Positions 1 through 64,000 of a stretch of DNA of 64,000 nucleotides are shown piece by piece. The stretch comes from Planctomycetota bacterium (GTDB lineage Bacteria > Planctomycetota > UBA1135 > UBA2386), in contig JAHBXX010000014.1 in assembly GCA_019636245.1 (NCBI GenBank), forward strand, positions 1 to 64,000, given 5' to 3'. A program made the translations under genes and the position numbers. How positions within the stretch are numbered: the first letter of the stretch is position 1; every line of letters starts with the position of its first letter. A model generated the notes under the pieces. The model ran no database searches, was not told the origin of the DNA, and saw nothing but the letters and a program-made list of their open reading frames with translations.

Positions 1-52
<52 letters not shown>

Positions 53-123
53 GCACCCGGTTGCACCCAGACACTCTGCAGGTCCGTCCGGCCATCGCGG
101 CCGCGCCGCCGGCCGTGCGCCTC

Positions 124-372
124 TCAGGACGCCGGCGGCAGCCGCTTGTGCGCGCCGTCGCAGAACGGCTTCGCCGCCGAGTGCTTGCACCCGCACCACG
201 CCACCTTGCGCGCGGCGGTGATGGTCTCGACCTTCGGCGTGATCCCGGTACCGGCGTGGGAGCCGTCGCAGTAGGGCTGCTTCTGGCTGCGGCCGCAGGC
301 GCACCACGCATAGGTGCCGGGCTGCACGTCGAGCACGTAAGGTGCGCGCGAGGCGATCTTGGGGTCGGTCAT
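124..372 (-). CDS. Double CDGSH iron-sulfur protein
   Basis: An 82-residue protein with two CDGSH-type Fe-S motifs in tandem. The first is C24-x-C26 ... C35-D-G-S-H39 and the second is C60-x-C62 ... C71-D-G-A-H75. Each CxC...CDGxH set normally binds one [2Fe-2S] cluster through three Cys and one His, so two clusters are expected in one chain, as in bacterial tandem-CDGSH (MitoNEET-type) proteins. There is no signal peptide or membrane segment, so it is probably cytosolic. It lies 10 bp downstream of, and co-directional with, a Cys-rich lipoprotein gene, which suggests a shared metal or redox context (inference). The exact substrate is unknown. Confidence 0.85.
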   Translation of the reverse strand: MTDPKIASRAPYVLDVQPGTYAWCACGRSQKQPYCDGSHAGTGITPKVETITAARKVAWCGCKHSAAKPFCDGAHKRLPPAS

Positions 373-382
373 GGCCCCGGCC

Positions 383-634
383 TCACTTGTGCTTGGCGAC
401 CGCGGCCGCCTTGCCGGCGTCGTCGAGCTTCATCCACTTCGACTGGCACTTCTCGCAGCAGAAGCCGACCTTGCCGCCCTGGAAGTCGCTCGTGATCGCC
501 GCGTCGATCGGTTCGCCCGAGATCGCGCAGGTGCTGTTCAGCAGGCCGGGGGCGGGGGTCGCCTGCTGCTGCGCGCAACCGCCGAGCAGCGCCAGGGTGA
601 GGAAGGAGGTGACGGCCAGGGCGAGGTGCTTCAT
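383..634 (-). CDS. Small Cys-rich lipoprotein (YHS/TRASH-like metal-binding)
   Basis: An 83-residue protein. It starts at the ATG at 632-634, which gives a clean lipoprotein signal with lipobox LGGC, so C20 would be acylated. The mature part holds C36 in NSTCAISGEPI and then GFCCEKC (C59, C60, C63). That spacing resembles YHS/TRASH-type domains, which bind transition metals. It probably sits in the envelope and may buffer or sense metal. It is upstream of the CDGSH gene on the same strand, with only a 10-bp gap, so co-transcription is likely. The family assignment rests on the Cys pattern only. Confidence 0.75.
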   Translation of the reverse strand: MKHLALAVTSFLTLALLGGCAQQQATPAPGLLNSTCAISGEPIDAAITSDFQGGKVGFCCEKCQSKWMKLDDAGKAAAVAKHK

Positions 635-724
635 GCCGGCATTCTGCGCCTCTCGCGGCCGGACACAAGGTTCGTGGGCCCGCCGGGCTTGGCAAGGAGG
701 CGCGCGACGTGCTGTAGTCAGGCC

Positions 725-1051
725 ATGAACCTCACGCCGGCCGAGCGCAGGAACCTGCTGCGCTTCGTCTGCTCGTTCGCCTGGACGGATCTCCAGGTGA
801 CGCAGCAGGAACGCGACCTGGTGATGCGCATCGCCGGCATGCTGCACCTCGACTCCGCCGAGGCCCGGCAGGTCGCCCGATGGCTCGAGGTGCCGCCGGC
901 GGCCGACGAGGTGGACCCGTCGCTGGTGCCGCCCGCGCACCGCGAGCTGTTCCTGCGGGTCGCCGAAGAGGTCCTGCGCGCCGACGGGCGCGTCGTGCCG
1001 GCCGAACGTGACGCGCTGGCGCTGTTCCGCGAGATGCTGCAGGCCGAGTGA
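725..1051 (+). CDS. TerB-like helical protein
   Basis: A 108-residue, all-helical, Leu/Glu/Arg-rich protein. It has the layout of TerB-type domains: an N-terminal helix pair, an acidic turn around QQERDLVMRIAGML, and a C-terminal ADGRVVPAERDALALF segment. The ADG-x-V-x-x-x-E pattern is the usual TerB hallmark. TerB domains are linked to tellurite resistance and membrane stress, but isolated copies have no settled function. It starts at the ATG at 725 and converges on the lipoprotein gene that ends at 1065, leaving 13 bp. Confidence 0.6.
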   Translation: MNLTPAERRNLLRFVCSFAWTDLQVTQQERDLVMRIAGMLHLDSAEARQVARWLEVPPAADEVDPSLVPPAHRELFLRVAEEVLRADGRVVPAERDALALFREMLQAE

Positions 1052-1064
1052 GCCCGGCCGGCGC

Positions 1065-2783
1065 TCAGAAGTCGGCCCGGTAGCGCGCCCACATGCGCCC
1101 CGCGAACGGGTCGAACGCATGCGTCCAGCTGCCGGGCGCCTCGACCTGCAGGTAGCGGTCGACGTAGTCGAACAGCGCCTCGTGACCCCACGCCTCGCGC
1201 AGGCCCATGATGCGCGTCGCCAGCACGAAACCGAGCCAGACGTTGGCGGTGCAGCAGCGGCGGTAGGGATCGCTCGTCCATGGCTTGCGGTCGAGGCTCG
1301 GGTCGTCGCCGTGGCGGTTGCCCCACTCCGGCAGCCCCTCGTCCTCCGGGCCGTAGTCGCCGTGGCCGTGGTTCCAGACGCCGGCCGCCGTCTGCGCGAC
1401 GTAGAACGTCTGCACGTCCTCGGCGAAGGCGGTCTTCTGCTCGCGCACGAGCCGCAGCAGCTCGGCGTCGCCGAGCAGCGCGCCGGCGAACAGGATCGGG
1501 AACTTGCGGCCGCTGCCGCTGCCGCCGTCGGCCAGGAACCTGCCGCCGTGGTCGACGATGCCGGCGAGGTCGATGCCGACCTGCACCAGCGCGTGCACCA
1601 GCGGCACCTTGTCGGCCGGTTCGTGATCGAGTTGCAGCACCAGCGCCGCGCGGCCGACGAGGTCGGCGATCTCGCGGCCGTAGTCGGGCATGTTGAGCCG
1701 AGGGTGCAGGTAGCGCCCTGCCGCGCCGGGCAGGTGGTCGAGCCACGTCCGTTCGAAGTGCGGCAACAGGTCCGCCGGCGCCGGCGCGTCCGGCGGCGGC
1801 TGGAGGCGCGCGAGCCGCGACAGGTCGAGCTGGCTGGCGCGCCAGCGCGGGCGCTTGCGCTGGCCACAGTAGGGCGGGCGGAACGCGTCGGCCGGCGGCG
1901 GCTCGGCGACGCAGGTCAGCACGGCGCAGGTCTCCAGCTGTGGCAGCTGGCCGGCCAGCGGGTGGCTCACGGTCGAGACCAGCGACATGCCGGGTTCGAG
2001 CCGCAGCGGCCGGTCGCGCGCCACGCCGAGCGCGACGTTGGCGGCGGGATCGAAGCACGAGCCGCCGTTTGCGCCGACCATGGCGCTGTCGTAGCCCTGC
2101 CGCATCGCCCGCGGGTCAGGGTCGATCATCGAACCATGGCGCACGCGGCCGTCGTCGCTGCCGCTCGGTGGCGCGATCGCCACCACGTGCACCGGGCCCA
2201 GGACCCACCAGTCGCCGGTGACGAAGCGGCCGCACGGAACGGCGCGCTCGAACGTCCACGTGATGCCGAAGCGCTCGACGCGTTCCTGGCGCGCCGGCCC
2301 TTCGCCGGCGTCGGTCGGCGGCGTCGCGACCGGATGGGCCGGCGGCGGCTCCGGTCGTTGCCCCAGCACGACGCCGTCGGAGGTGGCGACGGCGCTGCGG
2401 TTGCCGGCGATGTCGGTGGCGCGCACGCTGACGTAGACGGCGAAGCCGGCCGGCAGGTCGACGTCCTGCGTCTTGGCGCGCGTGGCGCCGCCGACCGGCG
2501 TCCACGGCATGACGTCGGTGCCGCCCGGCAGGCGGCCGAGGGCCCATTCGTAGACCACCGGGAAGCCCTCCGGGTCGACGAACTCGTCCCAGTTCGCGAA
2601 CAGCGAGGTGCGCATCTCCTGCTGGTCGATGTCGGCGCCGATGCCGTCCCGCACCTGGCCGACGGTGGGCGGCCGGTCCGGCGGCGGCAAGGCGACCGGC
2701 GCGCCGCCGCTGCAGGCGGCGAGCAGCAGGAGCCAGGCCCCACGGTATCGGTGCGCGCGGCGCCCGCGGATTCGTGCCACCAT
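1065..2783 (-). CDS. Large lipoprotein of unknown function
   Basis: 572 residues from the ATG at 2781-2783. This start gives Arg-rich residues, then WLLLLAACSGG, a convincing lipoprotein signal with the lipid-attachment Cys in LLAACSGG. An in-frame start further upstream would overlap the divergent polysaccharide gene and is not preferred. The N-terminal half looks beta-rich and Ig/FN3-like. The C-terminal half (from about residue 290) is helical, with many Trp, His and Asp residues, reminiscent of an alpha/alpha-barrel hydrolase, but I cannot name the family. It is probably an outer-envelope lipoprotein. Confidence 0.7.
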   Translation of the reverse strand: MVARIRGRRAHRYRGAWLLLLAACSGGAPVALPPPDRPPTVGQVRDGIGADIDQQEMRTSLFANWDEFVDPEGFPVVYEWALGRLPGGTDVMPWTPVGGATRAKTQDVDLPAGFAVYVSVRATDIAGNRSAVATSDGVVLGQRPEPPPAHPVATPPTDAGEGPARQERVERFGITWTFERAVPCGRFVTGDWWVLGPVHVVAIAPPSGSDDGRVRHGSMIDPDPRAMRQGYDSAMVGANGGSCFDPAANVALGVARDRPLRLEPGMSLVSTVSHPLAGQLPQLETCAVLTCVAEPPPADAFRPPYCGQRKRPRWRASQLDLSRLARLQPPPDAPAPADLLPHFERTWLDHLPGAAGRYLHPRLNMPDYGREIADLVGRAALVLQLDHEPADKVPLVHALVQVGIDLAGIVDHGGRFLADGGSGSGRKFPILFAGALLGDAELLRLVREQKTAFAEDVQTFYVAQTAAGVWNHGHGDYGPEDEGLPEWGNRHGDDPSLDRKPWTSDPYRRCCTANVWLGFVLATRIMGLREAWGHEALFDYVDRYLQVEAPGSWTHAFDPFAGRMWARYRADF

Positions 2784-2997
2784 CTCGCCCGGAAGCCTAG
2801 CCCCAAGCCGGCCACGGTTCCCGATCGCCAGGCCGGACCCGCGGGCGTCCGGCCAGTGCGGCCTCAGCCGCGGGCGATGCACTGCCGAAAAGCCCGTACC
2901 GGATCCCCGCCGGCGCGGGGGAAGGCGCGGGCGGGTAAGCTCGCCGCGCTGTGGTCGCCGCCGGCACGAGCAGGCGACAGAGGACGAACCCGCGACG

Positions 2998-4641
2998 ATG
3001 AGCAAGAACCTAGCCGACGATCTGCAGCGCACGGCGCGCCAGGCGTTGACGAGCCTGAGTCCGGCGGCCCAGGGCGAGGAGCCCGGCGGCCTGCCGCTGC
3101 GCCGGCTGCTCGCCGCGGCCTTCCGCGCCCGCTACCTGGTGTTCGCGACGACGCTGTTCGGCCTGCTGATCGGCTCCTTCCTCGCCATCACCACGGCCAA
3201 CACCTACGTCAGCGTCGGCAAGTTCCTGTTCACCGCCTCCGGCGCCGAGTCCAAGCTCGTCAACCCGTCGCGTGCCACCGACCTCAGCCAGGAGACGATC
3301 GGCACCGCGGCCACCCACATCCTGAACACCGACGACCTGCTGATCCGCGTCATCAAGAAGCTCGGGCCCGACCGCATCCTCGAGCCCTACCAGCCGGGCC
3401 TCGGCGAGTCGTCCGGCGCGCGCGCCTGGTTCTACCAGATCCAGCGCGACTGGAACGCCTCGACCAGGGAGGCGACCGAGGAGGAGGCGCTGAAGCACCT
3501 GCGGCGCACCCTGGTCATCGACCGCTCGCGTTCGGCGGACGTGCTGGTCGCGACCTGCACGTCGAACGCACCGCGCCTCGCCCAGCAGATCCTCGAGACC
3601 TACATGAAGGAGGCCGTGCTCTGGCACATCGAGCAGTACGACGACAAGCGGGCCTACGAGGACGCCGAGCGGGCGGCCGGCGAGGCCAAGGTCGCGCTCG
3701 ACGCCGCCCGCCTGGCGATGCGCGAGTTCCTGACCAACCGGGCCGGTGTGGCGCAGTTCGATGCCGAGAAGGAGCGCCTCGAGAAGGAGGACCTCGACGC
3801 GTCGTCGAACCAGGCCGAGCTGCGGCAGAAGCTGGACAGCGCCCGGCAGGTGCTCGCGCTGATCGCCCAGCGCCTCGAGGTCGATCGCGACATCCCGCAG
3901 TTCCGCATCGAGCGGCGGCGCATCGACGTCAGCAGCAACTCGGTTGCGAACCTCGAGCAGCAGCTCTCCACCGCCACCGTCCGGCTCGCCAGCCTGCAGA
4001 ACCAGCGGCGCGATCCGAACGACTCCTACATCGTCGAGGCGCAGCGCGAGATCGAGAACATCAAGGCGGCCATCCGCAAGCTGCAGCAGGACGCCCGCAA
4101 CGCGCCCGAGGAAGAGGTCATGGTGCCGAACCCCGAGTACACGGCGATGCTGGCGCAGCGGCAGACGCTGACGACCGAGGCCTGGACGCTGGAGGCGCAG
4201 GTCAAGTACGCCGACGGCGTCGTGGCACGGGCGCGGGAACGCCTCCGGGCGCTGCTCGACCTCGAACCGGAGCACCAGCGGTTGCGCGAAGCCCTGGCGT
4301 CCGCCCAGGAGCGCGCCGAGTACGCGCAGGCCAACTGGAACATCGCCCAGCAGAAGCGCGCGCTGGGGCTCGGCAACTTCAGTTCGCTGAAGGAGATCCA
4401 GGCCGCTTCGATGCCGCTCGAGAAGGAAGGGCCGAACCGCGGCAAGCTGATCCTCGGCGGCCTGTTCGGCGGCCTGTTCCTGGGCCTGGCGATCGTGCTG
4501 CTGCGCGCGCTGCCCGACACGGTCGTGCGGACCCGCGAGGACCTCGAGCGCCTCGAGGGGCTGGCCGTGATCGGCATCATGCCGCGCCTGGACGGCACCA
4601 ACCTGCGGCGCCACGTGTCGCTGCGCGAGCAGGGGTGGTGA
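2998..4641 (+). CDS. Polysaccharide co-polymerase / Wzz-type chain-length protein
   Basis: 547 residues from the ATG at 2998. The N-terminal transmembrane helix (around YLVFATTLFGLLIGSF) is followed by a Wzz-like domain and a long periplasmic coiled coil (about residues 200-460, rich in Glu, Arg, Gln and Leu). The second transmembrane helix, in GKLILGGLFGGLFLGLAIVL, is followed by a short cytosolic tail. This is the classic PCP-2/GNVR layout that sets polymer length or couples synthesis to export in exopolysaccharide systems. The gene is 2 bp upstream of a tyrosine-autokinase-like gene, the usual cytosolic partner. No kinase domain is fused to it. Confidence 0.85.
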   Translation: MSKNLADDLQRTARQALTSLSPAAQGEEPGGLPLRRLLAAAFRARYLVFATTLFGLLIGSFLAITTANTYVSVGKFLFTASGAESKLVNPSRATDLSQETIGTAATHILNTDDLLIRVIKKLGPDRILEPYQPGLGESSGARAWFYQIQRDWNASTREATEEEALKHLRRTLVIDRSRSADVLVATCTSNAPRLAQQILETYMKEAVLWHIEQYDDKRAYEDAERAAGEAKVALDAARLAMREFLTNRAGVAQFDAEKERLEKEDLDASSNQAELRQKLDSARQVLALIAQRLEVDRDIPQFRIERRRIDVSSNSVANLEQQLSTATVRLASLQNQRRDPNDSYIVEAQREIENIKAAIRKLQQDARNAPEEEVMVPNPEYTAMLAQRQTLTTEAWTLEAQVKYADGVVARARERLRALLDLEPEHQRLREALASAQERAEYAQANWNIAQQKRALGLGNFSSLKEIQAASMPLEKEGPNRGKLILGGLFGGLFLGLAIVLLRALPDTVVRTREDLERLEGLAVIGIMPRLDGTNLRRHVSLREQGW

Positions 4642-4643
4642 CG

Positions 4644-5315
4644 ATGACCGCGCGCGAGACCCTGCAACAGCAGGCGCCGAACAGCCGCCGAGCCGACGTC
4701 ATCGCCACCGAACTCGGCTACCTGTGGTCGAACCTGCTGCAGCGCGGCGTGCTCGACTCGCACCGTTCGATCGGCTTCTGCGCCATCGGCGACGACGAGG
4801 GCAGCAACACTCTGGCCGCCAACCTGGCGCTGTTCCTCGGCAGCAAGGACAAGCGCCTCGCCCTGGTCGAGGCGTCGCTGCGCCGGCAGGCCCTGGCGGC
4901 CGTGTTCCAGGTGACCCCGGTGCCCGGCCTCGCCGACCTGCTGGCGGCCAAGGCCGTGCAGCGCGACGTGCTGCGGCTGCAGGTCGCCCCCGGCGTCGAC
5001 CTGATGCCGGCCGGCCAGTCGACCGATCCGTTCTGGAGCTTCACCGACGACCGGTTCCGCGCCATCCTGGGCCAGCTGCTGGTCGAACGCGACCTCTGCC
5101 TCGTCGACGTGCCGTCGCTGAACCGCGCCCCGGAGGCCAGCCTCGTCGTGCGCGCGCTCGACGCGGTGGTGCTGGTCGTCGAAGCCAATCGCCACCGCGC
5201 CGAGGTCGTGCAGCGCAACCTGACCTACCTGCGGTCGCTCGGCACGCCGGTGCTCGGCTCGATCGTCAACGAGCTCGTGCACGAGGTGCCGACGCTGGTG
5301 CAGAAGCTGCTGTAG
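4644..5315 (+). CDS. BY-kinase/ParA-like protein with degenerate Walker A
   Basis: 223 residues starting at the ATG 2 bp after the co-polymerase stop. The fold and position match CpsD/Wzc-type tyrosine autokinases (MinD/ParA superfamily). However, the P-loop reads CAIGDDEGSNTLAANLA where active members have GxxEGKST, so the nucleotide-binding Lys is replaced by Asn. The Walker A' region reads ALVEASLRRQ instead of the usual DADLRRP. A Walker B-like CLVDVPSLN is retained. The C-terminal tyrosine cluster of true BY-kinases is absent. I infer an inactive or non-classical regulator of the co-polymerase rather than a kinase. Confidence 0.75.
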   Translation: MTARETLQQQAPNSRRADVIATELGYLWSNLLQRGVLDSHRSIGFCAIGDDEGSNTLAANLALFLGSKDKRLALVEASLRRQALAAVFQVTPVPGLADLLAAKAVQRDVLRLQVAPGVDLMPAGQSTDPFWSFTDDRFRAILGQLLVERDLCLVDVPSLNRAPEASLVVRALDAVVLVVEANRHRAEVVQRNLTYLRSLGTPVLGSIVNELVHEVPTLVQKLL

Positions 5316-5346
5316 CCGCCGCCGCACGGTCGGCTACAACGCCGCC

Positions 5347-6822
5347 GTGCACCCCGCGTCCGCACGGCCGGCACTCGCGTTCGACGCCAGCGAGTGGTTC
5401 CACGACCCGGCCTGGGCGCGCCACGTGCCGGCGAGGCACTGGCGGCGGCTGCCGGCGCGATGGCCGCAGGCGCTGGCGGCGGCGGCCGCGGCCTGCGCAC
5501 GGCACGGCGTGCGGGCGACGTTCTTCGTCGACGGTCTGGCGGCCACCCGCTGGCCGGCGGCGCTGCGGCAGCTGGTCGATGCCGGCCACGAGGTGGCGTC
5601 GGCGGGCTGGCAGCCGGTCGACGTCGCGAACGTCGCCGCAGCGGGCCGCGACGGGCTCGCCGCCGACCTCGTCCGCGCCCGCGCCGCGCTCGAAGCGGCG
5701 ACCGGGCTGCAGGTGCTGGGGTTCCGGGCCCCGTGGCCGGCGGGAGGCGAGTCCTGGTGGCGCGGGATGCTGGCGGCTGCCGGTCATCGCTACGAGCTGA
5801 CGGCGACCGGGCACGTGGTCGCGCTCGACCGGCCGGACGAAGCGGGCGGCGGCGACGGAGTGCGCAGGGCGCAGGTCGCGACGGCCTGGGAACTCGACTC
5901 TGCGCAGCCGCGGCTGCGGGGGCTGCCGGCGCCCCTGCAGCGGGTGCACTACGGCCGGCTGGTCGGTGCCGCGGCCAGGCTCGATGCCCTGCTGCGGGGC
6001 GGCGGCACGCCGATCGCCGAGCGGCTCGGGCTGTCGCCCGCTGCGGCTGCCGCGGCAGCACCCGTGCCGTCCCTGCACCCGGCGGCGGCCGTGCAACCGG
6101 CCACGCCCTCGACGCTGCGGCTGGCGGTGGTCGTGCCGCTGAAGGACGAGGCGGAGGGCGTGCCGTCGCTGCTGGCGGAACTGGACGCGCTGACGGCGGA
6201 TCTCGCCGGCTGCGCCGCGCTGGAGTTCGTGTTCGTCGACGACGGCAGCACCGATGCCACCGCGTCGCTGCTCGCCGAGGCGGCAGCGGTGCGCCCGCGG
6301 GCACGGCTGGTCCGTCACGACCGGAACCGCGGCGTCGCCGCCGCGATCCGCACCGGGCTGCTCGCGACCGACGCGCCGTTCGCGGCCTCGATCGACGCCG
6401 ACCTGTCCTACGACCCGCGCGAACTCGCGCCGATGCTGCGCCTGCTCGACGCCGCCGACGTCGTCACGGCGTCGCCCTACCATCCGCGCGGCGGGGTGCG
6501 GAACGTGCCGGGCTGGCGGCTCGTGCTGTCGCGCACGCTGTCGTGGTGCTACCGGCGGCTCCTGCGCCGCGACCTGCGCACCTGGACGGCCTGCTTCCGC
6601 GTCTACCGGCGGGAGGCCGTCGTCGACCTGCCGCAGCAGTACCCCGGCTTCCTGGGCACGGCGGAACTGCTCGTCCGCCTGCTGCGCCGCGGTGGCAGGG
6701 TCGTCGAGCATCCCTGCGTGCTGGAGGCGCGGCTGTTCGGCGTGTCGAAGCTGCGCGTGCTGCGCACCGTGCGCGACCACCTCGGCCTGCTGTGGCAGGT
6801 GGCGCGGGGGCGGATCAGCTGA
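5347..6822 (+). CDS. NodB-like / GT2 glycosyltransferase fusion
   Basis: 491 residues from a GTG at 5347. Residues about 8-190 resemble the XrtA-type polysaccharide deacetylase fold (FDASEWFHDP near the start; GHEVASAGWQP; LGFRAPWPAGG). Residues about 255-490 form a complete GT2 domain of the dolichol-phosphate-mannosyltransferase type, with VVPLKDE, VFVDDGSTDAT and the catalytic SIDADLSYDP. In the NodB part the metal-ligand motif SHGYxH appears as SAGWQP, so both His ligands look lost. It sits just after the co-polymerase/autokinase-like pair, which implies a role in the same exopolysaccharide. No GT2 membrane anchor is obvious. Confidence 0.8.
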   Translation: MHPASARPALAFDASEWFHDPAWARHVPARHWRRLPARWPQALAAAAAACARHGVRATFFVDGLAATRWPAALRQLVDAGHEVASAGWQPVDVANVAAAGRDGLAADLVRARAALEAATGLQVLGFRAPWPAGGESWWRGMLAAAGHRYELTATGHVVALDRPDEAGGGDGVRRAQVATAWELDSAQPRLRGLPAPLQRVHYGRLVGAAARLDALLRGGGTPIAERLGLSPAAAAAAAPVPSLHPAAAVQPATPSTLRLAVVVPLKDEAEGVPSLLAELDALTADLAGCAALEFVFVDDGSTDATASLLAEAAAVRPRARLVRHDRNRGVAAAIRTGLLATDAPFAASIDADLSYDPRELAPMLRLLDAADVVTASPYHPRGGVRNVPGWRLVLSRTLSWCYRRLLRRDLRTWTACFRVYRREAVVDLPQQYPGFLGTAELLVRLLRRGGRVVEHPCVLEARLFGVSKLRVLRTVRDHLGLLWQVARGRIS

Positions 6823-7804
6823 CGGCCGCCAGGGCGCGCAACGGCGGCACCTCGCGCGGGCGGCGGCACGCGGCGGCGACGAGGCCTGGCCGGGCCAGCA
6901 GGGCCACCGCCTTGCGGTAGAGGCCGGCGCGGTGGGGACGGCCGAGCAGCGCCTTCGCCGTCCAGCCGGCGAGCCGCAGCGTGTGCCCGAGCAGGAGCCA
7001 CGCGCGCACCCACTCGGTCGCCAGCCGTCCGTGCCACGCCGCGTGGTAGAGGATGCGGCTCTCGATGTAGGCGAGGAACGTGCGTTCGGCGGCGAGGTTG
7101 GCCGACAGACCGCCGACGTGCACGAACGTCGCGTCCGGCAGCCAGCGCACCGTGTGGCCGGCCGCGCGCACGCGGTCGCAGAAGTCGGCTTCCTCGAAGT
7201 ACATCCAGAACCGCTCGTCGAGGCCGCCGAGTCCGCGCAGCACCTCGCCGCGGATCAGGAAGACGCAGCCGCTGACCACGTCGACGTCGGCGGCCGCGGT
7301 CGGCATCGGACCCTTGGCGACGCCCCCCGGCAGCAGCGCCTCGCGCACCGCATGGCGCGGCAGCGTGCGCCGCCACGCGCTCTGCTGCGGTCGACCGTGT
7401 TCGTCGACGATGCGCGGCCCGAACACCGCCGCCTGCGGGCAGCGCTCGGCCGCGGCGAGGAAGCGCTCGAACTCCGCCCAGGGCGCCTCGGCGTCGGTGT
7501 TGAGCAGCAGCACCCAGCGGCCGCGCGCTCGCTCGAGACCGCGGTTGACGCCGTAGGCGAAGCCGCCGTTCTTCGGCTGGCGGCGCACGATCGCCTGCGG
7601 GAACGCGGTCGCGGCGGCGTCGGCGCTGCCGTCCCGGCTGTCGTTGTCGACGACGATCACCTCGCACTGCAGCGGCGGCGGGAACAGGCGGCCGAGCAGC
7701 GCGAGCAGCAGGTCCTTGGTGTTCCAGTTGACGATGACGATCGACAGCACCGGGGTGTCGGTCGCAGGACCTTCAGCGGGGGCGGGCATCGCGGCGCGCA
7801 TCAT
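6815..7804 (-). CDS. GT2 family glycosyltransferase (rhamnosyltransferase-like)
   Basis: Up to 329 residues. Starts at 7804, 7801 or 7789 are all possible; the conserved domain begins soon after the last (VLSIVIVNWNTKDLL). It is a GT-A fold GT2 enzyme of the WbbL/rhamnosyltransferase group. Visible motifs are VIVVDNDSRDGS (donor binding), LLLNTDAEAP (the metal-binding DxD equivalent) and GGLDERFWMYFEEADF (acceptor/catalytic region with the acidic pair). It probably adds a sugar to the same extracellular polysaccharide as the adjoining genes. Its 3' end overlaps the convergent NodB/GT2 gene by 8 bp. It marks the left side of the repeat region. Confidence 0.85.
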   Translation of the reverse strand: MMRAAMPAPAEGPATDTPVLSIVIVNWNTKDLLLALLGRLFPPPLQCEVIVVDNDSRDGSADAAATAFPQAIVRRQPKNGGFAYGVNRGLERARGRWVLLLNTDAEAPWAEFERFLAAAERCPQAAVFGPRIVDEHGRPQQSAWRRTLPRHAVREALLPGGVAKGPMPTAAADVDVVSGCVFLIRGEVLRGLGGLDERFWMYFEEADFCDRVRAAGHTVRWLPDATFVHVGGLSANLAAERTFLAYIESRILYHAAWHGRLATEWVRAWLLLGHTLRLAGWTAKALLGRPHRAGLYRKAVALLARPGLVAAACRRPREVPPLRALAAVS

Positions 7805-8016
7805 GCAGCGGCGCTGCGGTGCTGTCGCCTGCCGCGGCAGGCCGTCATCCGCAGGCAGGTCGGGCCGCCGGCGCGGCCCCCTTCGGCTGCCCGATCCGGC
7901 CACGGAGGCTGCACGACGGGGGGCCGGCCCGGCCGTGTCGCGGCGGCTCGGTGCTGCTCGGCCTCTCCACTGGCCGCCAAGGGTGGGGCGGATCCTGGTG
8001 CGGGCGGTGTCGGGCC
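7805..8016. other. Intergenic stretch left of the transposase remnant
   Basis: No credible gene is seen. The same reading frame as the transposase-like fragment at 8017 stays open through here, but the encoded sequence is Arg/Ala/Pro-rich and unrecognisable. It may be eroded transposase sequence. Confidence 0.4.
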
Positions 8017-8172
8017 GGGGCTGCGGGTGAACCTGCACTTCCAGGTGCTGTGGCTGGACGGGGTGCATGCGAGCGAGCCGGGCACTGGCCGCGGGGTCTT
8101 CTGCGCGCACGCGGAGGTGACAGATCGCCGAGTGGCGCAGCTGGTGGCGGCGATCCGGGTGCGGGTGGTGCG
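8017..8172 (+). mobile_element. IS91-type (Y2/HUH) transposase fragment, N-terminal side
   Basis: The encoded segment reads GPGLRVNLHFQVLWLDGV, followed about 20 residues later by EVTDRRVAQLVAAIRVRVVR. This matches the HUH-nuclease region of IS91-family Y2 transposases, where LNVHFHxLxLDGV is followed by a helix ending in ARV-R-L. The second His of the HFH catalytic motif is Gln here (HFQ), so even this fragment looks dead. It runs in frame into the truncated galactose-oxidase C-terminus at about 8173 without a stop, so the two were fused by a rearrangement. A matching C-terminal transposase piece lies beyond the array at about 16308. Confidence 0.6.
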
Positions 8173-8521
8173 GTATAACCTCGTGCTGGTCAACCAGTTC
8201 ACCCTGGCGCCGATCAGCCAGACGGCCCTGTCCGGAGTCCTTTACGGCCAGACCGTCATCGCCGGGCTCAACACGCGCTTGCCCACCGGGGTCACCATCG
8301 AGGAGGCCGTCCTGCTGGCCCCGGCCGCGTTGACCCACCACGATGACGGTGGCCAGCGCTGCATTCCGCTGCTGGTGCAGGACGACATCTCGTTTCCGCA
8401 CGGGTCCGCGCGGGTCACGATGCCCGCCTCCGCGCAGCACGCTCCGCCCGGCTGGTACATGCTGTTCGTCCTGACCAATGCCGGCATCCCTTCCAACGCC
8501 GTCTGGATCAACCTGAGGTGA
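8173..8521 (+). pseudogene. 5'-truncated galactose-oxidase-like gene (C-terminal E-set domain only)
   Basis: About 115 codons that encode the C-terminal early-set (DUF1929-type) domain of galactose/glyoxal-oxidase-like proteins. They contain GVLYGQT, ALTHHDDGGQRCIPL (the usual VTHSFDxxQRYVPL strand pair) and the terminal APPGWYMLFVLTNAGIPS. The kelch propeller and active site are missing, and no start codon or signal is visible. The left end joins transposase-like sequence. The stop (TGA 8519-8521) lies 2 bp before the FG-GAP start, which preserves the original tandem gene order. From 8416 onward this sequence is the beginning of the repeat unit. Confidence 0.7.
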
Positions 8522-8523
8522 CC

Positions 8524-10191
8524 ATGCGAGTCCTCCGACTGTGCGTCCTCGTGCTGCTCGCCGGGGTGTGCCTGCCGGGGCAGGAACTGCTCTGGCGGTT
8601 GGAGGGCCAGGGTGGGGTGCTCGGTCGTGGCCGCGAGCTGTACCGGCTGGGCGACGTCAACGGCGACGGCTGGGAGGACATGATCGAGTGGGGTCAGGTG
8701 GCGGATGCGGCGAGTCCGGCGGGCCGCCGCAACGCGCTGTTCGTGACCTCGAGCCAGAACGGTGCCGTGTTGTCGCAGGCACCGGCGATGGCGACCTGGG
8801 GGCTCAGCTTCCGGATCTGGTCGCTCACGGGGGTCGGCGACATGAACCAGGACACGATCCCCGACTACGCGGTGACCGTCTACGACGCCGCTGCCATCAG
8901 CAATCCACCGCAGTGGATCGAGGTCCGAAGCGGTGCCAGCCACGCTGTGCTCTGGACGCAGACGATTCCGTTCGCGTGGAGCCACTCCTACGGCTACTCG
9001 ATCGGCGGCGACATGGACGTCAACGGCGACGGCCTGCGCGACATCGTCGTCGGCGCGCCGCAGTTGTCGCCCGGTGGCACGATCATCGTCTACGGCAACG
9101 ACGGCGCCGAGCTCTACCGCATCGTCGACCCGCTGCCCAACGTGCGCATCGGCGTCGACCTGCAGCCGCTGCACGGCGATCTCGACGGCGATGGCTGCGA
9201 CGACTTCCTGTGCGCCGGCCCGGACTGGCTGGGCCGCGGGGCGGTGATCGTGTTCTCGGGCCAGACCGGCGCGGTGCTGCGCGAGTCGTATGGCGACCAG
9301 GGGGGCGACGCGCTGTCGTTCGCGACGCCGTGCGGCGACATGGACGGCGATGGCGTGCCCGACTACGCGGGTGGCGGCTTCTGGGGCGCGTCGGCGGTGA
9401 CGGCCTTCTCGGGCGCGACTGGGCTGCGCATCCACACCTGGCGCCTTCCGACCCCCTACATGGGCGGCAACCTGATGGGTGGCTTCGACGTCGACCAGGA
9501 TGGCGTCAACGACATCGTCGCCGGCCAGGACCAGGAATCCCTCAACGTGCTGTCGGGCCGCGACGGCACGTTCCTGCGGCGCTACTTCGATTCGGTCCCG
9601 GGCGTTTCGACGGCCGGGATCGGTATGGCACAGGTGCTGCTGGCACCGCCGCCGGGTGAGCAGTACCCGCTGTTCGTCTACAGCGAGCGCGAGTGGCTCA
9701 ACAACACGACCAACCCGCCGATCAACAACCTGATCCCGGGCCTGTTGTGGTGCTACCGCGGCAGCCCCGACGGCGTGCGCGGCTACGGTGCCGCGGATGC
9801 GAGCGCTGGCCGGCCGCTGCCGCGCAGCGGCGTGCGCGATGTCGACGGGCCGGGCGTGCGCTTCACGCTGTCGAACGCGCCGCCTTCGATGCCGGCGCTG
9901 CTGCTGCTCGGCACGTCGTCGACGACCTACGGGGCCGTGCCGCTGCCAGCGCCGCTCGATGCGCTCGGCATGCCGGGCATGACCCTGCTGACCGCCGCGG
10001 ACGTGGTCGGCTTTGCCTGGACTGGCGCCACCGGCATGGCGCACGGCTACGCGGCGCTCGAGCCCAACGTGCCACCCGGCATGAGCCTGCACGCGAACGG
10101 CACGGCGTTGTTCGCGCAGTGGCTGTGGTTCGACCCGTTCGACCTGAGCCAGGGCGGGTCGACGATGGGCCAGCGGTTTCGCGTGCAGTAG
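8524..10191 (+). CDS. Secreted FG-GAP/integrin-like beta-propeller protein, copy 1
   Basis: 555 residues from the ATG at 8524. It has a typical Sec signal (Arg-containing start, then CVLVLLAGVCLPGQ). The mature protein carries FG-GAP/VCBS blades with Ca2+-binding loops: DVNGDGWEDM, DMNQDTIPDY, DVNGDGLRDIV, DLDGDGCDDF, DMDGDGVPDY and DVDQDGVNDI. These loops are hallmarks of integrin-alpha-like propellers, which serve as extracellular binding or scaffold domains. The C-terminal ~110 residues form a separate beta domain seen in many secreted proteins of this type. It is coupled to the preceding galactose-oxidase-like sequence (2-bp gap). This copy lacks an upstream promoter within the array. Confidence 0.9.
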   Translation: MRVLRLCVLVLLAGVCLPGQELLWRLEGQGGVLGRGRELYRLGDVNGDGWEDMIEWGQVADAASPAGRRNALFVTSSQNGAVLSQAPAMATWGLSFRIWSLTGVGDMNQDTIPDYAVTVYDAAAISNPPQWIEVRSGASHAVLWTQTIPFAWSHSYGYSIGGDMDVNGDGLRDIVVGAPQLSPGGTIIVYGNDGAELYRIVDPLPNVRIGVDLQPLHGDLDGDGCDDFLCAGPDWLGRGAVIVFSGQTGAVLRESYGDQGGDALSFATPCGDMDGDGVPDYAGGGFWGASAVTAFSGATGLRIHTWRLPTPYMGGNLMGGFDVDQDGVNDIVAGQDQESLNVLSGRDGTFLRRYFDSVPGVSTAGIGMAQVLLAPPPGEQYPLFVYSEREWLNNTTNPPINNLIPGLLWCYRGSPDGVRGYGAADASAGRPLPRSGVRDVDGPGVRFTLSNAPPSMPALLLLGTSSTTYGAVPLPAPLDALGMPGMTLLTAADVVGFAWTGATGMAHGYAALEPNVPPGMSLHANGTALFAQWLWFDPFDLSQGGSTMGQRFRVQ

Positions 10192-10203
10192 CAGCGAGGC
10201 GCG

Positions 10204-10252
10204 GCGCGATTCGCCGCCAGGCGACCGCTGGCCGCCGACCGTCGAATCGCGC
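10204..10252 (+). terminator. Hairpin after FG-GAP copy 1
   Basis: A perfect 10-bp inverted repeat, GCGCGATTCG (10204-10213) and CGAATCGCGC (10243-10252). An inner CCAG/CTGG pairing lies in the loop. It starts 12 bp after the FG-GAP stop. No T-tract follows, so it may be an intrinsic-like terminator or an mRNA 3'-end stabiliser. Confidence 0.6.
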
Positions 10253-10682
10253 GGCTGCCGCCACTTCGGCGCCGGCTGCGAGCCCGCGCAGCAACTCGGC
10301 CTGGCGGCCTCGGCCTTCGCTTCGGCCTTGCCCGCGGCGGCGCCGCAGCACGCCTTCTCGGCGGCGCCAGCCCCGACGAGCAGACCCTGCAGTGGATGCC
10401 GATGGCGCCGCGTCGGCCCTGGAACTGGGTGGGTCCGCTGGTCGACCGCGTGATCCCCGAGGTGCCGCGCTGGTGCCGTGGCCGAGGAAGCGCGTGGTGA
10501 CCTACCATGGGATCTGGCTGCCGCCACGGTGGGGCAGCTGCTGGTGCGGCGACGGGCGCGGACGAGGATCGTCGGTGCGTGGGTCCCGGGTGGTTCGGGA
10601 CGCAGCTAGGACTTCCTATTCGCCCCCGCCGACGATGCGCTGCAACGTTGGTGCGCCGGGGGGCGCGAGGTCGCGGCGGGAA
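10253..10682 (+). other. Spacer with decayed transposase-like sequence, unit 1
   Basis: No intact gene is seen. In mixed frames the strand reads pieces such as WVGPLVDRVIPEVP and ALVPWPRKRVVTYHG (about 10420-10515). These resemble the VPPPRxHLxRYHG segment near the C-terminus of IS91-type transposases, broken by frameshifts. The identification is weak here and rests mainly on the better-preserved continuation beyond copy 3. Confidence 0.35.
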
Positions 10683-10711
10683 TTGACACGATGCGCGACG
10701 CCGCCGAGAAT
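10683..10711 (+). promoter_or_regulatory. Sigma-70-like promoter of galactose-oxidase-like/FG-GAP cassette
   Basis: A perfect -35 TTGACA (10683-10688), a 17-bp spacer and GAGAAT (10706-10711) as -10 (4 of 6 matches). A strong ribosome site AAAGGAGG (about 10724-10731) follows, then the ATG at 10736. The hexamer, spacing and distance to the start are all consistent with a housekeeping promoter. Confidence 0.65.
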
Positions 10712-10735
10712 CACCGGCGAAGGAAAGGAGGTCCG

Positions 10736-11443
10736 ATGCAGCCGAGCTACGCGTCTGTTCTGTTCTGTGGTGAGGTGAGTGCCCAGGGCGTGTGGGGGGC
10801 GCCGTTCGATCACCTTGCCAGTGGTCCCGAAGTCGACCCCGCATCCCACTCCGTGATTCCGACGACGTCGCCACCGCCGAACGCAGCGAACTGGATCACG
10901 CAGAACGTGCCCGGCCAGCCCGGGCCGCATAACGGGTTCAGCGCCGTGCATGCGTGCGTGATCCCATCCGGTCCGCATCGTGGCGAGGTGCTGGTGTGGG
11001 ATGGCAACCTGACCCTGGTCGGCACCCGTGCCTACCAGCCCTGTGCGATCGTCAATCCGTACTGGCCGTCGCCCAACCCGTTCGTGCCGGGTGGCGGCAG
11101 CGGCTACCGGTTCCACAACTGGCTGCTGCCGGTGCCGCTCGATTCCTCTGGCCAGCCGATGGGTGAGCTGTTCTGCGCCGGGCAGCGCTGGTTGTCGGAT
11201 GGCCGCCTGTTCGTGGCGGGCGGCACCAAGCGGTACCCGATCCAACTGGGGGGTGCGGATCGCTGGGAGGGCGCGAAGTTCGTCTGGCAGTGGGATCCGA
11301 CGCCGACGGCCGGCAGCCCGTTCGGGACTTGGTGGCGCACGATGCCCGCCTCCGCGCAGCACGCTCCGCCCGGCTGGTACATGCTGTTCGTCCTGACCAA
11401 TGCCGGCATCCCTTCCAACGCCGTCTGGATCAACCTGAGGTGA
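10736..11443 (+). CDS. Galactose-oxidase-like protein with large internal deletion, copy 1
   Basis: 235 residues from the ATG at 10736, chosen for the AAAGGAGG site 4-5 bp upstream. Residues 1-200 are the N-terminal, kelch-propeller part of a galactose/glyoxal-oxidase-like protein (GAPFDHLASGP, HRGEVLVWDGN, WLSDGRLFVAGGTKRYP). Residues 202-235 (MPASAQHAPPGW onward) are the last strands of the E-set domain. The several hundred residues normally between them, including the Cys/Tyr/His copper site, are absent. The join at 11337/11338 is exactly the repeat-unit boundary and keeps the frame. It is followed after 2 bp by an FG-GAP copy. It is probably not an oxidase, and a stable fold is uncertain. 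Confidence 0.75.
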   Translation: MQPSYASVLFCGEVSAQGVWGAPFDHLASGPEVDPASHSVIPTTSPPPNAANWITQNVPGQPGPHNGFSAVHACVIPSGPHRGEVLVWDGNLTLVGTRAYQPCAIVNPYWPSPNPFVPGGGSGYRFHNWLLPVPLDSSGQPMGELFCAGQRWLSDGRLFVAGGTKRYPIQLGGADRWEGAKFVWQWDPTPTAGSPFGTWWRTMPASAQHAPPGWYMLFVLTNAGIPSNAVWINLR

Positions 11444-11445
11444 CC

Positions 11446-13113
11446 ATGCGAGTCCTCCGACTGTGCGTCCTCGTGCTGCTCGCCGGGGTGTGCCTGCCGG
11501 GGCAGGAACTGCTCTGGCGGTTGGAGGGCCAGGGTGGGGTGCTCGGTCGTGGCCGCGAGCTGTACCGGCTGGGCGACGTCAACGGCGACGGCTGGGAGGA
11601 CATGATCGAGTGGGGTCAGGTGGCGGATGCGGCGAGTCCGGCGGGCCGCCGCAACGCGCTGTTCGTGACCTCGAGCCAGAACGGTGCCGTGTTGTCGCAG
11701 GCACCGGCGATGGCGACCTGGGGGCTCAGCTTCCGGATCTGGTCGCTCACGGGGGTCGGCGACATGAACCAGGACACGATCCCCGACTACGCGGTGACCG
11801 TCTACGACGCCGCTGCCATCAGCAATCCACCGCAGTGGATCGAGGTCCGAAGCGGTGCCAGCCACGCTGTGCTCTGGACGCAGACGATTCCGTTCGCGTG
11901 GAGCCACTCCTACGGCTACTCGATCGGCGGCGACATGGACGTCAACGGCGACGGCCTGCGCGACATCGTCGTCGGCGCGCCGCAGTTGTCGCCCGGTGGC
12001 ACGATCATCGTCTACGGCAACGACGGCGCCGAGCTCTACCGCATCGTCGACCCGCTGCCCAACGTGCGCATCGGCGTCGACCTGCAGCCGCTGCACGGCG
12101 ATCTCGACGGCGATGGCTGCGACGACTTCCTGTGCGCCGGCCCGGACTGGCTGGGCCGCGGGGCGGTGATCGTGTTCTCGGGCCAGACCGGCGCGGTGCT
12201 GCGCGAGTCGTATGGCGACCAGGGGGGCGACGCGCTGTCGTTCGCGACGCCGTGCGGCGACATGGACGGCGATGGCGTGCCCGACTACGCGGGTGGCGGC
12301 TTCTGGGGCGCGTCGGCGGTGACGGCCTTCTCGGGCGCGACTGGGCTGCGCATCCACACCTGGCGCCTTCCGACCCCCTACATGGGCGGCAACCTGATGG
12401 GTGGCTTCGACGTCGACCAGGATGGCGTCAACGACATCGTCGCCGGCCAGGACCAGGAATCCCTCAACGTGCTGTCGGGCCGCGACGGCACGTTCCTGCG
12501 GCGCTACTTCGATTCGGTCCCGGGCGTTTCGACGGCCGGGATCGGTATGGCACAGGTGCTGCTGGCACCGCCGCCGGGTGAGCAGTACCCGCTGTTCGTC
12601 TACAGCGAGCGCGAGTGGCTCAACAACACGACCAACCCGCCGATCAACAACCTGATCCCGGGCCTGTTGTGGTGCTACCGCGGCAGCCCCGACGGCGTGC
12701 GCGGCTACGGTGCCGCGGATGCGAGCGCTGGCCGGCCGCTGCCGCGCAGCGGCGTGCGCGATGTCGACGGGCCGGGCGTGCGCTTCACGCTGTCGAACGC
12801 GCCGCCTTCGATGCCGGCGCTGCTGCTGCTCGGCACGTCGTCGACGACCTACGGGGCCGTGCCGCTGCCAGCGCCGCTCGATGCGCTCGGCATGCCGGGC
12901 ATGACCCTGCTGACCGCCGCGGACGTGGTCGGCTTTGCCTGGACTGGCGCCACCGGCATGGCGCACGGCTACGCGGCGCTCGAGCCCAACGTGCCACCCG
13001 GCATGAGCCTGCACGCGAACGGCACGGCGTTGTTCGCGCAGTGGCTGTGGTTCGACCCGTTCGACCTGAGCCAGGGCGGGTCGACGATGGGCCAGCGGTT
13101 TCGCGTGCAGTAG
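11446..13113 (+). CDS. Secreted FG-GAP beta-propeller protein, copy 2
   Basis: 555 residues, identical in translation to the copy at 8524. Unlike that copy it sits 2 bp downstream of a complete promoter-RBS-hybrid gene (10683-11443), so it has an obvious route to transcription. It has the same Sec signal and six DxDxDG-type calcium loops. Confidence 0.9.
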   Translation: MRVLRLCVLVLLAGVCLPGQELLWRLEGQGGVLGRGRELYRLGDVNGDGWEDMIEWGQVADAASPAGRRNALFVTSSQNGAVLSQAPAMATWGLSFRIWSLTGVGDMNQDTIPDYAVTVYDAAAISNPPQWIEVRSGASHAVLWTQTIPFAWSHSYGYSIGGDMDVNGDGLRDIVVGAPQLSPGGTIIVYGNDGAELYRIVDPLPNVRIGVDLQPLHGDLDGDGCDDFLCAGPDWLGRGAVIVFSGQTGAVLRESYGDQGGDALSFATPCGDMDGDGVPDYAGGGFWGASAVTAFSGATGLRIHTWRLPTPYMGGNLMGGFDVDQDGVNDIVAGQDQESLNVLSGRDGTFLRRYFDSVPGVSTAGIGMAQVLLAPPPGEQYPLFVYSEREWLNNTTNPPINNLIPGLLWCYRGSPDGVRGYGAADASAGRPLPRSGVRDVDGPGVRFTLSNAPPSMPALLLLGTSSTTYGAVPLPAPLDALGMPGMTLLTAADVVGFAWTGATGMAHGYAALEPNVPPGMSLHANGTALFAQWLWFDPFDLSQGGSTMGQRFRVQ

Positions 13114-13125
13114 CAGCGAGGCGCG

Positions 13126-13174
13126 GCGCGATTCGCCGCCAGGCGACCGCTGGCCGCCGACCGTCGAATCGCGC
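13126..13174 (+). terminator. Hairpin after FG-GAP copy 2
   Basis: An exact copy, one period on, of the 10-bp-stem hairpin at 10204-10252, again 12 bp downstream of the FG-GAP stop. Confidence 0.6.
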
Positions 13175-13604
13175 GGCTGCCGCCACTTCGGCGCCGGCTG
13201 CGAGCCCGCGCAGCAACTCGGCCTGGCGGCCTCGGCCTTCGCTTCGGCCTTGCCCGCGGCGGCGCCGCAGCACGCCTTCTCGGCGGCGCCAGCCCCGACG
13301 AGCAGACCCTGCAGTGGATGCCGATGGCGCCGCGTCGGCCCTGGAACTGGGTGGGTCCGCTGGTCGACCGCGTGATCCCCGAGGTGCCGCGCTGGTGCCG
13401 TGGCCGAGGAAGCGCGTGGTGACCTACCATGGGATCTGGCTGCCGCCACGGTGGGGCAGCTGCTGGTGCGGCGACGGGCGCGGACGAGGATCGTCGGTGC
13501 GTGGGTCCCGGGTGGTTCGGGACGCAGCTAGGACTTCCTATTCGCCCCCGCCGACGATGCGCTGCAACGTTGGTGCGCCGGGGGGCGCGAGGTCGCGGCG
13601 GGAA
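13175..13604 (+). other. Spacer with decayed transposase-like sequence, unit 2
   Basis: An exact copy of the spacer at 10253-10682. No intact gene; the same weak resemblance to the C-terminal part of an IS91-type transposase. Confidence 0.35.
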
Positions 13605-13633
13605 TTGACACGATGCGCGACGCCGCCGAGAAT
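13605..13633 (+). promoter_or_regulatory. Sigma-70-like promoter, second copy
   Basis: TTGACA at 13605-13610, 17-bp spacer, GAGAAT at 13628-13633. An exact copy of the element at 10683; it would drive the hybrid gene at 13658 and FG-GAP copy 3. Confidence 0.65.
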
Positions 13634-13657
13634 CACCGGCGAAGGAAAGGAGGTCCG

Positions 13658-14365
13658 ATGCAGCCGAGCTACGCGTCTGTTCTGTTCTGTGGTGAGGTGA
13701 GTGCCCAGGGCGTGTGGGGGGCGCCGTTCGATCACCTTGCCAGTGGTCCCGAAGTCGACCCCGCATCCCACTCCGTGATTCCGACGACGTCGCCACCGCC
13801 GAACGCAGCGAACTGGATCACGCAGAACGTGCCCGGCCAGCCCGGGCCGCATAACGGGTTCAGCGCCGTGCATGCGTGCGTGATCCCATCCGGTCCGCAT
13901 CGTGGCGAGGTGCTGGTGTGGGATGGCAACCTGACCCTGGTCGGCACCCGTGCCTACCAGCCCTGTGCGATCGTCAATCCGTACTGGCCGTCGCCCAACC
14001 CGTTCGTGCCGGGTGGCGGCAGCGGCTACCGGTTCCACAACTGGCTGCTGCCGGTGCCGCTCGATTCCTCTGGCCAGCCGATGGGTGAGCTGTTCTGCGC
14101 CGGGCAGCGCTGGTTGTCGGATGGCCGCCTGTTCGTGGCGGGCGGCACCAAGCGGTACCCGATCCAACTGGGGGGTGCGGATCGCTGGGAGGGCGCGAAG
14201 TTCGTCTGGCAGTGGGATCCGACGCCGACGGCCGGCAGCCCGTTCGGGACTTGGTGGCGCACGATGCCCGCCTCCGCGCAGCACGCTCCGCCCGGCTGGT
14301 ACATGCTGTTCGTCCTGACCAATGCCGGCATCCCTTCCAACGCCGTCTGGATCAACCTGAGGTGA
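13658..14365 (+). CDS. Galactose-oxidase-like protein with large internal deletion, copy 2
   Basis: 235 residues, identical to the hybrid at 10736. It has the same N-terminal kelch part, the same in-frame join to the E-set tail (junction at 14259/14260) and the same RBS. That a second, identical, open copy exists shows the deletion arose before or together with the amplification. Confidence 0.75.
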   Translation: MQPSYASVLFCGEVSAQGVWGAPFDHLASGPEVDPASHSVIPTTSPPPNAANWITQNVPGQPGPHNGFSAVHACVIPSGPHRGEVLVWDGNLTLVGTRAYQPCAIVNPYWPSPNPFVPGGGSGYRFHNWLLPVPLDSSGQPMGELFCAGQRWLSDGRLFVAGGTKRYPIQLGGADRWEGAKFVWQWDPTPTAGSPFGTWWRTMPASAQHAPPGWYMLFVLTNAGIPSNAVWINLR

Positions 14366-14367
14366 CC

Positions 14368-16035
14368 ATGCGAGTCCTCCGACTGTGCGTCCTCGTGCTG
14401 CTCGCCGGGGTGTGCCTGCCGGGGCAGGAACTGCTCTGGCGGTTGGAGGGCCAGGGTGGGGTGCTCGGTCGTGGCCGCGAGCTGTACCGGCTGGGCGACG
14501 TCAACGGCGACGGCTGGGAGGACATGATCGAGTGGGGTCAGGTGGCGGATGCGGCGAGTCCGGCGGGCCGCCGCAACGCGCTGTTCGTGACCTCGAGCCA
14601 GAACGGTGCCGTGTTGTCGCAGGCACCGGCGATGGCGACCTGGGGGCTCAGCTTCCGGATCTGGTCGCTCACGGGGGTCGGCGACATGAACCAGGACACG
14701 ATCCCCGACTACGCGGTGACCGTCTACGACGCCGCTGCCATCAGCAATCCACCGCAGTGGATCGAGGTCCGAAGCGGTGCCAGCCACGCTGTGCTCTGGA
14801 CGCAGACGATTCCGTTCGCGTGGAGCCACTCCTACGGCTACTCGATCGGCGGCGACATGGACGTCAACGGCGACGGCCTGCGCGACATCGTCGTCGGCGC
14901 GCCGCAGTTGTCGCCCGGTGGCACGATCATCGTCTACGGCAACGACGGCGCCGAGCTCTACCGCATCGTCGACCCGCTGCCCAACGTGCGCATCGGCGTC
15001 GACCTGCAGCCGCTGCACGGCGATCTCGACGGCGATGGCTGCGACGACTTCCTGTGCGCCGGCCCGGACTGGCTGGGCCGCGGGGCGGTGATCGTGTTCT
15101 CGGGCCAGACCGGCGCGGTGCTGCGCGAGTCGTATGGCGACCAGGGGGGCGACGCGCTGTCGTTCGCGACGCCGTGCGGCGACATGGACGGCGATGGCGT
15201 GCCCGACTACGCGGGTGGCGGCTTCTGGGGCGCGTCGGCGGTGACGGCCTTCTCGGGCGCGACTGGGCTGCGCATCCACACCTGGCGCCTTCCGACCCCC
15301 TACATGGGCGGCAACCTGATGGGTGGCTTCGACGTCGACCAGGATGGCGTCAACGACATCGTCGCCGGCCAGGACCAGGAATCCCTCAACGTGCTGTCGG
15401 GCCGCGACGGCACGTTCCTGCGGCGCTACTTCGATTCGGTCCCGGGCGTTTCGACGGCCGGGATCGGTATGGCACAGGTGCTGCTGGCACCGCCGCCGGG
15501 TGAGCAGTACCCGCTGTTCGTCTACAGCGAGCGCGAGTGGCTCAACAACACGACCAACCCGCCGATCAACAACCTGATCCCGGGCCTGTTGTGGTGCTAC
15601 CGCGGCAGCCCCGACGGCGTGCGCGGCTACGGTGCCGCGGATGCGAGCGCTGGCCGGCCGCTGCCGCGCAGCGGCGTGCGCGATGTCGACGGGCCGGGCG
15701 TGCGCTTCACGCTGTCGAACGCGCCGCCTTCGATGCCGGCGCTGCTGCTGCTCGGCACGTCGTCGACGACCTACGGGGCCGTGCCGCTGCCAGCGCCGCT
15801 CGATGCGCTCGGCATGCCGGGCATGACCCTGCTGACCGCCGCGGACGTGGTCGGCTTTGCCTGGACTGGCGCCACCGGCATGGCGCACGGCTACGCGGCG
15901 CTCGAGCCCAACGTGCCACCCGGCATGAGCCTGCACGCGAACGGCACGGCGTTGTTCGCGCAGTGGCTGTGGTTCGACCCGTTCGACCTGAGCCAGGGCG
16001 GGTCGACGATGGGCCAGCGGTTTCGCGTGCAGTAG
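14368..16035 (+). CDS. Secreted FG-GAP beta-propeller protein, copy 3
   Basis: 555 residues, identical to the other two copies, in the truncated last unit. It is preceded 2 bp upstream by the hybrid oxidase-like gene of unit 2 and so lies in the operon driven by the promoter at 13605. The terminator hairpin follows at 16048. Confidence 0.9.
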   Translation: MRVLRLCVLVLLAGVCLPGQELLWRLEGQGGVLGRGRELYRLGDVNGDGWEDMIEWGQVADAASPAGRRNALFVTSSQNGAVLSQAPAMATWGLSFRIWSLTGVGDMNQDTIPDYAVTVYDAAAISNPPQWIEVRSGASHAVLWTQTIPFAWSHSYGYSIGGDMDVNGDGLRDIVVGAPQLSPGGTIIVYGNDGAELYRIVDPLPNVRIGVDLQPLHGDLDGDGCDDFLCAGPDWLGRGAVIVFSGQTGAVLRESYGDQGGDALSFATPCGDMDGDGVPDYAGGGFWGASAVTAFSGATGLRIHTWRLPTPYMGGNLMGGFDVDQDGVNDIVAGQDQESLNVLSGRDGTFLRRYFDSVPGVSTAGIGMAQVLLAPPPGEQYPLFVYSEREWLNNTTNPPINNLIPGLLWCYRGSPDGVRGYGAADASAGRPLPRSGVRDVDGPGVRFTLSNAPPSMPALLLLGTSSTTYGAVPLPAPLDALGMPGMTLLTAADVVGFAWTGATGMAHGYAALEPNVPPGMSLHANGTALFAQWLWFDPFDLSQGGSTMGQRFRVQ

Positions 16036-16047
16036 CAGCGAGGCGCG

Positions 16048-16096
16048 GCGCGATTCGCCGCCAGGCGACCGCTGGCCGCCGACCGTCGAATCGCGC
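16048..16096 (+). terminator. Hairpin after FG-GAP copy 3
   Basis: Third copy of the GCGCGATTCG...CGAATCGCGC hairpin, 12 bp after the FG-GAP stop. Confidence 0.6.
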
Positions 16097-16307
16097 GGCT
16101 GCCGCCACTTCGGCGCCGGCTGCGAGCCCGCGCAGCAACTCGGCCTGGCGGCCTCGGCCTTCGCTTCGGCCTTGCCCGCGGCGGCGCCGCAGCACGCCTT
16201 CTCGGCGGCGCCAGCCCCGACGAGCAGACCCTGCAGTGGATGCCGATGGCGCCGCGTCGGCCCTGGAACTGGGTGGGTCCGCTGGTCGACCGCGTGATCC
16301 CCGAGGT

Positions 16308-16529
16308 GCCGCGCTGGTGCCGTGGCCGAGGAAGCGCGTGGTGACCTGCCATGGCGTGCTGGCGCCGGCGGCGGGTCTGCGGTCGCGGGTGGTGCCGCGT
16401 GTGTTGCCAGAGGAGGCTGAGCACGGCGGCTGCCGGCACGGTGAGACGAACGTGGCTGCGGTCGGCAAAACGCTGGATCCGAGTGCCCAGCACGGTAGCG
16501 GCGAGCTCGATGGCCTCATGCCGCGATGA
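16308..16529 (+). mobile_element. IS91-type transposase fragment, C-terminal side
   Basis: Reading + in one frame to the stop at 16527-16529: ALVPWPRKRVVTCHGVLAP, then AAGLRSRVVPRVLPEEAEHG. IS91-family Y2 transposases carry VPPPRxHLxRYHGVLAPxAxxRxxVVP near the C-terminus, and this agrees well. The upstream catalytic half is absent on this side, and the downstream Cys-rich segment of intact members is not seen. It crosses the end of the repeat (16347), so copy 3 joined this sequence within the YHG motif shared with the decayed spacer copies. From 16530 to 16648 nothing recognisable was found. Confidence 0.55.
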
Positions 16530-16648
16530 ACCACAACCATCGAGAACGGGCCGGTAACCGCCAGTCGGAGAGGCTTCGGGAGAAGGGACGAGCCGAACGA
16601 CGACGGGGCTACCCTGGGCGACCCACACAACCACCTGAAGCCGCACCT

Positions 16649-17638
16649 TCATCTGGGGAGGCCTCGACGCGCCATGCGGCACGAACCGGTCGATGCGGCG
16701 CCCGACCGCCTCGCGCAGCGCCGCTTCGCCGCTTCGCCGGCCGGATCGGCGGCCGCGCAGGCCGGGTCGGTGCGTCGGAGGAACTCGCCGTCGTCGACCA
16801 GGCCGGCGCGCTGCAGCACTTCGTAGAAGCCGGTGCCAGGCACCGTGCGGCGCACGAAGCGGTAGACCTTGCGGCCGTCCATGTGGAAGTAGTGGTCGAG
16901 GTCCGGCGCCCCGGCGCCGAGCCGGCCGAGCAGCCGTTCCCGCGTCGGCGGTGCCGGCAGCTGCGCTGCGAACGCCATGTGCGCGAACGGGTCGTTGCGC
17001 GGATCGAGGCCACTGCGCTGGTAGATGGACTCGGCGTCGGGCACGGTGCGCAGGAACGAGCCGAGGATCTGCAGGCTGGGCGAAGCCGTGGGGCCAGCCG
17101 GCGGCCGGTCGGTGACGAAGCACGCCGTGGCGCCGTCGCCGAGCAGCACCGAGCTGCGGTCCGTCCAGTCGAGCATGCGCGTGGCGATGTCGGCGCCGAC
17201 GACGAGCACCTGCCGGCACTGCCCGCTCTGGACCATGGCGGCGCCGAGCACGATGCCGGCGACGAAGCTGGCGCAACCCTGCTGCAGGTCGAGCGCCGCC
17301 GCGCGCGGCATCGCCAGGCCGTGCCGCGCCAGCCCGCCCTGGATCAGGGCTGCGCCAGCCGGGTACACGAACGGCGCCGTGTTGGTGGCGAGCAGGATCA
17401 GGTCGGTGTCCGCGGCGGCCAGACCCGAACGTTCGAGGCTGCGCCGCGCGGCCCGCAGGCCGAGGTCGGTGGCGTGCTCCTCCGGGTCGACCACGTGGCG
17501 GGCGAGGATGCCGGTGTGCTCGGCGATCCACTCGGCGCTGGTGTCCAGCCACGGCATCCCGGCGACGATCTCCTCGTTGCTCAGGCGCCGGCGCGGCAGC
17601 TCGGCAGCGACAGCGGTGAGGAAGGCGGGGCCGGCCAT
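16649..17638 (-). pseudogene. Broken 3-oxoacyl-ACP synthase III (FabH-like)
   Basis: Starts at the ATG at 17636-17638. The thiolase-fold N-terminal half is intact, with the catalytic Cys in ALDLQQGCASF (C122) and LLGDGATACFV. Near residue 303 an 8-bp tandem duplication (CGCTTCGC at 16722-16729 and 16730-16737, + strand) shifts the frame. In the other frame the expected RIDRFVPHGASR, with the catalytic His, follows. Even after correcting the shift, the match ends at about 16660, so the catalytic Asn and the last strands are lost where transposase-flank sequence begins. Intact enzymes condense acyl-CoA with malonyl-ACP; this one is predicted dead. The frameshift could be a sequence error, but the C-terminal loss could not. 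Confidence 0.75.
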
Positions 17639-17696
17639 GGGGTTTGGGTCCGCCCCATCCGCGTCGGGTCGCAGGTGGGCGAGCGCGGATCTTCGT

Positions 17697-17732
17697 ACTT
17701 CGTGGGCCCGGAGTCCATCGCCGGGCCGAAGT
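17697..17732 (-). promoter_or_regulatory. Stable hairpin between peroxidase and ketosynthase genes
   Basis: On the + strand: ACTTC, a 3-base bulge, GGCCCGG (17705-17711), a 9-base loop, then CCGGGCC (17721-17727) and GAAGT (17728-17732). This is a 12-bp stem including A/T pairs. It lies about 60 bp upstream of the ketosynthase start, in the leader or the 3' region of the upstream peroxidase transcript. It may be a terminator, an attenuator or a protein-binding site; no family was recognised. Confidence 0.45.
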
Positions 17733-17764
17733 CCCCAGGCCGTTCTGCATCCTGGGCGGCGGCA

Positions 17765-17795
17765 CCTCCCCCGCGCCGCGAGGCGATGGGGGAGG
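17765..17795 (-). terminator. Hairpin downstream of the di-haem peroxidase gene
   Basis: A perfect 8-bp inverted repeat, CCTCCCCC (17765-17772) and GGGGGAGG (17788-17795), with a 15-base loop. It starts 20 bp past the stop codon of the peroxidase (17815) in the direction of transcription. No T-tract is seen, as is common in GC-rich genomes. Confidence 0.5.
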
Positions 17796-17814
17796 CCCGC
17801 CGGGGCGGCGCCGC

Positions 17815-19539
17815 CTAGAAGGGCACCACGACCGCGGCCTCGGAGAGGCAGGACCCGGTGCCGTCGGCGATCTTCCACTGGGCGAAGAACGGGATGCCGA
17901 GCATGGCCGGGATCAGCGGCACCGGCTGCTGGACCGTGGCGAAGCCCTCGTTGGTCGTCGTGCCCGCGAACAGCGTCGCGAAGATCAGGTCGATGAAGAC
18001 GACCGGGCCAGGCCACGTCGCGGCGCCGAGATGGAGCCATGCCGGCTCCGCCGGCGGCGCGCTGCCGACCCCGAGCTTGAACCAGTCGACCGCGCCCGCG
18101 CCGGGCACCTTCGGCGGCGCGTTGGCGATCATCTGCGGCACGAAGCCGCTCGGGCCACCGGTGCCGGAGCCGTACAGGTTCGAACCGAACGGGTTCGCTT
18201 CGCTGTAGAGCTTCGGCCGGTCGAACGGCGCCGTCTCGGCGGCGACGCGCGGATCGGTCAACGCGTTCTGCAGGAAGTCGATGACGCGGGCCTTCTCGCC
18301 GGCGCTCAGGGGCGGGAAGAAGCCGAACCCGCCGGGCTGCTGGTTGTAGAAGTCGATCAGCTCGCTGAAGTTGGTCACGAACACGTTGCTGATGCCATCG
18401 CTGCCGTGGCCGGTGCTGAAGAACTTCTGGTGCAGGCCGAGGTTGCGCAGCGTCGGCGTCTTCCGCGGCGGCTGTCCGGGCAGGAAGATGTCGTGCGCCC
18501 GGCCATCCGAGAACAGGTTGTCCCACGGGTTCACCGTGCCCTGCACGCCGAGCTGCGGGTTGCCGGTCGCGCTGTGGCAGGAGAAGCAGGCGCCGCGGGT
18601 GCGGATCAGGTTGAAGCCGGCGACCTGCGCGGCCGACATCAGGCCGAGGTCGATCGGCGCCCGGTCGGGGATCAGCGTGCGGTGGTAGTGCGCGATCGCC
18701 ATCGCGAAGCGCTCGCGGGTGACGCCGACGAACCCGCCGAACTGCGGGTGCCAGTGGAACACCTTGTCGAAGATCTTGTCGTAGCGATGGCCCGAACCCG
18801 TGATCCACGCCACGTCCGGCGGGATCGTCGAAGGATCGACCAGGGCCAGCGGGTAGGACGTGTTCAGCTTCTGCTGCAGGAAGCCGCTCGTCCACGACAT
18901 GTTCTCGTGGCCCATTTCGACCTCGTTGACCGGCGGACCGACGGCGAGGTCCTCGAGGGCGGCGTCGACGAGGAAGTTCGGGATCTGGTTGCCGAAGTCG
19001 TCGAGGAAGTCGGGGCCGGCGCGCAGGTCCCAGAACAGCTCGCGGAACAGGTAGGCGCCGATCATCGTCGGCGCGTTGACCGGCGTGACGAGCCGATCCA
19101 CCTGCGTCGTCGGGTTGGCGACGAAGCCGTAGTCGATGGTGCCCACGTCGGCCTGGGCGATGACGCCGAAGGTGCCGAAGTTGGTGTTCGGGTGCACGGC
19201 GCCGTGGCGGATGTCGGTGCCGCCGGCCTTGATGTCGTGGCAGGTGCCGCAGGCCATGCTGTTGTCGGCCGAGACCTGTTCGTCCCAGAACAGCGCCTTG
19301 CCGAGCTGGGCGATCGCGTCGCGCCGGCCGAGGTCGAGCGCGCTGGCGGTGCTTCGGTGGTAGCGGTTGCCCGACGGCGAGGACGGGTGCGGCCAGTGCG
19401 AGGTGTCGGGCAGTTCGCCGGTGAGGCCGGGCGTCGGCGACTGCGCCAACGCGGCGAGGGTCAGCGCGGCGCCCGCGAACAGCGTCGGCAGGAGCCGGGG
19501 GCGGTGGGAGGCACGAGGCCTCGGGTCGAGAGGTTGCAT
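17815..19539 (-). CDS. Secreted di-haem cytochrome c peroxidase-like protein
   Basis: 574 residues from the ATG at 19537-19539, which exposes a Sec signal (PTLFAGAALTLAALAQ). Two haem c sites are visible: ACGTCH (residues 97-101) and ACFSCH (about residue 320). Both lie in the order and spacing of the CcpA/MauG superfamily. Conserved surroundings include LGKALFWDEQVS before the first haem and TPTLRNLGL near the C-terminal half. Members reduce H2O2 or oxidise protein side chains in the periplasm. The C-terminal ~100 residues are an extra beta-rich tail not found in short CCPs. The gene stands alone upstream of the broken ketosynthase, with two hairpins between. Confidence 0.85.
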   Translation of the reverse strand: MQPLDPRPRASHRPRLLPTLFAGAALTLAALAQSPTPGLTGELPDTSHWPHPSSPSGNRYHRSTASALDLGRRDAIAQLGKALFWDEQVSADNSMACGTCHDIKAGGTDIRHGAVHPNTNFGTFGVIAQADVGTIDYGFVANPTTQVDRLVTPVNAPTMIGAYLFRELFWDLRAGPDFLDDFGNQIPNFLVDAALEDLAVGPPVNEVEMGHENMSWTSGFLQQKLNTSYPLALVDPSTIPPDVAWITGSGHRYDKIFDKVFHWHPQFGGFVGVTRERFAMAIAHYHRTLIPDRAPIDLGLMSAAQVAGFNLIRTRGACFSCHSATGNPQLGVQGTVNPWDNLFSDGRAHDIFLPGQPPRKTPTLRNLGLHQKFFSTGHGSDGISNVFVTNFSELIDFYNQQPGGFGFFPPLSAGEKARVIDFLQNALTDPRVAAETAPFDRPKLYSEANPFGSNLYGSGTGGPSGFVPQMIANAPPKVPGAGAVDWFKLGVGSAPPAEPAWLHLGAATWPGPVVFIDLIFATLFAGTTTNEGFATVQQPVPLIPAMLGIPFFAQWKIADGTGSCLSEAAVVVPF

Positions 19540-19850
19540 GGGGGTGCTCGGAATCGCTGCCGCAGAGCAGGACGCGGCGGCCACCTGGCAGCGGCTTCTG
19601 GGTGACCGGGGACGCCGCGGCCGCTGCGGTCCGAGACCGCGGGCGCATGGCAGTCGCGTCCCGCTGGCGTCGATCGCACCGGCACTTCCAGATGGCCGCG
19701 GCCTTAAGCGGGCCGAGCGCAAGACCCGCCAATGACGGCCCCGTTACGAACCTGGGGCGAGTGCGGGCGGCCCGGCCACGATGGCAGGCCATCCGGCCGG
19801 TCCGGGCGGTCGCCGTTGCGCCGGGCCCCGGCACCGGCATAGTCGCGCCG
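19540..19850. other. Divergent intergenic region
   Basis: It lies between the start of the peroxidase gene (-) and the DUF4262 gene (+). It must hold promoters for both, but I see no convincing hexamer pair, riboswitch or RNA gene. A short AT-richer patch (CCGTTACGAACC) lies near 19740. Confidence 0.4.
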
Positions 19851-20330
19851 ATGCGCGCCCGCACCGACGGCCTCAGCCCCGCCGAACAGCAGGTCCTCGA
19901 CGACGTCGAGCAGTCCGGCCTGCACGTCGCGCACCAGCCGGCGCGAGGCGACCTGCCGGCCGGCTCGCATTCGGTCGGGCTCTGGGAGCACTTCGAGCAG
20001 CCCGAGGTGCTGGTGTTCGGGCTGCCGGACGAGGTGGCCGCCGCCCTGCTCGAGGCGCTCGCCGACGAGGTCGATGCCGGCCGCCGCTTCCACGACGGCG
20101 AACGCCACGAAGGCCTGCTGCAGGACTATCCGGTGCGCTTCGTCGCCGTGCCCCGCGAACGCCTGGCCGACGTCCTGCCGACCGCCTGCTGGGCCTACGA
20201 CGGCGACGACTTCCCGGCCGTGCAGCTCGTGTGGCCGGACAAGCAGGGGCGCTGGCCCTGGGATCCGGCGGCGCGGGACGGCTTCGCCGCGCGGCAGCCG
20301 GTGCTCGGCCGCGGCGGCCAGGGCGCATGA
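19851..20330 (+). CDS. DUF4262 domain protein
   Basis: 159 residues from the ATG at 19851. The sequence has the DUF4262 pattern: an early GLHVAHQPA strand, then HSVGLWEHFEQPEVLVFGLP, and a C-terminal VQLVWPDKQGRWPWDP. Members are small cytosolic alpha/beta proteins of unknown activity, often near stress or toxin genes. It overlaps the next gene by 4 bp (ATGA), so the two are translationally coupled. Confidence 0.8.
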   Translation: MRARTDGLSPAEQQVLDDVEQSGLHVAHQPARGDLPAGSHSVGLWEHFEQPEVLVFGLPDEVAAALLEALADEVDAGRRFHDGERHEGLLQDYPVRFVAVPRERLADVLPTACWAYDGDDFPAVQLVWPDKQGRWPWDPAARDGFAARQPVLGRGGQGA

Positions 20331-20515
20331 CGCCCGCGGCGCCTCCGCCGCAGCGCCTCGCCGCCGCCTGGTTCCTGGGCGTGATGGCGCTCGCGCTGGT
20401 GGTCGTCGCGTGGCTGCGCGGCGCCGGCCGCCTGCTGCTGCCCGTCCTGGTCGTCGGGCTCACGGCCTTCGCCGTGGTCAGGCTGGTGCGGGCCGTGCTG
20501 CGGCCGCTGCCCTGA
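20327..20515 (+). CDS. Small two-helix membrane protein
   Basis: 62 residues starting at the ATG that overlaps the DUF4262 stop (ATGA). Two hydrophobic helices are visible, AAAWFLGVMALALVVVAWL and LLLPVLVVGLTAFAVVRLV, separated by a short positively charged loop, with a basic C-terminus. It resembles small DUF3017-type membrane proteins in layout only. Its function is unknown; the overlap suggests it is made with the DUF4262 protein. Confidence 0.65.
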   Translation: MTPAAPPPQRLAAAWFLGVMALALVVVAWLRGAGRLLLPVLVVGLTAFAVVRLVRAVLRPLP

Positions 20516-20530
20516 CCGCGGCCGTTCCCC

Positions 20531-21436
20531 TCACGGGTACCAGGCGGTGACGGCGGCCGTGTGCGAGAAGCCGTCCGCCGCCAGCGGATCGAACACGCCC
20601 CACTGGAACGACAGCGGGAACCCCAGCCAGATCGGGTCGTCGGGCACGAACAGGCTGTGCGTGGCGCCGCCGACGAAGGGGCTCGTGTGCGACTTGGTCA
20701 CGAACGGCAGCAGGATCTCGGGCGTCACGTAGACGTCGACCCAGCCGAGCGGCACGCCGCCCGGGATCGGCAGGCCGAGCACCAGCACCGCGAGCACGTT
20801 GCGCGCCGCGTCGTCGAGCCAGACGTCGATCGGACTGGCGACCGCGGGCCAGCCGGTGACGCCGATCGTGGGCACGCCGTACTGACCGGGCTTGCCGGCG
20901 CCGTAGCTCTGCAGGGTGCCCGAGGTGGACGGGGTGAACAGGCGGAACTTGCCCGGCACCATGCCCATCGCGTGCCAGCTGTTGCCGTCCGAGTAGCGCA
21001 CCTCCACCGGCACGTTCGCGGGCTCGGCGTCGGCGCTGACCGAGTGCTGCGGGAACATGCCCTGCACCCGCCAGACCAGGAAGTAGTCCTGGCCGGCCTG
21101 CACGGCGGCCGGTTGCGCGAACACCGCCCCTTGCCAGCAGCGTGCGTGCACCGTGGTCCACGCCCCGGCCTGTCCGACCAGCGCGTCCGGCAGGCCGGTG
21201 ACGGTGCTGCGCGTGCGGATCTCCAGCGTGTGGTTCGCCGGCGTCTGGTTGCCGGTGAACACCTGCGCGGCGGCCAGTGTCGTCGTCGCCGCCGCGGTGA
21301 AGCGGAAGGCGATCACGCTGCTCGGCCAGCCGACGGCGTAGTTGCCGTAGGAAGGATTGTCGTTGGCGGCTTGGATCAGCTGTTGGGCGGGCAGCACGCC
21401 GGCCGCGCACAGCACGAGCAGCAGGAGAGGGCGCAT
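20531..21436 (-). CDS. Secreted protein of unknown function
   Basis: 301 residues. The N-terminus is a clear Sec signal (RPLLLLVLCAAGVLPAQ). The mature protein is beta-rich with many aromatic and Gly residues, and two halves can be seen. Residues about 20-150 resemble a jelly-roll/carbohydrate-binding-like domain (YAVGWPSSVIAFRFTA, LEIRTRS, DYFLVWRVQG). The C-terminal half has the short VLGLPIPGGVPLGWVDVYV segment that recurs in secreted proteins of this type of organism. No catalytic motif is seen. Confidence 0.7.
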   Translation of the reverse strand: MRPLLLLVLCAAGVLPAQQLIQAANDNPSYGNYAVGWPSSVIAFRFTAAATTTLAAAQVFTGNQTPANHTLEIRTRSTVTGLPDALVGQAGAWTTVHARCWQGAVFAQPAAVQAGQDYFLVWRVQGMFPQHSVSADAEPANVPVEVRYSDGNSWHAMGMVPGKFRLFTPSTSGTLQSYGAGKPGQYGVPTIGVTGWPAVASPIDVWLDDAARNVLAVLVLGLPIPGGVPLGWVDVYVTPEILLPFVTKSHTSPFVGGATHSLFVPDDPIWLGFPLSFQWGVFDPLAADGFSHTAAVTAWYP

Positions 21437-21482
21437 GCCCGCAGTGTCCTCGGCCGCTGCCGGCTGGCAAGGGGAGCGCCCG

Positions 21483-22343
21483 TCAGGCCGGCGGGCGCCG
21501 GCGCGCGGCCAGGCCGCCGGCGGTGACCGAGCCGAGGATCAGCGCCCCGCCGCCGAGCGCCAGCGGCGCCGGCGCCTCGCCGTGCACCGCGAACGCGAGC
21601 AGCGGATTCAGCGCCGGTTCGACCATCAGCAGCAGCGAAGCGCGCACCGCCGGCACCAGGCGCAGGCCGGCGGTCAGCACGACGTAGGCGAGGCCGACCT
21701 GGAACACGCCGAGCGCCACGATCACGACCCAGTCGCCGGCGTCCCCGGCGATCGGCCGCTGGCCGACCAGCGGCATCAGCGCGAACGCGAGCGGCAGCGC
21801 GCACGCGTTGCCCCAGGCCAGCGCGGCGGCGCTGGCGTCGTCGCCGCCGCGCGCCAGCCAGCGCAGGCCGAGCAGCAGCAGCCCGAAGCAGACGCCGGAG
21901 GCGAGCGCGAACAGGTTGCCGAGCGCCGGGTCCGGCGCCGTGCGCTGCGCCTCGGTCGGCGCCAGCAGGCACAGCACCATGCCGGCGGCGACGCCGGCGA
22001 ACGTCAGCAGGTCGCGGCGGGACGGACGTTCCCCGAGCAGCCAGGGCGCGAACAGCAGGAGCCACAGCGGCGCCGTCGACTGCAGGAAGATCGCGTTCGC
22101 GGCCGTGGTCAGCGAGTTGGCGATCACGAACAGGACGGTGGCGCCGAAGTACGGCAGCACCAGCCGCAGCACGCGCCGGTCCGGGCGCCGGCGCGCGGCC
22201 GGCAGCAGCGCGAACAGCACCAGCGCGGCGATGCCGGCCCGCAGGCCGGCCCGCTGCAGCGACGGGAAGTCGCAGCTCTTCAGCAGCGCACCACCGGACG
22301 CGAACATCGCGCCGGCCAGCAGCACCCGCAGGGACGGCGGCAC
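21483..22343 (-). CDS. EamA/DMT-family transporter
   Basis: 286 residues with a GTG start at 22341-22343, chosen because it keeps the whole first helix (VLLAGAMFASGGALLKS); an ATG at 22307 would cut it. Ten hydrophobic helices in two EamA repeats are visible, for example LLFAPWLLGERPSRRDLL at the end of repeat 1 and LLLMVEPALNPLLAF at the start of the last pair. The family exports or takes up small metabolites across the inner membrane; the substrate cannot be told. It is divergent from the enoyl-CoA hydratase gene, with an 81-bp gap. Confidence 0.85.
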   Translation of the reverse strand: MPPSLRVLLAGAMFASGGALLKSCDFPSLQRAGLRAGIAALVLFALLPAARRRPDRRVLRLVLPYFGATVLFVIANSLTTAANAIFLQSTAPLWLLLFAPWLLGERPSRRDLLTFAGVAAGMVLCLLAPTEAQRTAPDPALGNLFALASGVCFGLLLLGLRWLARGGDDASAAALAWGNACALPLAFALMPLVGQRPIAGDAGDWVVIVALGVFQVGLAYVVLTAGLRLVPAVRASLLLMVEPALNPLLAFAVHGEAPAPLALGGGALILGSVTAGGLAARRRPPA

Positions 22344-22424
22344 GGGGCGGCGTTGTCGCCGATCGCCGCCGGCGATTCCACGGCACTGGAATCGGGCGCG
22401 GGCCGCCGTCACCCTGGGCCCTGC

Positions 22425-23210
22425 ATGAGCACCTACCAGACTCTCGAGGTCGCGCGCGACGGCGCCGTCCTGCACGTGCGGCTGAACCGCCCGGCGGTCC
22501 GCAACGCGTTCAACGGCGCCGTGGTCGACGAGCTGCAGGCGGCGTTCGCCGCCGCCGATGCGGACGCGGCGGCCCGCGTGGTCGTGCTGAGCGGCAACGG
22601 CAAGAGCTTCTCGGCCGGCGCCGACCTGGCCTGGATGCAGGAGCAGGCCGAGCTGTCGCCGGAACGCAACCAGCAGGGCGCCGAACGCATGGCGTGCATG
22701 TTCCTGGCCATCGCCCGCTGCCGGAAGCCGGTGATCGGCCGCATCCACGGCCACGCGCTCGGCGGCGGCACCGGACTCACCGCGGCGGTCGACATCGCCA
22801 TCTGCACCGAGACCTGCCAGTTCGGGCTGACCGAGGCGAAGCTCGGCATCGTGCCGGCGGTGATCTCGCCGTTCGTGCTGCAGAAGATCGGCGCCGGCCG
22901 CGCGCGCACGCTGTTCCTGACCGGCGAGCGCTTCGACGGCAAGGAGGCGGAGCGCATCGGCCTCGTGCACCGGGCCGTCGACGAGGCCCACCTCGACGCC
23001 GCCGTGCAGCAGACGATCGGCGAACTGCTGTCGTCCGGCCCGGCGGCGGTCGCGAGCGCCAAGGACCTGATCGGACGCGTCGCCGGCCTGTCGCTCGAGG
23101 ACGCGATCCCGGTGACCTCGCAGTGGATCGCGGCGCTGCGGGCGACGCCGGAGGCGCGCGAAGGCTTCGCCGCGTTCCTCGGCAAGCGCAAGCCCGACTG
23201 GATCGCCTGA
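22425..23210 (+). CDS. Enoyl-CoA hydratase/isomerase family protein (methylglutaconyl-CoA hydratase-like)
   Basis: 261 residues, the normal length for the crotonase family. The oxyanion hole is formed by FSAGADLAWM and HALGGGTGL. The catalytic Glu lies in LTEAKLGIVPAVISPFV. The IVPAVISPFV variant is typical of methylglutaconyl-CoA hydratase (leucine degradation), but other short-chain enoyl-CoA substrates are possible. It is a cytosolic enzyme. No other leucine-pathway genes lie alongside, so the precise substrate is inferred. It ends 8 bp from the convergent S41 peptidase. Confidence 0.85.
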   Translation: MSTYQTLEVARDGAVLHVRLNRPAVRNAFNGAVVDELQAAFAAADADAAARVVVLSGNGKSFSAGADLAWMQEQAELSPERNQQGAERMACMFLAIARCRKPVIGRIHGHALGGGTGLTAAVDIAICTETCQFGLTEAKLGIVPAVISPFVLQKIGAGRARTLFLTGERFDGKEAERIGLVHRAVDEAHLDAAVQQTIGELLSSGPAAVASAKDLIGRVAGLSLEDAIPVTSQWIAALRATPEAREGFAAFLGKRKPDWIA

Positions 23211-23218
23211 GCCGCGGC

Positions 23219-24535
23219 TCAGCGCGGACCGCGCAGGCGGCGCAGCGCCTCGGCGAGCACCGGATCGCCTTCGACCAGCTGTTCGGGGCGCGTGGGCACG
23301 TGCAGGTGCGGGGCGATGCCCTCGCCCTCGAAGCAGGTGCCGTCGGGCCGCAACGCCTGCCAGCTCGGCAACATCAGCGTCAGGCCGGGCAGCAACGCGT
23401 GCGGCTGCGGGTTGCCCGAGCTGCCGTAGGAGGTCGCGCCGACCAGCACGGCGCGCGGCGCCTGCAGCATCATCAGCAGGAACGCCTCGCAGCTGGACAT
23501 GTTCGCCGGCCCGGTCAGCACCGCGACCGGACCCGCGAAGGTGTCCGGCGCGTCGTTGCCGCGCAGGCGCCTGTCCTGGCGCTCGCCGAAGCCGGAATCG
23601 CGCTGCGGATCGCACGACCGGTGGGCGGCGTAGACCACCTCGCCCTCGACGAAGAAGGCGGCCAGCCGGCGGGCCAGCAGTTCGTCGCCGCCCCCGTTGG
23701 GCCGCACGTCGAGCACCAGCGCCTTGCAGTCGCGCAGCGCGCGCAGCGCCTCGAGCACGCGCTCGAACTCGTCGCGGTGCTCGCGCGCGAACGAGGCGAC
23801 CAGCAGGTAGCCGATGCCGTCCTCGGTGCGCGCCGACAGGCCGATGCGGCCGGTGCGGGCGACGTCGGGCAGCAGGCGTCGGAGGCCGCGCGGGTCGAAG
23901 TTGCCGACCGTCTGGCGGCGGTGCGTGGGCAGCACGGCGCCGCTCCATTCGACCGTGACGTGTACGTCCTGCGCCGGCGCCAGCAGCTCGGCCGTGCGCA
24001 GCGCCAGCGCGGCGCCATGCCGGCAGGACTCCAGTTCCTCGCGGTGCCGCCCCTCGACTGCCGCCCAGTCGATGCCGAGCCGGTCGCGGTAGGCGTAGCG
24101 GGTGCGGATCGCCGCGAACAGGCGCTCGACGGCGGCCGCCGCGGCGCCCGGCGGCAGCTCGGGCCCCTTGGTCGCGATCCGCCACGGCACCAGCGGCAGC
24201 CGCTGGCCGCTCTGGCTGCGGAAGCCCGCCGACTCGGCGCAGGCGAGATCCATGGCGTAGACGCGGTCGGGTTCGAGTTCGACGTCGATCACGAACGTGC
24301 GCTCGCTCTCCCAGGTCGGCGAGCCGACCCGCGGGAACGAGGGCCCGCCGCCGCACAGCGCGTGGAAGCCGGGATCCATCGGCTGGTCGAACCGCACCAC
24401 CAGGCTGCGGACCAGTTCGGCGTCGACGTCGGTCGCGAGGTGCGGCGGCGCGAGGCGGACGACGGCCGGCGGTCCCTGGGCGATCGCGGGCGGGGAGAGG
24501 AGGCAGATCGCGCCGAGCAGCCGGGGCATGGTCAT
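23219..24535 (-). CDS. Secreted S41 family peptidase (C-terminal-processing-like)
   Basis: 438 residues starting at 24535 with ATGA overlap of the upstream transglutaminase gene. A Sec signal (LLGAICLLSPPAIAQG) is followed by a ~100-residue Ig-like domain (VVRFDQPMDPGF, VIDVELEPDRVYAM). Then comes the S41 core: KALVLDVRPNGGGDELLA, the nucleophile region GPANMSSCEAFLLMM and VGATSYGSSGNPQP. No PDZ domain is evident between the N-terminal and core domains, unlike CtpA. The catalytic Lys that usually sits in the last motif is not obvious, so activity is uncertain. It is the last gene of the MoxR/DUF58/transglutaminase run. Confidence 0.8.
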   Translation of the reverse strand: MTMPRLLGAICLLSPPAIAQGPPAVVRLAPPHLATDVDAELVRSLVVRFDQPMDPGFHALCGGGPSFPRVGSPTWESERTFVIDVELEPDRVYAMDLACAESAGFRSQSGQRLPLVPWRIATKGPELPPGAAAAAVERLFAAIRTRYAYRDRLGIDWAAVEGRHREELESCRHGAALALRTAELLAPAQDVHVTVEWSGAVLPTHRRQTVGNFDPRGLRRLLPDVARTGRIGLSARTEDGIGYLLVASFAREHRDEFERVLEALRALRDCKALVLDVRPNGGGDELLARRLAAFFVEGEVVYAAHRSCDPQRDSGFGERQDRRLRGNDAPDTFAGPVAVLTGPANMSSCEAFLLMMLQAPRAVLVGATSYGSSGNPQPHALLPGLTLMLPSWQALRPDGTCFEGEGIAPHLHVPTRPEQLVEGDPVLAEALRRLRGPR

Positions 24536-26481
24536 GGCGGGGAGGTCCTTGGGCCCGGATCGGGCGCCTCCGGGCCATAGCGCAGGCGTTCGTGCCGGTC
24601 CGCGGCCTGCCGCAGGGCACCGAGTCGCCGGGGCCCGACCGCGGCCAGCTCGGCGCGGCGCAGCAGTTCGCGTGGCGTCTCGCCGCCCTGCAGCGAGAGC
24701 CCGGCAGCACGCACGGCGCGTTCGAACGCGGCGATCGCGGGTTCGCGCTGCCGCCGCCGGCGACGGTAGACGAACCAGCCGGCCGCCGCCAGGGCCGCGG
24801 CCAGCGCCAGCGGCGGCTGCCGCAGCGCCCGGAGGAGGACGCCGGGCAGCGCCGCGAGCCCGTCCAGCCACTCGCTGCGGCGGCGCCCGTCGAAGCCGAC
24901 CACCGTGCTCCAGGCCGCGGCCAGCGCCTGCCACGCCGAGCCCAGCCACGAACCGTCGAGCTGCCTTCGCGCCAGGAGGTCGTGCGGCGGCGTCGCGTCG
25001 AGGGTCGACCACCGACCGTCGGCATCGAGCACCTCGACCCAGGCGTGCGCATCGCGTTCGCGCAGCACGACGCCGCCGTGCACGGGGTCCTGCTCGTGCG
25101 CGAGCCAGCCGCCGACCACGCGGCACGGCACGTCCTGCAGCCGCAGCAGCAGCGCCAGCGCGGTGGCGAAGTACTCGCAGTGGCCGGCGCCGGTGCCGAG
25201 CAGGAACTCGCCGAGGTTGCGCGCGAAGCCCGGTTCGCCGGGCAAGGCGTAGCGTCGGTGCCGCCGCAGCCAGTCGGCGGTGGCGGCCGCCACGGCGGGG
25301 CCGTCCGCCGCCTCGCCGAGCTGCTGCGCCAGCGCCCGCGCCGCCGCGGGCAGGCTGCGTTCGGGCAGGGCCACGAAGTGCCGCCGCGTGCTCGCGGCGA
25401 TCGGCACCGCAGCCGGCCGTGCCGCGACGTCGACGCGATAGACCAGCGGGCCCGCCGGGGCGTCCTCGGATTGCACCAGGGTGAAGCCGCCGGTCGACTT
25501 GCCGTCGAGCAGCGTGCCGGCGCTCTGCAGCGGCCGCAGGACGGCGGCGCCGAGCGGCACCGGCAGGCGATCGCCCCGCCGGTCGTACAGTTCCACCTGG
25601 AAGGCCGCCATGGCGCCGTCGGCCGGCCGCCGCCAGTGGCCATCGCGCTGGGGTTCCCAGGCCGGATCGCTGGCGAAGCGGCTGCCGAGATCGCTCGGAT
25701 CCTGCGGGTACCAGGTGGCACCGTCGAACACCGAGAACACGATCGCCCGCCAGTGCGACGGCACCTCGCGGCGATGGTCGGCGGCGGCGATGCGGGCGAC
25801 CACCTCGACGCCGAGGCGTGCCGGCCGTTCGTCGTCGAGCCGGATGCGGTCGGCGAGCCCGGCGGCGCCGGCCGGCGGCGCCGCCAGCGCGTCGCCGAGC
25901 CAGCCCTGGCGGTGGAAGTCGCGCGGCAGCAGCACGAACAGGGCCGCCGTCGCGACGAGCACGGCCACGGCGTGGCGCAGCGAGCTGGCGATCGTGCGCC
26001 GCACCGCGGCGTCGTCGAGGACCCCGCCCCGGCGGACGAGCACGTTGACCCCGAGCGCGACGGCGAGCACCAGGGCGTGCAGGACGAACAGCAGCGACCA
26101 CGGCAGGTCCGGCGCGAAGAAGCTGGTGACGAAGCAGACCAGCAGCGAGTTGAAGAACACCAGGTCGGGCCGTTGCCGTTCGCCGATGTTGTTCAGCAGG
26201 TGGACCTGGCAGAGCACCGCGAGCACGAGGCCGTCCTCGAGCATGTGCAGCAGTCCGGTCGTGGTCGCGTGCCGCACCAGCAGCGTGAACACCAGCAGCA
26301 CGCCGGCGTTCCAGGCGAGGCGGCACAGCGGCCAGCGCTGCAGGCGCCGGAGCCACGGCGAGGCCGCGGCGAGCAGCCACAGCGGCAACAGGTCCTGCCC
26401 GCCGACGATGCCCGTCGCCTGCACGAAGGCCAGGTCGATGAGCGTCAGCGCCAGCAGCCACGGCAGCAGGCGGTCACGCAT
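24532..26481 (-). CDS. Membrane transglutaminase-like protein (TgpA/DUF3488 type)
   Basis: 649 residues from the ATG at 26481, which overlaps the DUF58 gene by 8 bp. Several N-terminal transmembrane helices (to about residue 190) form the DUF3488 region. A periplasmic transglutaminase-like cysteine-protease domain then carries the triad: Cys in GAGHCEYFATALALLLR, His in DAHAWVEVL and Asp in STLDATPPHD. A final helix (LALAAALAAAGWFVYRR) and a DUF4129-like tail follow. These proteins are nearly always encoded with MoxR ATPase and DUF58 proteins, as here. The substrate is unknown. Confidence 0.9.
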   Translation of the reverse strand: MRDRLLPWLLALTLIDLAFVQATGIVGGQDLLPLWLLAAASPWLRRLQRWPLCRLAWNAGVLLVFTLLVRHATTTGLLHMLEDGLVLAVLCQVHLLNNIGERQRPDLVFFNSLLVCFVTSFFAPDLPWSLLFVLHALVLAVALGVNVLVRRGGVLDDAAVRRTIASSLRHAVAVLVATAALFVLLPRDFHRQGWLGDALAAPPAGAAGLADRIRLDDERPARLGVEVVARIAAADHRREVPSHWRAIVFSVFDGATWYPQDPSDLGSRFASDPAWEPQRDGHWRRPADGAMAAFQVELYDRRGDRLPVPLGAAVLRPLQSAGTLLDGKSTGGFTLVQSEDAPAGPLVYRVDVAARPAAVPIAASTRRHFVALPERSLPAAARALAQQLGEAADGPAVAAATADWLRRHRRYALPGEPGFARNLGEFLLGTGAGHCEYFATALALLLRLQDVPCRVVGGWLAHEQDPVHGGVVLRERDAHAWVEVLDADGRWSTLDATPPHDLLARRQLDGSWLGSAWQALAAAWSTVVGFDGRRRSEWLDGLAALPGVLLRALRQPPLALAAALAAAGWFVYRRRRRQREPAIAAFERAVRAAGLSLQGGETPRELLRRAELAAVGPRRLGALRQAADRHERLRYGPEAPDPGPRTSPP

Positions 26482-27385
26482 GGGCCGGCTCCTGGTCCTG
26501 CGGCCACCGAACCGGCGGCGGGGCATCCGGCGGCAGGATCGCGGCGGAGGCGAGCCAGCGCAGCACGGCGGGCGGCGGCGGCTGGCCGGCCGGCACCGCG
26601 GCGGCGAAGCCCTGGCTGAGGAGGTGGGCGCCGCGGCCCTCGGCCGCGGCGAGCACGGCAGCGGTCGCGGCGGCGAGCAGGCGTTCGAGCTGCGCGGCCT
26701 CGACGCGGCGGTCGATCACGATCTCGGGCGCGGTGTCGGGCGCCGCATCGAGTTCCTTGACGATCGGCGCGCCGCGGCGGGCGGTCGCCCGCCAGTGCAC
26801 GTCGCGCACGCGGTCGCCGGTGCGGAAGGACCGCAGGCCGGCGACCTCGCCGACCGGATCCGGTGGTGTTCCCTGGTCGAGGCTCCGACCGGTTGGCGCG
26901 GCCGGGCCGTCCGGTTCCGGGTAGGTGACGACCTCGCCCGGCCAGGGGATCCACCGTCGGACCTCGAACAGGCCGAACGGGTACCGACTGGCCAGCTGCA
27001 CGACGCCGACGGCGTGCACGCCCCGCGGCTGGGCGGGCAGCAGCGCGGTGGTCGGCGCGTCGCCGGCGGCGTGCGCCACCGGCGGCAACGTGAGGCCGGG
27101 AGCGTCGCCCAGCGTGACGACCAGATCGCTGACGCTGCGGCGCGCCGCGAGCCGGAGCCGCACCGGACGCGGCGCGCCGGCGGGCCCGGCCGGCACCTGG
27201 AGCTCGAGGCGGCGCACCGCCCGCAGGTTGGCGATGCCGCTGGCGAGGCCGAGACCGCCCAAGGTGCCGCAGAACACCAGCAGCAGGAAGAACAGGTTGC
27301 TGTAGCTCGTGGCCAGGAAGGCCAGCAGCAGCGCCGCCAGCAGCAGCAGTCCCTTGGCGCCGAGTTCGGTCAGGCGGACGGCCAT
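26474..27385 (-). CDS. DUF58 domain protein
   Basis: 303 residues. Two N-terminal membrane helices (GLLLLAALLLAFLATSYS and FFLLLVFCGTLGGLGLAS) precede a beta-rich part. The DUF58 signature follows: GEVAGLRSFRTGDRVRDVHWRATARRG in consecutive pieces, with the R-x-Y/F-x-x-GD-x-x-R-x-I/V-x-W pattern. DUF58 proteins have a VWA-like fold and act with MoxR ATPases as putative chaperone or assembly modules. It lies between the MoxR gene (10 bp upstream) and the transglutaminase gene (8-bp overlap). Confidence 0.9.
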   Translation of the reverse strand: MAVRLTELGAKGLLLLAALLLAFLATSYSNLFFLLLVFCGTLGGLGLASGIANLRAVRRLELQVPAGPAGAPRPVRLRLAARRSVSDLVVTLGDAPGLTLPPVAHAAGDAPTTALLPAQPRGVHAVGVVQLASRYPFGLFEVRRWIPWPGEVVTYPEPDGPAAPTGRSLDQGTPPDPVGEVAGLRSFRTGDRVRDVHWRATARRGAPIVKELDAAPDTAPEIVIDRRVEAAQLERLLAAATAAVLAAAEGRGAHLLSQGFAAAVPAGQPPPPAVLRWLASAAILPPDAPPPVRWPQDQEPAHA

Positions 27386-27395
27386 GGCGGCCAGG

Positions 27396-28334
27396 TCACA
27401 GCGGGACCGGAGTGGCGCCGACCAGGTCGCCGAGCAGCGGCGCGGCGGTCGCCCCGTCGCGCCGGAACACGCGGTGCGCCAGCGCCGGCAGCGCCAGGGC
27501 CTTCAGGTCGTCCGGCAGCACGTAGCCGCGGCCGTCGAGCGCGGCGCGCCCCTTGGCCGCGCGCAACCATGCCAGCGCGGCGCGTGGGCTGGCACCGAGC
27601 CGCAGCTCGGGATGCGCGCGCGTGGCCTGCACGAGCCGGTAGGCGTACTCGGCGACCGCCGGCCGCACCTGCACCGCCTCGACCTCGGCGCGCAGCGCCA
27701 GCAGCTGGTCGCAGTCCACGACCGGCCGGATCGTCGCCAGGCGCGCCTCGGCGTCCTGGCCGGCGTAGAGCGCCAGTTCGGCCGCGGCATCCGGGTAGTC
27801 GAGTCCGATGCGCACCAGGAAGCGGTCGAGCGCGGCCTCGGGCACGGCGAAGGTGCCGGCGAACTCGGCCGGGTTGCGCGTCGCCAGCACCAGGAACGGC
27901 CGGCCGAGTTCCAGGGTGCGGCCCTCGACGGACACCGCGCCGCTCTCCATCGCCTCGAGCAGGCACGACAGGGTGCGCGGGCTGGTGCGGTTGATCTCGT
28001 CGGCGAGCACGACGTTGGCGAACAGCGGCCCGCGCACGAAGGCGAAGCGGCCCAGATCCGGTCGCCACACGGCGCTGCCGGTCACGTCGCCCGGCATCAC
28101 GTCGTTGGTGAACTGGATGCGGCGGAACTCGCCGGCGACGCTCTGCGCGATGGTGCGTGCCAGCAGCGTCTTGCCGATGCCAGGGATGCCGTCGAGCAGC
28201 AGGTGGCCGCCGGCCACCAGGGTGCACAGGATCGGCTCGATCACCGCCTCGGGGGCCGCGACCACCGCGCCGAGGTTGCGTTCGAGTCCCGCGCGCACGG
28301 AGGCGGCGCGGACGGTGCGGGGCAGGGCGGTCAC
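27396..28334 (-). CDS. MoxR-type AAA+ ATPase
   Basis: 312 residues from a GTG at 28332-28334, just before the conserved domain. Motifs: Walker A GIPGIGKTLLA, the MoxR-specific RIQFTNDVMPGDVTG, Walker B VVLADEINRTSPRT, and sensor 1 LVLATRNPAEFAGTF with an arginine-finger region DRFLVRIGLDYP. MoxR ATPases remodel or activate VWA/DUF58 partner proteins; the DUF58 gene follows after 10 bp. It is cytosolic, at the membrane. The upstream TPR gene ends 79 bp before this start. Confidence 0.9.
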   Translation of the reverse strand: MTALPRTVRAASVRAGLERNLGAVVAAPEAVIEPILCTLVAGGHLLLDGIPGIGKTLLARTIAQSVAGEFRRIQFTNDVMPGDVTGSAVWRPDLGRFAFVRGPLFANVVLADEINRTSPRTLSCLLEAMESGAVSVEGRTLELGRPFLVLATRNPAEFAGTFAVPEAALDRFLVRIGLDYPDAAAELALYAGQDAEARLATIRPVVDCDQLLALRAEVEAVQVRPAVAEYAYRLVQATRAHPELRLGASPRAALAWLRAAKGRAALDGRGYVLPDDLKALALPALAHRVFRRDGATAAPLLGDLVGATPVPL

Positions 28335-28413
28335 GCGGAGTCTCCACCCGCTTTTCGGCTGCGGCTGCCGGTCCGGTGAGCCGCACCGTCGGCCCGCCGA
28401 TGGCAGGGGACGG

Positions 28414-29010
28414 TCAGTTGCGCGCGGGGTCGTCGTCGAAGGCGTCGTCGCCGTCGTCTGCGTCGAGCGCATCGTCGGCGCCGCCGGCGGGGTCGGCGCG
28501 CGGCGCCTCCCGCAGCAGGGCGCGGAAGCGCGGGTCGCGGCGCAGGCTGTCGAGGTCGGGTTCGTCGCGGGCGTAATCGCGGAACTCCTCGGCGAGGCCG
28601 CAGGCGAGCGTCACCTCGTCGATCGCACGGTCGGTCTGTCCGGCCAGGGCCAGGTAGCAGCCGAGGTTGAAGTGGCCGATGTCCGACCGCGGCGAACGGG
28701 CGACGAGCCGTTCCATGCAGCGGATCGCTGCCTCCAGGTCGCCGGTGCGCTTGCGGCACCACGCCTCGGTGAGGTCGATCCAGTCGTGCGGCGGCTGGTC
28801 GCGGCGCAGTTCGCCGAGGTCGGCGAGGGCGTCGGCATGGCGGCCGAGGCCGACCAGGGCGCGCACCCGCAGGCACAGGCCGGCGGCGCGGGCCGTCGGG
28901 TCGTCGAGCAGCGGCGGCAGCAGGTCGAGCGCACGCTCGGGGCAGCGCAGGTCGAGCCAGCCGTCGATCTGGTCGGCCAGGCGCTGCAGCGGGGGCGGCA
29001 CGGGGAACAC
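28414..29010 (-). CDS. TPR-like repeat protein
   Basis: About 198 residues from a GTG at 29008-29010; a second GTG 9 bp downstream is also possible. The sequence has helical-hairpin repeats of TPR type: RALVGLGRHADALADLGEL, EAAIRCMERLVARSP and IGHFNLGCYLALAGQTDRAI. A very acidic Asp/Ala tail follows. No signal peptide is seen. It probably acts as a protein-binding adaptor. It is co-directional with the hydrolase upstream (55-bp gap) and the MoxR module downstream, but a functional link is only inferred. Confidence 0.75.
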   Translation of the reverse strand: MFPVPPPLQRLADQIDGWLDLRCPERALDLLPPLLDDPTARAAGLCLRVRALVGLGRHADALADLGELRRDQPPHDWIDLTEAWCRKRTGDLEAAIRCMERLVARSPRSDIGHFNLGCYLALAGQTDRAIDEVTLACGLAEEFRDYARDEPDLDSLRRDPRFRALLREAPRADPAGGADDALDADDGDDAFDDDPARN

Positions 29011-29065
29011 GCGCAGCAGTCTCGCCGGCTGGAGGGACGGCCGCAACGCCGCGGAGCGCAGGCCG

Positions 29066-29755
29066 TCAGCCGCCTTCGACCAGGCGGTCGAGCCGGGGCC
29101 AGACCGCGTCGGCGACGGTGTTGAGGCGATGGTCGCCGCCCGGCACGAGCCAGAGGTCCTTCGCCGGGTGCGCGATCGCGGCGACGAAGCGCTCGCTGGC
29201 GTGCGGCGGCACGATGTCGTCGGCCGTGCCGTGCACCAGCAGCGTCGGCATCGACAGGCACGCCGGCAGGCCACGCTCGTCGAGCCCGGCGGCGTCGTCG
29301 AGCACGCGCCGTTCGACCACGAAGGCCCGCCCCTCGCTCGTCCACAGCCGGCCTTCGGCGTCGAGGTGCCGTTCCAGCTGCGCGGTGAAGCCGAGCGCCG
29401 GAGCGAGCAGGCAGAGGCCGCGCACGAGGTGCGGTTCGGCGGCGGCGGCGAACGCGGCGACCAGGCCGCCGAGGCTCGAGCCGACCACGATCTGCGGGCC
29501 CAGGTGGGCCAGCACGCGTCGCACGTCCGCCACCAGTTCGCCGATCGTCACCTCGCCGAGGCGGCCGGACGACTCGCCGTGGCCGCGCTGGTCGATGCGC
29601 AGGCAGGCGCGGCCGCGCCGGGCGGCGTGCTGCAGCAGGGAGGTGCTCTTCTCGCCGGTCCGGACCGAACCGAGCCCGTGCAGGTACAGGTAGCCGGGGC
29701 CGGCGCCGGCCAGCACGTCGCCGCGCAGGGCGCCTCCGCCCGCGAGCGACAGCAC
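29066..29755 (-). CDS. Alpha/beta hydrolase
   Basis: 229 residues from a GTG at 29753-29755; a TTG at 29770 would add five residues. The fold motifs are clear: YLYLHGLGSV (oxyanion turn), RIDQRGHGESSG, the nucleophile elbow VVGSSLGGLVA with Ser, the acid in LVHGTADDIVPP, and the His in VPGGDHRLN. The size and motif set resemble YqiA/YpfH-like esterases or Mbeg-type small hydrolases. It is cytosolic; the substrate is unknown. It follows the GreA-domain gene by about 20 bp. Confidence 0.85.
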   Translation of the reverse strand: MLSLAGGGALRGDVLAGAGPGYLYLHGLGSVRTGEKSTSLLQHAARRGRACLRIDQRGHGESSGRLGEVTIGELVADVRRVLAHLGPQIVVGSSLGGLVAAFAAAAEPHLVRGLCLLAPALGFTAQLERHLDAEGRLWTSEGRAFVVERRVLDDAAGLDERGLPACLSMPTLLVHGTADDIVPPHASERFVAAIAHPAKDLWLVPGGDHRLNTVADAVWPRLDRLVEGG

Positions 29756-29775
29756 GAAGGGGGCGAGCAACGGGC

Positions 29776-31956
29776 TCAGACGATGCGCTCGATCGCCTCG
29801 ATGCGCACCCGCACCGGGCCCTGCGGCGACGGCATCTCGGCTTCCTCGCCGACGCCCTTGCCCAGCAGTCCCTGCGCCATCGGCGCGAGGTAGTTGATCG
29901 TGTGGTCGTCGACGATGTCCCAGGGGCCGAGCACGCGGTAGGCGCTGCGCTGGCCGCTGGCGACCTCGACGAGCGTCACCCTGGTGCCGGGCGCCACGCG
30001 GTCGTCGGGAACGTCCTGCTCCTCGATCAGGCGCGCGCTGCGGATCAGCTGGTCCATGTCCTGCGCCCGGCCGGTGAGGTTGCGCTGCTCTTCCATCGCC
30101 GACTCCCACTCGCTGTTCTCGCTGAGGTCGCCGAGCGCGGCGGCGGCGCCGATCGCCTTGCTGTTCGCCGGGATCTTCTCATCGACGAGCACGCGGTAGT
30201 CGTCGCGGATCCGGCGCAGGCCCTCGCGCGTCGTGTAGACCTGGTCGCGCTCCCAGAACGGCAGCTCGGGGCGGGCATGGATGTCGGGGTGGTGGGCGGC
30301 GACCACCCGGTCGATCATGTCGACGATCTCCTGCGGGAAGTCTTCGCCGGCGCGGACGCAGATGCCGACGTACTGGGCGAGGTCGTCGCGCGAGATGCCG
30401 TCGAGGGCGCGGTTCAGCAGGCCGCGCTTGCCGGTCAGCAGGCTGGTGAGCCGGCCGAGCAGGCGGCTGTGCATCGCGTTCTTCTTGCGGTCGGCGTTCA
30501 GCACGCGGCCGAGGTGGAGCAGCACCCGGCCGATCGCCACCGGCTGCGGGTTCTGCGGGTGGTCGGTGAACACGCCGTCGCAGTGCAGCTTGCCCAGCAG
30601 GTAGAGCAGCAGCGGGAAGCGGTTCGGGTACGGCGCCACCCGGTCCCACATCGGCAGGCACAGCGCGCCGTTGCCGGTGGCCACCAGCTTGTCGACCACG
30701 TTCTCGAGCACCGAGTTCGGCCATTCGGTCAGCACCACCGCGCACTGGTCGGCCCAGTTCTCGCCGAGCGCCGCCGGCAGCAGCTCGATCGCATGCGCCC
30801 GCGACGCCTGCGTCGCCAGGCGGTCGATCGCCGTCGGCACCAGCGAGCCGTCGTCCTTGCGCAGCAGAGCGCGCAGCTCGTCGGCGGCCGGGATCGAGGC
30901 CCGCAGGCCGTTCTCCTCGAGGAACAGGATGCCGTCGAGGATGTGGGCGTGCGTCGCGCGCTTCTCCTCGATCGCCTGCTCGACGACCTTGGTCGCGAGG
31001 CCGAGGATCTGCGAGCGGACCTCCTCGTCCTGGCCGCGGGCCAGGTACTCGCGCAGCACGCCGATGCGCTGGCCGAGGTCGTTCTGGTGTCGCAGCGCCG
31101 CGCTGGCCTCCTCGACCAGGCCGACCGGCTTGTCGCGGACGACGAACACCGGCCGCGTCGGCGAGCCCTCGACCTTGAGCCAGGGGTCCTTCGCCGCAGC
31201 GGTCTTGACGCGCCTCCAGAACGTCGGCCACGCCTTCTCGTCGACGACGGACGGGCACAGCTCGCTCTTGACCTGGGCGCTGGTGATGGTGCCGCGGTAG
31301 AGCGCGGCGGCGCGACGCAGCAACCGGCTCGGGGCCTCGGCCGCCTCGCGCTGCAGCGTCTCGCGCTGCTGCAGCTTCATCGCCCGCAGGTCGTCGGCGT
31401 CGAGCGCCTTGAAGCGCGACAGCAGCGTGTCGAGCGGGAACGCCTCGCTGCGGCCGGAGGCGAACTTGATCGTCGTCTCCTGCGTCGCCGACGAGAAGTC
31501 CTCGACCTGGCCTTCGCCCCAGCCGGCGCCGTGGTAGACGACGTGGCCCTTGGTGTAGCGGCGCAGGCGATCGAACTCGAGGATCGCCTGCACGCTGGTC
31601 GACGTGTGCAGGCCGGCGCGCTCCCGCAGCAGCGGGAACCAGCTCTCGCCGCCGTAGCGCTTCTCGATCAGGCCGACGACCGTGCGGGTCAGGGCGTCGT
31701 TGTGGGCGCTGCGGCGCATGACGCGGAAGCCCAGTTCCATCGCCGCCTCGGTGTCGTCGTTGGCGGCGAGGGCCTCGATCATCGCGCTGGCGAGGCCCAG
31801 CGCCCGGCTGGCCATGTCCTGTTCGCACAGGAGGTCGATCGCGGTGGCATAGGCCCCCGTGTCTTCCGGCCGGGGGGCCTTGGCTGCCTGCCCCCAGGCG
31901 GTCTCGAGGGCGTCGAATTGGAGGGAACGCGCGAGTTGGACCAGGTCGTTCGTCAC
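29776..31956 (-). CDS. Very large GreA/GreB-domain protein
   Basis: 726 residues from a GTG at 31954-31956. The C-terminal ~160 residues are a complete Gre factor. A coiled coil carries GDLSENSEWESAMEEQ, the acidic tip that inserts into the RNA polymerase secondary channel to stimulate cleavage of backtracked RNA. An FKBP-like domain follows (VTLVEVASG, INYLAPMAQGLLGKGVGEE). The ~570-residue N-terminal region is mostly helical with TPR/HEAT-like repeats, plus a small beta domain (KGHVVYHGAGWGEGQVEDF). Normal GreA is about 160 residues. A comparable large GreA fusion is known in Chlamydia. The N-terminal part may add a docking function (inference). Confidence 0.85.
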   Translation of the reverse strand: MTNDLVQLARSLQFDALETAWGQAAKAPRPEDTGAYATAIDLLCEQDMASRALGLASAMIEALAANDDTEAAMELGFRVMRRSAHNDALTRTVVGLIEKRYGGESWFPLLRERAGLHTSTSVQAILEFDRLRRYTKGHVVYHGAGWGEGQVEDFSSATQETTIKFASGRSEAFPLDTLLSRFKALDADDLRAMKLQQRETLQREAAEAPSRLLRRAAALYRGTITSAQVKSELCPSVVDEKAWPTFWRRVKTAAAKDPWLKVEGSPTRPVFVVRDKPVGLVEEASAALRHQNDLGQRIGVLREYLARGQDEEVRSQILGLATKVVEQAIEEKRATHAHILDGILFLEENGLRASIPAADELRALLRKDDGSLVPTAIDRLATQASRAHAIELLPAALGENWADQCAVVLTEWPNSVLENVVDKLVATGNGALCLPMWDRVAPYPNRFPLLLYLLGKLHCDGVFTDHPQNPQPVAIGRVLLHLGRVLNADRKKNAMHSRLLGRLTSLLTGKRGLLNRALDGISRDDLAQYVGICVRAGEDFPQEIVDMIDRVVAAHHPDIHARPELPFWERDQVYTTREGLRRIRDDYRVLVDEKIPANSKAIGAAAALGDLSENSEWESAMEEQRNLTGRAQDMDQLIRSARLIEEQDVPDDRVAPGTRVTLVEVASGQRSAYRVLGPWDIVDDHTINYLAPMAQGLLGKGVGEEAEMPSPQGPVRVRIEAIERIV

Positions 31957-32134
31957 CGTGGTGGCCGGGGCTGTCGGGGTAGCGAGCAAATGGGCGGGGC
32001 ACGATACCCACAGCCCAAGCCCCCCGCCAGCCTCGAAACGGGCAACTGGCAAGGCGCAGGCGAGGGGCGGAGCCGCGCGGGCCCGGGCCCGCGTGGGTTC
32101 CTCCGCCGCCGCCGGGCGCGAGCCGCCCGCGCGC

Positions 32135-32788
32135 CTACTCGGCCAACCGGGCGATCAGCGTGTTGACGTTCGTCGACGAGCAGGACTCGTCGAAGGTCGC
32201 CAGCGCGACCTCGTCGAGCACCTCGTCGGTGGCGACCATGATGACGTAGAACTCCTGCCCGTACTGGCCGCGGAACGCGGCGATCTTGCGCAGGATCGGC
32301 GCCTTCGCTTCCTCGACCGCCTCGATCACCACGCTCTTGCCCTCGCGGCCGCGGCCGCGCAGCACGATCATCGGGGCGTAGGCCGCCACCTGACCTTCGG
32401 GATACCGCACTTCGTAGTGGCGCGGGCTATGGCTGTGCACCACGCCGGCGATGCCCAGCCGGCTGCACAGCTGCTGCTCCAGTCGGCTCGAAAGCAGCCG
32501 GCCACCGCAACGACCGAAGCCGCCGCCGCCGCCGCCGTGCGCCATCAGCACGTCGTCGTCGTCGAGGTTGGCCACGGCGCGCGGCACGAACGACGGCCGC
32601 AGGGTGGCCGACCGGGCCTCGACCGCCATCGGGCGCCCCGCGGGCTTCGCCTTGGGGCTGCCGTTGGTGTCGCTCGGGCGCTTGGCGGCCGAGGGCTTGG
32701 CCGACTTCGTCGTGCCGTTGGCCTTGCTCGGCTTCTGGTGTGGCTTGCTGGACTTTGCCTGGGACTTGCGCGGTGCTCTCGTGGACAT
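32135..32788 (-). CDS. Unknown protein with Lys-rich tail and compact C-terminal domain
   Basis: 217 residues. Residues 1-55 are Lys/Ser/Pro/Ala-rich, like a histone-H1-type or low-complexity nucleic-acid-binding tail. A Gly-rich linker (AHGGGGGGFGRCGG) follows. Then comes an alpha/beta domain with SRLEQQLCSRLGIAG, HYEVRYPEGQVAAYAP, MIVLRGRGREGKSVVIEAVE and FYVIMVATDEVLDEV. The strand-helix pattern with acidic residues could be a PD-(D/E)xK-like or vWA-like fold, but I cannot assign it. No signal peptide is seen. It lies upstream of, and co-directional with, the GreA-domain gene. A nucleoid or transcription role would be speculation. Confidence 0.7.
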   Translation of the reverse strand: MSTRAPRKSQAKSSKPHQKPSKANGTTKSAKPSAAKRPSDTNGSPKAKPAGRPMAVEARSATLRPSFVPRAVANLDDDDVLMAHGGGGGGFGRCGGRLLSSRLEQQLCSRLGIAGVVHSHSPRHYEVRYPEGQVAAYAPMIVLRGRGREGKSVVIEAVEEAKAPILRKIAAFRGQYGQEFYVIMVATDEVLDEVALATFDESCSSTNVNTLIARLAE

Positions 32789-33062
32789 GACGGTGCGTGG
32801 GCTCCGGGCACGCGGCGACCGGGGCCCATCCATACGTCGCAGCGCAACCGACGCGTTCGTGCGCGGCCGCGGGCGGTGTGGATGGGGCGTGCCGGAGCGA
32901 GGTGGGTAAGCCGCGCAACGTAGCAGAAACGCCGGTTTCGGAAAGTCCCGCCGAACTGGCGCGGCGGGGCCCAGGCCGCCTTCCCGCCCAGGGGAAGATC
33001 CACCGCTGCCAGCCAGGTTTGTCCTGTGGCGCGCGCTGCGGCGGGCGGCGACACTGCCTGGA

Positions 33063-33614
33063 ATGCCCGATGCGACCGGATCGAGCCAGGGGCTGGCGCC
33101 GCGGCAGCGGGTGCTGACGCTGCCGCTGGCCCTGCTGCTCCTGACCGCGTTCGGGCTGCTGGCCCAGGCGCTCCATCGCCGCCTGGCGCAACCCGATGCG
33201 GCGACGGCGATCGCGCTGCTGGCGGACGGCGACCTCGATGGGGCGGAACGGCGCCAGGTGATGCAACGGCTGGTCGCGGTCGGCAGCCGCAGCGAGCGCA
33301 TCGGCGAACGGTGGGCGGCGGCCCTGGCGGCGGTGGCCCTGGGCGACCGCGCCGCCTGGGCGGCGGCAGCCAAGGAACTGGGCGGTGGCGAGGTGCCCCA
33401 AGCCCTGCCGCCGGCCACCGAACGCGATCTGCTGCCCCTCGGGGAGCCCATGCTGCGCAACCTGGCGGCGGCATGGCTCGCCGAGGCCTCGGGGGCGCCG
33501 CAGGAGGCGCTGGTGCACTGGCGCCGCCTGGCCACCCAGTGCCGGTTCGTGCCGCACCCGCTGGCGGCGGAACTGGCCGCCGAGGGCATCCGGCGCACGA
33601 GCCGCGGTCCGTAG
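33063..33614 (+). CDS. Membrane-anchored helical protein, unknown function
   Basis: 183 residues. An N-terminal hydrophobic helix (LTLPLALLLLTAFGLLAQAL) is a signal anchor. The rest is helical and Ala-rich, with TPR-like pairs (ALLADGDLDGAERRQVMQRL, AAAWLAEASGAPQEALVHW). It precedes two PilT-like ATPase genes on the same strand by 137 bp. Its position suggests an accessory inner-membrane component of that system, but the sequence itself does not prove it. Confidence 0.6.
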   Translation: MPDATGSSQGLAPRQRVLTLPLALLLLTAFGLLAQALHRRLAQPDAATAIALLADGDLDGAERRQVMQRLVAVGSRSERIGERWAAALAAVALGDRAAWAAAAKELGGGEVPQALPPATERDLLPLGEPMLRNLAAAWLAEASGAPQEALVHWRRLATQCRFVPHPLAAELAAEGIRRTSRGP

Positions 33615-33750
33615 CGCGACCTGCGCGCGCTCGCACCGACGGAACCGTTCGTCTGGAGGGCCCGGCCGGCCGCCGTAGCGGCCCGCCCCCGGTCGGGCTC
33701 AAGCCGGCGTCGTGCTGCCGCCGATGCCGAGCGCGGAGGCGGGCGGCTGC

Positions 33751-35040
33751 ATGGAGGACTTCAGGTTGGGAGCGATCCTGCTCGAGGGCGGGATCGTCGA
33801 CGAAGCCGGGCTCGAGCGGTGCCTGGCGATCCAGGCCCTGACCGGCGGCGGTCGCCCGTTGGGCCGGATCCTCGTCGAGCAACGCCTGCTCGCGCCCGCC
33901 GAGCTGCAGCGGGTGCTCGATCTGCAACAGCGCCAGGTCGCCGAACACCTCGCCGCCACCGGGCTGGACGACCTCGGCTGCGCGGCGGTGCTGGCCGCCG
34001 CCCGGGCGGCCCAGGCCGACGAGGTGGTCGTCAGCGAGGGCCGGCCGGTGCGCATGCGCATCGGCTGCGCCTGGCGCCAGCTCTCGACCGGGACGCTGGG
34101 CGGCCCGGAGGTCTGGGACCTGGTGCGGGAACTCATGGGCGTCGACGTGCTGGCGGAACTGGCCGAGCACCACTTCGTCGCCAAGGTCTGGGACCGCGGC
34201 GAGGCCGGTCGCGGCTCGGCCCAGGCCTTCCGCCATTTCGACGGCGTCGCCGTCCGCATCCGCTTCGTGGCCGCCATGACGCCGGCTGCCGAGGCCGGCG
34301 GCCTGCCGGCCACCCTGGTCGAAACCGTGCGGGGCGGCAAAGGGCTGGTGCTCGTCGCCGGCGAGCGCGGGCGCGGCTGGCCCGAGGTGCTGGCGCCGCT
34401 CGTCCAGGCCGCCAGCGGGGAGAAGGAGCGCTACGTGGTCGTCGCCGCCGACGAACCGCTGCCGCTGCCGGGCGGGGGCGCGGTGGTGGTGCAGCGCCGG
34501 TATGGCCTGTCGCCGGCCGCGCGGGCTGCGACCCTGCGCAGCATCGTGCGCGAGGATCCGGACGTGCTGGTGGTCGCCGACGTCGGCAGCGCCGAGACGT
34601 TCGAACTCGCGCTGCGCGCGGCCGAGGGCGGGCGGCTGGTCGTCGCCTGCCTCGACGCGGCGACGGCGCCGGCGGTGCTGCAGCGCGCGCTCGGCTCCTA
34701 CTCCGACCACGACCTGCCGCGCGTGCGCTCGTCGCTGGCGGCGGTGCTGCGCGCGGTGTTCGTGCGCCATCTGCTGCCCGACGCCAAGCATGGCGGCGTG
34801 GTCGCCGCCACGGAGCTGCTGCTCGTCGACGACGCGGTGCGCGAGATCGTGCGCGGCGGCGATCCCGACGATCTGGCCCTGCTGCTGCGGGCCGAGGACA
34901 GCCGCTGCGGCCACCCGCTCGACCGGCACCTGCTCGAACTCGTGCTCGGCGGCCGCGTGCGCCTGGCGGATGCGTTCGACCGCGCCGAGGACAAGGCCTG
35001 GCTGCTCGACCGCACCGCGAGCCTGGTGCCCACGGACTGA
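33751..35040 (+). CDS. PilT/PilB-like protein with degenerate ATPase motifs
   Basis: 429 residues from the ATG at 33751, which has GGAGG 11 bp upstream; in-frame GTG/ATG codons at 33712 and 33724 are less likely. Residues 1-55 resemble an MshEN-type domain (LGAILLEGGIVDEAGL, LGRILVEQRLLAPAEL), as in PilB/GspE N-termini. A PilT-like core follows, but every catalytic box is changed. Walker A reads VLVAGERGRGWPEVL with no GKT/S. The Asp box reads VVVAADEPLPLPGG, Walker B reads VLVVADVGSAET, and the His box has no HTN. It is predicted not to hydrolyse ATP and may pair with the next gene product. Confidence 0.75.
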   Translation: MEDFRLGAILLEGGIVDEAGLERCLAIQALTGGGRPLGRILVEQRLLAPAELQRVLDLQQRQVAEHLAATGLDDLGCAAVLAAARAAQADEVVVSEGRPVRMRIGCAWRQLSTGTLGGPEVWDLVRELMGVDVLAELAEHHFVAKVWDRGEAGRGSAQAFRHFDGVAVRIRFVAAMTPAAEAGGLPATLVETVRGGKGLVLVAGERGRGWPEVLAPLVQAASGEKERYVVVAADEPLPLPGGGAVVVQRRYGLSPAARAATLRSIVREDPDVLVVADVGSAETFELALRAAEGGRLVVACLDAATAPAVLQRALGSYSDHDLPRVRSSLAAVLRAVFVRHLLPDAKHGGVVAATELLLVDDAVREIVRGGDPDDLALLLRAEDSRCGHPLDRHLLELVLGGRVRLADAFDRAEDKAWLLDRTASLVPTD

Positions 35041-35042
35041 AC

Positions 35043-36116
35043 ATGGACACGCAACGACTCGAGACGCTGCTCGTGGCGATGAACCGCCTCGGTGCGTCGG
35101 CACTCCACCTGCTGCCGGGCCGACAGCCGGCGCTGCGCGTGCAGCGCCGGTTCGTCGCCGGCGACGAACAGCCGGTGCAGAGCGCCGACATCGACGAGGT
35201 CGTGCGCGACATGCTGTTCGCCGACCACCGCGAACGGCTGGCGCGCGAAGGGCACGTCGAGGTGCTCTACGTGTCGCGCAGCGGTCGCCGCTACCGCGCG
35301 ACGGTGGCGGAGGTCGACGGCGGCACCTCGCTGGTGCTGCGGCCGCTGCCGCAGGGCACGCCGCGGCTGGAGGCGCTGGAACTGCCCGACCAGGTGGGCG
35401 CGCTGGCCCGCTGGCGGAACGGCTTCGTGCCCGTGGCCGGCTGCTTCGGCTCCGGCAAGGGCACCACGCTGGCCGCGCTGGTCGGCGTGCTGAACCAGGA
35501 TCCCGCGCGGCACGTGGTGACGATCGAGGACGCGATCGAGTTCGTGCACGAGAACGGCCCGGCGTTGCTGCACCAGCAGGAGGTGGGGACGCACGTCGCC
35601 ACGGCCGCGGCCGGCATCCAGCAGGCGGTGGCGGCCGGCGCCGACGCGGTCGTGGTCGGTGATCTGCGCGACGGCGAAGCGCTCGAGGCGGCGATCACGG
35701 CCGCCGAATCGGGCTGTCTGGTGTTCGCCGGCGTCGAGGCCGGCTCGATCACGGGCGCGCTGACCGCCCTCTGCGGCCACGTGGCGGTCGCGCAGCAGCC
35801 GCGGCTGCGGGCGCGGCTGGCCAGGGTCCTGCGGGCGGCGACGGCGCAGAGCCTGGTGCCGCGGTCGCACCGCGCCGGCCGGGTCGCCGTCGTCGAGGTG
35901 CTGGTGGCGACCGGCGCCGTGCGCGACGCGATCCGCAGCGGACGCTTCGACGAGCTGCCCGCCATCGTCGCGCGGTGCCGAGGTCTCGGCATGCAGACCG
36001 CCGACGTGGCGCTGCGGACCCTGCTGGCCAGGCACCAGATCACCCCGGACGAAGCCCTGCTGCACGCCGGCGACCGCGACGAGGTCCTGGCGCGCGGCTG
36101 GACGCCGACCCGCTGA
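35043..36116 (+). CDS. PilT-type ATPase (twitching/retraction ATPase-like)
   Basis: 357 residues, starting 2 bp after the stop of its degenerate paralogue. Motifs: Walker A AGCFGSGKGTTLAAL (intact Lys), Asp box HVVTIEDAIEFVHE, and Walker B AVVVGDLRDGEALEA. The His box LVFAGVEAGSITGAL lacks the usual HTNS residues. The length matches PilT/PilU. PilT hexamers power type IV pilus retraction at the inner membrane. No pilus structural genes lie nearby, so its partner machine must be encoded elsewhere. The pair resembles the PilT/PilU arrangement, but with one member inactive. Confidence 0.8.
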   Translation: MDTQRLETLLVAMNRLGASALHLLPGRQPALRVQRRFVAGDEQPVQSADIDEVVRDMLFADHRERLAREGHVEVLYVSRSGRRYRATVAEVDGGTSLVLRPLPQGTPRLEALELPDQVGALARWRNGFVPVAGCFGSGKGTTLAALVGVLNQDPARHVVTIEDAIEFVHENGPALLHQQEVGTHVATAAAGIQQAVAAGADAVVVGDLRDGEALEAAITAAESGCLVFAGVEAGSITGALTALCGHVAVAQQPRLRARLARVLRAATAQSLVPRSHRAGRVAVVEVLVATGAVRDAIRSGRFDELPAIVARCRGLGMQTADVALRTLLARHQITPDEALLHAGDRDEVLARGWTPTR

Positions 36117-36167
36117 GCGACCGCCGCGGACCCGGCGGCGGGACCGGCGTTTCGCGTGGTTCGCCGC

Positions 36168-36194
36168 TCAAGCCCGCCGCGTCGCGGCCGATCA
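36168..36194 (+). promoter_or_regulatory. Sigma-28 (FliA)-like flagellin promoter
   Basis: TCAAGCCC (36168-36175), 11 bp, then GCCGATCA (36187-36194). The FliA consensus in enterobacteria is TAAAGTTT-N11-GCCGATAA, so the spacing is exact and the -10 box matches 7 of 8. It lies 58 bp upstream of the flagellin start, a usual distance. An AGAGG ribosome site precedes the ATG. Confidence 0.6.
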
Positions 36195-36252
36195 TCCAGA
36201 GGGACCGGCGGCGAAGCCGGTCCGCATCGGCGAATTCCAGGGGCAGAGGATC

Positions 36253-37083
36253 ATGGGACTCAGGGTCAACACCAACATCGCTTCGATCAACGCGCAGCGG
36301 AACACGTCGCGCGTCACGGCGCAGCTGGCGCGCAGCTTCCAGCGCCTTTCCACCGGCCTGCGCATCTCCACCGCGGCCGACGACGCCGCCGGCCTGGCGA
36401 TCTCCGAGCGCCTGCGCTCGCAGATCCGTTCGTTGGCGCAGGCGTCGCGCAACGCCAACGACGGCATCTCCCTGGTGCAGGTCGGCGAAGGCGCGCTGAA
36501 CGAGGTCAGCAACATCCTGGTCCGGTTGCGGGAGCTGGCGATCCAGTCGGCGAACGGATCGTCGTCGAACGCCGACCGCAACACGATCAAGGAGGAGTTC
36601 GACAGCCTGGTCGGCGAGATCGACCGCATCGCGCAGTCGACCGAGTTCAACGGCGTCAGGCTGCTCGACGGCTCGTCGGCCGCCGTGACCTTCCAGGTCG
36701 GCATCAACACCGTCGCCGACATCGACCAGCTCAGCGTGTCGCTGACGCCGGCGCTCGGCACGACGCTCGGTCTGTCGACGCTCGACGTCGGCTCGGGCGG
36801 CAACACCAGCTTCGCGATCGCGCAGATCGATCTCGCGGTCAACGCGGTGTCGCAGCTGCGCGGCCGCTTCGGCTCGCTGCAGAACCGCCTGCAGTCGACG
36901 ATCGCCAATCTGGGCGTCGCCGCCGAGTCGCTGGCAGCCGCCGAGAGCCGGATCCGCGACGTCGACGTCGCCTACGAGACCGCCGAGCTGACCCGCAACA
37001 GCATCCTGCAGCAGGCGTCGATCTCGGTGCTGGCGCAGGCCAATGCGCAGCCGCAGGCGGCGCTGCAGCTGCTGCAGGGCTGA
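36253..37083 (+). CDS. fliC: Flagellin
   Basis: 276 residues. The N-terminal D0/D1 region (LRVNTNIASINAQRN, STGLRISTAADDAAGLAISE, RNANDGISLVQVGEGALNE) and the C-terminal D1/D0 region (AAESRIRDVDVAYETAEL, SISVLAQANAQPQAALQLL) are fully conserved. Only about 70 residues lie between, so the surface-exposed D2/D3 domains are missing, giving a minimal filament subunit. It is exported by the flagellar type III system. Its own sigma-28-like promoter lies upstream, and it converges on the efflux operon with a 10-bp gap. No other flagellar gene is in the window. Confidence 0.95.
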   Translation: MGLRVNTNIASINAQRNTSRVTAQLARSFQRLSTGLRISTAADDAAGLAISERLRSQIRSLAQASRNANDGISLVQVGEGALNEVSNILVRLRELAIQSANGSSSNADRNTIKEEFDSLVGEIDRIAQSTEFNGVRLLDGSSAAVTFQVGINTVADIDQLSVSLTPALGTTLGLSTLDVGSGGNTSFAIAQIDLAVNAVSQLRGRFGSLQNRLQSTIANLGVAAESLAAAESRIRDVDVAYETAELTRNSILQQASISVLAQANAQPQAALQLLQG

Positions 37084-37093
37084 GAACCCCCCG

Positions 37094-38527
37094 TCAGCCG
37101 CCCGCGGCCACCGGCGCGGGCGGCTCGAAACCGCCGCCCAGCGCCTTGTAGAGCGCGATCAGGTGCGAGGTCACGGCGGCGTCGCTGGTGGCGAGGTCGT
37201 CCTCCACGGTGGCGACGATGCGCTCCGAGTCGAGCACGCTCTGGAAGTCCGACAGGCCCTCGCGGTACTGCGCCTGGGCCAGTTCCACCGCCCGCCGGGC
37301 CTGCGCCGCGGCGCGGCCGAGCGCGTCGCGCCGCTCCTGCTCGCGCACGAAGCGCGTCATCGCGTTCTCGGTCTCCTCGATCGCCAGCAGGACCGTCTGC
37401 TCCCAGGCGATCTGCGCCGCCTCGGCGTTGGCCTCGAGTTCACGCACCCGCTGCCGCAGCCGGCCGGCGTCGAACAGGTTCCACCGCACCGACGGGCCGA
37501 AGCCGAGCACGCGGCTGTCGGCGTCGGTGAAGTCGTCGAGGCCGTCGGAGGCGAGGCCGAACGTGCCCGACAGGCTGAAGCGCGGGTAACGATCCGCCTC
37601 GGCGATGCCGATGCGCGCCACCTCGGCGGCGAAGCGCCGTTCGGCCGCGCGCACGTCGGGGCGTCGCCGCAGCAGGTCGACGGGAGCGCCGACGGCGATG
37701 CGGTCGGGGGCGCGCGGCACCCGCGGCCGCTCGACGGCGGCGACCTGCAGCGTGCCGGGGGCCTGGCCGAGCAGCACCGCCAGGCGGTTGCTCGCCGCGC
37801 GCACCGCGGTCTCGAACGCGGGCAGCCGCGACCTGGTCTGGTCGACGTTGGTCAGCGCCTGCGCGACGTCGCGCTCGACGACGAGACCGGCGGCCGCGCG
37901 CGCCTGCACCAGCGCCAGGGTCCGTTCCTGCAGCGCCAGGTTGTCGCGCGCGATCGCCAGCCGGCGCTCGACGGCGCGCAGGTCGACGTAGCTCAGCGCG
38001 ACCTCGGCCGCCACGCTGAGCGCCGCGCCGCGCACCTCGGCCTCGCTGGCCTCGATCTCCCCGGTCGCGGCCTCGACCGAACGGCGTACGCGGCCCCACA
38101 GGTCGAGTTCCCACACCGCGTCGAAGCCGGCCGAGCTGATGTCGGTGCGGGGGATGAACTCGCCCAGCGGCGTGTTCGCGCTCTCGCGCCGGTGCTCGTA
38201 GGCCGCACGCGCGTCGACCCGCGGCCACGCCTCGGCTTCGGCCTGGCCCCGCAGCGCCCGCGCCGCCTGCAGGCGCGCCAGGCTGCGGCGCAGGTCGAGG
38301 TTCTGCAGCAGCGCCCGCTCGACGAGGTCGGCGAGCGTCGGGTCGTCGAAGCGGCGCCACCAGGCCGCGTCGTCGACCGGGCCCTCGACGAGCCCCGAGG
38401 TGCGGTTCTCGTGCCAGGTCTCGGGCAGCGCCGCCTGCGGCGGCACGTAGTCGGGGCCGACCGCGGTGCAGCCGACCAGGAGCGTGGACAGGGCCAGGGC
38501 GGCCCTCGACGGACGCGGGGCGGGCAT
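37094..38527 (-). CDS. RND efflux outer-membrane lipoprotein (NodT/OprM family)
   Basis: 477 residues. A lipoprotein signal (LALSTLLVGCTAVGPDY) and the TolC-type outer-membrane-factor fold are seen, with two similar halves. Typical motifs are PETWHENR, ARLQAARALRGQAEAEAWP and the second-half equivalents (RRPDVRAAERRFAAEVARIGIAEAD, in pieces). It forms the trimeric exit duct of a tripartite pump. It is the last gene of the operon and overlaps the stop of the RND gene by 1 bp. Confidence 0.92.
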   Translation of the reverse strand: MPAPRPSRAALALSTLLVGCTAVGPDYVPPQAALPETWHENRTSGLVEGPVDDAAWWRRFDDPTLADLVERALLQNLDLRRSLARLQAARALRGQAEAEAWPRVDARAAYEHRRESANTPLGEFIPRTDISSAGFDAVWELDLWGRVRRSVEAATGEIEASEAEVRGAALSVAAEVALSYVDLRAVERRLAIARDNLALQERTLALVQARAAAGLVVERDVAQALTNVDQTRSRLPAFETAVRAASNRLAVLLGQAPGTLQVAAVERPRVPRAPDRIAVGAPVDLLRRRPDVRAAERRFAAEVARIGIAEADRYPRFSLSGTFGLASDGLDDFTDADSRVLGFGPSVRWNLFDAGRLRQRVRELEANAEAAQIAWEQTVLLAIEETENAMTRFVREQERRDALGRAAAQARRAVELAQAQYREGLSDFQSVLDSERIVATVEDDLATSDAAVTSHLIALYKALGGGFEPPAPVAAGG

Positions 38528-41500
38528 CAGGCGAACTCCATCGTGGGCGTCGGGCCGGGCGCCGCGGCGGCCGCCGGGGCCGGGTCGCGGCGGCGATCGG
38601 CCGCCAGCAGCAGGTAGAAGACCGGCACCACGAACAGCGTGAACAGCGTGCCGAGCAGCATGCCGGCGACCAGCACGATGCCGATGCTGTTGCGCGCCGC
38701 GGCGCCCGGACCGGTGACGAACACCAGCGGCAGGTGGCCGAAGATCGTCGCCGCGGTGGTCATCAGCACCGGCCGCAGGCGGGTGGCCGCGGCCTCGCGC
38801 AGCGCCGCGAGCTTCTGCTGGCCTCGCTCCTGCAACGTGTTCGCGAACTCGACGATCAGGATGCCGTTCTTGGCGATCAGGCCGACCAGCGTGATCAGGC
38901 CGACCTGCGAGTAGACGTTGATCGTCGTCAGGTCGACGTAGGCGAACACCAGGGCGCCGCTGATGGCCAGCGGCACCGAGCCGAGCAGCACGATCAGCGG
39001 GTCGCGGAAGCTGCGGAACTGCGCCGCGAGCACCAGGTAGACCAGCAGGATCGCGAAGCCGAGCGTCGTCACCAGCGACGAGCCCTCGCGGCGGATCTGT
39101 CGCGATTCGCCGGCGTGGTCGATGGTGATGCCGGGGCCGGCGACGGCCCTGGCCGCCTGTTCGAGCACGGCGAGGCCCTCCTCCTTGGTCACGCCCGGCT
39201 GCACGCCGCCGTAGATCTTCACCGCGTTGCGCTGCTGGAAGCGGTTCAGGGTGCGCGGCCCGGCCACCGCCTCGATGGTGGTGAACGCCGACACCGGCAC
39301 CAGTTCGCCGCCCGGCGTCTTGATCTTCAGGTCGAGCAGCGGGCCGGTCGTCGCCCGGTCCTCGCGGCCGATCTGCGGGATCACCTTGTAGCTGCGGTCG
39401 TACCAGTTGAAACGGTTGACGTAGCCGCCGCCGAGCAGCGCGCCGAGTTCGCGGCCGACGCCGGCGAGGTCCATGCCGAGATCGGCGACGCGTTCGCGGT
39501 CGATGCGCACGCGCGCCTCGGGCCGGTCGATCTTCAGGTTGGTGTCGACGTACTGGAACTTGCCGCTCTGCCAGCCGGCGCCGACGACCGCCATGGTCGT
39601 CGCCAGCAGGTCCTCGAGCGGCTGCGAGCTCTGCAGCACCAGCTCGACGTCGAACTGGCCCGAGGTCGGCAGCGGCGGATCGAGGCGCGGATAGACGTTC
39701 ACGCCCGGCACCTGCGACACCATGCCGAACAGCTGCGGCAGGACCTGCTCGGTCGAACGCTGGCGCTCGTGCCAGTCCTTCGCCACCATGCCGCCGAAGC
39801 CGCCCCAGTCGGCGACCAGCGACCACATGAACCGCGCTTCGTCCAGCGACGTCACCGTGGCGACGACCTCGCGCGAGGCCGCGTCGACGGCCTCCAGCGT
39901 CGCGTCCGGAGCGACCTCGAAGAACATGCTGACGTGGCTCTGGTCCTCGACGGGCGCCAGTTCGCGGCGGGACTGCGAGTAGAGCGGCCACGCCGCCGCG
40001 CCCACGGCCAGGGCCGCGGCGACGATCGCCCAGCGGATCGACAGGGCGCCGTCCAGCAGGCGGACGTAGAGGTTGCGGACGCGGGCGAAGCCGGCGTCGA
40101 CCAGGTTGGTCAGCTTCGGCTGGCGGCCGTGGGCGCTGACGAACCAGGCGCTCATGATCGGCGACAGCGACACCGCGACGAGGCCCGACACCAGCACCGC
40201 GGCGGCGAGCGTGATCGCGAACTCGAGGAACAGCGCGCCGGTGAGGCCGCCCTGGAAGCCGATCGGCGTGTAGACGGCCGCCAGCGTGATCGTCATCGCG
40301 ATGATCGGTCCGACCAGTTCGCGGGCGGCCTCGGCGGCCGCGGCGAGGCGACCCTTGCCCATGCGCACGTGGCGCTCGACGTTCTCGACCACGACGATCG
40401 CGTCGTCGACGACCAGCCCGACCGACAGCACGATGGCGAGGATGGTCAGCAGGTTCAGCGAGAAGCCGAACGCCGCCATCACCGCGGCGGCGCCGATCAG
40501 CGACACCGGCATCGCCACCAGCGGCACCAGCGCGGTGCGGATCGAGCCGAGGAACAGGAACACGATCAGGCCGACGATGGCGATGGTCTCGACCAGCGTC
40601 TTGCTGATCTCGGCCAGCGCGTCGCGCATGAACACGGTGCCGTCGTAGGCGAGCTGCATGTCGAGGTCGGCCGGCAGGGCGCGGTGCAGTCGCTCCATCT
40701 CGGCGACCAGGCCCTTCTGCACGTCGATCTCGTTGGCGCCGACCAGCGGCCAGACGCCGAGGTAGACCGCCGGCGTGGCGTTGTACTTGGCCATGAAGTC
40801 GGCCTCCTCGGCGCCGAGCTCGACGCGGGCGATGTCGGCGATGCGCACCAGCGCGCCGCCGCGGTCGGTGACGATCAGCTGTTCGAACTCCTCGACCGAG
40901 CGCAGGTCGGTGTCGGCCAGCAGGTTGACCTGCACCAGGTTGCCCTTGGTCTGGCCGACCGCGGCCAGGTAGTTGTTCCGCCGGATCGCGGCGAAGACGT
41001 CGCCGGGCGCCAGGTTGACGGCGGCGAGCCGATCGGGGTCGATCCAGACGCGCATCGCCAGCGGCCGACCGGCCTCGATGGTGACCCGCTGCACGCCCGG
41101 GACCGTGCCCAGCTGCGGCTGCGCGTTGCGGATCAGGTAGTCGGTGATCTCGGCGAGGTTGCGCTCCGGCGAGGTGAAGCTGAGGTAGAAGGACGCGTAC
41201 GGCCGGTCGGCCCGCTGCACGTCGACGGTCGGCGGCTCGGCCTCGGCCGGCAGTTCGCTGCGCACCTGCTGCAGCCGGGCGGTGACCTCGGCCAGGGCGC
41301 GCGTCGTGTCGTAGCCGAGCTCGAGCCGCACCGTGACGATGCTGATGCCCTGGCGGCTCTCGGACTCGATGTGGTCGATGCCGCCGATCGACGACACGGC
41401 GCGCTCGATCGGCGTGGTGAGGAAGCCGCGCACGGTCTCGGCGCTGGCGCCGGTGTAGACGGTGGTGATCAGCACCGAGGCGCTGTCGAGCTTCGGGTAC

Positions 41501-41610
41501 TGCTGCACCGGCAGCGACAGCGCCGTGCGCACGCCGACCAGGACGAGCAGCAGGTTGACGACCAGGGCCAGCACCGGGTGCTGGACGAACACGTCGGTGA
41601 TCGAGCGCAT
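38527..41610 (-). CDS. RND family efflux transporter (AcrB/MexF-like)
   Basis: 1027 residues, full length for the HAE-RND family. It has the N-terminal helix FVQHPVLALVVNLLLVL, twelve membrane helices, and two large periplasmic porter/docking regions. The proton-relay pair in TM4 is intact (GLVVDDAIVVVENVE), and TM segments such as LVYLVLAAQFRSFRDPLIVL are canonical. It exports hydrophobic drugs or metabolites from the inner membrane and periplasm by proton antiport, with the adaptor encoded 7 bp upstream and the outer-membrane lipoprotein downstream. Confidence 0.95.
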   Translation of the reverse strand: MRSITDVFVQHPVLALVVNLLLVLVGVRTALSLPVQQYPKLDSASVLITTVYTGASAETVRGFLTTPIERAVSSIGGIDHIESESRQGISIVTVRLELGYDTTRALAEVTARLQQVRSELPAEAEPPTVDVQRADRPYASFYLSFTSPERNLAEITDYLIRNAQPQLGTVPGVQRVTIEAGRPLAMRVWIDPDRLAAVNLAPGDVFAAIRRNNYLAAVGQTKGNLVQVNLLADTDLRSVEEFEQLIVTDRGGALVRIADIARVELGAEEADFMAKYNATPAVYLGVWPLVGANEIDVQKGLVAEMERLHRALPADLDMQLAYDGTVFMRDALAEISKTLVETIAIVGLIVFLFLGSIRTALVPLVAMPVSLIGAAAVMAAFGFSLNLLTILAIVLSVGLVVDDAIVVVENVERHVRMGKGRLAAAAEAARELVGPIIAMTITLAAVYTPIGFQGGLTGALFLEFAITLAAAVLVSGLVAVSLSPIMSAWFVSAHGRQPKLTNLVDAGFARVRNLYVRLLDGALSIRWAIVAAALAVGAAAWPLYSQSRRELAPVEDQSHVSMFFEVAPDATLEAVDAASREVVATVTSLDEARFMWSLVADWGGFGGMVAKDWHERQRSTEQVLPQLFGMVSQVPGVNVYPRLDPPLPTSGQFDVELVLQSSQPLEDLLATTMAVVGAGWQSGKFQYVDTNLKIDRPEARVRIDRERVADLGMDLAGVGRELGALLGGGYVNRFNWYDRSYKVIPQIGREDRATTGPLLDLKIKTPGGELVPVSAFTTIEAVAGPRTLNRFQQRNAVKIYGGVQPGVTKEEGLAVLEQAARAVAGPGITIDHAGESRQIRREGSSLVTTLGFAILLVYLVLAAQFRSFRDPLIVLLGSVPLAISGALVFAYVDLTTINVYSQVGLITLVGLIAKNGILIVEFANTLQERGQQKLAALREAAATRLRPVLMTTAATIFGHLPLVFVTGPGAAARNSIGIVLVAGMLLGTLFTLFVVPVFYLLLAADRRRDPAPAAAAAPGPTPTMEFA

Positions 41611-41617
41611 GGTGGCC

Positions 41618-42739
41618 TCAGTTCGCCTTGGCGTTGCCGTGCGGAAGGGTGACCAGCGCGCCCTCGCGCAGCTTGAACGAGCCCGCCGCGGCGACCAGTT
41701 CGCCGGCGTCGAGGCCGCTCTCCACCACGACCTCGTCGCCGAGCACGGCGCCGCTCACCACGCGCCGTTCGTGCGCGCGCAGGTTGCCGGCCGGGTCGCG
41801 CTGCAGCACGAACACGCTGCTGCCGGCCGGTCCGCGCCGCAGGGCGCTGACCGGCACCACGGTGACCTCGCGTGGGGGGGCCACCGGCACCGCGACCCTG
41901 ACCGAGGCGCCGGGCTGCGGCAGCGGCTCGATGCCGCGCAGCTCGGCCCGGATCCAGGTGTTGCGCGTCGTCGCGTCGACGCGCGCGTCGATCGCAGCGA
42001 TCGTCGCCGCCACCGGCGCCTTGCCCGGTGCCGTGACCAGCTCGATGCCGGTGCCCGGTGCGAGCCGCGTGGCGACGTCCTGGGTGACCGCGAAGTCGAC
42101 GTGCACCGCGTCGTCGGTGCCCTGCAGGGTGGTGATCGACGTGCCTGGCTCGAGGTACTGGCCGGGGTGCAGGTCGACGAAGCCGGTGCGGGCCCGGAAC
42201 GGCGCCCGCAGCCGCTTCTGCGCCACGATCGCCTCCAGGCGGTGCACGTTGGCGACCGCCATGTCGCGCTCGGCGCGCGCGCGGTCGACATCGGCCGCGG
42301 AGGCGCCCTGGCTCTCGAGCGCCCGTTCCATGCGGCCGAGCATCGTCTCGGCCAGCCGTGCCTCGGCCGCCAGCGCTGCGAGTTGCGCCTGCTCGACCGC
42401 CACGTCCAGTTCGACCAGCAGCTCGCCGGCCTCGACGATCTTGCCGGTCGACAGGTGCACGGCGTGCACCGTGCCGGGCAGTTCGTTGCGCAGCGTGATC
42501 GAGCGCATCGCCCGTACGGTGCCGATGGCGGTGCTCGTCCGGGTGTGGGTGCGCGCCGTTGCCGGGGCGGCCTCGACGGCCACTGCCCACTCGGGCATCG
42601 CGGCGGCGGCGGCGGCGGCGGCTTCGCGCTGGCCCTGTTTCAGCAGGGTGAGGCCGAGGCCGGCGCCGGCAAGGACGGCAAGCAGGACGGCTGACGCGAA
42701 GGTGCGGCGGAGAACGAGGCGCAGGCGTGAGGAGGCCAT
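41618..42739 (-). CDS. RND efflux periplasmic adaptor (membrane-fusion protein)
   Basis: 373 residues from the ATG at 42739. An N-terminal helix (TFASAVLLAVLAGAGLGLTLL) anchors it to the inner membrane. The lipoyl halves are seen in LRNELPGTVHAVHLSTGKIVEAG and RLRAPFRARTGFVDLHPGQYL (pieces), with a coiled-coil hairpin between (about residues 115-170) and beta-barrel/MP domains after. This is the HlyD/AcrA family, bridging pump and outer-membrane duct. It is the first structural gene after the regulator; an operator overlaps the region 15 bp upstream of its start. Confidence 0.92.
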   Translation of the reverse strand: MASSRLRLVLRRTFASAVLLAVLAGAGLGLTLLKQGQREAAAAAAAAMPEWAVAVEAAPATARTHTRTSTAIGTVRAMRSITLRNELPGTVHAVHLSTGKIVEAGELLVELDVAVEQAQLAALAAEARLAETMLGRMERALESQGASAADVDRARAERDMAVANVHRLEAIVAQKRLRAPFRARTGFVDLHPGQYLEPGTSITTLQGTDDAVHVDFAVTQDVATRLAPGTGIELVTAPGKAPVAATIAAIDARVDATTRNTWIRAELRGIEPLPQPGASVRVAVPVAPPREVTVVPVSALRRGPAGSSVFVLQRDPAGNLRAHERRVVSGAVLGDEVVVESGLDAGELVAAAGSFKLREGALVTLPHGNAKAN

Positions 42740-42753
42740 GAGGGATGGGCTCG

Positions 42754-42768
42754 TAGACCGGTCGTCTA
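42754..42768 (-). promoter_or_regulatory. TetR operator upstream of the adaptor gene
   Basis: TAGACCGGTCGTCTA: TAGAC and GTCTA half-sites around a GACCGGTC palindromic core. It sits 15 bp upstream of the adaptor start. Nearly the same sequence precedes the tetR gene. Known NemR boxes have the form TAGACCG-NN-CGGTCTA, so the motif class agrees with the regulator type. Confidence 0.75.
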
Positions 42769-42873
42769 GCGAAGGGCGAGGGAACAGAGGGAGGAGTGCC
42801 AGGATTTCCCGAGAGTCACAGGCGGATGCAGGCAGGCGGCCGGCAGGGCCGGCGGTGGGCGGCCGACGTCTCG

Positions 42874-43506
42874 TCAGCCGTGGCGGGCCAGCATGCAGTC
42901 GAAGACGAAGGCGAGGAAGTCGTTGAGTGGATTGATGTTGCGGTCGATCTGCATGCGGATCGCCGCACCTTCCCAGAGCATCACCAGCACGTTGGCCAGC
43001 CGATCGGGGTCGTGCTTGGGCTCGATCTCGCCCAGCGCCTGCCCTTCGCGGATGACCTGGGCCAGGAGGGCGCTCCACTGCTGGTAGGCGCACCGAACGG
43101 CGGCGTGCACGGGCTCGCTCAGCGTGGCCGTTTCGAGCGCCAGCTTGGGGATCAGGCACTCGACGGTCGGGCCGTTGCGGGCGCACTCGTCGCGCGTGTG
43201 CTCGAACACCGTCCGCAGGCGCTCCGTCGGGCTCTTCTTGCGGTCGGCCAGCAGGGGCCGCAGTTCGGCCAGGTATTCGTCCCGGGCGCGCTCGATCAGC
43301 ACCACGCCGAACTCCTCCTTGGAGCCGAAGTAATGGTAGAAGGAGCCCTTGGGGACGCCGGCCTGTTGGAGCACCTCGGCCAGGCCGCAGCCGTTGAAGC
43401 CCTTGCGGCCGAACAGGTCGGCGCCGGCGGCGAGCAGCCGCTCGCGCGTGTCGGCATCGCGGGGCGCCTGTTCGCGCGGGCTGGAGGGATCCGTGGTCGC
43501 GGACAT
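42874..43506 (-). CDS. TetR-family repressor, NemR-like
   Basis: 210 residues. The N-terminal helix-turn-helix is classical: TRERLLAAGADLFGRKGFNG, then LAEVLQQAGVPKGSFYHYFG and SKEEFG. The C-terminal domain has GPTVECLIPKLALE. In Escherichia coli NemR the corresponding segment (SGCLTVKL) carries the redox/electrophile-sensing Cys106, and here C117 is in that place. It lies upstream of, and co-directional with, the three pump genes. Matching operators precede both its own start and the adaptor. I infer repression of the efflux operon that is relieved by reactive electrophiles or chlorine species. Confidence 0.85.
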   Translation of the reverse strand: MSATTDPSSPREQAPRDADTRERLLAAGADLFGRKGFNGCGLAEVLQQAGVPKGSFYHYFGSKEEFGVVLIERARDEYLAELRPLLADRKKSPTERLRTVFEHTRDECARNGPTVECLIPKLALETATLSEPVHAAVRCAYQQWSALLAQVIREGQALGEIEPKHDPDRLANVLVMLWEGAAIRMQIDRNINPLNDFLAFVFDCMLARHG

Positions 43507-43517
43507 CGGGGTCGGAG

Positions 43518-43533
43518 TAGACCGGTCAGTCTA
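43518..43533 (-). promoter_or_regulatory. TetR operator upstream of tetR (autoregulation)
   Basis: TAGACCGGTCAGTCTA, an inverted repeat of TAGAC/GTCTA with one base more in the spacer than the site at 42754. It lies 12 bp upstream of the regulator start. Two near-identical palindromes at the two expected places in one operon strongly suggest a common ligand protein. Confidence 0.75.
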
Positions 43534-43581
43534 TACGGGCGACCTCGCTCCGAAGCAAGGGGGGCCGCGGCGAGAGCCCGC

Positions 43582-44382
43582 TCAGTCCAGTTCGAGCCCG
43601 CGCTCTTCCTCTTCGGTGATGCCTTCTCCGAACGAGCTGCCGAGGTAGACCCGGCGCACCTGCTCGTCGTTGACGATCGTCGTCGCGTCGCCGTCGGCGA
43701 TCACCTTGCCCTGGTTGATGATGTAGGCGCGGTGGGTGATGCGCAGCGTGGCGATGACGTTGTGCTCGGTGATCAGGATGGCGATGCCCGAGCGCGCCAG
43801 CGCGGCGAGGATCTGCTGGATCTCCTCGACGGTGATCGGGTCGACGCCGGCGAAGGGCTCGTCGAGCAGCAGCAGGCTCGGCTCCGTCGCCAGCGCCCGC
43901 GCGATCTCCAGGCGCCGCTTCTCGCCGCCGGACATCGTCTCGGCGATCGAGCCGGCGACGTGCGTGAGCTGCAGGTCGTGCAGCAGTTCGTTGGCGCGCT
44001 CGTCGCGGGCCTTGCGGCCCATGCCGCGGGCCTCCAGCACGCAGCGGATGTTGTCGATCGCCCGCATCTTCTTGAACACCGACTCCTGCTGCGCCAGGTA
44101 ACCGAGACCCCGCCGCGCCCGGCGATACATCGGCTGCTTCGTCACGTCCTGGCCGTCGAGCAGCACCGTGCCGGCATCGGGCGTGACCATGCCGACCACC
44201 ATGCGGAACGTCGTGGTCTTGCCGGCGCCGTTCGGGCCGAGCAGGCCGACGATCTCGCCCTCCCGCACGCGGATGCTCACCTGGTCGACGACGCGGCGAC
44301 CGCCGTAGGCCTTGACCAGCGCCTGGGTGCGCAGGATCTCGGCACCCGGCGCGGCCGAGGCGCTGCCGCCGCGTTCGCTCAT
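43582..44382 (-). CDS. lptB: LPS export ABC transporter ATPase
   Basis: 266 residues. Walker A GLLGPNGAGKTTTFRM, Q-loop GLGYLAQQESVFKKM, signature ETMSGGEKRRLEIARAL, Walker B LLLLDEPFAGVDPI and switch His ILITEHNV are all intact. The RRARRGLGYLAQQESVF(K)K pattern and VDPITVEEIQ are diagnostic of LptB. It powers LptFG extraction of lipopolysaccharide from the inner membrane, which implies an LPS-type outer membrane. A C-terminal acidic tail (ITEEEERGLELD) is a small extension. It overlaps lepB by 4 bp (ATGA). Confidence 0.92.
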   Translation of the reverse strand: MSERGGSASAAPGAEILRTQALVKAYGGRRVVDQVSIRVREGEIVGLLGPNGAGKTTTFRMVVGMVTPDAGTVLLDGQDVTKQPMYRRARRGLGYLAQQESVFKKMRAIDNIRCVLEARGMGRKARDERANELLHDLQLTHVAGSIAETMSGGEKRRLEIARALATEPSLLLLDEPFAGVDPITVEEIQQILAALARSGIAILITEHNVIATLRITHRAYIINQGKVIADGDATTIVNDEQVRRVYLGSSFGEGITEEEERGLELD

Positions 44383-46061
44383 CGCACGAAGCCGAAGCGG
44401 CCCGGCCAGTTGCTGCCGAACAGCCAGGACAGCGGCCGGGCCGGGTAGAAGACCAGGACCGCGCGGCCCTGGATGTCGTCGCGCGGCACGAACGGCACCT
44501 TGGTCTCCGGCGGCGTCCAGTCGCCGTCCTGATCGCCCGGCCCGACGAACGGCACCCGACCGCCCTGGCCCCAGTCCGGGCCGATGTCGGCCTCGAGCCG
44601 CAGGATCTCGCCGAACTCGTCGATCATGACGATGCAGCGCTGGCTGGGGATGCCGATCGGCGTCTCGTCGCGGTCGGGTGCGTCCGCCAGCGGCATCGCG
44701 CGCTTGTTGCCGCGCACCAGCCGGGCGCCGGGGGTGTCGGGCCGCACGACGCGGTTCTGGGCGTCGACGCCGATCGTCACCGCGGTCCAGCCGCGCGAAT
44801 CGACCGACTGCAGCGTGTTGTCACCCATCATGAAGTAGTGCCCGTCCGGCACCTCGATCACGTCGGGGGCGCCGTCCCGCGTGTAGTGCTGGTCGCGGTC
44901 GAGCCGCAGGCGGTCGAGGCGCACGGTGCCCTTGCCCTTGAGCACGATCTGCGGCGTGACGCAGTGGCTGCCGAGCACCGCCGCGCCCCCCGGGACTTCG
45001 CAGCCCTCGCGGCAGGCCCAGGCGGCGGTGTCGAAGCGCTGCAGCTCGGCGCCGGCGCGCCAGGCGATCAGCGCGTCGTCGACGTGCGCGAAGCCGATCT
45101 CGGTCGTGGCGCCGGCCGCGAGTTCGCAGGCGAACTCCGGCGATTCCGCCAGCACCTGGGTGTCCTTGGCCCGCACCTGCAGCCGCCCCTTGCCGTCCCG
45201 AACGACCAGGGCGAACGTCAGCTTGTCGCGGCCCGACCGCACCACCTCGACCTCGAGCGCCAGCTCGTCGAGCGCCAGCTCGGGCGCCACGTCGACCCGC
45301 AGGCGGGCGTCGGGCACGAGCTCCTGCGGCACATCGCGCCGCGTCTTCTCGCGGATGGCGCGCGCCGTCGCCTCGGGATAGCCGTCCCACACCCGGTCGA
45401 CGAAGCCGCCATCGGCGTCGTCACGGAAGAACAGGCGTGCGGTGCTGCCGTCGAGGGTCGCCACGAACCCGGCTTCGTCCTCGCGGAACGCGCGCGCCGG
45501 CGAGGCGCCGAACGCGCCGCCCATGGCCTTGCTCTCGGCGCGCACCAGGCGCCGCGCCGGATAGACGTTCTTCCACATCGCCTCCTGCAGGTCGTCGGGC
45601 TTGCGCACGGTCGCGTAGCTGCGCACGCCGTCCCGGTCGGTGACCTGGTAGAGGTTGCCGCCGGCGATGTGCAGCCGGTCGAGCGGCATGCCGGCGATGC
45701 GCTTCACGTAGAGCTGGTTCTTCTGCAGCGGGTACTGGAACACGGTGATGTCCCAGCGCTTGGGCTCGCGGAACGTCGGCAGGATCTTGTCGACCAGGAT
45801 GCGGTCGAAGACCTGCGCCTCGCTGCTGCCCATCAGCGTCGGCTGCATCGACGAGGTCGGGATCTGGTAGGCCTCGATGCAGAACCACTTCAGCAGCACG
45901 GCGGCGAGGATGGCGACGCCGAACGCCTCGAGGTTGGTGCGCACCGGCCCCATCGTCGGCGCCTTGCGCTTGCGACCGCCGCCGTCGGCGACGACGGCGG
46001 CGGCGGCCTGCGCCGCGGCGAGCGCCGACGGGGGATTGCCGTGGCCCGAAGGGTCTGTCAT
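44379..46061 (-). CDS. lepB: Signal peptidase I with a large central insertion
   Basis: 560 residues. After an Ala-rich cytosolic N-terminus comes one membrane helix (LEAFGVAILAAVLLKWF). Box B QIPTSSMQPTL holds the catalytic Ser. Box D QLYVKRIAGMPLDRL holds the general-base Lys. Box E GHYFMMGDNTLQSVDSRGW is near residue 400. Ordinary SPase I has box E within about 150 residues of box D; here about 250 extra residues (a beta-sandwich-like region) lie between. It cleaves Sec/Tat signal peptides on the outer face of the inner membrane. It is in an operon with lepA (4 bp upstream) and lptB. Confidence 0.92.
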   Translation of the reverse strand: MTDPSGHGNPPSALAAAQAAAAVVADGGGRKRKAPTMGPVRTNLEAFGVAILAAVLLKWFCIEAYQIPTSSMQPTLMGSSEAQVFDRILVDKILPTFREPKRWDITVFQYPLQKNQLYVKRIAGMPLDRLHIAGGNLYQVTDRDGVRSYATVRKPDDLQEAMWKNVYPARRLVRAESKAMGGAFGASPARAFREDEAGFVATLDGSTARLFFRDDADGGFVDRVWDGYPEATARAIREKTRRDVPQELVPDARLRVDVAPELALDELALEVEVVRSGRDKLTFALVVRDGKGRLQVRAKDTQVLAESPEFACELAAGATTEIGFAHVDDALIAWRAGAELQRFDTAAWACREGCEVPGGAAVLGSHCVTPQIVLKGKGTVRLDRLRLDRDQHYTRDGAPDVIEVPDGHYFMMGDNTLQSVDSRGWTAVTIGVDAQNRVVRPDTPGARLVRGNKRAMPLADAPDRDETPIGIPSQRCIVMIDEFGEILRLEADIGPDWGQGGRVPFVGPGDQDGDWTPPETKVPFVPRDDIQGRAVLVFYPARPLSWLFGSNWPGRFGFVR

Positions 46062-46065
46062 CGCT

Positions 46066-47877
<1,812 letters not shown>

Positions 47878-48250
47878 TGGGCGTCGGGGGCAGGCGGCAG
47901 GGCGGCTCGGCGTAGGCTACGGCGCTCGGCGTCGGCTGGCCACGCGGATCGGCGTCGGCGCGAACGGGGGCGAAGCATGCTAGGGCCGGAGTTCGGCGGG
48001 GCAAGGCGGGTACGGAAGGGGGTGGCGGCCGGCGACTGCGGCCACCCGCGGACCTCGCGCGGCGACGTCGGCGGCGACGCAGCGAACGCCGTGCCGCTGC
48101 GTCGGTGCGCCAGCGCGAGATGCAGCCCACGGCCGCCGCCCGGTTTGCCGCCCTCGTGGAAGATCTGCCGGCGCGCGGGAGCGAACTCGTGCATGCGGCG
48201 TCGTTGTGCTCCCCCGACGGCGTTCGCCGTCGATCCCAAAGGAGTCATCG
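47878..48250. other. Divergent intergenic region with leader hairpin
   Basis: 373 bp between lepA (-) and the secreted Lys-rich gene (+). No gene is seen. A perfect hairpin CGACGGC-GTTC-GCCGTCG (48215-48232) lies just before the AAAGGAG ribosome site (48238-48244) of the + gene and would form the 3' end of its leader. Promoter hexamers are not clear. Confidence 0.5.
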
Positions 48251-48715
48251 ATGTTCTCTCGCCCATGTTCCGTGTTGGTTGCCGTGTCGTTGTCGCTGTT
48301 CGGTTCGTCTCTGGTCGCCCAGGAGGGCAAGGTGCCGCCGGCGCCCAAGGCCGAGAAGCAGGCCGACAAGCAGGATGCGAAGAAGGAGACCTACGCGGTC
48401 GTCGAGGCCGGCCATCAGCTGAGCGCCGTCGCCGACAGCAAGGTCGAGGCGATGCGCAAGGAGAAGCACGCCGCCTACGAGGCGGCGATGGCCGAATACG
48501 CCAAGGCCAAGGCGGCGGCCGAGGCCAGCAAGCAGCCGTTCGACAAGAAGGCGCCGAAGGAGGAAGCGATCCTCGTCCTGAAGTCGGGTCTTGGTTCGAT
48601 GGCCGACGCGGAGAAGGCGATCGCGGAGATCAAGAAGGAGCGCGAGAAGCCGAAGGAGCCGAAGGAGAAGTCCACCCCGGCGCCGCACGGTGACGGGCAG
48701 AAGCCCAAGGGCTGA
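48251..48715 (+). CDS. Secreted Lys/Glu-rich coiled-coil protein
   Basis: 154 residues from the ATG at 48251, set by the AAAGGAG site 6 bp upstream. A Sec signal (SVLVAVSLSLFGSSLVAQ) is followed by a charged, Lys/Ala/Glu-rich helical region with heptad character (SKVEAMRKEKHAAYEAAM, AEYAKAKAAAEASK). A Pro/Lys tail ends it. The strong ribosome site and the low-GC Lys codons suggest it may be abundant. There are no Cys and no catalytic motif; a structural envelope protein is plausible but unproven. Confidence 0.75.
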   Translation: MFSRPCSVLVAVSLSLFGSSLVAQEGKVPPAPKAEKQADKQDAKKETYAVVEAGHQLSAVADSKVEAMRKEKHAAYEAAMAEYAKAKAAAEASKQPFDKKAPKEEAILVLKSGLGSMADAEKAIAEIKKEREKPKEPKEKSTPAPHGDGQKPKG

Positions 48716-48731
48716 GCCGTAGCCGACCGAT

Positions 48732-48783
48732 CCGCCGCGGCCGCATTGCGACCGCACTGCTGACCGCGGCGGGACCGCGGCGG
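48732..48783. terminator. Possible bidirectional terminator
   Basis: A 9-bp inverted repeat, CCGCCGCGG (48732-48740) and CCGCGGCGG (48775-48783), in the 80-bp gap between two convergent genes. It is all G/C, so chance pairing is possible in this GC-rich sequence. Confidence 0.3.
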
Positions 48784-48795
48784 CCGTCGCCGCGC

Positions 48796-49773
48796 TCAGG
48801 CCAGTCCGGCCAGTTCCGCCACCAGCAGCAGGTAGCCGAACACGAACAGCGCGCCTTCCCACCGCGACACGCGGCGATCGTGCGTCAGCAGGTAGAACAG
48901 CAACGCAGCACCGAGGAAGCACGGCAGCGGCAGGCGCATCAGATCGGGCGGAACCACGACGTCGCCGACCAGCGCGGCCACGCCGACCACCGAGAACGAG
49001 TTGAAGATGCAGGAGCCGAGGATGTTGCCGACCGCCATCTCGGCGCGGCCACGCAGGGCGGCCGCGATGCTGACCGCCAGTTCGGGCAGCGTCGTGCCGA
49101 GCGAGAGGATCGTCAGCGACGCGATCGCCGGCGAGATGCCGATGCGTCCAGCCAGCTCGAGCAGCGCATCGAGCGTCACGTTGGCGCCGACGAAGATCAG
49201 GCCCGCGGCGGCCGCGAGCGCCAGCAGGTCGGCGCCGCGCAGGCCGGCCTGCGCCGGCTGCGGCATCGCCGCGTCGAACGACGCCGCCGCGGAGGGCGTG
49301 CGGCCGTCGGTCAGCAGGTAGCCGGTGTAGGCCCCGTAGCAGCAGAGCAGGACCACCCCCTCCAGTCGGCCGACCCGGCCGTCGACCATCGTCAGCGACA
49401 GGAGCGCCGCGGCGGCGAGCAGGAAGTTGAGGTCGATGGCGATGTAGCGTTCGCCGAGCTGGATGCCGCGGCGGGACACCGTCGCGACCACGCCGAGCAC
49501 CAGCAGCAGCAGGGCGGTGTTGGCGCCGAGCACGTTGCCGCTGACGACCTCGGCGTTGCCCTGCGCCATCGCCACCACCGCGGCGACCAGTTCGGGCAGC
49601 GAGGTGCCGATCGCGACGATGAAGATGCCGACCGCGAACGGCGACAAGCCGAGCGCGAGGCCCACCCGTTCGGCCGCCGCCGTGAACCACTTGGCGCCGC
49701 CGACCAGGGTCGCGATCGCGGACGCGAGGACGACGGCGACGAGCGCAGTGGCGGTGGCGGCGAGGTCGAGCAT
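48796..49773 (-). CDS. Ca2+/cation antiporter (CaCA superfamily, YrbG-like)
   Basis: 325 residues with ten membrane helices in two inverted halves. The alpha-repeats that line the ion path are clear: FIVAIGTSLPELVAAVVA with GNVLGANTALL, and TILSLGTTLPELAVSIAA with GNILGSCIFNSF. Both Glu residues that bind the cation are present. It is similar in size to E. coli YrbG and archaeal NCX. It exchanges Ca2+ (or another divalent cation) for Na+ or H+ at the inner membrane. It stands alone between convergent and divergent neighbours. Confidence 0.92.
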   Translation of the reverse strand: MLDLAATATALVAVVLASAIATLVGGAKWFTAAAERVGLALGLSPFAVGIFIVAIGTSLPELVAAVVAMAQGNAEVVSGNVLGANTALLLLVLGVVATVSRRGIQLGERYIAIDLNFLLAAAALLSLTMVDGRVGRLEGVVLLCCYGAYTGYLLTDGRTPSAAASFDAAMPQPAQAGLRGADLLALAAAAGLIFVGANVTLDALLELAGRIGISPAIASLTILSLGTTLPELAVSIAAALRGRAEMAVGNILGSCIFNSFSVVGVAALVGDVVVPPDLMRLPLPCFLGAALLFYLLTHDRRVSRWEGALFVFGYLLLVAELAGLA

Positions 49774-49950
49774 GGGGTCTCGGGGGCGGCGGTGCCGGGC
49801 GCCGGCGCGGCGCCGGCGGGCCGAGGATGATGCCCGGCCGGGTTCCAGGCCGCCATCGCCGCCGGGGCGGTGGCGCCGCGTCCTGCCGACGGGTCGCGTG
49901 CTCGCGGCTTGCCATTCCGGCGCCGATGCGAGCTACCATCGGCCCCGCCG

Positions 49951-52833
49951 ATGACGGAGCCCGCGCCGCAACCCGCCGCCCTCGCCCTGCGCCGCCGCCT
50001 CGCCTCGGACGTCGCGGCCGGCCGTACGGTTTCGCTGTCCAGCGAGGAGATGGCCGACCCCGAACTGCGCCGCGAGCTGCCCGCGCTGCTCGCCGGGCTG
50101 GCGAGCGGCGGTGCGCCGGGCGTCGGGCCGGGGCTGCAGCTGCCGGGCTACACCGTGCTCGGTGCGATCGGCCACGGCGGCATGAGCACCGTCTACCTCG
50201 CCCGCCAGGAGCGCCTCGGCCGCTACGTCGCGCTGAAGGTCGCCGCGTGGAGCGGCGCCGACCGCAAGACCCGCGATCGCCTGGTGCAGGAGGCCCGCGC
50301 CCTGGCGCGGGTGGCCCACCCCAACATCGTCGCCATCCACGACATCGTCGACGTCGGCGAGACGGTGGCGATCGCGCTCGATTGGATCGACGGCCTCTCG
50401 CTCGAGGGGTTGCTGCGCGTGCTGCCGGCCGAGCCGCAGCCGGGCGACATGCAGCGGGTGCGCGAACAGCTCGGCGCGCCAGCGGCGGTGCACTTCGAAG
50501 GTTCCCCGGTGCGGTTCTTCGTGCGCACGATGCTGCAGGTCGCCCGCGCCGTGCACCGCGTGCACGAGGCCGGGCTGCTGCACCTCGACGTCAAGCCGTC
50601 CAACGTGCTCGTGCGGCGCGACGGCACGCCGCTGCTCGCCGACTTCGGCGTCGTGCGCGAGATCGACCTCGCGACCAGCACCGCCCGCACGTTCGCCGGC
50701 ACGCCGATCTACAGCGCTCCCGAGCAGCTGCGCCGCGACGACCGCGGCTTCGGCCCGCACACCGACGTCTACGGCCTGGGCATCACGCTCTACGAGGTGC
50801 TGGCGCGCCGCCAGCCGCTGCGCGACCAGGACCTGACCAGGCTCGTGCAGACGGTCGAACGCGGCCGCATCCCGCCGCTCGGCTCCCAGATCCCGGTGGC
50901 CAAGGACCTCGAGACCATCGTGCACAAGGCGATGGCGCCGGATCCGCGGCACCGATACCCGTCCGCGGCGGCGTTCGCCGACGACCTGCAGGCGTTCCTC
51001 GAGGGTCGTCCGGTCGCGGCGCGGCCGCTGTCGCGACTGCATCGGCTGCAGCGCTGGGTGCGGCTCGAGCCGTGGAAGGCGGCGCTGGCCGCGGTGCTGC
51101 TGGTTGCCGTGCCGGCGGTGGGGCTCCTGGGCATCGAACTGCTGGTCGGCCGGCACCACATCGAGGCCGGCCGGTTGCGCGACCGGCTGCGCCTGGCGAG
51201 CGAACGCCAGCAGGCCGCCTACCAGGTCCGGTTCCTGGGGGAGGGGGGGGCGGCCAGGGCGGCGGCGCTGCTGCACGAGGCGATGGAACTCGACCCCAGC
51301 GACACCTCCCTCGCCTGCCTCGTGTCGATGGTGGCCGATGACGAACCGGACGCGGTCGGGCCGCTGCTGGCCGGGCACCCCGAGGCGGTAGCGCGCAGCC
51401 GCGGCCTGCAGCGGCTGGCGCAGAAGGCCGGCGAGCGGCGGCCGTTCTTCGCCGCCGACGAGGTGGCCGAGCTCGCCGCCAGCACGAACCCGACCGACGG
51501 CTATGCCCTGGCGCTCGACCGCGTGCTGTGGGCCGAGGACCAGGGCGTCGAAGATGCCTATGCGGCAGCGACGTTCCACCTCGACGCGGCGGCGATGGGC
51601 CGCGAGCCCGATCCGCTGCTGCTCGGTTTGCGCGCCTGGACGGCGGCGCTGGCCGGGCTCGGCGAGGTGCGGGATGCCGCCTGCCGCGTGCTGGCCACGA
51701 GGTGGCCCGACAGCGGCGAGGCGCTGCGCTGGATCTGTTTCGCCTACGAGCGCCAGCAGCCCGAGGTGGCAGCCCGCATCGCCGCGCAGCGGATCGAGCA
51801 GGATCCGCACGACGCGGCGGCATGGGAGCTGTGGATCGGCGGCGCCCTGCGGACCGGCCGTCACGCCGAGGGGCTCGAACGGCTCGAACGCGCGTGGGCC
51901 GTGCCGGTGCAGTCGCGCTCCCTCGACTGCTTCCACGTCCTGCTGCTGGCGGCGACCGGACAGCACGAGCGCGCCCGCGCGGTCCGGGCGGCAAGGCCGG
52001 ACCTGGATCTCAGCCCGCTGAACGAACTGCGCCTGCGTCGTTTCGAGGGCCCGGAGCCGGCCCTGGCCTTCTGCCGCGAGCTGATCGCGCAGCCGCGGGT
52101 GCCGCGGACCGTGCTGCAGGCGATCGTCCTGGAGGCCAGTCGCCAGCGCGACCTGGAACTGGGCCAGCAGGCGTTCGCGCGCTGGCAACAGCTCTATCCC
52201 GGCCACGAGCTGGTGCTGCGGCACGAGATGCAGCGGCGCTACGCCGCCAAGGACCTGCCCGGCGCCGCCCAGCTGGCCAGCCAGGTCCGCACGCCGGCGC
52301 GCCGCCTCGACACCGACGGCCCGATCCTGTGCAACCTGCTGGTGACGGCGCGCGACTGGCCTGCGCTGGCCGCCTTCGCCGACCGCTGGTTGCAGCACTG
52401 CGCTGCGGCGTGCCGCCCGCAGGCGTCGTTCTTCGCCGGACTGGCCGCGTCGCGGCTCGGCGATGGGATGCAGGCGGCGAGGCACCTGGCCGTGGCGACC
52501 GCGGCCGCCGACGCCTCGGTCTGGCATACCACCGCCCTGCTCGAGCGCGCCTGGGTCCTCGTGACCCCGACGGCGCCCACGGCGGTGCGGGATCCCGAAC
52601 TGGCGCGGCTGCTGCTGGGTCGGTTCGAGGCCGCGAACGGCGCCCTGCAGAGTCCGCGGCGCGGGGCCTGGCCGATGGCCGTGAAGGCCGAGGTCGCGTT
52701 CGCGTCGGGCAAGGTCGAGGAAGCGGTCGCGCTGGCCGAGGCGGCGCGGCAGGCGCAGGTCGACCCGCGCACGGCACCGCCCGCCGACCTCGGCGAGTTC
52801 CTGCAGGAAGCCTTGCGGCGCTACGGCCGCTGA
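49951..52833 (+). CDS. Membrane Ser/Thr protein kinase with TPR-like C-terminal region
   Basis: 960 residues from the ATG at 49951. The kinase domain lies at about 65-345, with glycine loop GAIGHGGMSTVYLARQ, K96 in ALKVAAW, the catalytic loop HLDVKPSNVL (D213; HLD rather than HRD), DFG at 231-233 and GTPIYSAPEQL. A membrane helix follows at about 375-395 (AALAAVLLVAVPAVGLLGIEL, in part). About 560 extracytoplasmic or cytoplasmic residues of helical TPR-like repeats come after. This PknB-type layout with repeat tails is frequent in planctomycetes. The convergent sigma/pseudokinase pair overlaps its end by 13 bp, suggesting a shared signalling unit (inference). Confidence 0.9.
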   Translation: MTEPAPQPAALALRRRLASDVAAGRTVSLSSEEMADPELRRELPALLAGLASGGAPGVGPGLQLPGYTVLGAIGHGGMSTVYLARQERLGRYVALKVAAWSGADRKTRDRLVQEARALARVAHPNIVAIHDIVDVGETVAIALDWIDGLSLEGLLRVLPAEPQPGDMQRVREQLGAPAAVHFEGSPVRFFVRTMLQVARAVHRVHEAGLLHLDVKPSNVLVRRDGTPLLADFGVVREIDLATSTARTFAGTPIYSAPEQLRRDDRGFGPHTDVYGLGITLYEVLARRQPLRDQDLTRLVQTVERGRIPPLGSQIPVAKDLETIVHKAMAPDPRHRYPSAAAFADDLQAFLEGRPVAARPLSRLHRLQRWVRLEPWKAALAAVLLVAVPAVGLLGIELLVGRHHIEAGRLRDRLRLASERQQAAYQVRFLGEGGAARAAALLHEAMELDPSDTSLACLVSMVADDEPDAVGPLLAGHPEAVARSRGLQRLAQKAGERRPFFAADEVAELAASTNPTDGYALALDRVLWAEDQGVEDAYAAATFHLDAAAMGREPDPLLLGLRAWTAALAGLGEVRDAACRVLATRWPDSGEALRWICFAYERQQPEVAARIAAQRIEQDPHDAAAWELWIGGALRTGRHAEGLERLERAWAVPVQSRSLDCFHVLLLAATGQHERARAVRAARPDLDLSPLNELRLRRFEGPEPALAFCRELIAQPRVPRTVLQAIVLEASRQRDLELGQQAFARWQQLYPGHELVLRHEMQRRYAAKDLPGAAQLASQVRTPARRLDTDGPILCNLLVTARDWPALAAFADRWLQHCAAACRPQASFFAGLAASRLGDGMQAARHLAVATAAADASVWHTTALLERAWVLVTPTAPTAVRDPELARLLLGRFEAANGALQSPRRGAWPMAVKAEVAFASGKVEEAVALAEAARQAQVDPRTAPPADLGEFLQEALRRYGR

Positions 52834-53861
52834 TCGGCGGCGCGGTCGCCGGCCTTCCGGGTCGGCCGCCGGCGCCAGAGGCCCCGCCACAGGGCGCCGA
52901 GACGTTGCGACCAGCCTGATGCCGCGGGCGGCTCGCCGCTGCGCACCCGGCGCAGGTCCTCGAGCAGTGCGTTGGTGTCGGCGTAGGGGGAGAGCTGGCC
53001 GGGATCGAGCCTGTGCAGCAGGCCGCGCACTGCGGCGCGCTCGCCAGGCGAAGGGAGATGCACGCGGCCGGACCCGGCGTCCTCGTGGTCGCCCGCGACG
53101 AGTGCGTCGCGCAGCAGGCCGCAGACGGCGGCGACGTCGAGCGCGGGCGTCGCGGGGCGTCCCAGCAGGGCCGCGACACCGAAGCCGGTCACGTGGCTGC
53201 GCCCGGCGCCATCGAGGGCGATCCGGGTCGGCGTCAGGTCGCCGTGGGCGATGCCGATCGCGTGGGCGGCGCGCAGCAGGTCGGCGACGGTCTCGAACGT
53301 GCCGAGCACCGCCAGCAGCCAGGCGCGCGAGCCGGCATGCGGCAGCAGCGTGCCCTCCCCGTCGGTGGCGGGCCGCCGCTGCCGATCGAGCTCCGTGGCC
53401 AGGTCGTGCCCGACGACGTGGTCGCGTGCGAACCAGAACGTGGCCGCCAGCCGCCCGTGCTCGTGCACGCGGACGTGCGCGGGATGCCGCAGTTCGTTCA
53501 TGCGGTGGGCGGTGCGGACGAAGGCCGTGACCCGGTCGTCGGCGACCGACGGCGGCAGCGGCACCACTTCGATCTCGACGCGATGGCCGTGCGTGGCGTG
53601 GCGTGCCAGGTTGCGGCCGGTACCGCCTTCGCCGCCGGGTTCCAGTCGGTAGGGGCCGAGCGTGGTCCCGAGCGCCGCGTCGGTCGCCAGGTCGGGCGGC
53701 GACAGGAAGTGCTCCGGCGGCTCGAGGGCGAGCAGTTCGAGGACTTGCGCGCGCAGCGCCGGATCGGCGCAGTTGCGGCGCAGGAACGACTCGCGCAGGC
53801 CGGCCGGCTGCTCGAGGGCGCCGAGGAACAGGTCGCGCAGCGGGGGGGCGGCCTCGGTCAC
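52821..53861 (-). CDS. Pseudokinase coupled to an ECF sigma factor
   Basis: 346 residues from a GTG at 53859-53861 that overlaps the sigma-factor stop by 4 bp. The N-terminal ~65 residues are a short helical region (RDLFLGALEQPAG, RRNCADPALRAQVLELLAL) also found in planctomycete kinases. The rest follows a protein kinase fold (LGPYRLEPGGEGGTGRNLARH in part; AAHAIGIAHGDLTPTRI). Key residues are missing: the VAIK Lys is Glu (VEIEVVPLP), HxDxxxxN reads HGDLTPTR, and DFG reads TGFGVA. It is thus predicted catalytically dead. It probably binds or controls the sigma factor encoded with it. Confidence 0.75.
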   Translation of the reverse strand: MTEAAPPLRDLFLGALEQPAGLRESFLRRNCADPALRAQVLELLALEPPEHFLSPPDLATDAALGTTLGPYRLEPGGEGGTGRNLARHATHGHRVEIEVVPLPPSVADDRVTAFVRTAHRMNELRHPAHVRVHEHGRLAATFWFARDHVVGHDLATELDRQRRPATDGEGTLLPHAGSRAWLLAVLGTFETVADLLRAAHAIGIAHGDLTPTRIALDGAGRSHVTGFGVAALLGRPATPALDVAAVCGLLRDALVAGDHEDAGSGRVHLPSPGERAAVRGLLHRLDPGQLSPYADTNALLEDLRRVRSGEPPAASGWSQRLGALWRGLWRRRPTRKAGDRAADQRP

Positions 53862-54403
53862 GGTTGCAGCTCCCTGGCCAGGCGCGCGCGGGCGAGCCGC
53901 CACAGCCGCGTGATCGTGCGCGACGACACCTGCATCGCCGTCGCGCACTCCTCCAGCGAGAGACCGACGAAGAACCGCAGGTCGATGAGCCGCACCGTGT
54001 CGGGGTCGTCGCGGCCGATGCGTTCGAGGGCGTCGTTGACCGCCAGCAGGTCGCCGACGCGGGCTTCGTAGCGGTCGACGATGTCGTCGAGCAGGTGGCG
54101 CTCGGCCTCGCGGCGGCGACGGGCGGCGCTGCTGCGGCGGTGGTCGATCAGCAGGTGGCGCATGACCCTGGCCGCCGTGCGCAGGAAGTGCTCGCGCCCG
54201 AACTGGCGGTTCGGATCGCGCCGGCACAGCGCCAGGTAGGCCTCGTTGATCAGGGCGGTGGCGTCGACGGAGCCCGATCGGCGGGAGAGATTGTGCGCGA
54301 TGGCGTGCAGCTCGCCATAGACGAGGGCGAACAGTTCTCCGGCGGCCTGGGCGTCGTCCGGTCGGGTGGCCGGATCGTCAGGATGGTCCGCCACGGGCTC
54401 CAT
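53858..54403 (-). CDS. ECF-type RNA polymerase sigma factor
   Basis: 181 residues from the ATG at 54401-54403. Region 2 carries ELFALVYGELHAIAHNLSRR, TALINEAYLALCRRD and HFLRTAARVMRHLLIDHRR. Region 4 carries RLIDLRFFVGLSLEECATAM and VSSRTITRLWRLARARL. The pattern matches the planctomycete-rich TIGR02999 (Sig-70_X6) group, which is typically encoded with Ser/Thr kinases instead of an anti-sigma factor. The downstream pseudokinase is translationally coupled. The ~520-bp region upstream holds strong inverted repeats. Confidence 0.9.
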   Translation of the reverse strand: MEPVADHPDDPATRPDDAQAAGELFALVYGELHAIAHNLSRRSGSVDATALINEAYLALCRRDPNRQFGREHFLRTAARVMRHLLIDHRRSSAARRRREAERHLLDDIVDRYEARVGDLLAVNDALERIGRDDPDTVRLIDLRFFVGLSLEECATAMQVSSRTITRLWRLARARLARELQP

Positions 54404-54927
54404 GGGCCGCTTCTCGGGCTGGGGGGGGCATGCAGCGCGGGGTTCGCCAGCGGCACCTGCCGCCGGGGCCGTGCGGCACCGCGCCCCAGCATACGGCGGG
54501 AAACGGTGGGCCGCCGGCACCGGCGCAGGCGAGTGCGCACGGTGCCGGACGGCCCGATCCCCTTTGCTGCCGAAGTTGGCGCGCCGGCCCGGCGAGGGGC
54601 CTGCGCCGAAGAAAGCGCGAGGGTCGACCTGTCGCGTGGGGCCGCGGTTGCCTCGGCAAAGGGATCGAGGGCAACCGCGGGTCGCGGAGAGTGTGGGCAC
54701 GCAAGCCGGATCCGGAGGCTGTTGGGGCAGGCGACGGGGTCATGCCTTGCGTGCACTGGCAAGGCGTTGGGCGAGCCTCCGGACGGACAGGATTTCTGCG
54801 ATTTTGGCGAGCCGGGGTCCGGTGCGGACGGGTGGCAACCACGGATGTCCTGCCGGCGGCCGGAGCAGCCGGTCGCCGCCGGCCGGTCCCGGCGAAACTC
54901 CTGCCCCCGCCCGCGGTTGGCCCTGGC
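54404..54927. other. Long intergenic region with nested inverted repeats
   Basis: No gene is seen. The region lies between the sigma factor start (-) and DUF523 (+). Inverted repeats: (1) CCGCGGTTGCC (54642-54652) with GGCAACCGCGG (54670-54680), extended by an inner TCG/CGA. (2) A palindrome CCGGATCCGG (54706-54715). (3) CCGGAGGC (54712-54719) with GCCTCCGG (54775-54782), enclosing GCCTTGC (54744-54750) with GCAAGGC (54759-54765). (4) GCCGGCGGC (54852-54860) with GCCGCCGGC (54875-54883). It may be a structured leader of the DUF523 gene, a small RNA, or regulatory DNA for the sigma gene. Confidence 0.55.
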
Positions 54928-55563
54928 ATGCTCCTGCCCCACGAGGTCGATGCGGTCGGGCGGCTGCGGGTGCCCGAGGCCGGCGATCCCCTGCGCATCC
55001 TCGTCAGCGCGTGCCTCCTGGGCCGCCCCTGCGCCGTCGACGGCACGGACTCCGGCATGGGCGGAGCCCTGGGCGACCTGCTCGATCTGCCCACGGTGCG
55101 CGTGATCCCGTTCTGCCCCGAGCACCATGGTCTCGGGACGCCCCGAGGCATGCCGGACATCCATGGGGGCGACGGCCGGGACGTGCTCGACGGCAGGGCG
55201 GTCGTGCGGGACGAACACGGCAACGACCTCACCGCGGGCATGCTCGCCGGTGCCGCGGCGATGCTCGCGGTCGCGCGCCAGCACGCCGTCGAGCTCGCGA
55301 TCCTCGTCGACATGAGCGCCGCCTGCGGCAGCCAGGTCATCAGCGACGGCGGCCGGCTGGTGGCCGAGCGCCGTTACCGCCGGGGCGTCGGCGTCGCCAC
55401 GGCCCTGTTGCTGCGCCACGGCGTGCCCGTGGTGAGCCAGCGGGACCACCGCACGCTCGGGCGGCTGCGGGAACGGCTGCAGCCGGGGTTCGTCGCCGAC
55501 CCGGGCGCCCGCGACCACCACGAAACCGACTGGTATCGCGGCTACTTCGGCGCTGGGACCTGA
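54928..55563 (+). CDS. DUF523 domain protein
   Basis: 211 residues from the ATG at 54928. It has the DUF523 hallmarks: RILVSACLLGRPCAVDG near the N-terminus, IPFCPEHHGLGTPRGMPDI (usually CPExxGGLPTPR), and SAACGSQVISDGG in the second half, where most members have SPSCG. The conserved Cys residues suggest a metal or Fe-S site. Its function is unknown. The C-terminal ~20 residues (DHHETDWYRGYFGAGT) extend beyond the usual domain. A structured intergenic region precedes it. Confidence 0.85.
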   Translation: MLLPHEVDAVGRLRVPEAGDPLRILVSACLLGRPCAVDGTDSGMGGALGDLLDLPTVRVIPFCPEHHGLGTPRGMPDIHGGDGRDVLDGRAVVRDEHGNDLTAGMLAGAAAMLAVARQHAVELAILVDMSAACGSQVISDGGRLVAERRYRRGVGVATALLLRHGVPVVSQRDHRTLGRLRERLQPGFVADPGARDHHETDWYRGYFGAGT

Positions 55564-55621
55564 GCGCCACGGGCTCCGTCGCCTGCGCGGCACCCCACGG
55601 TCTTCGGCCGGCGGCGCCACC

Positions 55622-57664
55622 GTGCAAGGCGATCCGTGGCCGCGGTGCGCCGCCTCGTTATGGTCTGCGACCACGCCGGAGGCGCCCACGAACGACGACC
55701 TGACACCACCTCCGCCCCCGGCCGGCGGCCGCCGCGGGCACCGTGCGCTCGTCGTGCTGCTGGCGGCGGCCTTCGCCGCGGTCGCGGTGCGGCTGGCCTG
55801 GATCGGCGACGACGCCTACATCACGCTGCGCTGTGTCGAGAACTGGGTCGGCGGCCGCGGCCTGCGCTGGAACGTCGACGACCGGGTGCAGACCTTCACG
55901 CACCCGCTGTGGATGCTCCTGCTGGCGCTCGGCCGCTCCCTGTCGGGCGAGGTCTTCTACACGGCGATCGCCCTCGGCCTCGCCTGCGCCACCACCGCGG
56001 TGGCGTGGCTGCTGCGCGTGACCCGGTCGCCGGCCGCGCTCGGCCTGGTCGGGTTCGCCGTGCTGACGGCGCATGCATTCGGCGACTACGCCACCTCGGG
56101 GCTGGAGACGTCGCTGACCTACCTGCTGCTGGTCGCGTTCGCCGCCGTCGCGACGGCCCCGCCCCAGCCGCGCGGCTGGTTCCTGACCGCGCTGTGCGCA
56201 GCGCTGGCGGCGACCAACCGCATGGACCTCGCGCTGCTCTGCGCCCCGGGCGCGCTGGCGGGGATGCGCGGTCTGCCGTGGCGCCGGCGCCTCGTCCATG
56301 GCCTGCTCGGCGCGTTGCCATTCGTGGCCTGGCTGCTCTTCGCCGCGATCTACTACGGCTCGCCGCTGCCGGTCACCGCGCACGCGAAGGCGTTCGGCCT
56401 CGGCGTGCCGGCGGGCGAACTCGCCGCCCAGGGGCTGCGCTACCTGTGGCAGGCGTGCACCACCGACCCGGTGCTGCCGACCACGATCGCGTCCGGCTTC
56501 GCGCTCGGCGTGCGCGACCGCCGCCTGCGCTGGCTCGCGGCCGGCATGCCGCTCTACCTCGCCTACGTGGTCAGGGTCGGCGGCGACTTCATGCAGGGGC
56601 GCTTCCTGCTGCCGCCGTTCGTGCTGGCGCTGTGGTGCCTGGCCCGCGCCGAACGGCCGCTGCGCGGCTGGCGGCTCGAGGCGGTGCTGGCCGTCGCGCT
56701 GCTCGCGGGCGCGCTGGCGGCGCCGCCGCACTGGCTGCGGGCGCCCGCCGCCGACCCGATCCAGTACACGCCCGAGCAGATCGCCGCCGCGCACGGCATC
56801 GTCGACGAGCGGCGCAACTACTACGGCACGCAGGGGCTGCTGAGTCCGCTCCGGCACGGCACGCTCGAGTTCGGGGCGATGAACCGCTTCCCGATCGTCT
56901 GGCCCGAGGAGCGCACCACGCGCTGGCTCGCGGTCGGCGGCGCCACCGGAGCGTTCGGCTACGGCGCCGGCACGCTCGGCCACCTGGTCGATCCCCTGCT
57001 GTGCGATCCGCTGCTGGCGCGGCTGCCGGCGCACCGGCCCGCCGAATGGCGCATCGGCCACGTGCTGCGGCGCATTCCCGAGGGCTACCTCGAGAGCCTC
57101 GCGGCGGGCGAGAACCGCATCCTGCATCCGGGGCTGCGGCGCTACTACGACGCGCTGCGAACGGCCACGACGGCGCCGATCTGGGCCGGCGAACGATGGC
57201 GCACGCTGCTGGCGCTGTGGGCGGGCGCCTACGACGACGACCTGCGCGCCTTCGTCGCCGAGCACTACCGCACGCCGCCGCGGGTCGAGGTGGCGCCGGC
57301 CGACGCCATGCGGCCGATCGCGCGCGGTACCTACTGGTTCGACGAGCCGGCGGCCATCCTGGTGCACGACGGCGGCGTCGCCGTGCGCTTCGGCGCACCG
57401 GTCGCCGCGGCGTCGCTGCGGCTGTCGATCGCGGGGCTGTACGCGTTCCGGTTGACCTTCCGCCGCGCCGGCCTCGACCTCGACCACGCGAGCGTGGTGC
57501 CGACCGGCCATGCGCTCGAGATGCAGCGCCTGCAGCCGGTCGAGGTCGTCGTGCCGGCGGCAGCGACCGGCTTCGACGAACTGTGGCTCGACGTGGTCGC
57601 GCACGAGGCGTCGCACCTCGGCGTCACGCGGCCGGCGTTCGGCGGCCTGCAGCTGCCTCAGTGA
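55622..57664 (+). CDS. Multi-pass glycosyltransferase (GT-C, arabinofuranosyltransferase-like)
   Basis: Up to 680 residues; the start is uncertain (GTG at 55622, with a Pro-rich stretch before the first helix). It is a GT-C enzyme: helix 1 ALVVLLAAAFAAVAVRLAWI is followed by the DD motif loop GDDAYITLRCVENWVGGRGL and VQTFTHPLWMLLLALG. That loop pattern is typical of AftB-like polyprenyl-phosphate-sugar-dependent transferases. About ten helices and a soluble C-terminal domain (from about residue 400) follow. It probably transfers sugar from a lipid carrier on the outer face of the inner membrane. Its end overlaps the convergent gene by 7 bp. Confidence 0.75.
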   Translation: MQGDPWPRCAASLWSATTPEAPTNDDLTPPPPPAGGRRGHRALVVLLAAAFAAVAVRLAWIGDDAYITLRCVENWVGGRGLRWNVDDRVQTFTHPLWMLLLALGRSLSGEVFYTAIALGLACATTAVAWLLRVTRSPAALGLVGFAVLTAHAFGDYATSGLETSLTYLLLVAFAAVATAPPQPRGWFLTALCAALAATNRMDLALLCAPGALAGMRGLPWRRRLVHGLLGALPFVAWLLFAAIYYGSPLPVTAHAKAFGLGVPAGELAAQGLRYLWQACTTDPVLPTTIASGFALGVRDRRLRWLAAGMPLYLAYVVRVGGDFMQGRFLLPPFVLALWCLARAERPLRGWRLEAVLAVALLAGALAAPPHWLRAPAADPIQYTPEQIAAAHGIVDERRNYYGTQGLLSPLRHGTLEFGAMNRFPIVWPEERTTRWLAVGGATGAFGYGAGTLGHLVDPLLCDPLLARLPAHRPAEWRIGHVLRRIPEGYLESLAAGENRILHPGLRRYYDALRTATTAPIWAGERWRTLLALWAGAYDDDLRAFVAEHYRTPPRVEVAPADAMRPIARGTYWFDEPAAILVHDGGVAVRFGAPVAAASLRLSIAGLYAFRLTFRRAGLDLDHASVVPTGHALEMQRLQPVEVVVPAAATGFDELWLDVVAHEASHLGVTRPAFGGLQLPQ

Positions 57665-59376
57665 GGCGGCGCGCGCCGTATCCGCAGCGGCGCGCTGACC
57701 GGCATGGCGTCGAGCCGTTCGCCGGCGCGCCAGTCGGGCACGCGGCGCAGGCGCAGCCACACGTCGCGGTCGGTGGGCAGGAACGCCCAGGCATCGCCGG
57801 GCAGGGTCACCGCGTCGCCGCCGAACGGGAAGAACCACTCGTGCGACGCCAGCCAGACGCGGCCGCCGGCGTCGAACGCGTAGAGCGAGTAGCGGGCGTC
57901 GGCCGGGGCGCCGGCGTCGTGCCAGCGCAGCGCCGGCGGGGCGCTGCACGGCGCCTCGGGCGGCGGCGACCGCCACTCGATGCCCGCCGCCGGCGCGTCG
58001 GTGGCGACGACGATGCCGTCGACCAGGGTCGCGTGGTGGGCGTCCGCCGGCGCCGAGGCCGGATCGAAGCGCGGCGCGAACCAGCCGAACGCGACCCACG
58101 CCGCGACCGCCGGCGGCAGCAGGCCGAGCACCCAGGCGTGGCGGCCGAGGCGCAGCAGGCCGCCGAGGTGCACGAGGCCCGCGGCGAGCAGCACGGCGGC
58201 GGGTCCGACCGCCGGGAACAGGAGCCGCGCCTGCGGCTGCGGCGCCGACAGGTTGAACCACGCCGTGCCGGCGAACACGAGCCCGCAGGCGCCGAGCAGC
58301 AGGGGCAGCGGCTGCGGCAGCGCGGCGCGGCATGGGCCCACGCGGTGCGCCAGCAGTCCGGCCAGCGCCAGGCCCGCGCCCGTCGCGCCCGACGCCAGCA
58401 GCGCCGGATGCGGCGGCAGCGCGAACCAGCCGAAGTTGCCGAACAGCGAGGCGAACACCTGCGGCAGGAAGCCGCCCCAGAACCACGGCCAGCGGTACTC
58501 GGCCGGGATGGTCGCGAAGGCGGCGTCGTGCACGTTCATCGCCAGCGGATCGCCGTAGAGCTGCAGGTTGCGCACCAGCAGCGGCAGGCCGAGCGCCGCG
58601 GCGACCAGCAGGGCGCCGAGAGCGGGGCCCCACGCGCGCCGGTCGCGGCGCCCGGCCCGCCAGAGCGCCGCCAGCGCCAGCAGGCCGAGGAAGGCCGTGG
58701 TGAGCTTCGTGCACGCCGCGGCGCCGAGCAGCGCGCCGAGCCCGAGCGCGCGCGGCCACGGCAGCGCGCCGTCGCGCCAGACCCGCGCCAGCAGCGCCAG
58801 CGTCGCGGTGGCGACCAGCGTCGCCAGCGTGTCGTTGCCGAGCACGCCGTGCACGAACGACCACATCGGCAGGCAGGCGACCAGCAGCACCGCGGCGTCG
58901 GCCGTGGCGGGGCGATCGGGACAGGCGATGCGCGCGAGCCGGTGCACCGCGAGCAGCGACAGCAGCCCCAGCAGCACCGACACCGCGCGCAGCGCGGCGA
59001 GCGTGCGGTGCGCGCGGGCGCGTGGCGGCCGTTCGTCGCCGCCGTGCAGCCAGTGCAGGGCGCTCGGCTGCCGGAACGCCGGGTTCGGCACCGTCGAGAA
59101 CACCGTGTCGCTGGCGCCGAGCGCGTCGAGCGCCGTGGCCAGCAGCGCGTAGTAGAGCGGCGGATGGTGGGCGAGCGCCGCCTGGTCGAGCGGCGCCGCG
59201 CCGTGGCCGGGCGCGACCGGCAGCGTGCCGGCGTTCGCGAGGTGCCACGCGTACTGGTAGTGCGCGTTCTCGTCGGGGCCCTCGAAGCACGGCGTGCGCA
59301 GCAGGTAGCTGGTCGCCAGGGCCACGTGGCACACGAGGGCGAGCCAGAGCAGCGGGCGGCGCGTCACGCTGCGCAC
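57658..59376 (-). CDS. Multi-pass membrane glycosyltransferase-like protein (DUF2142/GT39 type)
   Basis: 572 residues from the ATG at 59374-59376. After a first helix (LLWLALVCHVALATSYLL) comes FEGPDENAHYQYAWHLANAG, which corresponds to the PPDEPAHFxYxxxL loop of DUF2142/PMT-like proteins with the catalytic acidic pair. About eleven helices follow (LGALLGAAACTKLTTAFLGL, LFPAVGPAAVLLAAGLVHL), then a soluble tail of about 150 residues. It probably uses lipid-linked sugars outside the cell membrane. It is divergent from the serine hydrolase gene with only 29 bp between starts. Confidence 0.75.
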   Translation of the reverse strand: MRSVTRRPLLWLALVCHVALATSYLLRTPCFEGPDENAHYQYAWHLANAGTLPVAPGHGAAPLDQAALAHHPPLYYALLATALDALGASDTVFSTVPNPAFRQPSALHWLHGGDERPPRARAHRTLAALRAVSVLLGLLSLLAVHRLARIACPDRPATADAAVLLVACLPMWSFVHGVLGNDTLATLVATATLALLARVWRDGALPWPRALGLGALLGAAACTKLTTAFLGLLALAALWRAGRRDRRAWGPALGALLVAAALGLPLLVRNLQLYGDPLAMNVHDAAFATIPAEYRWPWFWGGFLPQVFASLFGNFGWFALPPHPALLASGATGAGLALAGLLAHRVGPCRAALPQPLPLLLGACGLVFAGTAWFNLSAPQPQARLLFPAVGPAAVLLAAGLVHLGGLLRLGRHAWVLGLLPPAVAAWVAFGWFAPRFDPASAPADAHHATLVDGIVVATDAPAAGIEWRSPPPEAPCSAPPALRWHDAGAPADARYSLYAFDAGGRVWLASHEWFFPFGGDAVTLPGDAWAFLPTDRDVWLRLRRVPDWRAGERLDAMPVSAPLRIRRAPPH

Positions 59377-59405
59377 TCTACGCGCGGCGCCGTAGGATCG
59401 GCGGC

Positions 59406-60767
59406 GTGAACTCCCTCCCAGCCGTGGCGCGGCTCGCTGCCGCCTCGTCGTTCGCCGTCCTGCTCGCCGCGCAGACCCCGGCCTGGATCCCGTCGGTCGA
59501 CGCGCTGGCCGCCGAGGCCCTGCGGCGGCCGGGCGCCGTCGGTTTCAGCGTCGGCGTCGCCAAGGACGGTCACCTGCTGCTCGCCAAGGGCTACGGGCTC
59601 GCCGAGGCCGAACACCGCGTGGCCGCGGCGCCGTGGACGAAGTTCCGCATCGGCTCGGTGACCAAGCAGTTCACGGCCGCGCTGGTGATGCGGCTCGTCG
59701 AGCAGGGCAGGGTCGCGCTCGACGACGAACTGGCGCGCTACGTGCCCGACTTCCCGCTGCAGGGCAGGAAGGTCACGGTGCAGATGCTGCTCGACCACAC
59801 CAGCGGCATCCCGAGCTACACCGACCTCGGCGAGGAATGGCAGAAGGTCTGGCCGCTCGAGCTGTCGCACGCCGAACTGCTGGCGCTGGTTGCGGGCAAG
59901 CCGTTCGACTTCGAGCCGGGCACGGACTGGCGCTACAACAACACCGGCTACTACCTGCTCGGCATGCTGCTCGAGCAGGTGCACGGCCAGCCGTTCGCGG
60001 CGATCGTGCGGCAGGAGCTCGCCGTGCCGCTCGGCCTCGCCGACACGCGCTACGACAGCCAGCGCGACCTGATCGAGGACCGCGCCCAGGGCTACGGCTT
60101 CGTGGACGGCCGGCTGGTCAACGACCTGCACCTGGGCATGAGCCAGCCCGGCGCCGCCGGCGGGCTGTTGTCGACCGGCGGCGACCTCGTGCGCTGGTCG
60201 ATGGCGCTGGCCGGCGGCAAGGTCGTGTCTGCGGCGTCCTACGGTCGCATGGCGACGTCGGGCGTGCTGCCCGACGGCCGCGACACGCACTACGGCTTCG
60301 GCCTGATCGTCGGCGACGTCGAGGGGCGGCCGGCGGTCCACCACGGCGGCGGCATCTTCGGCTTCAACTCGATCCTGCTGCACGTGATCGGCGACGACCT
60401 GCACGTGGCGGTGGTCAGCAACGGCGAACACGCGAACGCGCAATCGCTCGCCGAGGCGATCGTGCGCGAGGTGCTGGCGATCCCGGCGTTCGTGCCGAAG
60501 GACCTGCCGCTGCCCGCGGAGCTGCGCGACGTCCTGGTCGGCGAGTACGAACTCGATATCGGCATGGTGCTCGCGGTGACCGCGCACGGCGACCGTCTGC
60601 GCGCCGAGGGCAAGGCGCGCGGGCAGGCGGCGTTCGACCTCCTTTGGCAGGGCGGCCGCGAGTTCCGCGCTGGGTTCGACCCGAAGGTCAAGCTGGTGTT
60701 CGCCGCCGACGGCAAGCAGCTCCAGCTGCACCAGGGCGGCGGCGTGTTCACCGGCCGGCGGCGGTGA
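59406..60767 (+). CDS. Secreted serine hydrolase (class C beta-lactamase / DD-peptidase fold)
   Basis: 453 residues from a GTG at 59406. A Sec signal (ARLAAASSFAVLLAAQ) comes first. Active-site motifs: SVTK (S84, K87) in FRIGSVTKQFTAALV, YNN in DWRYNNTGYYLLGML, and HHGGG replacing KTG in PAVHHGGGIFGFNS. This matches the beta-lactamase-related family of esterases/peptidases (PF00144). A C-terminal ~90-residue beta domain (VGEYELDIGMVLAV and following) is common in such proteins. It probably acts in the periplasm. The substrate is unknown, and true beta-lactamase activity should not be assumed. Confidence 0.88.
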   Translation: MNSLPAVARLAAASSFAVLLAAQTPAWIPSVDALAAEALRRPGAVGFSVGVAKDGHLLLAKGYGLAEAEHRVAAAPWTKFRIGSVTKQFTAALVMRLVEQGRVALDDELARYVPDFPLQGRKVTVQMLLDHTSGIPSYTDLGEEWQKVWPLELSHAELLALVAGKPFDFEPGTDWRYNNTGYYLLGMLLEQVHGQPFAAIVRQELAVPLGLADTRYDSQRDLIEDRAQGYGFVDGRLVNDLHLGMSQPGAAGGLLSTGGDLVRWSMALAGGKVVSAASYGRMATSGVLPDGRDTHYGFGLIVGDVEGRPAVHHGGGIFGFNSILLHVIGDDLHVAVVSNGEHANAQSLAEAIVREVLAIPAFVPKDLPLPAELRDVLVGEYELDIGMVLAVTAHGDRLRAEGKARGQAAFDLLWQGGREFRAGFDPKVKLVFAADGKQLQLHQGGGVFTGRRR

Positions 60768-60840
60768 ACGGCGCCCGGCCGCGGCGCCGCCGGCGCGCCT
60801 TGACCCTGCGCGCCGGACTCCGGTAGGGTCCGCGCCCGCG

Positions 60841-62040
60841 ATGCGCATTCCGGCAAGCCCTGGCTCCGACCTGCGCCGCGGGGCGATCGAGGTCGCCGTC
60901 GCGCTGGCGTTCGGGGCGCTGGCCTACGCCCTGTCGTGCGTCCTGGTCTGGCCGGACCCGGTCAACAAGGGCTTCGGCGAACAGTTCGAGGGCATGTCGC
61001 GCCAGCCGCTGGCGCTGTGGGGGCAGTTCCCGCACCGCATCCTGGCGCCGCTGCTCGGCTGGCTGTGCGGCATGGGCGGCGACCGCTACCTGCTGTTCGT
61101 GCGCGGCCTGCACGTCGTCATGCTCGCCTGCGTGGTGCTCTACGCCCGTCGCCTCGGCTCGCGCCGCGGCGACGACCTGCTGATCGCGATCGCGGTCGCG
61201 GTCACCGCACCAGTGCAGATGTACAAGCAGCACTGGGTCGGCTACTGCGACCCGCTGGCCTACACGCTGAGCCTGCTGGCGCCGATCGCCGTGCGGCGGC
61301 GGGCGGTGTTCTGGCTGCTGTTCCTCGCCAACCTGCTGACGCACGAGCTGGCGGTGTTCCTGCTGCCGTGGCTGTGGTTCCTGCGCCGGCAGGTGGAACC
61401 GGCGTGGCGCCGCGACGTGCCGTGGGTCGCCGGCGCGCTCGCGAGCTACGCGGCGTTCTACCTGACGGTGCGCGCCGTCCGGCAGCCCACCTACGCGGCG
61501 GACTTCTTCCTCGACAACCCGCTGCTGCCGTGGGGGGCGCTCGCCTGCTGGATGATGGCGCTGACGCACTGGCTGCTCGCCTACGGGCCCGTGCTCGCGG
61601 TGCTGGCGTGGCACCAGCACACGCGCAGCCACGGCCGCGAACGCCGCCAGCTGTGGCTCGTGCTGGCCGGCGTGCTGATGATCCTGTCGATCGCGTTCGA
61701 CTGGATGCGCCACGCGAACCTGATCGTGTTGCCGTTCGTGCTCGCGTCGGCGCGCTTCCTCGCCGCCGGCCACCGCCGCGTCTACGCGGGGCTCGTCGCC
61801 GGATCGGTGGGGCTGCTGCTGTGGGTGCCGCCGTGGAGCGGCCATGCGCCGCCGACCAGCGACCTCTGGGGGCCGATGTTCGAGCTGGTGCTGGTGCCGA
61901 AGGACTTCGTTCGCGTGGTCACGCACTGGATCCCGGCGGTGTGGCCGATCCTCGCCGTGATCTACGCGCTGCTGGCCGCGGTCTGGCTGCTCGGCTGGGC
62001 GATGGCGCGCCGGGGGAACCGCGCGGCCGCCGCCGCCTGA
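60841..62040 (+). CDS. Multi-pass membrane protein, unknown
   Basis: 399 residues from the ATG at 60841. About ten hydrophobic helices are visible, for example ALAFGALAYALSCVLVW, FWLLFLANLLTHELAVFLL and VLMILSIAFDWMRHANLIVL. A large first loop contains GFGEQFEGMSRQPLALWGQF and PHRILAPLL. His/Glu/Asp residues at membrane borders (THELAVF, DWMRHAN) recall GT-C or EpsG/Wzy-like proteins, yet no diagnostic motif is certain. It lies 73 bp after the serine hydrolase on the same strand and converges on the M3 peptidase gene. Confidence 0.7.
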   Translation: MRIPASPGSDLRRGAIEVAVALAFGALAYALSCVLVWPDPVNKGFGEQFEGMSRQPLALWGQFPHRILAPLLGWLCGMGGDRYLLFVRGLHVVMLACVVLYARRLGSRRGDDLLIAIAVAVTAPVQMYKQHWVGYCDPLAYTLSLLAPIAVRRRAVFWLLFLANLLTHELAVFLLPWLWFLRRQVEPAWRRDVPWVAGALASYAAFYLTVRAVRQPTYAADFFLDNPLLPWGALACWMMALTHWLLAYGPVLAVLAWHQHTRSHGRERRQLWLVLAGVLMILSIAFDWMRHANLIVLPFVLASARFLAAGHRRVYAGLVAGSVGLLLWVPPWSGHAPPTSDLWGPMFELVLVPKDFVRVVTHWIPAVWPILAVIYALLAAVWLLGWAMARRGNRAAAAA

Positions 62041-62053
62041 CGAGGACCGCGGA

Positions 62054-64000
62054 CTACAGCAGGCCGCGGCGCTGCAGCAGCGCCCTGGTGTCGAGGTCGC
62101 GGCCGCGGAAGGCGGCGAACATCGCCATCGGCTCGCGGGTCAGGCCGCGCGACAGGACCGCGTCGCGGAACGCGTCGCCGTTCCGCCGGTTCATGCCGCC
62201 GCGCTCCATCACCGCGGCGAACGCGTCGGCCGCCAGCGCCTCGCTCCACAGGTAGGCGTAGTAGCCGGCCGAGTAGCCGCCCGGCCAGACGTGCGCGAAG
62301 TAGGCGCTGCGGTAGCGCGGTGGCACCAGCGGGTGCGCGACGCCGGCCTTCGCCAGCGCCTCGGCTTCGAAGGCGGCCACGTCCGGCACCTCGGTGCCCG
62401 GGGGCAGCGTGTGCCAGGCCATGTCGAGCAGCGCCGCGGCGAGGTACTCGAGCGACGCGAAGCCCTGGCCGAACTTGCGGGCGCGCTGGACCTTCGCCAC
62501 CAGGTCCGCCGGCATCGGCGCGCCCGTACGCCAGTGCCTGGCGCAGCGCTGCAGCACCGCCGGGTCGAAGGCGAAGTCCTCGTGGAACTGGCTCGGGAAC
62601 TCGACGAAGTCGCGCGGCACGTTGGTGCCCGAGAGCAGCGGGTAGCGCACGCGGCTGAACAGCCCGTGCACGCCGTGGCCGAACTCGTGGAACAGCGTCG
62701 TGACCTCGTCGAAGGTGAGCAGCGTCGGCTGGCCGGGGCCGGGCTTCGGCACGTTGAGCACGTTGACGACCACCGGCTTCGTGCCCTGCAGCTCGTTCTG
62801 GTCGACGAACTCGCTCATCCAGGCGCCGCCGCGCTTCGCCGGCCTGGCGTAGTAGTCGGCGTAGAACAGACCGATCGCGCTCGCGTCGGCGTCGAACACC
62901 TCGAACACGCGCACGTCGGGGTGGTGGACCGGCAGATCGCGCCGCTCGCGCAGCGTGATGCCGTAGAGCTGCTCCGCCATGTGGAACAGGCCGTGCTGCA
63001 GCACCGACTCGAGTTCGAAGTACTGCTTCACCTCGGCTTCGTCGAAGTCGTAGCGCGCCGCGCGCACCTTCTCGGCGGTCCATGCCCAGTCCCAGGGTTC
63101 GAGCCGCGTGCCCGGCAGGGCCGTGTCGAGATGGGCCTGCAGTTCGCGGGCCTCGGCGTTCGCCTTGGCGACGATCGCCGGCGTCATGCCCTCCAGCATC
63201 TGCATCACCGCCGCGGGCGTGCCGGCCATCTGGTCGGCGAGCACGTAGGCGGCGTGGTTCGCGAAACCGAGCAGCTGCGCGCGCTCCGCCCGCAGCGCGG
63301 CGAGCCGCCGCACCAGGGCCTGCGTGTCCTGCTCGTTGCCGCGGCTGCAGCGCTGCAGCGACGCCTCGAAGACGCGGCGTCGGGTCGCCCGGTCGTCGAG
63401 CGACGACAGCACGCCCTGCGAGCTCGGTAGCTGCAACGACAGCAGGTACTTGCCGTCGTGGCCGGCGGCCCTGGCCGCGTCGGCCGCCGCCGAGACGGCG
63501 CTGTCGTCGAGCCCGGCGAGCTGCTCGCGCGCGTCCGTGACGACGGCGAGCGCGTTGGTGTCGGCGAGCAGGCGGTCCTGGAACTGCGTCTCGAGCCGCG
63601 ACGCCTCCTCGTTGATCGCGCGCAGCCGCTGCTGGGCGCCGGCGTCGAGGCGGGCGCCGTTGCGGACGAAGCTGGCGTGGTAGCGCTCGACGAGGCGCCG
63701 CTGCTCGGCGTCGGCGAGCGTGGTCCGCGCGGCGTGCACCGCCTCGATGCGTGCGAACAGCGCCCGGTCGAGGTGGATCGCGTCCTGGTGCGCGGCGAGC
63801 TTGGGCGCCATCTCGGTCTGGATCCTCTGGCGCGCCTCGTTCTTGTCGGTGCCGACGAGGTGGAAGAACACCTTGGCGGTCCGGTGCAGCAGGGTGCCGC
63901 TGCGCTCGAGCGCGGCGATCGTGTTGGCGAACGTCGGCGGCTCGGGCTGGTCGGCGATCGCACGCACCTCGGCGAGGTGCTGCTCCATGCCGGCCGCGAA
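62054..64000 (-). CDS. M3 family oligopeptidase (peptidyl-dipeptidase Dcp-like), 5' end outside window
   Basis: 649 codons are in the window and the reading frame runs off the right edge, so the N-terminus is missing. The zinc site HEFGH is in TLFHEFGHGVHGLFSRV, and the third ligand (Glu) is in the following ARD/FVEFPSQFHEDF helix region. The C-terminal YFAHVWPGGYSAGYYAYLW is typical of thimet/Dcp enzymes. It hydrolyses short peptides after export-signal or protein degradation, in the cytoplasm or periplasm; the missing N-terminus would tell which. The end at the TAG (62054-62056) leaves 13 bp to the convergent gene. Confidence 0.92.
   Translation of the reverse strand, partial: FAAGMEQHLAEVRAIADQPEPPTFANTIAALERSGTLLHRTAKVFFHLVGTDKNEARQRIQTEMAPKLAAHQDAIHLDRALFARIEAVHAARTTLADAEQRRLVERYHASFVRNGARLDAGAQQRLRAINEEASRLETQFQDRLLADTNALAVVTDAREQLAGLDDSAVSAAADAARAAGHDGKYLLSLQLPSSQGVLSSLDDRATRRRVFEASLQRCSRGNEQDTQALVRRLAALRAERAQLLGFANHAAYVLADQMAGTPAAVMQMLEGMTPAIVAKANAEARELQAHLDTALPGTRLEPWDWAWTAEKVRAARYDFDEAEVKQYFELESVLQHGLFHMAEQLYGITLRERRDLPVHHPDVRVFEVFDADASAIGLFYADYYARPAKRGGAWMSEFVDQNELQGTKPVVVNVLNVPKPGPGQPTLLTFDEVTTLFHEFGHGVHGLFSRVRYPLLSGTNVPRDFVEFPSQFHEDFAFDPAVLQRCARHWRTGAPMPADLVAKVQRARKFGQGFASLEYLAAALLDMAWHTLPPGTEVPDVAAFEAEALAKAGVAHPLVPPRYRSAYFAHVWPGGYSAGYYAYLWSEALAADAFAAVMERGGMNRRNGDAFRDAVLSRGLTREPMAMFAAFRGRDLDTRALLQRRGLL

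Follow-up and report, generated by a model that had tools for sequence, protein, structure and literature searches.

Several of the systems that bear on the present locus are already known, each in its own right. Simple-sequence-repeat contingency (phase-variable) loci have been described in Neisseria, Haemophilus and Campylobacter (reviewed in PMC11868660), and that review makes no mention of Planctomycetes. Tandem duplication-amplification by recombination between direct repeats is equally familiar, as are copper radical oxidases, such as fungal galactose oxidase (1gof) and a secreted Streptomyces oxidase (4unm), and FG-GAP beta-propellers of the integrin type, which are found in bacteria (PMC3192720). 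The literature searched, which included few subscription papers and so provides absence of evidence only, yielded no case of these being combined in uncultured Planctomycetota. IS91-type rolling-circle transposons are a further point of comparison. The locus considered here resembles a tandem amplification in that one segment (E) lies between identical copies of another (S), in that the copies are undiverged and in that the flanks are unique. It differs from the known cases in that the oxidase in its unit is defective and in that the copy number is read from an assembly alone.

The window, by which we mean the whole stretch of 64,000 nucleotides analyzed, belongs to a draft MAG of 4.64 Mb, 92% complete and divided into 89 contigs (G000). 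When the window was compared with itself base by base, 5,010 nt were found to be identical, with 0 mismatches, at a lag of 2,922, which makes positions 8416-16347 an array of 2.71 periods; 8416-13425 is the sole identical run of at least 15 bases at this lag within the window. The exact 2,922-bp head-to-tail array of about 2.7 copies reported in the initial annotation is thus borne out, and the positions given there for the FG-GAP stops (10191, 13113 and 16035) and for the starts of the galactose-oxidase-like gene, hereafter GOx (10736 and 13658), are accurate. An exact repeat 5 kb long cannot have arisen by chance. The layout is L-S-E-S-E-S-R, with three copies of S (2,088 bp) and two of E (834 bp), all lying head to tail within one contig. 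S contains the last 36 codons of GOx, a complete gene for a secreted FG-GAP protein, a spacer and 38 nt of an IS91-type transposase, and E contains the promoter region and the GOx N-terminus. The base after the third S is G (16348), in place of the A that follows the other two (10504 and 13426); a common CCATGG comes next, and then the sequences diverge. A whole-genome search with one unit detected no further copies of it elsewhere in the genome, the E-S junction sequence had 0 matches in viral contigs, and no second genome carrying the array was found. The features of the array and its borders are as follows.

8060..8176, forward strand: left fragment of an IS91-type (Y2) transposase, matching residues 255-293 of the PF04986 ORF on contig C22 of the same genome (G000:C22)
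8177..8521, forward strand: 5'-truncated GOx remnant (early-set domain) before the first FG-GAP gene; PF09118, E=1.3e-17; profile positions 486-576
8416..10503, forward strand: S copy 1, by exact identity at lag 2,922
8524..10191, forward strand: FG-GAP copy 1, encoding a secreted propeller of 555 aa; PF01839 and PF13517 both exceed the cut-off, with integrin alpha matches
10504..11337, forward strand: E copy 1, by exact lag identity; absent from the genome outside the array
10683..10711, forward strand: sigma-70-like promoter TTGACA-17-GAGAAT, recurring at 13605-13633
10736..11443, forward strand: internally deleted GOx ORF with an in-frame junction at 11337/11338, recurring at 13658-14365
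10754..10768, forward strand: (TCTGT)3 tract, starting 18 nt downstream of the first base of the ATG; frame open
11338..13425, forward strand: S copy 2, exactly identical
11446..13113, forward strand: FG-GAP copy 2, 100% identical over 557 aligned aa
13426..14259, forward strand: E copy 2, identical to 10504-11337
14260..16347, forward strand: S copy 3, running on into the unique right flank
14368..16035, forward strand: FG-GAP copy 3, 100% identical
16310..16454, forward strand: right fragment of the same IS91-type transposase, C22 ORF residues 428-478

The unit had been taken for a galactose-oxidase cassette, a description that does not hold, as the middle of the oxidase is gone and what is left is an in-frame internal-deletion fragment. 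Profile positions 13-168 are joined in a single frame to positions 545-576 of 577, residue ~213 of the longer ORF being fused in frame to the last 36 residues. The fragment comprises 235 aa from the ATG at 10736, or 250 aa from an upstream ATG at 10691, compared with about 600-710 aa in relatives. The copper ligands of galactose oxidase are Tyr272, Tyr495/His496 and His581. The corresponding RWYPT, YHS and THH motifs all fall in the missing part, and because of their loss the array GOx cannot be a working oxidase or an active member of the copper radical oxidases. The in-frame deletion preserves the spacing between the GOx stop and the FG-GAP start, the stop lying 2 nt from the FG-GAP ATG. The GOx before the first FG-GAP copy is truncated differently from those in the rest of the array: it begins within the early-set domain, directly after the transposase fragment. 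No intact copy of the array GOx was found elsewhere in the genome. The truncated 250-aa protein, used as a query, retrieved no relatives among the genome contigs, but an alignment of full-length relatives did.

The GOx-FG-GAP pair is conserved in related Planctomycetota MAGs. GOx is followed by FG-GAP on the same strand at three loci in a genome of the same genus (G001), in G011, G014, G017, G040, G043 and G046, and on contig C1 of the window's own genome; the named records among these genomes are mostly uncultured Planctomycetota MAGs. The full-length GOx relatives keep FC-G, RWYPT, YHS and THH as invariant alignment columns, possess a C-terminal early-set domain (PF09118) and align by sequence with the fungal and Streptomyces enzymes, and by these motifs and this domain they are copper radical oxidases of the galactose-oxidase type. 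Gutted GOx genes upstream of an intact FG-GAP are also present, on the window genome's C1 (profile 13-423), in G002 (C48), G003 (C33), G006 (C214), G011 (C301 and C368), G040 (C277, at a contig end) and G046 (C200). Such deletion is therefore not peculiar to the window contig. Another GOx remnant of the same genome, on its contig C33 (G000:C33:40913-41243 = L202:5913-6243), has about 1.7 kb deleted, the repeat tract leading straight to the early-set domain; in the start region it shares 88-90% identity with the intact genes on C78 and C102 of G001, and the contig stops ~40 nt past the GOx stop, which leaves the partner out of view. The two operons on C78 and C102 are paralogs with 81.5% identity over 3.7 kb, and operon duplication has therefore occurred in the genus. 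The assembly of G001 is of the MEGAHIT type (its contig names carry k141), and these two GOx contigs have an exact common 141-nt start, a contig end that lies inside FG-GAP and equals the assembly k; judging by this end, the two operons run into one common sequence.

FG-GAP is the only intact gene of the array unit, and it is there in triplicate. Its N-terminus resembles a signal peptide by inspection, and among solved structures integrin alpha chains come closest to it in sequence. The gene was initially described as encoding a calcium-binding propeller, and six D-x-[DN]-x-D motifs in the intact protein are consistent with that prediction. FG-GAP repeats, these motifs and integrin alpha matches are what it has in common with the integrin-type propellers of bacteria, from which it differs as a stand-alone secreted protein with an additional C-terminal region. 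The promoter motif TTGACA-17-GAGAAT occurs at 1 site in 10190-10800, against 0.0 expected in shuffles. The proposal that each unit is a self-contained expression cassette is accordingly right in part: the unit does include a promoter-like site and an intact FG-GAP, but only transposase and GOx remnants, and no E with its promoter, lie upstream of the first FG-GAP copy.

A second feature of the operon emerges from the relatives, in which repeats with units of 2, 4, 5 or 7 nt directly follow the GOx start codon, 15 of 15 tracts being not divisible by 3. The tracts are (CT)15, (CT)13, (GGAA)5-11, (TCTCC)6, (CCTCT)12, (CTGTC)6, (ACTC)7, (TTGCTCG)4, (TCGCTGC)4 and (TC)17, although these lengths come from short-read assemblies and may be wrong. 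The starts concerned are at loci L060-L066, L069, L072, L145, L199 and L200 and, in the window's genome, at C1:124790 and C7:1828-1879. The ATG is in frame with GOx in 3 and out of frame in 9, the rest having no nearby ATG or being unscored, and the two states come from different genes and genomes, not from one population. Most out-of-frame starts run into early stops. Tracts are present in 12 of the 13 GOx genes paired with FG-GAP and in 1 of the 12 unpaired ones (Fisher p = 3e-5, the related genes being not fully independent). The pattern ATG-N(0-30)-(GGAA)5 is found at two places only in the window's genome, both in GOx genes, and the CTCCT pentamer has three occurrences across 41 genomes, of which two are in GOx. 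Across the 455 kb examined, the tracts of CT/AG or of 4-, 5- or 7-nt units that do not belong to a GOx start are, bar one, in loci chosen for such a tract. Because the start repeats are never multiples of 3 and the ATG occurs both in and out of frame, the GOx-FG-GAP operon is likely to be phase-variable across several Planctomycetota genera. Slippage at the GOx start of these relatives would switch GOx and, via coupling, possibly FG-GAP. The repeat units directly after the start codon and the two frame states are those of contingency loci; the differences are that the hosts are environmental Planctomycetota, that the product is a secreted oxidase and propeller, and that the operon is known here from sequence alone. 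The array in the window departs from this pattern, having no start repeat of at least four units and keeping (TCTGT)3 only, possibly a vestige of the start-codon repeat of its relatives.

Both flanks of the array match one transposase ORF, that on C22 (the single PF04986 match in the genome), in order and orientation, with DNA identities of 87% on the left (109 nt, up to 8176) and 77% on the right, where the first 38 nt of the fragment lie inside S. The array therefore sits within a broken transposase gene. Homology of the flank and S fragments to this ORF is the likeness to IS91-type transposons; the difference is that only remnants are present, two fragments and no complete Y2 transposase having been found at the locus. 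Next to the array on the right, on the minus strand, is a ketoacyl-synthase-like gene (16649-17638), the C-terminal end of which looks, by eye, truncated or frame-shifted near 16770. It has only 36-42% matches within the genus, and hence there is no empty site for comparison. Also beside the array, on the minus strand at 17815-19722, is a di-haem cytochrome c peroxidase-like protein (PF03150).

How could such an array have arisen? The initial annotation had listed recent amplification, homogenisation and assembly artefact, which we judge to be the right set. The reading that we prefer, with a probability of roughly 55%, is that a degenerate GOx-FG-GAP operon inside the broken IS91-type transposase gene underwent a real and recent head-to-tail amplification. 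It is favored because the 5,010-nt exact identity comes with FG-GAP intact three times, because direct-repeat recombination would be expected to produce S-(E-S)n and because E holds a promoter-like site. Also in its favor are the preserved spacing of GOx stop and FG-GAP start, the gutted GOx genes before FG-GAP in other MAGs and the duplication of the operon within the genus. Recombination between transposase remnants, which have about 15 bases in common (GGTGACCTRCCATGG), could have made the first duplication. Once S was present twice in direct orientation, homologous recombination between its 2,088-bp copies would add or remove E-S units. If cells carry the array at this copy number, transcription in each E-S unit would proceed from its own sigma-70-like promoter through the leftover GOx frame into FG-GAP, yielding the propeller, through close coupling, as well as a short GOx peptide; extra units would raise the dose of this secreted, calcium-binding, integrin-like protein, the oxidase being no longer made. 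Copy number might in this way tune dose by recombination, as the initial annotation had proposed. This reading has its own difficulties, as the differing GOx truncation of the first copy needs a second event and the array was found in no second genome.

Assemblers with repeat resolution may walk a graph loop twice, yielding L-S-E-S-E-S-R. It is conceivable, if on balance unlikely, that the array is a product of this kind, a loop S->E->S with entrance L and exit R walked twice, in which case the 2.7 copies would not be literal and the perfect identity, including that of non-coding DNA, would be automatic. This fits a draft MAG with short-read signs. Positions 1-53 of the contig are a poly-G run that looks like a two-colour Illumina artefact, and because the contig starts in this way and the genome is a many-contig draft, the genome was likely built from short-read data. 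The caution in the initial annotation about short-read assembly of such arrays is pertinent to this genome: short reads cannot span the exact 2,088-bp S, for which reason the printed copy number is untrustworthy and the count of 2.7 unreliable. Faulty contig ends are also suggested by the contig pairs C1/C2 and C7/C15 of this genome, whose starts are imperfect copies of the same 77-118 bp (92-97% identical, at the same offset) and then differ, as chimeric or repeat-bounded ends might; among 41 contig ends the overlaps were imperfect ones only, none being exact. Other GOx genes of this and related MAGs likewise lie at contig ends. However, the loop needs reads across both the E-S and the S-E junctions, so that a duplication or circle of the operon probably exists; the loop itself may stem from one tandem duplication, from a minority variant or from chimeric reads. 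The one base that differs beside the end of the third S also argues that the copies were not simply pasted.

Rolling-circle or circular forms, even taken together, are improbable. Read-through by an IS91-like element beyond its end, with repeated copying of the adjacent DNA, would explain why Y2-transposase fragments flank the array and occur in S, as well as the non-integer copy number, but with only remnants and no intact transposase at the locus such transposition is highly improbable. A 2,922-bp circular S-E molecule existing alongside a chromosomal L-S-R copy and merged with it by assembly would, by reasoning from the sequence, give the same set of junctions; since no replication or recombination protein can be recognized among the products of the unit, we regard this as likewise highly improbable.

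Should the preferred reading of a real amplification hold, the array would amplify the dose of a secreted integrin-like propeller, and would do so in a phylum in which such variation has been little studied. That the oxidase-propeller pair is conserved and bears start repeats in several genera suggests that surface or secreted chemistry is phase-variable in environmental Planctomycetota. Tentatively, and with the odds somewhat against it, the two may be combined into a dual contingency system acting on a secreted copper-radical-oxidase/integrin-like operon, in which repeats at the oxidase start codon would switch the operon, and GOx deletions and exact amplification would remodel it so that FG-GAP is expressed whether or not the oxidase is made, the array in the window being the amplified state with a decayed switch.

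The idea that start-codon repeats are a trait of GOx only was dropped; other secreted proteins of the order carry them, and a wider phase-variable repertoire in the order seems likely from these starts. A sigma-factor gene read by eye behind the repeat at L213 was not backed by Pfam. The same start-codon repeats stand before mostly secreted-looking proteins at L212:4137, L214:2986, L215:3243, L217, L219, L224 and L204:4692, and the repeat-preceded genes other than GOx are of several kinds: some belong to a family of approximately 920 aa that has no match in Pfam, others encode a DUF1565 protein and a subtilase (PF00082), and one neighbours an unpaired GOx.

Follow-up and report, generated by a model that had tools for sequence, protein, structure and literature searches.

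A galactose-oxidase-like hybrid gene as a possible translational leader of an amplified FG-GAP gene in a planctomycete

Our analysis suggests that a 235-residue, catalytically empty galactose-oxidase-like (GalOx-like) hybrid may be an internal-deletion derivative that was kept because it serves an FG-GAP gene, itself amplified, as translational leader. This is the best explanation that we can offer, and we give it slightly less than an even chance. The wider interest is the repeat-bearing operon family from which the hybrid came. The following features were identified in the window, by which we mean the whole 64-kb stretch of DNA analysed.

8068-8176, + strand: N-side piece of a Y2-transposase relic, fused to the E-set that follows, 87% to the transposase ORF on contig C22
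8228-8521, + strand: the longer E-set, that of the leftmost GalOx copy; includes the THH motif and extends to the stop (PF09118 positions 8-99, alignment)
8416-16347, + strand: perfect tandem array, period 2922, 2.7 copies (self-comparison)
8518-10191, + strand: FG-GAP gene copy 1 (copies 2 and 3 at 11440-13113 and 14362-16035)
10466-10506, + strand: piece of transposase relic, 41 bp, within the unit, also at 13388-13428 (C22 comparison; probable duplication joint at 10503/10504)
10683-10711, + strand: promoter-like site TTGACA-17-GAGAAT upstream of the hybrid (0 expected in shuffles)
10736-11443, + strand: hybrid GalOx-like ORF copy 1, 235 aa (ATG at 10736, stop TGA at 11441-11443)
10754-10768, + strand: (TCTGT)3 in the hybrid start region (copy 2 at 13676-13690; relatives carry long repeats there)
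11337-11338, no strand: deletion joint between the kelch part and the E-set tail, copy 1 (equivalent to 14259/14260 in copy 2)
13658-14365, + strand: hybrid ORF copy 2, identical to copy 1 (ORF list and array self-comparison)
16310-16445, + strand: C-side piece of the Y2-transposase relic, 77% to C22, running uninterrupted past the array's right end at 16347

The first-pass annotation had described 200 residues of the N-terminal kelch part joined in frame to the end of the E-set domain at 11337/11338, and this was confirmed, the joint lying inside codon 201 and leaving 200 kelch-side residues, one chimeric codon and 34 E-set residues. Hybrid residues 202-233 match the Pfam domain GO-like_E_set (PF09118) at positions 69-99, with 37 bits against a cut-off of 25. 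The hybrid gene itself stands, not as the single copy described but as two identical ones. Its frame, promoter-like site, ribosome site and overlap with FG-GAP are retained, as had been noted: AAGGAGG precedes the ATG, and FG-GAP can start at a GTG overlapping the hybrid stop or at an ATG 2 bases beyond it. Third-position GC is high (0.83), and the signal peptide is weak by eye. The start codon is in phase, and the 15-nt (TCTGT)3, with nothing longer present, leaves the hybrid without a tract long enough for frequent slippage.

In galactose oxidase, the DLFC-G, YHS and THH motifs contain the cofactor cysteine and ligands, with RWYP, YHS and THH supplying the tyrosine partner and copper ligands. 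Both the hybrid, at its two ends, and the leftmost E-set of the window align with full-length galactose-oxidase-like proteins of relatives. One such relative matches galactose oxidases/AA5 copper-radical oxidases of known structure (9g43, 4unm, 1gof) across both propeller and E-set, and its DLFC-G, YHS and THH motifs are aligned with theirs. In the hybrid, the remainder of the propeller is missing, as is the greater part of the E-set (in 235 aa, PF09118 positions 69-99 only). Of the motifs it retains that of the cysteine alone, as ELFCAG at residues 144-149; RWYP, YHS and THH fall in its alignment gaps. Because the cysteine motif is kept but the other ligand motifs are missing, the hybrid, judged from these alignments, cannot be a copper-radical oxidase, in agreement with the earlier claim that the active site is absent.

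The array was resolved by self-comparison at lag 2922, in which 8416-13425 is identical over 5010 bases without a mismatch; since the identity covers exactly this interval, the unit boundary falls at 11337/11338 and the array ends at 16347. The first-pass annotation had taken 11337/11338 for the repeat junction. This now appears less likely than a duplication joint at 10503/10504, inside the transposase relic, because the array's right end is the only place where the relic continues unbroken. The sequence there is thus more likely native and 10503/10504 derived, and 11337/11338 is probably an internal deletion. The C22 transposase ORF matches Y2_Tnp (PF04986), and its N-side and C-side match the relics of the window, which are IS91-like. 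In contrast to Y2/IS91-like elements, the window holds fragments only, and no mobility was seen. The same ORF (G000:C22:6173-6937) has its front fused to a piece that looks radical-SAM-like by eye, a further relic fusion. A BLAST alignment had extended into the left flank at 8000-8180 as if it were propeller; its DNA is 87% to the transposase ORF, the assignment was rejected, and what is left of the leftmost GalOx copy is its E-set, to which a piece of transposase is fused. The left flank, a glycosyltransferase by eye, is common to the window and G002 up to position 7838. For the right flank, none of 12 relatives had a match at E<=1e-30, and synteny with relatives revealed no empty site for the array.

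Homologues and parents of the hybrid were then considered. Fifteen of 154 genomes of the order match it at E<=1e-6. The same 235-residue architecture, which the first-pass annotation had reasoned would mark an old family rather than a deletion product, was found in none of the 154, and an old 235-aa family was rejected; a single further short frame contains both ends, that of G032:C316, with 298 aa and different breakpoints. A first scan of contigs with the hybrid as query returned no match. Within the hybrid's own genome, no complete GalOx gene was found. The intact parent gene, suggested earlier as something to seek elsewhere in this genome, was looked for and not found; partial copies only were recovered. 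That on C7 runs off the contig end before the E-set, that on C1 keeps most of the propeller but no more than the final residues of the E-set, and in that on C33, close to the end of a contig, the leader is fused in frame to the tail. The E-set-side parent of the hybrid is present in the window (8228-8518); the kelch-side parent was not found in the 89 contigs, and with this parent absent from the assembly, a microhomology-mediated join at CAC was set aside.

FG-GAP relatives (E<=1e-20) occupy 20 places, distributed over 10 of the 41 genomes compared. The related genomes identified by name are Planctomycetota metagenome-assembled genomes, with one labelled Acidobacteriota; G001 belongs to the same genus as the window. 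Full-length GalOx genes lie upstream at eight places (G014:C152, G011:C47, G017:C151, G001:C126, C78 and C102, G049:C77, G011:C313), and truncated GalOx genes with an E-set tail at nine: three in the window, C1, and five in relatives (G011:C301, G011:C368, G003:C33, G002:C48, G006:C214). The remaining places are G049:C277, at a contig edge, and G024:C88, without a detected GalOx; the FG-GAP fragment G017:C140 is counted among the 20 and was left out of the upstream-gene classification. A tail-keeping or internally deleted GalOx also precedes a lower-scoring FG-GAP in G032:C316. In most operons examined, the GalOx stop and the FG-GAP start overlap as ATGA or GTGA.

Two further observations concern FG-GAP itself. 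The three G001 contigs C102, C78 and C126 (L052-L054) all end inside it, at about residue 536 of 557, as would be expected if the three shared a 3' segment that is nearly identical. The C-terminal ~110 residues of FG-GAP match parts of other ORFs in the hybrid's own genome at 32-37% (G000:C35:39621-39920, C38:35253-35675 and C38:11685-11963), perhaps reflecting a shared sorting domain.

Both ends of the deleted gene are present in six cases, and the frame across the deletion is kept in four, namely in the window, C1, C33 and G032:C316, and lost in G003:C33 and G002:C48; the chance of at least four in six is ~0.10, which is not significant and does not demonstrate selection for frame. G011:C301, G011:C368, G006:C214 and G049:C277, where no 5' piece was found, were left out of this count. 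Neither C1 nor G032:C316 has its upstream ATG in phase with the gene, and in the latter (L063) the internally deleted 298-aa GalOx carries a short (AG) tract after that ATG. On this comparison the hybrid is not a one-off, because its own genome and those of relatives contain comparable tail-keeping deletion derivatives. The search for tail-keeping GalOx genes was anchored on FG-GAP, and the tails contain FG-GAP start signals, which could alone explain tail survival.

The start of the gene proved informative in relatives. Across 22 loci (135.8 kb, window left out), 12 of the 13 tandem repeats of at least 18 nt lie at a GalOx gene start, with units GGAA, CT, TC, TCTCC, CCTCT, CTGTC, TTGCTCG and ACTC, against one such repeat in a comparison set of 17 other, partly overlapping loci (75.0 kb). 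The 64-kb window has two such repeats of GC-rich triplets, each lying apart from the array. A start repeat is present in 10 of 11 full-length FG-GAP-coupled GalOx genes (L048, L049, L050, L052, L053, L054, L059, L062, L065 and L140; absent from L145 in G025) versus none of 10 uncoupled ones (L132, L142, L143, L144, L147-L152; one-sided exact p ~3e-5, a value to be taken as a rough guide because the loci are related). G114 (L146), L141 and the hybrid genome's own C7 (contig ends too soon to judge coupling) were left out, as were L130, L131, L133 and L134, which repeat other loci. The first-pass account of the start region was right about the promoter-like and ribosome sites and overlooked these repeat tracts of the operon family.

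In the hybrid's own genome, (GGAA)5 or longer is confined to the GalOx starts of C1 and C7. In 33 relatives, (GGAA) runs occur also elsewhere, in two secreted-looking G014 ORFs and at one place each in G011 and G017. The two G014 ORFs (L079 and L092; C120 and C138) are related, are not GalOx, and carry (GGAA)6-8 just after the ATG; a repeat switch may be wider than GalOx. Nine copies of CTCAGCT follow, at a distance of ~285 bases, a GalOx gene that has no FG-GAP (L152:4746-4808, reverse-complemented; G011:C535).

Phase was assessed from the nearest ATG at most 75 nt upstream in 14 repeat loci. Thirteen have such an ATG, five in phase with GalOx and eight out, and L048 has only a GTG. In one orthologous pair, the only one available, G001:C126 and G002:C38 (the latter running off its contig) belong to two species and have near-identical flanks and tracts that differ by exactly 8 nt, or two units, placing them OFF and ON, respectively. 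Seen across relatives, these observations are evidence for phase variation. Contingency genes switched by simple sequence repeats are known from Haemophilus, Neisseria and Helicobacter. The operon family likewise has repeats of 2-7 bases soon after the ATG, mixed ON/OFF states and a repeat-number difference between orthologues; it differs from them as a Planctomycetota GalOx-FG-GAP operon known from sequence alone, and its hybrid member has three units. A more speculative reading, which we consider unlikely on balance, is that GalOx-FG-GAP operons form a phase-variable surface system in uncultured Planctomycetota, driven by their start repeats, and that the array escaped, with the oxidase hollowed out, the repeat shrunk in the ON state, and FG-GAP locked on at a higher dose.

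Several other explanations have to be weighed against a leader role. The hybrid could be a dead by-product, a pseudogene remnant whose leader is idle while FG-GAP initiates from its own ribosome site in the tail. GalOx truncation before FG-GAP is common, and the two out-of-frame cases among the six both-end deletions imply that the frame is not essential; however, the hybrid still has its ATG, its ribosome and promoter-like sites, an open frame and a high third-position GC. The identity of the copies is uninformative here, because they are recent copies of each other. We regard this as the strongest competitor, although as less likely than not. The joint and the copy number raise a different doubt, namely that the assembler, or strain mixing in a metagenome-assembled genome, made the copy number or even the joint itself. 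The zero-mismatch repeat and the split of the genome into 89 contigs would fit such an error, but both copies carry an identical joint, the outer flanks of the array are distinct, and similar deletion joints occur at other loci. We regard such an error as improbable.

The product might instead be a new, small protein of the cell surface that has a binding function of its own and has ceased to be an oxidase. Its open frame and, by eye, secretion-like start agree with this idea, as do the partly confident strands at residues 67-190 when it is modelled with 16 relatives aligned. That model nevertheless has a mean pLDDT of 54.9 with a poor tail, the single-sequence model reaches only 33.4, and a homologue of the same architecture is absent among the 154 genomes. 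We consider a new surface protein very improbable.

Under the preferred explanation, of a deletion derivative kept as a leader, a GalOx-FG-GAP surface operon would originally have stood between two direct transposase relics. Exchange between the relics may have duplicated the operon, an order of events that we infer from one array. The middle of the oxidase would then have been deleted in one copy and its front lost in the leftmost one, and further unequal exchange would have copied the hybrid-bearing unit. FG-GAP would be what is kept and amplified, the hollow oxidase surviving mainly as a translated leader. Its ATG, its short tract of in-frame repeats and the FG-GAP start signals in its 3' tail would together drive coupled translation.

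In open-licence literature we found no report of repeat-based phase variation in Planctomycetota or of a phase-variable galactose oxidase, and none of FG-GAP with galactose oxidase in planctomycetes. The available portions of PMC4060949 and PMC3711429 report no such repeat-switched operon, and 'phase-variable' has a microscopy sense in those of PMC5845749. Our findings, if true, would extend repeat-based phase variation to the Planctomycetota and to a copper-radical oxidase family, and would show a gene losing its enzyme yet persisting as a translational leader.
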